Source of the DNA: Clostridia bacterium
Lineage (GTDB): Bacteria; Bacillota; Clostridia; DUPQ01
Length of the DNA stretch: 33,578 bases
Reading direction: 5' to 3'
Assembly (NCBI GenBank): GCA_016929655.1
Contig: JAFGIJ010000002.1
Span: 1-33,578 of the forward strand
The notes below the pieces were generated by a model, which was given only the letters and a program-made list of their open reading frames with translations, was not told the DNA's origin and ran no database searches. The translations under genes and the position numbers were made by a program. Positions 1 through 33,578 of this stretch are shown piece after piece. Numbering within the stretch: the first letter of the stretch is position 1; each line of letters begins with the position of its first letter.

Positions 1-934
1 AAGTACTCCCCGCAGTACCTGAAGGGATTCTGGTCTGCGGAATCCTGGTTTTCCTCTATACCGAATGCATCATATGTATAGTCCTTGGTAATTGCTCCGG
101 TGCTGCCACTGGTCAGATGCACTACATCTCCATGTGCATTGAACATATAGAAGCTCTCTGTTGTACCGTCATCCATGCATATGAGGTTTATCCCACGGAT
201 GTATTGTACCTCATCTGTTGATGATATTTCAAATATTATATTTGCACCTGACCATATGTGTCTGGTTTTTGCTCCATTGACTGTCTTGGTTGTTCTGAGT
301 CCGTCTGCATTGTATGTGTACTCTGCCCGTATGTTTCCTGTATTGGTCTTAATAAGCTGGTTGAAACCATTGTACACATTGTATGTTGCCTTTGGTTCGG
401 TGTCCTCTCCGATGATCTCAAGATGTGCAGAAGGTGTTCCCGTACCATTTGCTACTTCCTCTTCATCCCAGGTTGTTATCTGGTTTCCATTGTTGTCATA
501 CCCATAATTGGTAATGGATGTGACCGAACCATCTACTGTTGATTCCTTGAGGAGCCTGTTGTTTGCATCATATGTATATGTGGTAGTTCCGCCTGTCTGA
601 ACAGATTTTGTTGCTCTGTTGCTGTAGTCATCATATGTATAGGTGTATGCTTCTACGGTAGTATCATCGTCTTTTTCGGTTTCTGTCAGAAGTCTTCCCA
701 GTCTGTCATAAGTGTATTCGGTGGACTCAAGGCCAACTGTTTCAGATTCCTTTATCCTGTTGCCATCCAGGGTGTATTCATATGTGAAGTTACTTAATGT
801 TGTTGTTCCCTGTTTGTTTGTAAGTGATGTAATGCTGTTTGCCAGGTTATAGCTGTAGATGAATATGTATATGTTGTTGGTAAGTTAGAAGGATCAGTTA
901 CTGATGAATCTCCATATCCGGAGAAGTCGTTCAT
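1..934 (-). pseudogene. RHS/YD-repeat protein fragment; 3' part continues off the left edge, 5' part frameshifted and truncated
   Basis: Minus strand reads ...YNLANSITSLTNKQG...STEYTYDRLGRLLTETEKD...TTTYTYDANNRLLKES...AEYTYNADGLRTTKTVNG...DYTYDAFGIEENQDSADQNPFRYCGEY in a frame open from about 884 to 1. The RHS-like upstream sequence MNDFSGYGDSSVTDPSNLPTTYTYS (ATG at 934) is in another frame that stops shortly after. Confidence 0.7.
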
Positions 935-1057
935 ATATGATTATAGAACCTTATTTAATTCCTTTGTTCCTTCTGTATCAACTCTCTCAATAATTCTACA
1001 GGATTCATATCTGTGATATGGAAACAGGAGCCATATCGGCACCCTGTCTGTTTCCTG

Positions 1058-3037
1058 TTATTGAAAAGTCTTGTCAGTCTCTCTCGGCTGTTCATTAACA
1101 TCGATTGAATCCAGCAATTCATCCGTCAGTGTTCTGCCAAGAAGATAATATTTTCTGTCCGGATACCAGAGGATTCTTTTACCATTCCATTCAATATAGC
1201 TGGTATATGTGGCTATTTCAGCGGTTTCCTTGGGACCTATTGCAATGTCATCCGTATCAAACAACTTATATGGTATGCCAAACCAAACAGGCTGATGTGC
1301 ATCCTTTTTGTAATGCCCGATGCAGATATAGGTGGGATTTCTGAAGAAATTGGCTTCATTTTGTTCCCATCTGTCCTTGAACTGGGAAAACCCAAGATGT
1401 TCACCCGGATTATTATGGAACAGCAGGAAGAACCTTCCATCCGACATACTGTATATGGGACATGGTGACAGGGGATGCTCAATGAAATCACCTTCATCGC
1501 AGAATCTGAGTGCCTCAGGTTTCCTCCAGGTCCTGCCATTGTCTTCTGAAACTGAATAATGGACATATCCCGTCATTGTTCTCATTGTGGCAAGCAGCCT
1601 GCCGTCGGGCAGCAAGACTATCGAAGGTTCCTGGTTCACGGACATGTCCGGTATTTTTCTGTTGGGAGATTCCAGTCCCATGTCATCCTTGGGAAGCCAC
1701 GTGATCCTGATGTCTGATGGAGCCGGATTTTCATCAATGTTCTCAAATCTCATGAAATATGACCTTGTATCCGTATTAACCCACATATCATACTGAGGAC
1801 TAATGGATTTACTTGTCACCAATGTGTAACCTGCGATATACCCCCCAAGGGCATCCCTTACGGGAAGCTGCCATACAATCCAGTTCTTTGGAAATTTTGG
1901 ATCAGGATTGTCATACCTGCCCCTTGGCATATCAATGAGATGCTCATCAGACCATGTAAACCCATTGTCATCCGAGAACATACATCCCATACCTCCGCTG
2001 CCCTGCCGGTTGTTATCGTGCAGGTCGAGTTCCCTTGTATAAATCAGATATATCCTTCCTTGGGCTGACACAACAGGGAACCCCCAGCTAGACTGTTTTT
2101 CATCAACTCCCTTTTTATATCCTGAAAGATAAACCGGTTCGCTCCAGTTAAGTCCGTCACTGCTTCTTGAAGATACCAGATGGTTGTCACCCTTTCCTTC
2201 ACATGAGCTCTGAGTCCAGAAGGCAATCATTTCATCACTCCTGGGAGCATTTATCACCAGAAAATGCTCATTGTCATTGTCATATTCATCTTCCCTTGGC
2301 TTGTACATCACTATATCGGGGAAACTTCTCTTCCACTCCTCTTCGGAATTACCCATTGGAATCCCCGTGGCAGCCTTGCCGTATGGATATCCTGATTCAA
2401 TGAGTTCCATCCTTGTCGGCAGATTATACCCCAATATTCCAAGAAGTTCCCTGTAAATGAAGTCCGCCTGAACTTTTCTTGCTTCATCTATGAAATGTAC
2501 ATGGTCAGCATAAGCCGACTCTCCCATAGCAAGGGTTATATCATAGAGATTTATCATGTCCAGATTGTGCCTTGATACAATATCCCGTGCAATTTCATTG
2601 TATCTTTGCAGATCAGCATTATATCGCTTCATTGATTTTGAGATTGAGTTATGGATTTCATCATTTACAGGTGTTGACTCAATCCAGATTACCGCCCGGG
2701 CCATTTTGCAGGCAATACTCAGGATGGCTTCCAGATTTCCGGCATATTCAGTTTCATCAACCTGACAGCAACCGTCATCATTGTTAACCTTTATATCATG
2801 TAACCCGCAGTTCAGGAGAAGAATGTCATATGTTATGCCCACTTCCTTCTTTTCACTGATGTATTTGAGAACATGCCTGCTGTCTCCCCCATTTGCACCC
2901 TGGGCAGTATACATGTCATTGAGTGTTCCATCAACCCCACGCTTCCTGTCATAGAGGAATCTTCCCTCCACTGCTTTCTCCAGGTATGGTCCGTAATGCA
3001 TCGATATACTGTCGCCTATTACAAAAATACTTCTCAT
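1058..3037 (-). CDS. SGNH/GDSL hydrolase fused to a sialidase-like (BNR/Asp-box) beta-propeller
   Basis: N-term MRSIFVIGDSISMHYGPYL (GDS block I) and DHVHF near the SGNH C-terminus; C-term Asp-box-like repeats SSDGLNWSEP, SDDNGFTWSDE, SEDNGRTWRKP. Confidence 0.75.
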   Translation of the reverse strand: MRSIFVIGDSISMHYGPYLEKAVEGRFLYDRKRGVDGTLNDMYTAQGANGGDSRHVLKYISEKKEVGITYDILLLNCGLHDIKVNNDDGCCQVDETEYAGNLEAILSIACKMARAVIWIESTPVNDEIHNSISKSMKRYNADLQRYNEIARDIVSRHNLDMINLYDITLAMGESAYADHVHFIDEARKVQADFIYRELLGILGYNLPTRMELIESGYPYGKAATGIPMGNSEEEWKRSFPDIVMYKPREDEYDNDNEHFLVINAPRSDEMIAFWTQSSCEGKGDNHLVSSRSSDGLNWSEPVYLSGYKKGVDEKQSSWGFPVVSAQGRIYLIYTRELDLHDNNRQGSGGMGCMFSDDNGFTWSDEHLIDMPRGRYDNPDPKFPKNWIVWQLPVRDALGGYIAGYTLVTSKSISPQYDMWVNTDTRSYFMRFENIDENPAPSDIRITWLPKDDMGLESPNRKIPDMSVNQEPSIVLLPDGRLLATMRTMTGYVHYSVSEDNGRTWRKPEALRFCDEGDFIEHPLSPCPIYSMSDGRFFLLFHNNPGEHLGFSQFKDRWEQNEANFFRNPTYICIGHYKKDAHQPVWFGIPYKLFDTDDIAIGPKETAEIATYTSYIEWNGKRILWYPDRKYYLLGRTLTDELLDSIDVNEQPRETDKTFQ

Positions 3038-3041
3038 GATG

Positions 3042-3995
3042 TCAATAACCTTTCAGCTTTCCTGCTCTTTTCATTGATGTCAGTGCATAGAATGTAACCC
3101 ACTCATTTCCCTCACCTCTTTCTCCCGGTTTGAATGGTACGGGAGGGTTCCATTGCAGTTTATAGTATCCGCTTGCATCCCTTTGTGAATCCAGGTCATT
3201 CCAGGCATCGGACAATGCCCTTTTACGACCATATCCCATTGTACTGAGTGCATACAGAGGCTCCAGCAGACTTACATCGATTGTAAATGGGAAACTCAGC
3301 TGCAGACCTCCCCGTATTTTCTCTGTCAGCTCAGGTTTCCTGTAATATACATTCCTGGACAGAAAGTAATCAACGGTGCGTTTACAGCTTTGGTGTTCCC
3401 AGAATTCAGGCAATTCAGCATAGGCCATAAGTGCCTTGGTTGTTCCTCTGATACAGCTCTTTGTACTATCCTTGAACGATTTTCTGACACACAGATATCC
3501 ATTGTCATCCCTTACTTCGTTGAGCAGGGTTTTTATTCTTGGTGCCATATGAACATCATCTTTATATCCAAGCATTATGAAAGTTCTGATATTTTGTGAA
3601 TAAAGGCATGACTGTCCGGTAAGGTAATCAGGAGGAGATAGCCATTTCTGAGGCTCTTTCAAAGCCCAATACCTTCTGACTGCCTTATCTATTCTGTCAT
3701 CCCATTTTCCCAGACCAAGTTCAGCAAGATAAGAAAGTATGAAATGAGTTGATGAACTCATGGAATAATCAATTCCATCACCACTCCCCTTATGAAGCCA
3801 ATAACCATCCGGATGCATTTTTTTGAATATTTTTTCGACTTGTTTGCTGGCCAGAATCCTTTCCCTTAGATTTTCATCCGGCTCAATTTCAAGAAAATCC
3901 CTCTGCATCCTGTATCGTATGGAGGGTGACTCACTGTTGAGTAGTTTTTCAACCAGATATTTTTCATTCATTAAAAACACCACCTTACAAGTCAA
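3042..3995 (-). CDS. alpha/alpha-toroid (prenyltransferase/squalene-cyclase-like repeat) protein
   Basis: DGYWLHKGSGDGIDYSMSSSTHFILSYLAELGL; helical-repeat pattern similar to terpenoid cyclase/PT-repeat proteins; start could be the internal MNEKYLVEKLL. Confidence 0.5.
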   Translation of the reverse strand: MTCKVVFLMNEKYLVEKLLNSESPSIRYRMQRDFLEIEPDENLRERILASKQVEKIFKKMHPDGYWLHKGSGDGIDYSMSSSTHFILSYLAELGLGKWDDRIDKAVRRYWALKEPQKWLSPPDYLTGQSCLYSQNIRTFIMLGYKDDVHMAPRIKTLLNEVRDDNGYLCVRKSFKDSTKSCIRGTTKALMAYAELPEFWEHQSCKRTVDYFLSRNVYYRKPELTEKIRGGLQLSFPFTIDVSLLEPLYALSTMGYGRKRALSDAWNDLDSQRDASGYYKLQWNPPVPFKPGERGEGNEWVTFYALTSMKRAGKLKGY

Positions 3996-4683
3996 TCAAA
4001 TCCAACATTTCCCTTATATCTTCTATCTCTACGAAATTCGGCAGATTCTTTGTATTTTCAACCAGCTCATGTGCCCATGTTGTATGAAAGGGTATGTGTA
4101 TTCCATTTCCACCAATTTCAAGTACCGGTAAAATATCAGATTTCATGGAATTGCCTACCATAAGGAAATCAAATGGTTCCACTCCAAGATTGTGAAGCAG
4201 TTTTCTGTAATCTTCTTCTCTTTTGAAACTCATGATTTCAATATGGTCAAAATACTGTGCTAACCCTGATTTCCTAAGTTTTCTTTCCTGGTCCAGCAGG
4301 TCCCCCTTGGTTGCTACTATCAGTTTATATCCGGCATCACTCAATGTTTTCAGAGTATCTTCAACGCCGTCAAGAAGAATAATATCCTCGTTTATAAGCC
4401 CCCGTCCCATTTCTATGATTCTATTCAAATCCTCCGAGGATACTTTTCCTTTGGAAATTTCCAGAGCTGCTTCAATCATGGAAAGCATGAAACCTTTGGC
4501 TCCATATCCATAGATTTCAAGGTTGTCCACTTCCCTTCGATGGATATCATCAGAAATAATTTTTCTATCAGCATACCTTGCCATGAGTTCTATGAAATCC
4601 TTTTCAATGTCCTGATAAAAGGTTTCATTGACCCACAGGGTGTCATCGGCGTCAAAGCAAATAATTTCCGGCCTTCTTATCAT
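3985..4683 (-). CDS. HAD-superfamily hydrolase
   Basis: CFDADDTLW motif I; LIVATKGD motif II; MVGNSMKSDILPV motif IV. Confidence 0.9.
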   Translation of the reverse strand: MIRRPEIICFDADDTLWVNETFYQDIEKDFIELMARYADRKIISDDIHRREVDNLEIYGYGAKGFMLSMIEAALEISKGKVSSEDLNRIIEMGRGLINEDIILLDGVEDTLKTLSDAGYKLIVATKGDLLDQERKLRKSGLAQYFDHIEIMSFKREEDYRKLLHNLGVEPFDFLMVGNSMKSDILPVLEIGGNGIHIPFHTTWAHELVENTKNLPNFVEIEDIREMLDLIDL

Positions 4684-5093
4684 TTTTTAATCCTCTTGCA
4701 CATCATAATTTCCATAGCCTTTTGTTCGGGTGGTTTGAAGGCGCCTATGTCCTCGTAACCACGTTTCCTATAAAAATGCTGTGCACTTTCATCAGACTGA
4801 GTACTTAAATAAATAATATTATAACCCATTTCCTTCATGTCAGATTCCCATCTTTCCATCAGACTGGTGCCCAGTCCCCGGCCTCTGAATTCATCTTTTA
4901 GATATATAATATTTAGAAACGGAAATGAGTCATAAAGATATCCATATCTTAGATAGCCTGCCATAAGTTTATTCAGGCAGACAATGTATATACGGCCCTC
5001 TTCGATACACCTCATCAACATTGCAGATTCAATATGCTTGTCCAGTAATATGATTTCAGCAATATCACCTATTACTGCTTTTCTAATTTCCAT
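4680..5093 (-). CDS. GNAT family N-acetyltransferase
   Basis: LKDEFRGRGLGTSLMERWE acetyl-CoA motif and C-terminal AQHFYRKRGYED. Confidence 0.9.
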   Translation of the reverse strand: MEIRKAVIGDIAEIILLDKHIESAMLMRCIEEGRIYIVCLNKLMAGYLRYGYLYDSFPFLNIIYLKDEFRGRGLGTSLMERWESDMKEMGYNIIYLSTQSDESAQHFYRKRGYEDIGAFKPPEQKAMEIMMCKRIKK

Positions 5094-5183
5094 GGTGCAT
5101 CCCTCAGATTCAATTTTAACAAAAACACTAGAAAATTCAAAGTTTTACCCTGCAAAGTCTTATGAGCCTGTGTTCAAGTATAA

Positions 5184-5639
5184 CTATTGCGCTATCTTAT
5201 ATAGATTTTTCTTCAATCTTTCGTTCAGCTCCCATAGAGCCACCTTATTATCATGCCAGAACAATTTCTTCATGGCTTCTTCAAATCCAAACCACCCGAA
5301 ATCAGTATGTTCACATGAAATTTTCACTTCGCCTGTATGCTCGGTATAAAAATAATACATTGGAATTACGTAAATGGTACTGTCCCATTTTTCATTGTCC
5401 TGGAACAAAGTTTTTTCCATGTAGGAAATTGTATCCAGTCTGTTAATTTTGGTGTACAGGATTACTCCGGTTTCTTCCTTCAGTTCCCTTAAAGCTGCAT
5501 CGGGAGGATTTTCTCCTGTTTCTCCACCTCCGGCTGCACCCTGCCAGACCCCGTCATCACTTCTTTTTAGAAGAAGATACTCCGGCACTTCATTATATAA
5601 CCTGTATATGTATACAAAAACATTCCATGGTTGTCTCAT
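5184..5639 (-). CDS. NUDIX hydrolase
   Basis: NUDIX box GGGETGENPPDAALRELKEETGV. Confidence 0.92.
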   Translation of the reverse strand: MRQPWNVFVYIYRLYNEVPEYLLLKRSDDGVWQGAAGGGETGENPPDAALRELKEETGVILYTKINRLDTISYMEKTLFQDNEKWDSTIYVIPMYYFYTEHTGEVKISCEHTDFGWFGFEEAMKKLFWHDNKVALWELNERLKKNLYKIAQ

Positions 5640-6490
5640 ATGTACATCTCCCTTTCCAAGTCATCAAGACTCATATAAGTATTGATATTTGTCAGCCATT
5701 CGTCTTTCACAAATTCAACATTTCTATTTTCAGTGTCCATCAATGCAATACACCCTGCCCTTAGATTCCTCCCGGGTTTTCCCCTTAACGGAAGTACCAG
5801 ATTATTTAGTCCCATATGAATTGTTCCATGTCTGTCATGGGGACCAATCATATGATGGTAGTGGGCGGTTATGTGAAAATCAGGTTTCAGTTTATCTACA
5901 AGTTCTGTTATATTTCTTGACCCCTGGGTGATGCCGTGATAACTGAAACCTACTCCAAAATACGTTTCATGGGTTACCAATATATCGATATCTCTAGTTT
6001 CTAACATCAGCCTTTCAAGAGCTTCCTGGTTTATCTCTCCACCGTTCTTTGCTCCAAATTCCGCACCACCGAGAAATGCAAATTTTATCATATCAAATGA
6101 TTTTACCGTACCATCCTGAACATATTTAAATAGGCCATAATCATCAGCTGCACATATACCGCCTTCATCCTTCAGCGAATCAAGCCACTTGAAATCTTCA
6201 TGGTTTCCCCTGATGAAATAAACCGGTGATGTCAATTCAGTCTTTATTATATCGGCAAATTCATCCACTTGCCTGCCACCTGAAATCAATTTGGAAAAAT
6301 CAAGTTCCGTGGAGTCTTTTATCACAAATCTATTATTTAGAAGTTTTTCATCCGGATATGGGTAAGCACCTAAATCACCGGCCTGAACAATCAAGTCAAG
6401 TTTTATTTCATTTACTTTCTGCCACTTAACAAGTGCAGCCAATGCATGGAACACCCTTCCATGTATATCTCCGACAAATGCGATTTTCAT
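5636..6490 (-). CDS. calcineurin-like metallophosphoesterase
   Basis: GDIHGR, QAGDLG, RGNHED, VTHET, TAHYHH motifs. Confidence 0.9.
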   Translation of the reverse strand: MKIAFVGDIHGRVFHALAALVKWQKVNEIKLDLIVQAGDLGAYPYPDEKLLNNRFVIKDSTELDFSKLISGGRQVDEFADIIKTELTSPVYFIRGNHEDFKWLDSLKDEGGICAADDYGLFKYVQDGTVKSFDMIKFAFLGGAEFGAKNGGEINQEALERLMLETRDIDILVTHETYFGVGFSYHGITQGSRNITELVDKLKPDFHITAHYHHMIGPHDRHGTIHMGLNNLVLPLRGKPGRNLRAGCIALMDTENRNVEFVKDEWLTNINTYMSLDDLEREMYI

Positions 6491-6518
6491 ATACTCAGTT
6501 TACCAGAATTCCCTTGTT

Positions 6519-7454
6519 TCAAACCCTGAATTCATATCTTGCAGACATGAAATACTGCAAAACCTTTTTTTCATCCACCCTGACGAAGCCCTGGCTTTCA
6601 TAGAACCCGGCAAGCTTTTCCCTGTCGGCAATGCAATCAAGCCTCAGGAACTGCCTGCCCCTATGACTGACCTGTGCCTTGGCCCATTCAAGCATGTATC
6701 CTGATATCCCTAGGCCTGCATATTTTCTTTTGACGGCCAACTTATGAACATAAAGAGCTTCACCTTCACGGGCATCCGGCCAGAACATTTCATCTCTTTC
6801 CTGAAGCTTTATACATCCTGCAGGTTCATCATCCAAATAGCATATGAACAGTTCATCCAAATTATTTTTATCTTTCATTGCTTCAATTCCGAAGGATTCC
6901 GGATCCCAGTTCCTGAAACCCTGTGAAATCATCCAGTTAGCTGCTTCAGTGAGAATCGCTGCAATCTGCCACAGGTTTTCATCATTAACTTTTTCAATCC
7001 TCAGCCGGCTTGTGGAATAAAGAATCTTTTCCATAATATAATGAGGGACAAGGACTTCAGCAAACTCTTCCCCTCTTGGTTTATATCCCAGTTTTCTATA
7101 GAAATCAACTGCAGTTTTTCTTGCATGCATAGTGATTTTCAAAAACCCGTTTTGAAGTGTGTATTCCTCTGTATACCGGACCATCATAGAACCAATTCCT
7201 CTGCCACGGTATTCATCATCAACTGCTACCTGTCTCATCTTAAGGGTGGTTTCATTTTCCCGCACAAGCAGCAGACACCCGACAAGTTCATTTCCCATGA
7301 ATGCTCCTATATGGATATTCTCAGGTTCCCGGCCCATGTCCTCTGTAAACAAATCAAGTCCCAGTGGTTTTCTCAGGACTTTGTTCCTAATGTCCAATTC
7401 CTTTTTGTAGTCATCGCTTCCGTATGCAATTTCCCTTATGGTAATATCATTCAT
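6519..7454 (-). CDS. tandem (double) GNAT-domain acetyltransferase
   Basis: Two GNAT blocks: VDDEYRGRGIGSMMVRYTEE...DFYRKLGYKPRG and KRKYAGLGISGYMLEWAK...GFYESQGFVRV; start moved to internal MNDITIRE. Confidence 0.85.
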   Translation of the reverse strand: MNDITIREIAYGSDDYKKELDIRNKVLRKPLGLDLFTEDMGREPENIHIGAFMGNELVGCLLLVRENETTLKMRQVAVDDEYRGRGIGSMMVRYTEEYTLQNGFLKITMHARKTAVDFYRKLGYKPRGEEFAEVLVPHYIMEKILYSTSRLRIEKVNDENLWQIAAILTEAANWMISQGFRNWDPESFGIEAMKDKNNLDELFICYLDDEPAGCIKLQERDEMFWPDAREGEALYVHKLAVKRKYAGLGISGYMLEWAKAQVSHRGRQFLRLDCIADREKLAGFYESQGFVRVDEKKVLQYFMSARYEFRV

Positions 7455-7962
7455 TGTCAATTCCAATTTCCTCCAGGAATCCACTGACCCTTATATGCCT
7501 GTCTTTTTGAGTATCCAGTCCGTGCAGATATGCATCAAGGCTGTCCACATCCTTTATCATTTCAGCATAAGGATTATCTGAATAATCAGATTTGTATCCA
7601 TGAACAACTACTGCTGATAAAATTGTTTCTGTCTCCTTTTCTGTTATTGGTTCCAGTTTATATCTGCCACCTTCGTTGTATCGTTTTATTGCTCCCTTGA
7701 CATACTCTGTTGCAAGCCCATCATGGTTTTCCCTGAATTTTCCCTCAACAACTGCAATATCGTGTAAAACCGCAATCAACGCACATATTTCAGGGTCCAA
7801 TCCCTTTTTAAGTGCATACAATTTTGCAAGCTGGGAACTTGTAAACATGTGCATGATATTCCATTCAATCTTCAGTGGTCTGCCTTCATTCCCATGACCT
7901 TTCCACTCACTGAAAAGCATGAGCATCATTCTGTTGGCTCTTTTTATTTCCAGATTATTCAC
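7447..7962 (-). CDS. HD-domain protein (predicted metal-dependent phosphohydrolase)
   Basis: LIAVLHDIAVVEG and MIKDVDSLDAYLHG. Confidence 0.7.
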   Translation of the reverse strand: MNNLEIKRANRMMLMLFSEWKGHGNEGRPLKIEWNIMHMFTSSQLAKLYALKKGLDPEICALIAVLHDIAVVEGKFRENHDGLATEYVKGAIKRYNEGGRYKLEPITEKETETILSAVVVHGYKSDYSDNPYAEMIKDVDSLDAYLHGLDTQKDRHIRVSGFLEEIGIDNE

Positions 7963-7975
7963 GATATTTGCCTCC

Positions 7976-8194
7976 TCAGCTATTTTTATTGAAGTACTCC
8001 ATGCTCACTCCAAGCTGTCTTTTAAGAATTTCCTTCCATAACCTTCCCGGAATTTCATGACTTCCCATGGATACCTTTGTTCTTCTGAGATTTCCATCTG
8101 AGGTTTTTTTTCTGTAATAATAGTGATCAGTTACCTTATACAATTCCCAGCCATCATTATCCAGGAAACGTTTCAAATCCTTCCAGTCAGGCAT
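7976..8194 (-). CDS. HicA-like mRNA interferase toxin
   Basis: MPDWKDLKRFLDNDGWELYKVTDHYYYRK...SMGSHEIPGRLWKEILKRQLGVSMEYF: HicA-like dsRBD fold pattern and length; start moved to internal ATG overlapping the upstream gene by 8 bp. Confidence 0.65.
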   Translation of the reverse strand: MPDWKDLKRFLDNDGWELYKVTDHYYYRKKTSDGNLRRTKVSMGSHEIPGRLWKEILKRQLGVSMEYFNKNS

Positions 8195-8618
8195 CGGATT
8201 TCTCTGTATGGTATTCATTGACAATATCATTCAACCGGTTTTCATTTGCCAGAACTTTCTGTACGTATGGAAAATGCCTGTTCCTGTCCTTTGAGTGAAA
8301 ATATAACTGGAATTCATTCATATATTCATTACAATATTCAATCAACTCATCATACAAAGCTTTTTTTAACAATTGCTCTGTCTTACGGTTTTCAAGTAAA
8401 TCCAACTCTTCAATCAGCCCTGACACACTTCCGTCAGATTCACGCCATATTTTCATTGTAATACTGAACTTTTTAAGCAAAAGGTTCAATTGTTCAAGGG
8501 ACATCATGGAAACTATGTCCTGATTCCTTTTAATGAGAATAGGTTTGCTTCTGATTACTGTATTGATTACCAGACTCCAGTTTTTCCTTACATCCGAGGA
8601 TTTCATCAATGCACTCAT
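8187..8618 (-). CDS. Phd/YefM-like antitoxin N-terminus with extra C-terminal domain
   Basis: MKSSDVRKNWSLVINTVIRSKPILIKRNQDIVSMMSLEQLNLLL matches the Phd/YefM N-terminal pattern; GGAGGTAACCAC-ATG RBS places the start at 8618 rather than 8669. Confidence 0.65.
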   Translation of the reverse strand: MSALMKSSDVRKNWSLVINTVIRSKPILIKRNQDIVSMMSLEQLNLLLKKFSITMKIWRESDGSVSGLIEELDLLENRKTEQLLKKALYDELIEYCNEYMNEFQLYFHSKDRNRHFPYVQKVLANENRLNDIVNEYHTEKSDA

Positions 8619-8638
8619 GTGGTTACCTCCACAAATAT

Positions 8639-8662
8639 TGTACACTTCGTACGTTTTGTACG
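8639..8662. promoter_or_regulatory. candidate toxin-antitoxin autoregulatory operator: three GTAC cores with 9-bp period
   Basis: + strand TGTACACTTCGTACGTTTTGTACG; GTAC at 8640, 8649, 8658, just upstream of the antitoxin RBS. Confidence 0.5.
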
Positions 8663-8665
8663 CAA

Positions 8666-9169
8666 TCACTTTCTATATTTGAATACTAAATCTATATAAT
8701 CAATCATTGGAACAAACTCACCCTTTTCAAGCATTTCCATGATCTTTTCTCTGGTTGCCCACATTGCATCACAGGTTTCACCTTCCTGAAGAACCACATC
8801 GGAAAGATCAAAATCCTTCTTAAAGAACCAAACATCACAGAAATCCGGATGCCCATGGAGTTCCTCCCTGCAATAAGTATGAATCAGTATCCCGTCATCT
8901 TCTTCAAGAATAATGCCTGCTTCTTCAAAGACTTCCCTGACTGCACACTGCCTGCTTGTGTCCCCCGCAACAACCGATCCTCCTGTGCATTCCCAGTAAC
9001 CGCCCCACATTTTGTTCGGAGTACGCCTGGTTAGAAAATATTCATCCCTGCTGTTCCTTATCCAGACATTCACTATCTCATGATAATCACCGGGATTCAT
9101 TTTCTCACCCCTCAGATGGGTGTAACCCTTAGGCTGCCTGTTCCTGTCATAGATGTCCCAAAGTTCCAT
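8666..9169 (-). CDS. NUDIX hydrolase, isopentenyl-diphosphate isomerase-like
   Basis: MELWDIYDRNRQPKGYTHLRGE...TGGSVVAGDTSRQCAVREVFEEAGI NUDIX box; start moved to ATG after GGAGG. Confidence 0.85.
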   Translation of the reverse strand: MELWDIYDRNRQPKGYTHLRGEKMNPGDYHEIVNVWIRNSRDEYFLTRRTPNKMWGGYWECTGGSVVAGDTSRQCAVREVFEEAGIILEEDDGILIHTYCREELHGHPDFCDVWFFKKDFDLSDVVLQEGETCDAMWATREKIMEMLEKGEFVPMIDYIDLVFKYRK

Positions 9170-9170
9170 T

Positions 9171-10676
9171 TTACCTCCTGAATTCAAATGCGTATAAGTC
9201 AGAATCAACAAGGTTTATTTCCATCCTTACTGCTTTTCCCTGAAGGGATGAAAGATCGCCTCCTCTTTCCCATACCACTTTTTTGTTTATATCATTGCAT
9301 GTGTGGATTGTCAGACACTTCTCCATTGAAAACCTTGGTACAGGGATTCCGGTGGAATCACATAAACCGACTTTCACCATTCCTGCCGCACCTGTATCCA
9401 CGTTCAGGCAAAGGCTGCTGCCTTCAAAGGTGAATAACGGAGCAGTAAAGCTACCTCCTCTATAATCTGCAGAAACAGAAATGAATCCGTCTTTTCGCAA
9501 TATTAATCTGCTTATAGCTGATATTTTGTTGGCAGGAGCATATCCAGTGGCTGTTAGAATATGGTTTTCCCTTTCTTCATACCGGTCTCCCCTGTCCCAA
9601 CCATGCATCAGATCAGTTCCCATATAATACATGTACATATCATTGCCTTTGCCCGGGACTATGCCGTTTAACATATACAGGGAATATGAATCAAAATCCT
9701 CCTTACCTCCGATTCCCACAAAGGGTTTTCTATCATGGCGGTTCCAGCTGATTCCATCCCGGCCTGAGGCAAATCTTATGTCAATTGGTCCGGCATTCCT
9801 CGGCTTGTCTTTTTCGAACTCCGGCAGAAAAGTGTCATATTTGAAATATATATTTGGAAACATGAAATATGCATCTTCTGCCCATGGATATTTTAGAGTG
9901 GCATTTGTATAGAAATCCGAAGCCGGCTGTCTGCCTTCAGGAGTATCGATTTGATAATCATTTGCATCCGTGGACAACACAACAGGCATGTCTTCTACCG
10001 CAGGAAATCCATCCAGTGTCCTGCTTTCTCCACGGGCAATGGTTCTGTACTGACCGTGCTTTTCGAAATTTTTCCTGACATAAGCCACATATTTGCTGAT
10101 CCTGTCATCCCAGAAAATTACATTCTGGGAATCAAGATGGAAAACTCCTTTATTATCTGAAAATCTCCCGTCATCAAGGACAGTTTCAAGTTCCATCTCC
10201 CAGTTGATTCCATCATTTGAAGAATATAAGCCCAGGGGTTCATGAAGTCCATGCCGGGCAGTCATCCTGAATCTGCCGTCATTCGGATCAAGGAAAACCA
10301 TGCATGTTCCATCACCAAGACCACCCGAAATCCCTCCGGCACCATACCCAAGGACAACATTGTTGGGCTTTCCTTTGTATTCACCTGCAATTCCAAGTTC
10401 AGGAAGTACCCATGTAATTCCATCATCTGAAACAGCAAGTCTGACACAAATGAATATCCCATTGTTCCTGTAATCATTTTCACCATACCAGATCATATAC
10501 CTGCCATTGTGATAAATCACAGAGCTATATCCACCAATTCTCACATGGGAGGTACCTGCAGAAAAGACATTCATCTCATGGGTCTTGAGGGGTCTGTGCA
10601 AAACAAGATCAATATTGCTTGATTCGGTGATGAATCGATTGTCAATGAAAAGCTGTCTTTTGTTTATTAGTTTCAT
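9171..10676 (-). CDS. glycosidase-like beta-propeller protein (GH32/GH43-type fold suspected)
   Basis: Repeated blade-like segments SSVIYHNGRYMIWYGEND, SDDGITWVLPELG, SSNDGINWEMELE, GRDGISWNRHD. Confidence 0.5.
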   Translation of the reverse strand: MKLINKRQLFIDNRFITESSNIDLVLHRPLKTHEMNVFSAGTSHVRIGGYSSVIYHNGRYMIWYGENDYRNNGIFICVRLAVSDDGITWVLPELGIAGEYKGKPNNVVLGYGAGGISGGLGDGTCMVFLDPNDGRFRMTARHGLHEPLGLYSSNDGINWEMELETVLDDGRFSDNKGVFHLDSQNVIFWDDRISKYVAYVRKNFEKHGQYRTIARGESRTLDGFPAVEDMPVVLSTDANDYQIDTPEGRQPASDFYTNATLKYPWAEDAYFMFPNIYFKYDTFLPEFEKDKPRNAGPIDIRFASGRDGISWNRHDRKPFVGIGGKEDFDSYSLYMLNGIVPGKGNDMYMYYMGTDLMHGWDRGDRYEERENHILTATGYAPANKISAISRLILRKDGFISVSADYRGGSFTAPLFTFEGSSLCLNVDTGAAGMVKVGLCDSTGIPVPRFSMEKCLTIHTCNDINKKVVWERGGDLSSLQGKAVRMEINLVDSDLYAFEFRR

Positions 10677-10774
10677 AATGACTCTCCCCCAATATTGCGG
10701 TTATTATATAATATTTCAGTGCCAATTGACCATTTCCTGCTTCAATGATACGATGATTCCAAGGAGGCAAGTCC

Positions 10775-11401
10775 ATGAAGAGAATTTTATTATTGTTCTT
10801 TTCACTTCTAATGGTGGTAACTGTCGGATGTACAAAGACATCTGAATCACCTTCTCCTTCGGCTATACCTACCCTCGAACCTGTTCAGGAAGTTATTCCT
10901 TCCGACTACTTTCCAATGACCCCCGGAAGCACCTGGGGTTATATCGGCGATGGCAATGAATATGCCTCATATACCCAGACTGTCCTTTACAATGAATGTT
11001 CGTATTTCCAGGTTTCCAGGGATAACGGCGGAACAGTTACCTCGACTGTATATTATGTCAGTGACAATGATATCCGGATGGTTCTTTCCAGAGGAGAGGA
11101 ATACGATAAAGCAAACATCATCAGTGAGCCACCCAATACCGATGAAATCATCCTGAAAACTCCCCTTGAACCCGGAACAGAGTGGGAGTCTGGAAGCATA
11201 AAAAGAAGGATACTGTCCATGGATGATACAATTGCTACCCCGGCCGGTCTGTTCGAGGACTGTCTTACAGTAAGGTCAGATTATCCTGACTCGTATATAA
11301 TAGATTATTATGTCATTGGCATCGGACTTGTATATACCGAGTTCCATTCAGGGGATGACATTATCACTTCCTCATTGGAATTCTATGATATAGCGGACTG
11401 A
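10775..11401 (+). CDS. secreted lipoprotein of unknown function
   Basis: MKRILLLFFSLLMVVTVGC lipobox; AAGGAGG RBS upstream. Confidence 0.75.
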   Translation: MKRILLLFFSLLMVVTVGCTKTSESPSPSAIPTLEPVQEVIPSDYFPMTPGSTWGYIGDGNEYASYTQTVLYNECSYFQVSRDNGGTVTSTVYYVSDNDIRMVLSRGEEYDKANIISEPPNTDEIILKTPLEPGTEWESGSIKRRILSMDDTIATPAGLFEDCLTVRSDYPDSYIIDYYVIGIGLVYTEFHSGDDIITSSLEFYDIAD

Positions 11402-13351
11402 TCATAAGCTTGAAACCAGTCTTTTCTCGCTCCTTGAGTCTTCTATCCTGTTATATATTGACTGCATTATTGAGTGATATAATCCGGTTCCTGCAATTTT
11501 GTCCTCAACACTATATTCAATGCTTGGGTTATCATTAACCTCAATGACATAGACTTTGCCATTCTTTTCCTTTAAATCAACTCCATAGAGTCCGTCCCCG
11601 ATTAATGCTGTGGCTTTAAGCGCTGCTTTCACCACTTTCAATGGAACTACACTTATATCCACTGTTTCAAATCCACCGGAAAAATTATCATGTCCATCTT
11701 CCTTCCAGTTATAGATCTGCCAGTGATTGAAAGCCATATAGTACTTGCATGCATATATAGGATGATTGTCCAGAACCCCGATCCTCCAGTCAAATTCAGA
11801 TTCAATGTACTCCTGGAGCATGATTAAATCAGAGGATTCAAACAAATTTGCAGTAAGCCTGTCATATTCCGCCTTTGTTCCGGCTTTGTGTACTCCCATG
11901 GAAAAGGCACTGTCAGGTTTCTTTAAAATAACCGGGTATCCAAATCCTTCTTCTACAGGGTCAAAGTTGTTTCCTTTTCCCAAAATGACGGTTTTTGGAG
12001 TATTTACCGAACCTGTCCTCATTCTCTCAGCCAGGAACAGTTTATTGGAACATTTCAGAATTGACCATGGGTCATCAATGACCACAAGCCCTTCTGCATA
12101 GGCATATCTGGAAAACTGATATGTAAAGTCATTTACATTTGTTGTACATCTGATGAAAAGTGCGTCATATTCACCCAGTCTTGAGTAGTCATCTTTGTAT
12201 ATGAAGTCTACAAAAAACCCAATGTCTTCCGCTGCTGTCTTGAACTCTGACAGAGCCTTAATATCTGACGGCGGATTTTTTTCATCCGGGTCGATGAGAA
12301 TTGCCATGTCATATTTATAATCCCTGAACCTGGATATACTGAACCGCTTCTGGCTGAAATACTTTACTGCAAGATTTCTGATGTTGGGAATATCCATTGA
12401 CTCCTCAGGTGGTATTGCCCTGACCGCCCAAAGTCTCCACTCCATGCCTTTTTTAAATGAGAACTCAAGGAATGGTGATTCAAACAGCCTATACAAAGCC
12501 CTGCCTAACTTTGCCTTTGTTCCGTCACTGCTTTGTCCGAAAATAACCCGCAGAGAAAATTCTTTATCGTTGATTCCTGCCAGCTCCTCCTGGATGATTC
12601 TATGAATTTCTTCACCGATGCTTCTGATAATCCTGGTATCGGAAAAATCCTTGATGGTAGTGACATTCGGTATGACCCGCTGGTCCCTTGCCGCTGCAAG
12701 AAGTGATACATAGTAACCCATGGTCTGGTACTCATAGGATTGACAAAGATTGAAAACCCTTATTCCTGTACTGCTTTGATATGAATCACCACCCAGATAC
12801 TCATCAGCATGAATTATTTCCAAATCAGGAATATCATAAAGATATTCAAGCCCTGAATCAATGACGACAACATTTCTCTTTTTACTGCGAATTATGTTAT
12901 GTTCCGACTCCTTAAGGAAAATCACCATTCTAAGGGCATGTTCTCCCGGACCATAGTAATCTTCAAAAAGCCTTTCGTCGGAAAATCCCAGTGAACGGTA
13001 CCAGTCAAGCAGCCTTGTGTCCGATGAATCTGCCTCCAGTAGAATTCTGGTCATATTGCTATCTTTGGCAAGGTCAATTATATGCTTCATCATTTTCTTT
13101 CCTATAGACATTCCACGCATATCGTTACTGACAGCAATTGAATATATTCTTATGGATTTTTTATGTAATCTGATTACAGCACAACCTGCACGAATACCGT
13201 CATTCTCAGCAATCAACACTTTCTGGGCTTGATTGTTCAGGCTATACTTGATTGATCTGGCACTTGATCTTCTGGATTCAGGGAAACTAAGTTCCTCCAA
13301 TTGCATCATGAATCCAATGTCGTCTTCCCTTGCCGTTCTGATTTCTGTCAT
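11402..13351 (-). CDS. GNAT domain fused to RimK-like ATP-grasp ligase (with intervening RLAN-like region)
   Basis: N-term GNAT VSNDMRGMSIGKKMMKHII...WYRSLGFSDE; C-term ATP-grasp GYPVILKKPDSAFSMGVHKAG...LIMLQEYIESEFDWRIGVL...VYVIEVNDNPSIEY; start moved to internal MTEIRTARED. Confidence 0.85.
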   Translation of the reverse strand: MTEIRTAREDDIGFMMQLEELSFPESRRSSARSIKYSLNNQAQKVLIAENDGIRAGCAVIRLHKKSIRIYSIAVSNDMRGMSIGKKMMKHIIDLAKDSNMTRILLEADSSDTRLLDWYRSLGFSDERLFEDYYGPGEHALRMVIFLKESEHNIIRSKKRNVVVIDSGLEYLYDIPDLEIIHADEYLGGDSYQSSTGIRVFNLCQSYEYQTMGYYVSLLAAARDQRVIPNVTTIKDFSDTRIIRSIGEEIHRIIQEELAGINDKEFSLRVIFGQSSDGTKAKLGRALYRLFESPFLEFSFKKGMEWRLWAVRAIPPEESMDIPNIRNLAVKYFSQKRFSISRFRDYKYDMAILIDPDEKNPPSDIKALSEFKTAAEDIGFFVDFIYKDDYSRLGEYDALFIRCTTNVNDFTYQFSRYAYAEGLVVIDDPWSILKCSNKLFLAERMRTGSVNTPKTVILGKGNNFDPVEEGFGYPVILKKPDSAFSMGVHKAGTKAEYDRLTANLFESSDLIMLQEYIESEFDWRIGVLDNHPIYACKYYMAFNHWQIYNWKEDGHDNFSGGFETVDISVVPLKVVKAALKATALIGDGLYGVDLKEKNGKVYVIEVNDNPSIEYSVEDKIAGTGLYHSIMQSIYNRIEDSRSEKRLVSSL

Positions 13352-13487
13352 TTTAAGCCTCCGGTTTTGATACAGGTACATGATAATCCTGATTTAATGG
13401 ATTAACAACTATTTTTTTTGTTTGAAATCAACTTTTGCGGGAAATTATATAATAGGTTATTAAATTTTGAAAGGATTAATCTAAAAA

Positions 13488-14273
13488 ATGAAAAAAGAAA
13501 TTAATTTTACTTCGCTTAGGAAATTCAACATATTCATGGGTCTTCTGCATTTGGTCCAAGGTTCTGCAATGCTTTTATTTGCTCTGCTAATCGATCAGGT
13601 CAAGAATTTCAGAACTCCTGTCTGGTCCTATTTCCTTACATTTGACCAAACTCAGATGAGGCTTGTTACAGACCCGCAGAAACTTTTTACAGTTCCCTTT
13701 GGCATTTTGGTATCTGTATTCCTATTCATGTCAGCAGCGGCACACTTTATCATAGCTGCTCCGAAGACCAATGATATTTATAACAGGGATTTGCAAAAAG
13801 GTATCAACAAATTCAGATGGTATGAGTATTCACTCAGTTCATCCTTGATGATATTCCTTATTGCAATGCTTTTCGGAGTATATGACATCGGTGCACTGAT
13901 ATTGATTGTTCTAATCAATGCCACAATGAATCTGTTTGGACTTGTTATGGAAGAAATAAACCAGTTCAAGGAAAAGACCGATTGGAAACCGTTTATATTC
14001 GGTTCGCTTGCCGGTCTTGGTCCCTGGATTGTAATAGCATTGAACGCATTCGGCAATGCGGACCCGGCTGAAGTTCCATGGTTTGTATATGCAATTGTAG
14101 GATCATACTTTGTATTCTTCAACCTCTTCCCCATCAATATGATTCTTCAGTACAAAAAGGTTGGGAAATGGGCAAACTACATTTACGGAGAAAGAGCATA
14201 CATCATTCTCAGTCTGGTTGCTAAATCAGTACTGGCCTGGCTTGTATTCTCCGGTGTAATGCAACCTATGTAA
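13488..14273 (+). CDS. heliorhodopsin
   Basis: Seven-helix profile; FRWYEYSLSSSLMI with counterion Glu113 (codon 13824-13826); GERAYIILSLVAKSVLAW with Schiff-base Lys246 (codon 14223-14225); conserved His21 and His86; very close to the remembered 48C12 motifs (IFRWVEYSLSSSVMI, GERAYIVLSLVAKSALAW). Confidence 0.96.
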   Translation: MKKEINFTSLRKFNIFMGLLHLVQGSAMLLFALLIDQVKNFRTPVWSYFLTFDQTQMRLVTDPQKLFTVPFGILVSVFLFMSAAAHFIIAAPKTNDIYNRDLQKGINKFRWYEYSLSSSLMIFLIAMLFGVYDIGALILIVLINATMNLFGLVMEEINQFKEKTDWKPFIFGSLAGLGPWIVIALNAFGNADPAEVPWFVYAIVGSYFVFFNLFPINMILQYKKVGKWANYIYGERAYIILSLVAKSVLAWLVFSGVMQPM

Positions 14274-14289
14274 AAAAGGAAGCATTTTC

Positions 14290-14321
14290 AAAGTCGTTCC
14301 AGAGTGAGCGACTTTTTTTTT
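14290..14321 (+). terminator. Rho-independent terminator after the heliorhodopsin gene
   Basis: AAAGTCG-loop-CGACTTT followed by a long T run. Confidence 0.75.
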
Positions 14322-14326
14322 GATTT

Positions 14327-14348
14327 GTTATTGACATATGTCAATAAC
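14327..14348. promoter_or_regulatory. perfect 22-bp palindromic operator overlapping the -35 of the DUF5320 operon
   Basis: GTTATTGACATATGTCAATAAC is self-complementary; contains TTGACA (14331-14336), 16-nt spacer, then TATAAT (14353-14358). Confidence 0.75.
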
Positions 14349-14403
14349 TGGGTATAATGAAGATATAAAGAGCATATGTTCAAAACCAAAGGAGGTGAAA
14401 CAA

Positions 14404-14712
14404 ATGCCTGCAAGAAATGGAACAGGACCAATGGGTCAGGGCCCCATGACAGGAAGAGCAATGGGATTCTGCACTGGTAACAGAGTTATAAACAACCGCT
14501 TTGCCTATGGCAGAGGTATGGGTTTAGGCCGTGGATTGGGATTTGGCCGAGGAATGGGCTTGAGAAGAGGCTATGGACAGTATTATAATGACCTTGGACC
14601 CTTAGAATATAAATCTGAGAAAGATTTCCTGGCCGAGCAGAAAGAATTTCTGAAGCAACGCCTGGATATAATCAACGGCCAGTTGGAAGATCTGGTTGAA
14701 GACAGCAAGTAG
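14404..14712 (+). CDS. DUF5320-family Gly/Arg/Met-rich protein
   Basis: MPARNGTGPMGQGPMTGRAMGFC signature; AAAGGAGGTGAAACAA-ATG RBS; start moved from 14338. Confidence 0.85.
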   Translation: MPARNGTGPMGQGPMTGRAMGFCTGNRVINNRFAYGRGMGLGRGLGFGRGMGLRRGYGQYYNDLGPLEYKSEKDFLAEQKEFLKQRLDIINGQLEDLVEDSK

Positions 14713-14738
14713 CAGGGGCCCCCTCCCCTGCTTCTTTT
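14712..14738 (+). terminator. intra-operon hairpin with short T-rich tail (possible attenuator)
   Basis: GCAGGGG-CCCCCT-CCCCTGC then TTCTTTT, between DUF5320 and DUF134. Confidence 0.45.
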
Positions 14739-14752
14739 AAGAAGGAGTAAGA

Positions 14753-15139
14753 ATGCCAAGACCACGTAAATGGAGAAAAGTCTGTTGTCTGCCTGAATGG
14801 AGAGTCTTTGGTCCTGTAGGCCCGGGAAAGGGACGGGCAAACATGCAGGTCATGACTGTGGATGAATATGAAACCATCCGTCTGATAGATTATGAAGGCA
14901 TGACACAGGAAGAGTGTGCAATAAGTATGAATGTTGCCCGCACAACCGTTCAGCGAATCTATAATGATGCCCGCAAAAAAATATCTGCAATCTTTGTTGA
15001 CGGGGATCTTATAAGAATAGAAGGCGGAGATTATAAACTATTTACAGAAATCGAGCATCAACAGGGGTATGGGAGCTGCAGACGTCACAGAGGACAGAAC
15101 AGAAATTACATCGAAATTGATGATGAGGAGAACGATTGA
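14753..15139 (+). CDS. DUF134 family predicted DNA-binding protein
   Basis: [23 protein letters not shown]...[44 protein letters not shown] helix-turn-helix. Confidence 0.9.
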
Positions 15140-15513
15140 TGATAGCAGTATTACCGGTTGAAACAAATAATATGGGAGCATGTATAAATATCTCCCTTGG
15201 AAGAACTCCGTTTTTCCTGATATACGACACAAATACGAACCACAGTCTTTTTATTGAAAATACAGCGGCAGGAAGTCAGGGTGGCGCGGGAGTCAAAGCT
15301 GCGCAGCTCATGGTCGACAATGGAGCGGATGTTGTCATAGCTCCGGCCTGTGGGAAAAATGCTGCTGATGTGCTTATGGCATCAGGCATAAAAATTTATA
15401 AGAGCAGCGGTTGTTCAATCAAGGATAATATAACTGCATTAATTGCAGGAACGCTTGAAGAATTAAGTGATATTCATCCTGGCTTTCATAACCACGGAGG
15501 TTCAGGAAATTGA
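15136..15513 (+). CDS. NifX/NifB-type dinitrogenase iron-molybdenum cofactor-binding domain protein
   Basis: [30 protein letters not shown]...[32 protein letters not shown]. Confidence 0.8.
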
Positions 15514-16346
15514 AAATAGCAGTTTTAAGTGGAAAAGGTGGCACAGGCAAGACCTTTGTATCAGTGAATCTTGCCTTCTCCGCAGGAAATTGCATGTACA
15601 TTGACTGTGATGTGGAAGAGCCAAATGGTCACATTTTCTTCAAGCCACAGATTACAGATTCACATGATATAACAGTGGATATTCCCTTGATTGACAGCAG
15701 TAAGTGCACAGGCTGTCGTCTTTGTGTGAATTTCTGCAAGTTCAATGCCCTGGCATATATCAAGGGACATGTGGAAGTATTTGATGATATCTGTCATTCC
15801 TGCGGTGGTTGTTCATTGCTTTGTCCTGAAGAGGCAATTTCCGAAAGAAAGAAATCCATAGGAAAAATTCAATCAGGTATTTCCGGCAATGTTACTGTAG
15901 TTACAGGTATTCTAAACCCCGGAGAAGAATCCGGTGTTCCAATAATCAAGGAACTCCTGAATGGGAAAAATGATGGTGATATTTTCATAGACTCACCTCC
16001 GGGAAGTTCATGCACTGTAATGGAAAGCATCAGAGATGCTGATTATTGTATTCTGGTCGCAGAACCTACTATCTTTGGAATGCATAATCTCAAGATGGTT
16101 CTTGAACTTGTCAATATTTTCAAAAAGCCCCATGGTGTGGTCATCAACAAAACCCAGGGGGAATTTCCGGCCTTGAAAGAATTTCTTTCCGGAAATGATA
16201 TCGAGGTGCTTATGGATATACCCTATGACAACGAACTGGGCAAAATCAATTCAATGGGGCTGATAGCTGCTGATGAAATATTGGAATACAGGGTGTTGTT
16301 TTCCTCTTTGCTGAAAAAAGTATATAAGGAGGCAGGCCATGTTTAG
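15510..16346 (+). CDS. MinD-superfamily P-loop ATPase with inserted ferredoxin domain (TTG start)
   Basis: LSGKGGTGKTFVSVNLA deviant Walker A; CTGCRLCVNFCKFNAL and CHSCGGCSLLCPEEA 4Fe-4S motifs; TTG overlaps the previous stop. Confidence 0.92.
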   Translation: MKIAVLSGKGGTGKTFVSVNLAFSAGNCMYIDCDVEEPNGHIFFKPQITDSHDITVDIPLIDSSKCTGCRLCVNFCKFNALAYIKGHVEVFDDICHSCGGCSLLCPEEAISERKKSIGKIQSGISGNVTVVTGILNPGEESGVPIIKELLNGKNDGDIFIDSPPGSSCTVMESIRDADYCILVAEPTIFGMHNLKMVLELVNIFKKPHGVVINKTQGEFPALKEFLSGNDIEVLMDIPYDNELGKINSMGLIAADEILEYRVLFSSLLKKVYKEAGHV

Positions 16347-17220
16347 ACTTCTTGTATTAAGTGGCAAAGGCGGTACAGGAAAAACAACAGTTTCAAGTGC
16401 CCTTATCAAGTTATCTGACGCCAAAGCCTATGCTGACTGTGACGTTGATGCGCCGAATCTTCATCTGGCAGTGGAACATAATGGTTTGAAACTGCAGTCA
16501 GATTTCAATGGAATGGGAAAAGCCTGGATAGACCAAAATCTTTGTATCAACTGCGGTATCTGCATGAACAATTGTAAATTTGATGCCATCGAATTCAATT
16601 CAACCTATGCGGTTGATTTCTATTCCTGTGAGGGATGTTCGGTTTGTGCTGCCACTTGCCCTGCAGGAGCAATTCAAATGACACCCGCGGTTGCTGGAAA
16701 GCTCGATTTATATAAATCAGATAAAATTTTTTCCACTGCCAGATTGAACATGGGATTCGGCAATTCCGGTCTCCTCGTAACAGAAGTAAAAAAGAATCTT
16801 GATAGATATACAAAAGACTCTGACTTTGCCGTCATTGATGGTTCCCCGGGAATCGGGTGTCCGGTTATTGCTTCAATCAGTGGTGTTGATATGCTTTTGC
16901 TTGTTACTGAACCTACCTTGTCAGGTATTTCTGATATGAAAAGGATCATTGATACAGCCCGTGGTTTTTATCCTGAAATTATTGTGTGTATAAACAAATC
17001 GGATATAAACACAAAAAATACTGAACAAATTGAAATGATATGCAGGGATATGAACATTCCGGTTGTCGGTAAAATACCCTATGATCCCACTGTATCAGTT
17101 GCATTGAACAATGGAATCAATATTACAGATTTTGATTGCCCGGCTTCTGCAAAATTGAAGGAGTTGTATTATAATACTTTTGGACTAATAAACAAAAGAA
17201 TCAAGGAGAACATAGAATGA
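16339..17220 (+). CDS. MinD-superfamily P-loop ATPase with inserted ferredoxin domain
   Basis: LSGKGGTGKTTVSSALIKL; CINCGICMNNCKFDAI and CEGCSVCAATCPAGAI. Confidence 0.92.
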   Translation: MFRLLVLSGKGGTGKTTVSSALIKLSDAKAYADCDVDAPNLHLAVEHNGLKLQSDFNGMGKAWIDQNLCINCGICMNNCKFDAIEFNSTYAVDFYSCEGCSVCAATCPAGAIQMTPAVAGKLDLYKSDKIFSTARLNMGFGNSGLLVTEVKKNLDRYTKDSDFAVIDGSPGIGCPVIASISGVDMLLLVTEPTLSGISDMKRIIDTARGFYPEIIVCINKSDINTKNTEQIEMICRDMNIPVVGKIPYDPTVSVALNNGINITDFDCPASAKLKELYYNTFGLINKRIKENIE

Positions 17221-18059
17221 GTGAAAATTGCGACAATAATTGCAGTTCATGCAGTGAAAACTGCAATGAAAGAACTTCCGAGCAAACTGATTTTACAGCC
17301 AAGCTGCATGAACTAAGCACAGTCAGGAATGTTATAGCTGTCATGAGTGGAAAGGGCGGGGTTGGAAAATCCCTGGTAACTTCCTTAATGGCTGCAAAAA
17401 TGAGAACAGAGGGATATAATGTTGCTGTTCTTGATGCAGATATAACAGGACCATCAATACCAAAGGCATTTGGTATAAAAGAAAAAGTCTTTGGTAATGA
17501 GCTTGGACTTATCCCGGCTAAAAGCAGTACAGGTATAGAAATCATGTCCATTAACCTGCTTTTGGAAAATGAAACAGACCCGGTTGTATGGCGCGGTCCA
17601 TTGATCGGTGGAACGGTAAAACAATTCTGGTCGGATGTGGTATGGAAAGACATTGACTTTATGTTCATAGACATGCCTCCGGGAACAGGTGATGTATCAC
17701 TGACTGTATTCCAGTCATTGAAAGTTGATGGAATCATTGTTGTTACCTCACCTCAGGAATTGGTTTCAATGATAGTTTCAAAGGCTGTCAAAATGGCAAA
17801 CCTTATGCATATACCTATAATCGGTCTTGTTGAAAACATGTCATATATCGAATGCCCGGACTGCGGGAAAAAAATAGAGCTCTTCGGGAAAAGCCATACA
17901 GATGAAGCAGCAAAATCCCATGGTCTGGATGTCCTTGCCAGGATGCCCGTCAGCACAGTAATAGCAGAAGCCTGCGACTCAGGTGAAATTGAAAAGGTAC
18001 AGACCGATTATTTCAATGAACTTACAAAAAAATTAATTGAATTGGAGGAATCAAAATGA
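17217..18059 (+). CDS. mrp: Mrp/NBP35-type Fe-S cluster carrier P-loop ATPase
   Basis: MSGKGGVGKSLVTSLMAAKM; CPDCGKKIELFG; Cys-rich N-terminus CDNNCSSCSENC. Confidence 0.9.
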   Translation: MSENCDNNCSSCSENCNERTSEQTDFTAKLHELSTVRNVIAVMSGKGGVGKSLVTSLMAAKMRTEGYNVAVLDADITGPSIPKAFGIKEKVFGNELGLIPAKSSTGIEIMSINLLLENETDPVVWRGPLIGGTVKQFWSDVVWKDIDFMFIDMPPGTGDVSLTVFQSLKVDGIIVVTSPQELVSMIVSKAVKMANLMHIPIIGLVENMSYIECPDCGKKIELFGKSHTDEAAKSHGLDVLARMPVSTVIAEACDSGEIEKVQTDYFNELTKKLIELEESK

Positions 18060-18409
18060 AAATAGCCGTAGCAAGCATAGATCAGAATGTTGCAGCCCAT
18101 TTCGGGCACTGTGAGGAGTTTTACATCTTTGAAGAATGTGATGGTAAAATCGCTTCCGGCAAAGCTGTTCCAAATCCAGGCCACAAACCCGGGTTTTTGC
18201 CAAATTTCCTGAATGATCTTGGAATCAACGTCATTATATCCGGCGGCATGGGTGGAGCTGCAGTGTCTATATTCAATGAACATAACATTGAAGTTGTAAT
18301 AGGACCTGCGGGTGATGTCAAGGAAGCTGCAAAGAAGTATCTTGCAGGTGAACTTGAATCAACCGGCTCAGTATGTCATGAACATGAACACAGTGATGAC
18401 TGTCATTGA
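18056..18409 (+). CDS. NifX-type dinitrogenase iron-molybdenum cofactor-binding domain protein with His-rich tail
   Basis: MKIAVASIDQNVAAHFGHCEEFYIFE...INVIISGGMGGAAVSIFNEHNIEVVIGPAGDV; C-term HEHEHSDDCH. Confidence 0.88.
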   Translation: MKIAVASIDQNVAAHFGHCEEFYIFEECDGKIASGKAVPNPGHKPGFLPNFLNDLGINVIISGGMGGAAVSIFNEHNIEVVIGPAGDVKEAAKKYLAGELESTGSVCHEHEHSDDCH

Positions 18410-18418
18410 TATCATTAT

Positions 18419-19672
18419 CTAATCAATGAAATAATATGACTCCAGCAAATAGTTGGAGTCATATTTATATGCAAGGTTATAAAGCGTTTTCTTAACTGAT
18501 GAAAGGCTTCCCCTGTCTTTTGTGTAATTTTCCAGAACTCTGAAGAATTTCTTTTTCTCTGATTCTGTTGCAATATTCTTGAAATAGCCCCAGACATGTT
18601 CAGCTGCATTCACAGCTTCCCCTTTTTGGGTTTCAATTCCAAAACTCTTTTCTGCAAGCCTGTAAAACTCAATGGCGGGAAATTCATTTTCACCGAATAG
18701 TTTTCCTGCTGCTTTATACTCTTCCTGTGATTTTTCCATGATCAGGTATTTATATCTTGCCCAGTCCCTTTGAAGAAATCCTTTGGAACCGCTGTCAGAA
18801 ATGCTGTTGATACATTTTACTGCAGATATATTCTTATCCTTTACTTCAAGCATAATGTCCAGCTCAATGTTTCCCAGAGACCTGTGAAATTCCATGAATT
18901 CATCTATTCCGATTGTATTTGTATGGGCTCCTTGTTGCTTATCAGGATTCTGCTGGGAATAGTGAATCTTCTGACGCCCGTCCTTCTTTCTCCATGTACC
19001 TCTGCACTCAGAAATCCATTGTAAATCCTCATTACTCCTGCAGCCTTTTACCCTATTATGCAAATTATCATAAACCACAGGAATATCAAGCCCTGTTGCT
19101 GTTTCCAGAATATCGCATATTGTATATGAGCGGTCATCGTTTTCTAGCACTAGTTTTCCCTTGATATCATCAGGAAGTTTTCTATAATTTTCTGCAAATC
19201 TTTCTTTTGCCTTGGCAGGCTCTCCGTAAACACCACCAAGGTGAAGTATGATTTTATTTTCAGTGTTTGCACCAAGACAATTCATGAATCTGCTGTGATA
19301 TACCAGGTCTTCCACTGCCCTGTCCACAATTCCATCATAAGGGGAATTCAAAACAGTATATTGACCGGGATGCATTGATATACGCATGCCTGATTTTTGG
19401 ATCTTGCATTTTATTCTGTTGAAATCCTCCTCGAAGATGTTCCACCATTCAAGTTTGTTTACAGGGCTGGACCCGAAGGGAACTATATCTGAGCTTATTC
19501 TAAAGAGCATTACGTTGTTCCTGATGTTATAATCCACCAGGTTTTCAAGGGATTTCAAGTTGTGTTCTATCAGCTCCCTAAGTTTTTCATCCGTTGCATT
19601 TTTCATGATGCAGCTTTTGAAACCTGTGTCAGGAACTGCAAGAGCCAGACAGGCATAACCTATTCTTATCAT
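18419..19672 (-). CDS. uvsE: UV-damage endonuclease (UvsE/UvdE family)
   Basis: MIRIGYACLALAVPD...LFRISSDIVPFGSS...MRISMHPGQYTVLNSP...KIILHLGGVYG...LVLENDDRSYTICDILE...VVYDNLHNRV. Confidence 0.93.
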   Translation of the reverse strand: MIRIGYACLALAVPDTGFKSCIMKNATDEKLRELIEHNLKSLENLVDYNIRNNVMLFRISSDIVPFGSSPVNKLEWWNIFEEDFNRIKCKIQKSGMRISMHPGQYTVLNSPYDGIVDRAVEDLVYHSRFMNCLGANTENKIILHLGGVYGEPAKAKERFAENYRKLPDDIKGKLVLENDDRSYTICDILETATGLDIPVVYDNLHNRVKGCRSNEDLQWISECRGTWRKKDGRQKIHYSQQNPDKQQGAHTNTIGIDEFMEFHRSLGNIELDIMLEVKDKNISAVKCINSISDSGSKGFLQRDWARYKYLIMEKSQEEYKAAGKLFGENEFPAIEFYRLAEKSFGIETQKGEAVNAAEHVWGYFKNIATESEKKKFFRVLENYTKDRGSLSSVKKTLYNLAYKYDSNYLLESYYFID

Positions 19673-20646
19673 TGTGGATTGTTTTCTTTCTTCAATCTGT
19701 TCCTTATTCTCCTGTATTCAACAATAGGCCTGTCACCGGGCACAAGTTTTTCATTAGATTTCAATGATGAAGCCTTCGGTTTTTGGGTTATTACTACCCT
19801 CTTGTCCTGCCTTTCAATGGTTCTGTTCCCGAATTTACCAGAAAATGCAACCAAGGTATTGAACGGTCTGAACTTTGACAATTTGCAATAAAACCTTATA
19901 TTCAACACTGTGTTTTCATCGTCAACCGGAGCAAAATATATCATAACCTTTATTTTTTCACTTATATGGTTCATCCAGAGGTTTGGAAAGATAAATTTAA
20001 GATAAGTCGGGTTGATTGTACAGTCCTCTGCTTTTTTGGGAGTCTGACCCACGTCAAATTCGTTGTTTGCACTTGTAACTATCGTATCATTTTCTACAAT
20101 GACCCTGGGACCGTTGACAAGGGTTTTATTGCCTTTTCCTATTGTATTGTAATGAACGAATGGAAGGTGAACCACATCCAACTGGTTTTCAATGCATCTG
20201 GAATAATGGGAATTCCAATGATCCTGGATTTCACTCCATGAATATCCGTCATCAATCTGGTCATCAAAGAATGGAATGTTTTCTGTGACTTTATCTTCAT
20301 CACCAAACCATATATAGATTATGTCATTCTTTTCCCTGACCGGGTAACTTTTAACATTATACCTTGATATATCATCCTTTGTTGCAATGCCTATCGCAGG
20401 TACCAGTCTGCATTTTCCAGACTCATCAAACCTCAATCCATGAAATGGACATTGCACACAACCATCTACAATCTTTCCTTTGCTAAGGGCTGCTCCCCTG
20501 TGGGTACATTGGTCAACAACGCATCCCGCTTCACCCTCTTCTGTCCTGAAGAATGCAAGTTCCATGCCTAGTCTTTTCACAGCAAGTATTTTTCCCTTTT
20601 TCACCGCCTTCGACGGCAGCACTGCGTACCATTGGTTGTAAATCAT
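19669..20646 (-). CDS. Rieske [2Fe-2S] aromatic ring-hydroxylating oxygenase, alpha-subunit-like
   Basis: CTHRGAALSKGKIVDGCVQCPFHGLRFD Rieske motif; ENQLDVVHLPFVHY mononuclear iron site; start moved to MIYNQWYAV after GAGGAGG. Confidence 0.88.
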   Translation of the reverse strand: MIYNQWYAVLPSKAVKKGKILAVKRLGMELAFFRTEEGEAGCVVDQCTHRGAALSKGKIVDGCVQCPFHGLRFDESGKCRLVPAIGIATKDDISRYNVKSYPVREKNDIIYIWFGDEDKVTENIPFFDDQIDDGYSWSEIQDHWNSHYSRCIENQLDVVHLPFVHYNTIGKGNKTLVNGPRVIVENDTIVTSANNEFDVGQTPKKAEDCTINPTYLKFIFPNLWMNHISEKIKVMIYFAPVDDENTVLNIRFYCKLSKFRPFNTLVAFSGKFGNRTIERQDKRVVITQKPKASSLKSNEKLVPGDRPIVEYRRIRNRLKKENNPQ

Positions 20647-20660
20647 CGATTCCTCCTCAG

Positions 20661-21821
20661 CTATGGTAGCTCGTTGTAAGTTATATTGTACATCTGCCAC
20701 TCGGGCAAATCATATCCGAATGAATCCATCGGCACAAATATCCTGAGTTCAGGCCTCAAACCTATCAATGAATCCGGTGAAATGGTCGGTGCTACCAATG
20801 ATTCAAAATGCAGAACCTCCAGGTTCATGCATCCAACAAATGCATGACTGCCGATGAATATTACCGACTCAGGAATATATATTTCCCTGATTCCTGTTCC
20901 ATCTGAAAAGGAGTTGGGTTCTATATGTGTTACCGGAAGTCCTTCGATCAAAGATGGAATCTGCAAAACACCTTCGAAGCCCATATCCACAAGGCCTGTC
21001 ACCCTCGTTGATACATCATCCTTGATATATCTGACATCCCTTGCGGTACCACAGATGCTGCACACCCCGTCTTTCCATTGCCAGTCTGCCGTCTCTTCCA
21101 TGAGTTCTGAATAGGAGCAGCCATCATGGGAACATGTTCCTACCAGATGGTGTGGATGCAGGCTGCTGTAGTTATCAGAATCTGTAAGAAGCTCCCATTT
21201 TTCGGTTGCATTCTTCTCTATGTATGTATGGTCACATCCCGGGTAGTCACATTTAACAATAAGATAATGCGGGTGTTCGGCTGTCGATTCCTCTGTAATC
21301 AATCTGCTGACGCCCATACTTTCTGCAGTAATTCCCTTGTCTGTCTTCGTAACTTCACACCTGGAACATTTCAAAATTGCATAATGGGGATGTGATTCTG
21401 TATATCCTGATATATACCACACCAGTTCAGTCGGAAGATTTTCATTGGGAAATCGTTCATGGCATATGCTGCATTCTTCCAGCATATAGTGCGGGTGTTC
21501 AGGTGATGTCCCAACTATGGTCATTTTGAAATCTGCCGTCTCATGGGCAACAACCCTGACTGCACCGCATTCACATTTATATTCTGCAGAGTGGGGATGT
21601 ATTTCCTGATATCCACTGAACACCCAAACATGTTCATGTTCATTGTCAATTGCTTCCTGCGCAATTCTTTCATACTCTGCAGCTTGTTTTTCTGCTTCAG
21701 ACAATTCCTTTGTCGATGTAGGTGATGGCATATCAGATTTTGTTGAATCAGAAGAAGTAGCACATGATGTCAATAAAAGGATTACCATGACCAGCATCGA
21801 TACTATCCATTTAATTTTCAT
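20661..21821 (-). CDS. lipoprotein with five HPH-x(n)-C-x(2-4)-C-type repeats and a C-terminal BspA-like leucine-rich region
   Basis: Lipobox LLLTSC; EIHPHSAEYKCECG, EHPHYMLEECSICHE, ESHPHYAILKCSRCE, EHPHYLIVKCDYPGCDH, LHPHHLVGTCSHDGC; then IPSLIEGLPVTHIEPNSFSDGTGIREIYIPESVIFIGSHAFVGC. Confidence 0.7.
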   Translation of the reverse strand: MKIKWIVSMLVMVILLLTSCATSSDSTKSDMPSPTSTKELSEAEKQAAEYERIAQEAIDNEHEHVWVFSGYQEIHPHSAEYKCECGAVRVVAHETADFKMTIVGTSPEHPHYMLEECSICHERFPNENLPTELVWYISGYTESHPHYAILKCSRCEVTKTDKGITAESMGVSRLITEESTAEHPHYLIVKCDYPGCDHTYIEKNATEKWELLTDSDNYSSLHPHHLVGTCSHDGCSYSELMEETADWQWKDGVCSICGTARDVRYIKDDVSTRVTGLVDMGFEGVLQIPSLIEGLPVTHIEPNSFSDGTGIREIYIPESVIFIGSHAFVGCMNLEVLHFESLVAPTISPDSLIGLRPELRIFVPMDSFGYDLPEWQMYNITYNELP

Positions 21822-21851
21822 ACTACCTCCTGTTGGATAACCCTGCGTATA

Positions 21852-23123
21852 TTATATAACAATATTCAGTCTGCCATCCAACGAACCCTTTCTGCATTTG
21901 AATCCCTTGATATCAATGAATTCAATTCCGGGTACTTCAACAGGATTGAATTCCAGTTTCCCGGAAAAGCCTGCAATACCATTCAATATCATGGAAAGAT
22001 AACCCGTGGCACTCCATAGCTGATGCTCGCAGGATTTCAGCCTGCTGTATTCCCCGTTTCTAACGGGTTCCTGGATGCCCCCATATGGCATACCGGTTAT
22101 TGGATGATATATCTCGTAGAACTGTCCGTCCCTGATAGCTTTCTCAGTCAGCATATTGAATTCACTGATAAATGTGTCCTTCTTTCCCACCCTAAGTGCT
22201 TCGTTTGCATAGAATGAGTTGATGAATGACCATATTGTCCCGCTGTGGCGCCCCAGATCATTACCCTGTTTGTATCTGTCATATGTACTGTCAACGCATG
22301 TAATGCCGTGGGCTGTGGTCCTTATGTCATCAAGTACCTGGTCCGGCAGAATGTCAAACATCCGGCCAAATGATATGCCCAGACCCTCCTGTTCATCATG
22401 ATTGCCAAGAGGACCGGTTATGTATCTGACCCTTCCTTCATGATAGAAATTTGTCAGTATGGATTTGCTGAGCAGCTTTGCCTTTTCAAGGAAATCCTTT
22501 TTACCGGTAAGCCTGTATACCATCATATATGCATTGTAATAAACACAGTTTGTAGAAAGAACATGCATTGGAATGCCATAACCTATTTTTGCTGCCCGTT
22601 CACCATTGGCAGCAGGCCATCCGAGGATGCAACCGTCACTGCCGGAAACACCATAGACCTCCGGGTATGCTGAAACACCGTCACCATAGACTGCAGCTCC
22701 CCTGAATAGACCATAATCCGGGCTGAACTCATCCCTTTCCATTTTTTCTATTGTGTTGGACACAGCATCGACGGCTATTCTGAGAAATTCGGGATCTTCA
22801 TGTATTTGCAGATATCTTTCTGCACCCATTGCCCAGATTACACAATCCCAGTACTGTCCCCCTATAAATAACTTATCTCCAACCTTCTCAACTACAGATA
22901 CAAGCGTGTTACGTGCAATCTCACGGTCATGGGCAGCAATGAAATTATATGTATTTATGGATGCATCCCTGGTCCATGGCCTGTCATAATCCGCACCGGC
23001 CATCATCACCTGTCTTTTTTCCTCAAGCAGACCACCCTTGTACTCCTTGATATTGATCCTAATATCCTCCATTGCTATAGCAATTGCCTTGTTTACCTTC
23101 TCCGATGATGTCCTAATATCCAT
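21852..23123 (-). CDS. six-hairpin (alpha/alpha)6 glycosidase, glycogen-debranching-like
   Basis: GADYDRPWTRDASINTYNFIAAHD...GGQYWDCVIWAMGAERYLQIHED...NDLGRHSGTIWSFINSFYANEALR...EHQLWSATGYLSMILNGIAGF. Confidence 0.75.
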   Translation of the reverse strand: MDIRTSSEKVNKAIAIAMEDIRINIKEYKGGLLEEKRQVMMAGADYDRPWTRDASINTYNFIAAHDREIARNTLVSVVEKVGDKLFIGGQYWDCVIWAMGAERYLQIHEDPEFLRIAVDAVSNTIEKMERDEFSPDYGLFRGAAVYGDGVSAYPEVYGVSGSDGCILGWPAANGERAAKIGYGIPMHVLSTNCVYYNAYMMVYRLTGKKDFLEKAKLLSKSILTNFYHEGRVRYITGPLGNHDEQEGLGISFGRMFDILPDQVLDDIRTTAHGITCVDSTYDRYKQGNDLGRHSGTIWSFINSFYANEALRVGKKDTFISEFNMLTEKAIRDGQFYEIYHPITGMPYGGIQEPVRNGEYSRLKSCEHQLWSATGYLSMILNGIAGFSGKLEFNPVEVPGIEFIDIKGFKCRKGSLDGRLNIVI

Positions 23124-23125
23124 AT

Positions 23126-23278
23126 TTATCCTTTCCTAATCAATTTATCCAACCAATCATCCTTGGGATCTTTGGCTTTTTTTGACCAATCATCCTTGGG
23201 ATCTTTGGCTTTTTTTGACCAATCATCCTTGGGATCTTTGGCTTTTTTTGACCAATCATCCTTGGGATCATTGGCCAA
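23126..23278 (-). CDS. candidate 50-aa small protein made of 11-aa tandem repeats (SKKAKDPKDDW), TTG start
   Basis: Minus-strand MANDPKDDW-(SKKAKDPKDDW)x3-LDKLIRKG-stop; TAA lies 2 nt before the ATG of the downstream glycosidase; not in the supplied track because it lacks ATG. Confidence 0.5.
   Translation of the reverse strand: MANDPKDDWSKKAKDPKDDWSKKAKDPKDDWSKKAKDPKDDWLDKLIRKG
23153..23275. repeat. 33-bp perfect tandem repeat, 3 full copies plus a diverging partial copy
   Basis: CCAATCATCCTTGGGATCTTTGGCTTTTTTTGA starting at 23153, 23186, 23219 and (partial) 23252. Confidence 0.98.
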
Positions 23279-23302
23279 TATTATATTTACCACCCGAGCA
23301 CA

Positions 23303-23410
23303 CTATCCGTGGGATGGCATGATGGGCATCTGTGCGCCAGGGTTGTCTTTTCCAATAGTTCTCTCTGAAGGGGTCTCACGTTTCATTAATCCCTTCAAGA
23401 ATTTTATCAT
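23303..23410 (-). CDS. candidate 35-aa peptide MIKFLKGLMKRETPSERTIGKDNPGAQMPIMPSHG
   Basis: ATG at 23410, TAG at 23303-23305, same frame as the repeat ORF and directly upstream; internal ATG has an AAGGG-like RBS. Confidence 0.3.
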   Translation of the reverse strand: MIKFLKGLMKRETPSERTIGKDNPGAQMPIMPSHG

Positions 23411-23567
23411 GAAGTATATTTCCGGTTCCAGTATATTCGATATCATTTATTAGATTCAACATTTCCGACATTAATATAACTACTAAATTATCTATTTTAT
23501 ACTGATATTTTTGTTTGTTTTCTTTATAATAGGGAATATTAAGGTATAAATTTGGGAGGATAATAAT

Positions 23568-24008
23568 ATGTGGAAAGATTTTAAGAAATTTGCTATTAAA
23601 GGCAATGTAATTGATTTGGCTGTAGCAGTTATCATTGGTGGTGCTTTTGGCCTCATAGTTAAATCACTGGTAAATGATATCATCATGCCGCTGGTAGGAA
23701 AACTACTGGGTGGAACAGATTTCTCCAACCTGTTCATAGTATTGGGACCCGGTTCATACAATACCCTTGTTGAAGCGCAGGAGGCAGGAGCCGCTACACT
23801 GAATTACGGGTTGTTTATAAACACGATTATAAACTTCCTGATAATTTCTTTTTCAATATTCCTTGTAATCAAGCTTTTTGAAAAGGCAAAGAAAAAAGAA
23901 GAACCTGCTCCTGCAGCTCCGACCACAAAGAAATGTCCTTATTGTATTACTGAAATCAGCATTGAAGCGACAAAATGTCCAAACTGTACATCTGATTTAA
24001 ACGGTTGA
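23568..24008 (+). CDS. mscL: large-conductance mechanosensitive channel MscL with C-terminal zinc ribbon
   Basis: [45 protein letters not shown]-term [18 protein letters not shown]. Confidence 0.95.
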
Positions 24009-24013
24009 AAATG

Positions 24014-24045
24014 ACCCGGGCAATCAATATTGATGCCCGGGTTTT
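24014..24045 (+). terminator. Rho-independent terminator after mscL
   Basis: ACCCGGGCA-ATCAATATTGA-TGCCCGGGT + TTTTC. Confidence 0.85.
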
Positions 24046-24150
24046 CTTTGCTTTTTTCCCTTCTACAGTATGCCTTTATTCATTAGTTAATTTCAATTGT
24101 GCAATATGTCATAGATTTTCAGAAAGTTAGTTTTTGAAGGGATATTCGGC

Positions 24151-24849
24151 TCAATACCCCAGAAATGGGTCATTTATAATTTTTGTCCCTTTGACCCCGG
24201 CTCTTTTAAGGAGCTTTTTCATTGACAATATGGACTTTATACTTCCGGATACATAATAATAGGCATTGTTACCATACTTTACAGCAAGTCTATTCAATGT
24301 ATTTGCTGTAGCTTCCCTATCAACTGTATAGTGTAGTTTCAGGTTACTTATTTCTTCTGTGATTTTTACAAAATCTTCCTTGAAAAGATGGTATTTGCCT
24401 GAGTGAACCAGTTCTGCATTTATTTGGGGATGCTTTTTTAACTCCATTGCAATTGCACGGTTCGGTGTTATTCCCACACCGGTAGCCGCCAAAACAATCT
24501 GCTTTACATCCTTATGAAGTTTATACCAACCAAAGGGCCCCCTCAGATTTACTGTTTCCCCGGGCTTCATTCCAAGTAAAATCTTCTTGAACTCACTTGT
24601 CTTTTCACCGGTGCGTGTTCCGATCATTACTGTTTCTTCTTCAGGTATGGATGCAATACTGAATACCCTCCAACCTCTTCCCTTCATCCTTTTGCCGGGC
24701 ATTGTAAAAATACCATGCTCACCTGCATTCCAATGCAGGTCTTTTTTCGGTTTCAGTGATATCACCCAGTAATCTTCATTAACATTAATTGCTGAAATGA
24801 ATTCAAGTTGTCTTCTACTAAAAATTCCCGTTATATCAGATATTTTCAT
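24151..24849 (-). CDS. ferredoxin-NADP+ reductase-like FAD/NAD(P)-binding oxidoreductase
   Basis: WRVFSIASIPEE flavin-binding; FKKILLGMKPGETVNLRGPFGWY; VLAATGVGITPNRAIAMEL; YYVSGSIKSILSMKKLLKRAGV. Confidence 0.85.
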   Translation of the reverse strand: MKISDITGIFSRRQLEFISAINVNEDYWVISLKPKKDLHWNAGEHGIFTMPGKRMKGRGWRVFSIASIPEEETVMIGTRTGEKTSEFKKILLGMKPGETVNLRGPFGWYKLHKDVKQIVLAATGVGITPNRAIAMELKKHPQINAELVHSGKYHLFKEDFVKITEEISNLKLHYTVDREATANTLNRLAVKYGNNAYYYVSGSIKSILSMKKLLKRAGVKGTKIINDPFLGY

Positions 24850-25010
24850 TTCTCATTCCTTCTCTTTCTATCTATTTGAATGATACCCATATGCATGATT
24901 ATAAAATCACAATACCTGACATCACCGGCGCAAAATTTAACACAATCTACCTTTAAGAAATTGTAAACCCTGGGTAAAATTTACATATTAATATTCCGGG
25001 AAGGGTTACT

Positions 25011-25445
25011 ATGAAAAAGAAAGTTTTATTCGTATGTGTACACAATTCAGCAAGAAGTCAAATGGCTGAAGAATTTCTGAGAAAATTGGGTGGTGAGTTC
25101 TTCGAAGCAGAAAGCTGCGGTTTTATACCATCATCCATCAATCCTCTGGTCCTGGAGGTCATGAAGGAAGAAGGAGTTGATCTCAGCAATAAAAAGACTC
25201 AGAGTGTCTTTGATTTATATAAGGAAAACCGTCTTTACAGTTTTGTAATAACCGTCTGTGATCGTGCCAGGGAAAAGGATTGTCCCGTTTTTCCGGGTAT
25301 CGTAAAACGCCTCCACTGGAATTTGGAAAACCCTGAGGATTTTTCCGGCACCCATGATGATAAAATCGAAAAAACCAGAGAACTTATGATAGAAATAAAA
25401 CAGCTTGTCATTGATTTTATAAATGAGTACAAAGATTCTGAATAA
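25011..25445 (+). CDS. arsC: arsenate reductase / low-molecular-weight protein tyrosine phosphatase-like
   Basis: VCVHNSARSQMAEEFLRKLGG P-loop; CDRAREKDCPVFPG; downstream HWNLENPEDFSG. Confidence 0.85.
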   Translation: MKKKVLFVCVHNSARSQMAEEFLRKLGGEFFEAESCGFIPSSINPLVLEVMKEEGVDLSNKKTQSVFDLYKENRLYSFVITVCDRAREKDCPVFPGIVKRLHWNLENPEDFSGTHDDKIEKTRELMIEIKQLVIDFINEYKDSE

Positions 25446-26720
25446 TCAGAACATGATGTTAAGAAGAAAGAGTTTTTCATTTATCAGTCCCAGGGTTTCA
25501 TTGCTATCATGAAATTTTCTCATAAGCTCTTCATATAGGGATGCTCTTACCAGCATCGGTTCATTTTTTCTAATTTTTTTTATCATTGCTACATTTTCTT
25601 TATTGTCATTCAGGAAACCTATCAGACCATTGAGATTGCACAGGACATCAGGAACCCCTTCATCGGAAAACCTGATTATACTCATTTCATTCAGATATAT
25701 AAGTTTTTTGCAAAGCACCCTGAGCTTGTGAAGGGATTTTATGTCATCCGGTTTTACTTTTCTTATACTTTGGGAAAACCTCATTCTCTCTGTGCTTTTT
25801 TGAAAATCAACAGAACTCAATGAAGGTTGAATAACATTCAGTCGTTCGGAAATATCATTAATTAAATCAATGTGCTTTTTCAGTGCTTTCCTTTCGATGC
25901 TCAGATGTTCCCTGCTTCTCAACTTTTTAAGGTGTCCTGATAATTCTTCTGATGAATTCACTTCTATGATTCTTTTCCTCAGAACATGCAGCTTCCTGGC
26001 TTTGCTGTAATCCCTGAAAATACCTTTGAGCTCTTCATCCATGATTTCCATAGTTACCCGCATGTTTTTTTTGACATCTTTCCTGATATACCATATCAAT
26101 GACCTGAGTGCTCTGATTTTGATTCGTATCTGATGAACAAGAGCAACCGAAGCCCCTTCTTCAATCAGCTTCTCCAAACATCCTTTTATATCTATGGCTT
26201 TCTCAATCATTGTTTTTGCAATATCTGCATCGTGGTTGTGCATTATGGTAAGTTTGCCTGAAAATGCATATCTGCTCCTTAGATACACCCGGTCTTTTTC
26301 ATCTCCCGCTTCTCCTTCTTTGTACCTTGTCATGGAATCTGCATCCTTTATCAGCTCGGAATAACTGTCATGTATCATCATCTTCTTGCTGTGGTTTGAA
26401 ACTGCCCTTGCAATCCTTTTGCATGTTCTTCTTTCCATACCTATTCCATCAAGGAATTCCATGGTTTCTTCAGCACCTGCGGAGGCATGTCCTTTTCCAT
26501 ATATGCCGAACTTTGTCCTTCCTATGTCGTGAAGCAAAGCAATAAGAACTGCGGTATTCCCGTCCAGTTCCCTTTCTGCTGAAAGCTTTTTTATGTTTTT
26601 TTCAACTTCCTTTAAATGATTTACTTCAAAATTTGAGTCAGCCGCACTATATGCCAGGGAATAGACATATTCCCTAGTCTTTTCAATAATTGCCGGCGGA
26701 ATAATACTTTTCTTTTTCAT
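25446..26720 (-). CDS. HD-domain phosphohydrolase fused to CHAD domain
   Basis: IALLHDIGRTKFG...LIKDADSMTRYKEG (HD); VALVHQIRIKIRALRSLIWYIRKDV and IKSLHKLRVLCKKLIYLNEM (CHAD-like helices). Confidence 0.75.
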   Translation of the reverse strand: MKKKSIIPPAIIEKTREYVYSLAYSAADSNFEVNHLKEVEKNIKKLSAERELDGNTAVLIALLHDIGRTKFGIYGKGHASAGAEETMEFLDGIGMERRTCKRIARAVSNHSKKMMIHDSYSELIKDADSMTRYKEGEAGDEKDRVYLRSRYAFSGKLTIMHNHDADIAKTMIEKAIDIKGCLEKLIEEGASVALVHQIRIKIRALRSLIWYIRKDVKKNMRVTMEIMDEELKGIFRDYSKARKLHVLRKRIIEVNSSEELSGHLKKLRSREHLSIERKALKKHIDLINDISERLNVIQPSLSSVDFQKSTERMRFSQSIRKVKPDDIKSLHKLRVLCKKLIYLNEMSIIRFSDEGVPDVLCNLNGLIGFLNDNKENVAMIKKIRKNEPMLVRASLYEELMRKFHDSNETLGLINEKLFLLNIMF

Positions 26721-26833
26721 AACCCGAAACCAATCTTTCCCACTTCGATTCTATCTGATTGGCAATATAATTTCCACAAAGTTTGTGTTAAGTTTTCTTA
26801 ACTCATGGGTGTGAGATTTGTCCGGTCCTCCAA

Positions 26834-27940
26834 TTATACTTTTTCGTTGTATTCATCCACCAGCTTACCAATCAGCTTAACCCTTTCTATGTTACCGGTC
26901 GATGAAATTTCATCGGATATGCCAAGAATGAGTCTTGGGGCAAAAAGATCGATGACCTCCCTTGCCTGATCAAGGAGTTCTTCTTCAGAATACCTTTCGT
27001 CGAACAGAATTGCCGCTATGCAGTCAATCATGAACATGTCACCCATGGCTTCCTTTGCTTCTTGCAGTGTAACATCACCCTGAGGGACCGGTGTCACTGC
27101 TTCTATCCCATCAAGTTCGCACTCTTGTGCATACTGAAGAATTCTTTTTACATCGCCATCCCAATGGCTGTATGTGAATTTGCCTGCCTTATGGAGAAGC
27201 TCTCCCCTCCTTCTGTATGCCGGAAGAACATATTCCTCAAAAACCTCAGGAGGAAGATAACCGTCATGAAGGTTGTCACCGTAGTTGATGATGTCAACAG
27301 GTGAAGAATTTATAACTTCTATCAGACTTTCCTGGTTTTCTTCAAGTGCATCACAATACTTCCTAATCAAGGCCGGATAGTCTGCCAATGCGTACGCAGT
27401 ATTCATAAACCCCATCTGTCTTATGAAAAGATGCTGTATACCGATTCTTGGCATATACATGCAGGGTGCTCCAAGCCCATTCCATTCAGCAGTGAGTTCA
27501 TCGAATTTGCTGCGGTCAAAGGTCCAATGAGCCCTGCTGTCAATCCATTCCAGTATTTTAAGCTCATCTTCATCATTTACCCACCATTTTTCATAGTACT
27601 TACCTACATTGGAAGAGTTTCTTCTCATTATGCAGGTTATTTTGCCAACTGGGGAACTGATGGTGTGGAGTTCCCTGCCAGCTTCAATTTCCTCAACGGA
27701 TATGGAAACACGTGGATCCTCGGTTCTCACAAAGCAGTCGTTGTACTCATATATTCTTGCTGAACATCCCAAGGCCCGGTAGAGCTCAGGCTTAGACATA
27801 CCCGAATAGGGTTCCGGTAATTTGCCGTCTCTGCTGATATGGTCACTGATCCAGCATCCTATCCTCGGTTGCCAGATTATTTTTTTATTATCCGGCTTGA
27901 AACAAACATCCCTGTGAAGCTGAACAAAATTCTTTTCCAT
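26834..27940 (-). CDS. uroporphyrinogen decarboxylase (URO-D)-like protein
   Basis: VDIINYGDNLHDGYLPPEVFEEYVLPAYRRRGELLHKAGKFTYSHWDGDVKRILQYAQECELDGIEAVTPVPQGDVTLQEAKEAMGD. Confidence 0.75.
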   Translation of the reverse strand: MEKNFVQLHRDVCFKPDNKKIIWQPRIGCWISDHISRDGKLPEPYSGMSKPELYRALGCSARIYEYNDCFVRTEDPRVSISVEEIEAGRELHTISSPVGKITCIMRRNSSNVGKYYEKWWVNDEDELKILEWIDSRAHWTFDRSKFDELTAEWNGLGAPCMYMPRIGIQHLFIRQMGFMNTAYALADYPALIRKYCDALEENQESLIEVINSSPVDIINYGDNLHDGYLPPEVFEEYVLPAYRRRGELLHKAGKFTYSHWDGDVKRILQYAQECELDGIEAVTPVPQGDVTLQEAKEAMGDMFMIDCIAAILFDERYSEEELLDQAREVIDLFAPRLILGISDEISSTGNIERVKLIGKLVDEYNEKV

Positions 27941-27995
27941 AGTATACCCCCGTATGTCATTACATGAATTATATCATGCACTCCCTTGGTTTCAC

Positions 27996-28042
27996 CAAAC
28001 CTATCGAGTAAACACCCCTCGGGTGTTTACTCGATAGGTTTG
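27996..28042. repeat. perfect inverted repeat: 22-bp arms, 3-nt centre
   Basis: CAAACCTATCGAGTAAACACCC-CTC-GGGTGTTTACTCGATAGGTTTG. Confidence 0.97.
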
Positions 28043-28063
28043 CATTATTACCTTTTATCAGGC

Positions 28064-28092
28064 TTTACAACCGAACATATGTTCGGTATAAT
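28064..28092 (+). promoter_or_regulatory. LexA (SOS)-regulated promoter: TTTACA-N17-TATAAT with LexA box ACCGAACATATGTTCGGT (28070-28087)
   Basis: Matches Gram-positive LexA box CGAAC-N4-GTTCG exactly; box fills the -35/-10 spacer. Confidence 0.88.
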
Positions 28093-28113
28093 TGAATGTA
28101 CAGAGGAACTTGT

Positions 28114-28377
28114 ATGAAGCTTTTAATGAAAAATGTTGATATGATATGTGTAAGTACGCGTGAAGGAAGGATCTCTCCCCTTAAATTCAGGCTGCCTGAT
28201 GAAAGGGGCGGTCACTCTGTTGTAAAGATTGATCGTGTCTTAAAACGTGACGAACAGAAAATTGCAGGCAATCGAATGCTGGTTTATACAGTACAGAGCC
28301 TTATAAATAACATTGAAACTGTATATGAAATGAAGTATGAGGTCGCCACCTGCAAGTGGTATATTTCCAAGCTTTAG
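28114..28377 (+). CDS. small SOS-regulated protein of unknown function (87 aa)
   Basis: MKLLMKNVDMICVSTREGRISPLKFRLPDERGG...KYEVATCKWYISKL; start moved from 28096 because 28096 sits at the predicted transcription start; GAGGA RBS precedes 28114. Confidence 0.7.
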   Translation: MKLLMKNVDMICVSTREGRISPLKFRLPDERGGHSVVKIDRVLKRDEQKIAGNRMLVYTVQSLINNIETVYEMKYEVATCKWYISKL

Positions 28378-29315
28378 AAAACAGGAAACATATATGTTAT
28401 ATACAGCGTAATTGTAAACAGGAACATCCCCGCCATTACAATTAATCCTGGAACAAATGATACTATTTCGCGTGACTCCATCTTCGATGATATTTCTAGT
28501 TTTGTCTTTCTGCCTTCAGTGTTTTTATATAATGCATAGATCAGTACCCCTGCAATTATTGAAAAGAAAACAACTATGATTCCCAGAATTCCATATTCCA
28601 CAATTTCCGGGATTCCTTCCACTGACACCAGGCTCTGATCAACCAGGTCTTCAGGAATCTTATTTGCAAAGAATGATATCACAACTGCAGCGGTGTTATT
28701 TGTAAAGTGTGCAAGCATCCCCATGTAAAGCGAGTTGGTTCTGTAAACTATGAAACCAATCAACAATGATAAAACAAAAACACCAAGGAAGTGCTCGATA
28801 TTGAAATGGAAGGCAGCAAACAGCACTGATACGATTATGAACATTCCTGCTTTGCCCAGCTTTTCCATGCTTCCTTGAAGGATTCCGCGGAACAGAACCT
28901 CTTCGCAGACAGCAGCTGTCACCCCTATTACAAGTATGCTTATGACAAGCTCTCCACCGGTTTGGGCAATGGGAATTTCAACATTTAGGTTCTGCCCGAA
29001 TATGACCTTAACCAGCCACATATTCAATGCATTTACAGCAAGATTCAACGGCATATAGCACAGGGTGATTATAATGACCAATATCGCATCTGATATCCTG
29101 AATCCGTTGAGTTTCAGAGATGCTTTTATATTCTTTTTGAAAATAGCAATTCCAATAAGTGAAGGCAATAATATCGGGAGTACTTCTCCAATAATTCCGG
29201 ATAAATAAAAATCCGATATGAACAGAGTCCCTATTACCGAATATATAATGAACAATACTACAGATACGCTGAATATAATTCCTGCCTGAAACATGTTGAT
29301 TCTGTTGTTTTCCAT
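28374..29315 (-). CDS. CPBP-family intramembrane metalloprotease (CAAX protease/Abi)
   Basis: VCEEVLFRGILQGSM, FAAFHFNIEHFLGVFVLSLLIGFIVYRTNSLYMGMLAHFTNN; start moved to MENNRINMF. Confidence 0.92.
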   Translation of the reverse strand: MENNRINMFQAGIIFSVSVVLFIIYSVIGTLFISDFYLSGIIGEVLPILLPSLIGIAIFKKNIKASLKLNGFRISDAILVIIITLCYMPLNLAVNALNMWLVKVIFGQNLNVEIPIAQTGGELVISILVIGVTAAVCEEVLFRGILQGSMEKLGKAGMFIIVSVLFAAFHFNIEHFLGVFVLSLLIGFIVYRTNSLYMGMLAHFTNNTAAVVISFFANKIPEDLVDQSLVSVEGIPEIVEYGILGIIVVFFSIIAGVLIYALYKNTEGRKTKLEISSKMESREIVSFVPGLIVMAGMFLFTITLYITYMFPVF

Positions 29316-29450
29316 ATAAAATCCTTTACTTGATTTTGGTTTGGATGCCTGATCATATATTTGATCTGAAGCCACCTGAATCTTGCTTCTCACATATCAT
29401 TATAACTTTCAGACTTACTCTTTGCAATTCAAACACCCTTGAATCCATGC

Positions 29451-29498
29451 CTAATAATTACGACAGACGTAAATATTTACGTCTGTCGTAATTATTAG
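29451..29498. repeat. perfect 48-bp palindrome
   Basis: CTAATAATTACGACAGACGTAAATATTTACGTCTGTCGTAATTATTAG equals its own reverse complement. Confidence 0.98.
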
Positions 29499-29587
29499 GG
29501 GTAAAAGTATTGGATTTTTGACAGATTGGTTGAAATGCAGATATTACAGGGATACAATGGTTGCAGCAAATATACGGGGGTACACAA

Positions 29588-30940
29588 ATGGCAATTAAAA
29601 TAGCTTTTATAGGAGCCGGCAGCATTGGATTTACGAGGCGTTTGCTTACAGATATTCTGAGTGTTCCTGAACTTCGGGATATCGATATCCGGTTCATGGA
29701 TATCGATGAGAGCAATCTTGATATGGTTGCACAGCTATGTCGTCGTGATATTGCTGAAAATGGTCTGAATCTGAAAATTTTAACAACACTTGACCGCAGG
29801 GAAGCACTGAAGGATGCAGATTATATTATAAACACTGTAAGAATCGGGGGCCTGGAAGCCTTTGAAACAGATGTTGAAATCCCCATGAAATACGGTGTTA
29901 ACCAGTGTGTCGGTGATACCCTTTGTGCCGGTGGAATAATGTATGGCCAAAGAGGTGTAGCATTCATGCTTGATCTGTGCAAGGACATCAAAGATGTGTC
30001 ATCCCCTAAAGCACTTATGCTGAACTATGCCAATCCGAATGCAATGATGACCTGGGCAGCGAACCAATTCGGAGGTGTCAACACTGTCGGGCTTTGCCAT
30101 GGTGTGCAAGGCGGCCATGGGCTCATTGCTGATGCACTTGGTCTTCCCAAGGAAGAAGTTGACATAATCTGTGCAGGCATAAACCATCAGACCTGGTACA
30201 TCAGCATCAAACACAAGGGAAAAGATATGAATCCCCTTCTTCTGGATGCATTGAAAAAACATGAAAAATATTCCAGGACAGAAAAAGTACGTATAGATAT
30301 GATGGAACGCTTCGGCTATTTCAGTACAGAGTCCAATGGGCACCTCAGTGAATATGTTGCCTGGTACCGTAAGAGACCTGAAGAAATCATGGATTGGATT
30401 GAACTTGGGGTCTGGATTGATGGTGAGCCCGGAGGTTATCTGAGGCAGTGCAAGGAACGAAAGAACTCATATGATACGGATTTCCCTCAGATGATGAAGG
30501 ATGAGCCGAATAAATATTTATATGAAACCCGCAGCCATGAACATGGGTCGTTCATAATCGAGGGTCTTGAAACCGGAAGAATTTACAGAGGCCATTTCAA
30601 TGTCAGAAATGGTGGGTGCATAACAAATTTACCCGAGGATGCCATTGTCGAAGTTCCTGGCTATATTGATGCAAATGGAATCAACATACCTATAGTAGGA
30701 GACCTTCCACTTGGCTGTGCTGCAGTATGCCAGCAGAGCATCGATGTACAGAGGTTGGCTGTAAGGGCAGCAGTTTACGGAGATGTATTGTCATTGAAAC
30801 AGGCAATGCTCATGGATCCACTTGCCGGTGCAGTTTTGAACCCCCCTGAAGTCTGGAAACTGACGGACGAAATGCTTGTTGCCCAGGCTGAGTGGCTTCC
30901 TCAGTACAAGGATTACATTGCAGGCATAAAACAAGTATAG
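29588..30940 (+). CDS. glycoside hydrolase family 4 (NAD+-dependent alpha-galactosidase/alpha-galacturonidase-like)
   Basis: MAIKIAFIGAGSIGFTRRLLTDIL; NYANPNAMMTWA; CHGVQGG; AGINHQTWYI; start moved from 29561. Confidence 0.9.
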   Translation: MAIKIAFIGAGSIGFTRRLLTDILSVPELRDIDIRFMDIDESNLDMVAQLCRRDIAENGLNLKILTTLDRREALKDADYIINTVRIGGLEAFETDVEIPMKYGVNQCVGDTLCAGGIMYGQRGVAFMLDLCKDIKDVSSPKALMLNYANPNAMMTWAANQFGGVNTVGLCHGVQGGHGLIADALGLPKEEVDIICAGINHQTWYISIKHKGKDMNPLLLDALKKHEKYSRTEKVRIDMMERFGYFSTESNGHLSEYVAWYRKRPEEIMDWIELGVWIDGEPGGYLRQCKERKNSYDTDFPQMMKDEPNKYLYETRSHEHGSFIIEGLETGRIYRGHFNVRNGGCITNLPEDAIVEVPGYIDANGINIPIVGDLPLGCAAVCQQSIDVQRLAVRAAVYGDVLSLKQAMLMDPLAGAVLNPPEVWKLTDEMLVAQAEWLPQYKDYIAGIKQV

Positions 30941-30974
30941 GTGTTTAATATGTTTGAATCCCTCCCGGCAGGTA

Positions 30975-31104
30975 TATAATCAATATATGACGTGCACGGA
31001 AATCTTCATAAAGGAGGTGATTCGATTTGGTAAAATTGAATAGAGAGGTGGTCCCGGCCTGAAGCGGGATGGAGACAGCGGAGCAATCCGCTGTCTTTAT
31101 TTTA
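30975..31104 (+). ncRNA. candidate short structured transcript with embedded 11-aa sORF (31027-31062, MVKLNREVVPA)
   Basis: TATAAT-like -10 (30975-30980); AAAGGAGGTGAT (31010-31021); hairpin ATTCGATTT-GGTA-AAATTGAAT; hairpin TCCCG/CGGGA; terminator. Confidence 0.4.
31073..31103 (+). terminator. Rho-independent terminator with GCAA tetraloop
   Basis: AGACAGCGGA-GCAA-TCCGCTGTCT + TTATTTT. Confidence 0.85.
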
Positions 31105-31203
31105 GTTCCCATTTGGGTAAAAGCACCGTTAGTAAACGTATTGAAGCCTTCATGCCGTGATGTCTATTTCACTTAACTGCTTTGAAATACTTTGTTCCCC
31201 ATT

Positions 31204-32511
31204 TTATTTACATCCATATATTTTCTCCAGCATCCTAATTTCATCAGTACAGTCCCCGTAACAAAAGGCATAATGCTGACCAGAGAGATTCCTGATGAAG
31301 TCCTCCGCCGGTATATCAAGCCTCACATCAAGTGCAGGCATATAGCCCTGCCTTAGTTCTGTCGGCATCCCGGTGCCTTTCCCATATATGAAATGATACC
31401 CATCCATATCCTCTGCTATCCTCAGGTATGTGATGGTTCCCCCCTTGAAAACAAAGCTGTTCTGGATGCCTTCAAAACCGTAACCGGGCATGAAATTCCT
31501 GACAATCTTCTCACCGGAACCGAGTTCATAGGGTATCATCCCACAGGGAGAAAACTTCACAAAGCCTTCACTGTCAACATCCAGGGCATCACCATATGCC
31601 GGAATTCCCCCTGAAAGATATTTCAAGGCAAGCATTGAAACACTGCAAGGTATGTCTCCTTCACATGATGTTACCACTCCTTCCCCGGCAAGCATGGAAA
31701 GCGGCACACATGCCGTCATTCCAAGCTCCTTTGAAAATTCATACTGGCACTTAACATTTATTGCATCAAAACCTTCACTCCATTTTTTCAATGCACAATA
31801 CATCCTCAGTGATTTTTCCAATGACTCGTCTGTTACTTCAGAATGAATTGCTGCCTTTTCCAGGAGAACTGATTTAGCTTTGGAGATTTCCCCGGGGGTA
31901 ACTTTATCCATCATATTGACAATGGTATACGAGTCGGTTTGCAGAACCTCCGGGCCAATCTTTTTTCTTAGCATCGGAGCATCAAACATACCCGTATATA
32001 TTCCCATGGAACTGTATCCTACAAGGCCGATCAGGCTTCTTTTCAATCTGTAGCGCGCTGATGCAGCACTTGTAAAAATTTTGATATTGGATATGGTCCT
32101 GGAATTATCTGGATTACCTGTAAATGTTTCATGATTATATTCCATTTTTTTAAATGCACCGGTTAGCATAGCAAGGGAAACGAAAGAACCAGTCGACTCC
32201 CTTTTACCCTCATGGTCAAACATGCCCATGCCCCATAAAGCAAATGGAATATGTTCTATTTCAGTAACCGCAGCCATAACTACAGGACATTCCACCCAGG
32301 TTGCAGGAAAAATTATTACACTGCTTGTTCTTCCCTTCAAGAGTTCAGATGAAGCTTTTCCCGCTTCATGAATGTCCGTATGGATTTTCCCATCATAAAC
32401 AATATCAATTCCTGCATCAACTAAAGCCCTGACTGCCTCCAATGTCTTTGCCCGGGCCATTTCACTTACATAATCACCATGTCCTACTGCCAGAAATCCG
32501 GTTTTCATCAC
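31204..32511 (-). CDS. L-fucose/L-arabinose isomerase-like protein
   Basis: INVKCQYEFSKELGMTACVPLSMLAGEGVVTSCEGDIPCSVSMLALKYLSGG; adjacent to a sugar kinase. Confidence 0.8.
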   Translation of the reverse strand: MMKTGFLAVGHGDYVSEMARAKTLEAVRALVDAGIDIVYDGKIHTDIHEAGKASSELLKGRTSSVIIFPATWVECPVVMAAVTEIEHIPFALWGMGMFDHEGKRESTGSFVSLAMLTGAFKKMEYNHETFTGNPDNSRTISNIKIFTSAASARYRLKRSLIGLVGYSSMGIYTGMFDAPMLRKKIGPEVLQTDSYTIVNMMDKVTPGEISKAKSVLLEKAAIHSEVTDESLEKSLRMYCALKKWSEGFDAINVKCQYEFSKELGMTACVPLSMLAGEGVVTSCEGDIPCSVSMLALKYLSGGIPAYGDALDVDSEGFVKFSPCGMIPYELGSGEKIVRNFMPGYGFEGIQNSFVFKGGTITYLRIAEDMDGYHFIYGKGTGMPTELRQGYMPALDVRLDIPAEDFIRNLSGQHYAFCYGDCTDEIRMLEKIYGCK

Positions 32512-33578
32512 ACACCACCAAATATTTTATTTTCAAGCTTCTTATATTCTCTATATTTAGTTTCATATCTCTTTGTTTTTTTCAGATCCGGATAAAATAT
32601 CCACTTGACAACAGATTCCGGAGAATGTGCCGGACCAAGTGCCCGAGAACACATAATTGCAGCTCCGAGGCATGCACACTCTTCAAGATATGGTAACCTG
32701 ACTTCCCTGCCTGTTACATCTGATATTATCCTAAGCCATATTTCACTTGATGCACCACCGCCGAAAACAGATATTGAAGTGAAGGATTTTCCAAGTGACT
32801 CCATTTTATCCAAATTGGCTTTAATATTAAATGCTACACTTTCAAGTACAGCTGCTGCCATCTGACTATTACTTGTATCCAGGGTAATCCCAAGAAATCC
32901 TCCGCCTTTTGCATCATACCATTCAGGGGAAGCCGTCCCACCTAGATATGGAAAGAAAATTACATTGTCCGGCAGTTTATCTGTATCATAAAGCAATGCA
33001 ATACTGTCGTCGATTTCCATGTATGATCTTCTGCCGCCCATATTGTCTCTGAACCATTTGACAGATGCTCCTGCAGTTGAACCAAATCCTTCCAGAACCC
33101 AGCTTTTCCCGTCAACGTATGGAAAACAAGGAAGGCTCATATCATCCAAAAAAACCGGCTCATCAAAGAGCGCTGTTATTGCACATGAAGTTCCAAGGGA
33201 AACCGTGACGCAGTCAGATGATAAACCCGCCCCCAAAGCTGCACATTTCTGGTCCTGTCCCCCCGTTGAAATCAAAACACCTTCCGGAAGACCCATTTTC
33301 AGGCTGTTTTCTGCTGTCAGATATCCCACAGCTGTTCCGGATTGGTATACTTCGGGCATCTTATCCAATGAGACTCCGGCATATTCAAGTATGTCCGGAT
33401 CCCATCTCTTTTTGGTTATATCATAAGCCATTGTCCCCGCAGCAATACTATCCTCCGTTACATAATTTCCACTCAACTGAAAAATTATATAGTCATGGGC
33501 AGTAAGGAATTTATAGGTATTTTCATATATCCCAGGTTTGTTTTCCCTGAGCCACATTATTTTGGGTAATGTATAAGC
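32508..33578 (-). CDS. FGGY-family carbohydrate kinase (xylulokinase-like), N-terminus beyond right edge
   Basis: STGGQDQKCAALGAGLSSDCVTVSLGTSCAI; FGGGASSEIWLRIISDVTGREVRLP; frame stays open (TYTLPKIMWLREN) to the window edge. Confidence 0.9.
   Translation of the reverse strand, partial: AYTLPKIMWLRENKPGIYENTYKFLTAHDYIIFQLSGNYVTEDSIAAGTMAYDITKKRWDPDILEYAGVSLDKMPEVYQSGTAVGYLTAENSLKMGLPEGVLISTGGQDQKCAALGAGLSSDCVTVSLGTSCAITALFDEPVFLDDMSLPCFPYVDGKSWVLEGFGSTAGASVKWFRDNMGGRRSYMEIDDSIALLYDTDKLPDNVIFFPYLGGTASPEWYDAKGGGFLGITLDTSNSQMAAAVLESVAFNIKANLDKMESLGKSFTSISVFGGGASSEIWLRIISDVTGREVRLPYLEECACLGAAIMCSRALGPAHSPESVVKWIFYPDLKKTKRYETKYREYKKLENKIFGGV

Follow-up and report, generated by a model that had tools for sequence, protein, structure and literature searches.

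An SOS-boxed clostridial gene probably encodes a divergent standalone ImuB-C protein set apart from a Y-family polymerase

Results

A LexA operator within the promoter of a small gene

The window, i.e., the whole stretch of 33,578 nucleotides analysed here, contains a single-gene unit, with the following features in and around it.

27996–28042, no strand assigned: perfect inverted repeat (22 bp, 3-nt loop), immediately preceding the SOS promoter
28064–28069, plus strand: -35 hexamer TTTACA, read directly; most homologous promoters carry the same hexamer
28070–28087, no strand assigned: LexA operator ACCGAACATATGTTCGGT, an 18-bp perfect palindrome with its core at 28072–28085; the same type of box lies at lexA, recA, uvrB and the Y-family polymerase gene
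28087–28092, plus strand: -10 hexamer TATAAT, separated from TTTACA by a 17-bp spacer
28102–28107, plus strand: AGAGGA, read directly, a probable ribosome-binding site
28114–28377, plus strand: gene for an 87-aa protein, probably a divergent standalone ImuB-C (DUF6504-like), based on its family, a profile match and an all-beta model

The core of the LexA box, CGAACATATGTTCG, falls within the TTTACA/TATAAT spacer, and direct reading confirms the perfect palindrome that an earlier note had placed there, ahead of the 87-aa open reading frame. The exact core CGAACNNNNGTTCG occurs once in the window. The reading frame runs from the ATG at 28114 to the stop codon at 28375–28377; a second in-frame ATG, at 28096, coincides with or precedes the point where transcription is expected to begin, making the start at 28114 the likely one. 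The inverted repeat, which separates the SOS promoter from a divergent uroporphyrinogen-decarboxylase-like gene, was not seen in the fetched loci of relatives and may lie outside the SOS unit.

Elsewhere in the window, a 50-bp perfect palindrome (29450–29499; core ACGACAGACGTAAATATTTACGTCTGTCGT) belongs to a set repeated in the genome, with nine exact copies of the core and one with two mismatches, compared with none for the control. Further sites of the core in this genome (G000) are C89:1705, C121:27459, C134:1221, C142:20725, C158:17594, C161:3058, C190:6701, C191:48953 and C25:7132, and one copy adjoins uvrB.

The SOS system of the host

LexA is encoded on contig C136 (TIGR00498, 221.7 bits, twice the cut-off) and, on reading, its sequence contains the Ala-Gly pair together with the Ser and Lys typical of a self-cleaving LexA. 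A genome scan for further LexA boxes located three upstream of lexA and one each before uvrB, a pcrA-like helicase gene, an operon encoding a Y-family polymerase and an SRAP protein, and a weakly matching GyrI-like gene; recA is likewise preceded by a box (AGAACAAATGTTCT). The presence of LexA and of a boxed recA, together with the boxes at lexA, uvrB, the helicase and the polymerase, amounts to an ordinary Gram-positive SOS system. The box before the GyrI-like small protein gene is exact (CGAACATTTGTTCG; locus L003, C147:2941–2954), and the Pfam match of that gene is weak, below the cut-off. GyrI/SbmC of E. coli is also the product of an SOS gene.

The core pattern has only ten fixed bases, and an exact match in a genome of 2.2 Mb is therefore unremarkable alone. 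Two exact sites were found, and the total of 19 sites with at most one mismatch does not exceed the 53 obtained with the reversed control pattern, so that we make no claim of genome-wide enrichment. What argues against chance is, in our reading, the placement and conservation of the box rather than its base count. Given the operator, the LexA/RecA pair and the same box on other SOS genes, the 87-aa gene is an SOS gene by sequence, and DNA damage probably induces it. The view of the earlier note that this is a LexA-controlled orphan gene thus gains support from a LexA with cleavage site and catalytic residues, from the boxes on recA and the usual SOS genes, and from the conservation of the box at homologues, described below.

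A clostridial family usually encoded in polymerase operons

Homologues were detected in 22 of the 99 genomes searched (own genome counted) and, across the phylum, in 44 of 399; the contig scan used a closer subset of sequences, the full 21-row alignment being insufficiently conserved. The protein belongs to an unnamed clostridial family, of which named genomes yielded 57 loci, in Clostridia, Tissierellia, Desulfosporosinus and others. At 41 of these loci the small gene lies directly downstream of a Y-family polymerase gene. Hence, the assertion that the gene stands alone without a DNA polymerase holds at the window locus but not family-wide: homologues mostly occupy the second position in an operon headed by a Y-family polymerase gene, and the window gene is best described as a piece split off from an SOS unit of a known kind.

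LexA control is conserved regardless of gene adjacency. A box lies just upstream of the polymerase in 27 of the 41 linked loci (a few of the remainder are cut by contig ends), and 14 of the 16 unlinked loci carry a separate box no more than 250 nt from the small gene, compared with about 0.02 expected per such interval; the two exceptions are a locus at a contig end and one with a polymerase slightly further upstream. Thermoclostridium caenicola (L045), a cultivable species, is among the bacteria with an unlinked copy. With a promoter criterion of at most two mismatches in twelve, the box sits within the promoter spacer in 38 of 42 cases, the window included, versus 0.95% of random positions. 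Within the genus of the window, the proteins are 80–83% identical, and promoter and operator are intact in all three species.

Four genomes of family f62 (G101, G237, G408 and G442) carry two to six copies of a small ImuB-C-like gene, some of them broken. Relatives of the small gene occur on the viral contigs L224 (4001–4249), L225 and L226; on L224 the gene follows amidase and holin genes, and on L225 a LexA-like box, CGAACAGGTGTTTG, precedes it.

Distant relationship to ImuB-C

Scans of the 87-aa protein against Pfam (the PF20114 model included), NCBIfam and PHROGs returned no match, and PDB sequence searches yielded nothing credible. Thus, the claim that the protein has no recognised domain stands for these collections, but not for profile–profile comparison. 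Aligned with 30 standalone DUF6504 proteins (hhalign), the family matched end to end over 76 columns with a probability of 95.4%, an E value of 1.8e-8 and a score of 47.6, whereas none of 200 column shuffles scored above 18.7 and reversing the profile gave 11.0. These DUF6504 proteins in turn matched the ImuB C-terminus at 96.4%, and plasmid-borne ImuB proteins terminate in Pfam DUF6504. Direct comparison with the C-termini of six proteobacterial ImuB proteins was collinear and not significant; the relationship to ImuB is therefore distant and runs through the standalone DUF6504 step.

The AlphaFold model of the protein is all-beta with eight strands (pLDDT 89.4), and a PDB fold search with this model gave no match at E<=0.001. 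ImuB-C has been reported as a novel beta-barrel (PMC12926913), with which an all-beta model lacking a PDB match would be in line. Trp82, Lys2, Lys6 and Lys86 are invariant in 48 sequences. In the description by Aravind and co-workers, ImuB-C is a mostly beta domain that stands alone, measures some 80 residues, carries conserved Lys or other basic residues besides a C-terminal Trp, and is tied to SOS polymerases (PMC3765255), and Timinskas and Venclovas noted ImuB-C beside YqjH-type polymerases in Clostridia (PMC6511836). The 87-aa protein is probably a divergent standalone ImuB-C, a distant relative of the ImuB tail domain. It remains uncharacterised experimentally, as had been stated earlier, but its family can now be named.

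A phylum search with the DUF6504 model retrieved many standalone proteins, and 11 of 30 fetched DUF6504 loci have a Y-family polymerase beside the gene. Only two genomes (G308 and G211) are listed with both the window family and DUF6504, from 44 and 110 positives, respectively; as the samples were not identical, this only hints at the two families replacing one another. No DUF6504 relatives were found in the viral contigs.

Polymerase tails and the partner in the genus

All 41 linked polymerases end in an SGI.P..GGV..EYPMMSS.L-type tail (GGV..YPMMSSxL-like), located right after the RecA-like motif, whereas the DUF6504-linked polymerases mostly end in SRREQMLxFxDP instead. The different tails of the two polymerase groups suggest a docking site. 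Family f7 shows a clear operon split: the small gene is unlinked, and the canonical-tail polymerase of the same genome has a LexA box of its own and falls inside the clade of linked polymerases.

In the genome of the window, the gene for the LexA-boxed Y-family polymerase resides on contig C10 and is directly followed by the SRAP gene (L040 2717–3289), with which it apparently forms an operon. This SRAP-linked enzyme, with the tail THKKYPKIKPNIMNGA, is the only LexA-controlled polymerase found in the genus and retains a YP-containing version of the tail; no canonical-tail polymerase was found in three members of the genus, whose genomes are 86–90% complete. As the polymerases found there lack the canonical tail, the partner of the small protein in this genus is uncertain. 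In genome G058 the canonical tail is found on an SRAP-linked polymerase and the small gene is unlinked, which makes a partnership with the SRAP-linked polymerase plausible. A search of the window genome (89% complete) found no DnaE2, only one DnaE and one PolC.

Discussion

Collectively, we consider it likely that the 87-aa protein is a free-standing accessory subunit of the ImuB-C type that serves an SOS Y-family polymerase, encoded away from the polymerase and still co-regulated with it. LexA would occupy the palindrome in the promoter spacer and block transcription; upon DNA damage, RecA-stimulated self-cleavage of LexA would release the gene together with the unlinked polymerase on contig C10. 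The small all-beta protein would then join the polymerase, in this genus presumably the SRAP-linked one and probably at the C-terminal tail beside the RecA-like motif, and help it to act at stalled forks, which may promote lesion bypass. The deletion of yqjX, which encodes an analogous small SOS subunit in B. subtilis, had a small effect only (PMC6511836), which counts against this explanation.

An extension of the accessory-subunit reading, which we put forward tentatively, is that ImuB-C clades and polymerase tails form matched pairs; since clades and tail types pair up, the tail would be the docking site. The free SOS subunit of the genus might then serve the SRAP-linked polymerase and possibly link it, in a genome with no DnaE2 found, to the replicative polymerases through their PHP domain.

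Several alternatives have to be weighed. Rather than being a dedicated polymerase subunit, the protein could be induced by damage to bind DNA, recognise lesions and serve several repair pathways, a role proposed for ImuB-C (PMC3765255). The lack of a linked polymerase at the window locus and the conserved lysines fit such a factor, as do the neighbours of homologues elsewhere, with a DNA ligase-like gene nearby on a plasmid and a methyladenine-glycosylase-family gene adjoining on a phage-like contig. Nevertheless, the tight genomic association with a single group of Y-family polymerases and the matched tails argue for a polymerase partner, and we regard the lesion-binding factor as a less probable, if credible, alternative. 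It is rather unlikely that the gene is a remnant, kept in the genus without a working partner after the original polymerase was lost. The failure to find a canonical-tail polymerase in the genus speaks for such a loss, but the high identity within the genus, the intact promoter and operator in three species, the YP-containing tail of the SRAP-linked polymerase and the arrangement in G058 speak against it.

Small stand-alone SOS effector genes occur in other bacteria, but an effector of a different kind, e.g., a cell-division inhibitor or a toxin, is hard to reconcile with the family context, the ImuB-C profile match and the predicted all-beta fold and is thus very improbable. Slimmer still are the chances of a YolD/YqjX-type (UmuD-analogue) subunit, the other small SOS partner of Gram-positive Y-family polymerases. 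Such subunits follow the same genomic logic of a small SOS gene beside or unlinked from the polymerase, and S. aureus has an unlinked YolD with a LexA site (PMC6511836), but the 87-aa protein has no Pfam match. A profile comparison with 20 YolD (PF08863) proteins gave a probability of 0.2%, refuting a YolD identity at the sequence level.

Among known systems, the standalone ImuB-C proteins (PF20114, DUF6504; GSU0042 type, PMC3765255) are closest to the window protein in their length of about 80 residues, all-beta structure (a prediction for the window protein), C-terminal Trp and basic residues, and they too are usually encoded beside an SOS Y-family polymerase. The window protein, however, is too divergent for the Pfam model, its gene forms a unit by itself under a separate LexA promoter, and the polymerases linked to its family bear a different C-terminal tail. 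The C-terminal domain of ImuB, from the ImuA-ImuB-DnaE2 mutasome, is related to the family through DUF6504 profiles, but the window protein lacks a fused inactive Y-family polymerase, and no DnaE2 was found in its genome. The unlinked YolD of S. aureus (SACOL1986; PMC6511836) is likewise a small polymerase partner encoded apart, with both genes under LexA control; its sequence, however, is unrelated.

Thus, the kind of protein is already known and the window adds a little-known member, the noteworthy aspects being that its gene is co-regulated although unlinked and that the polymerases have matched tails. Few parts of the bacterial mutagenesis machinery are understood as poorly as ImuB-C. A separate, SOS-controlled ImuB-C of 87 aa, missed by every public family model tried and accompanied by a candidate docking tail, would offer a testable system for studying ImuB-C without DnaE2, and 'hypothetical' SOS genes in many Clostridia can now be named.
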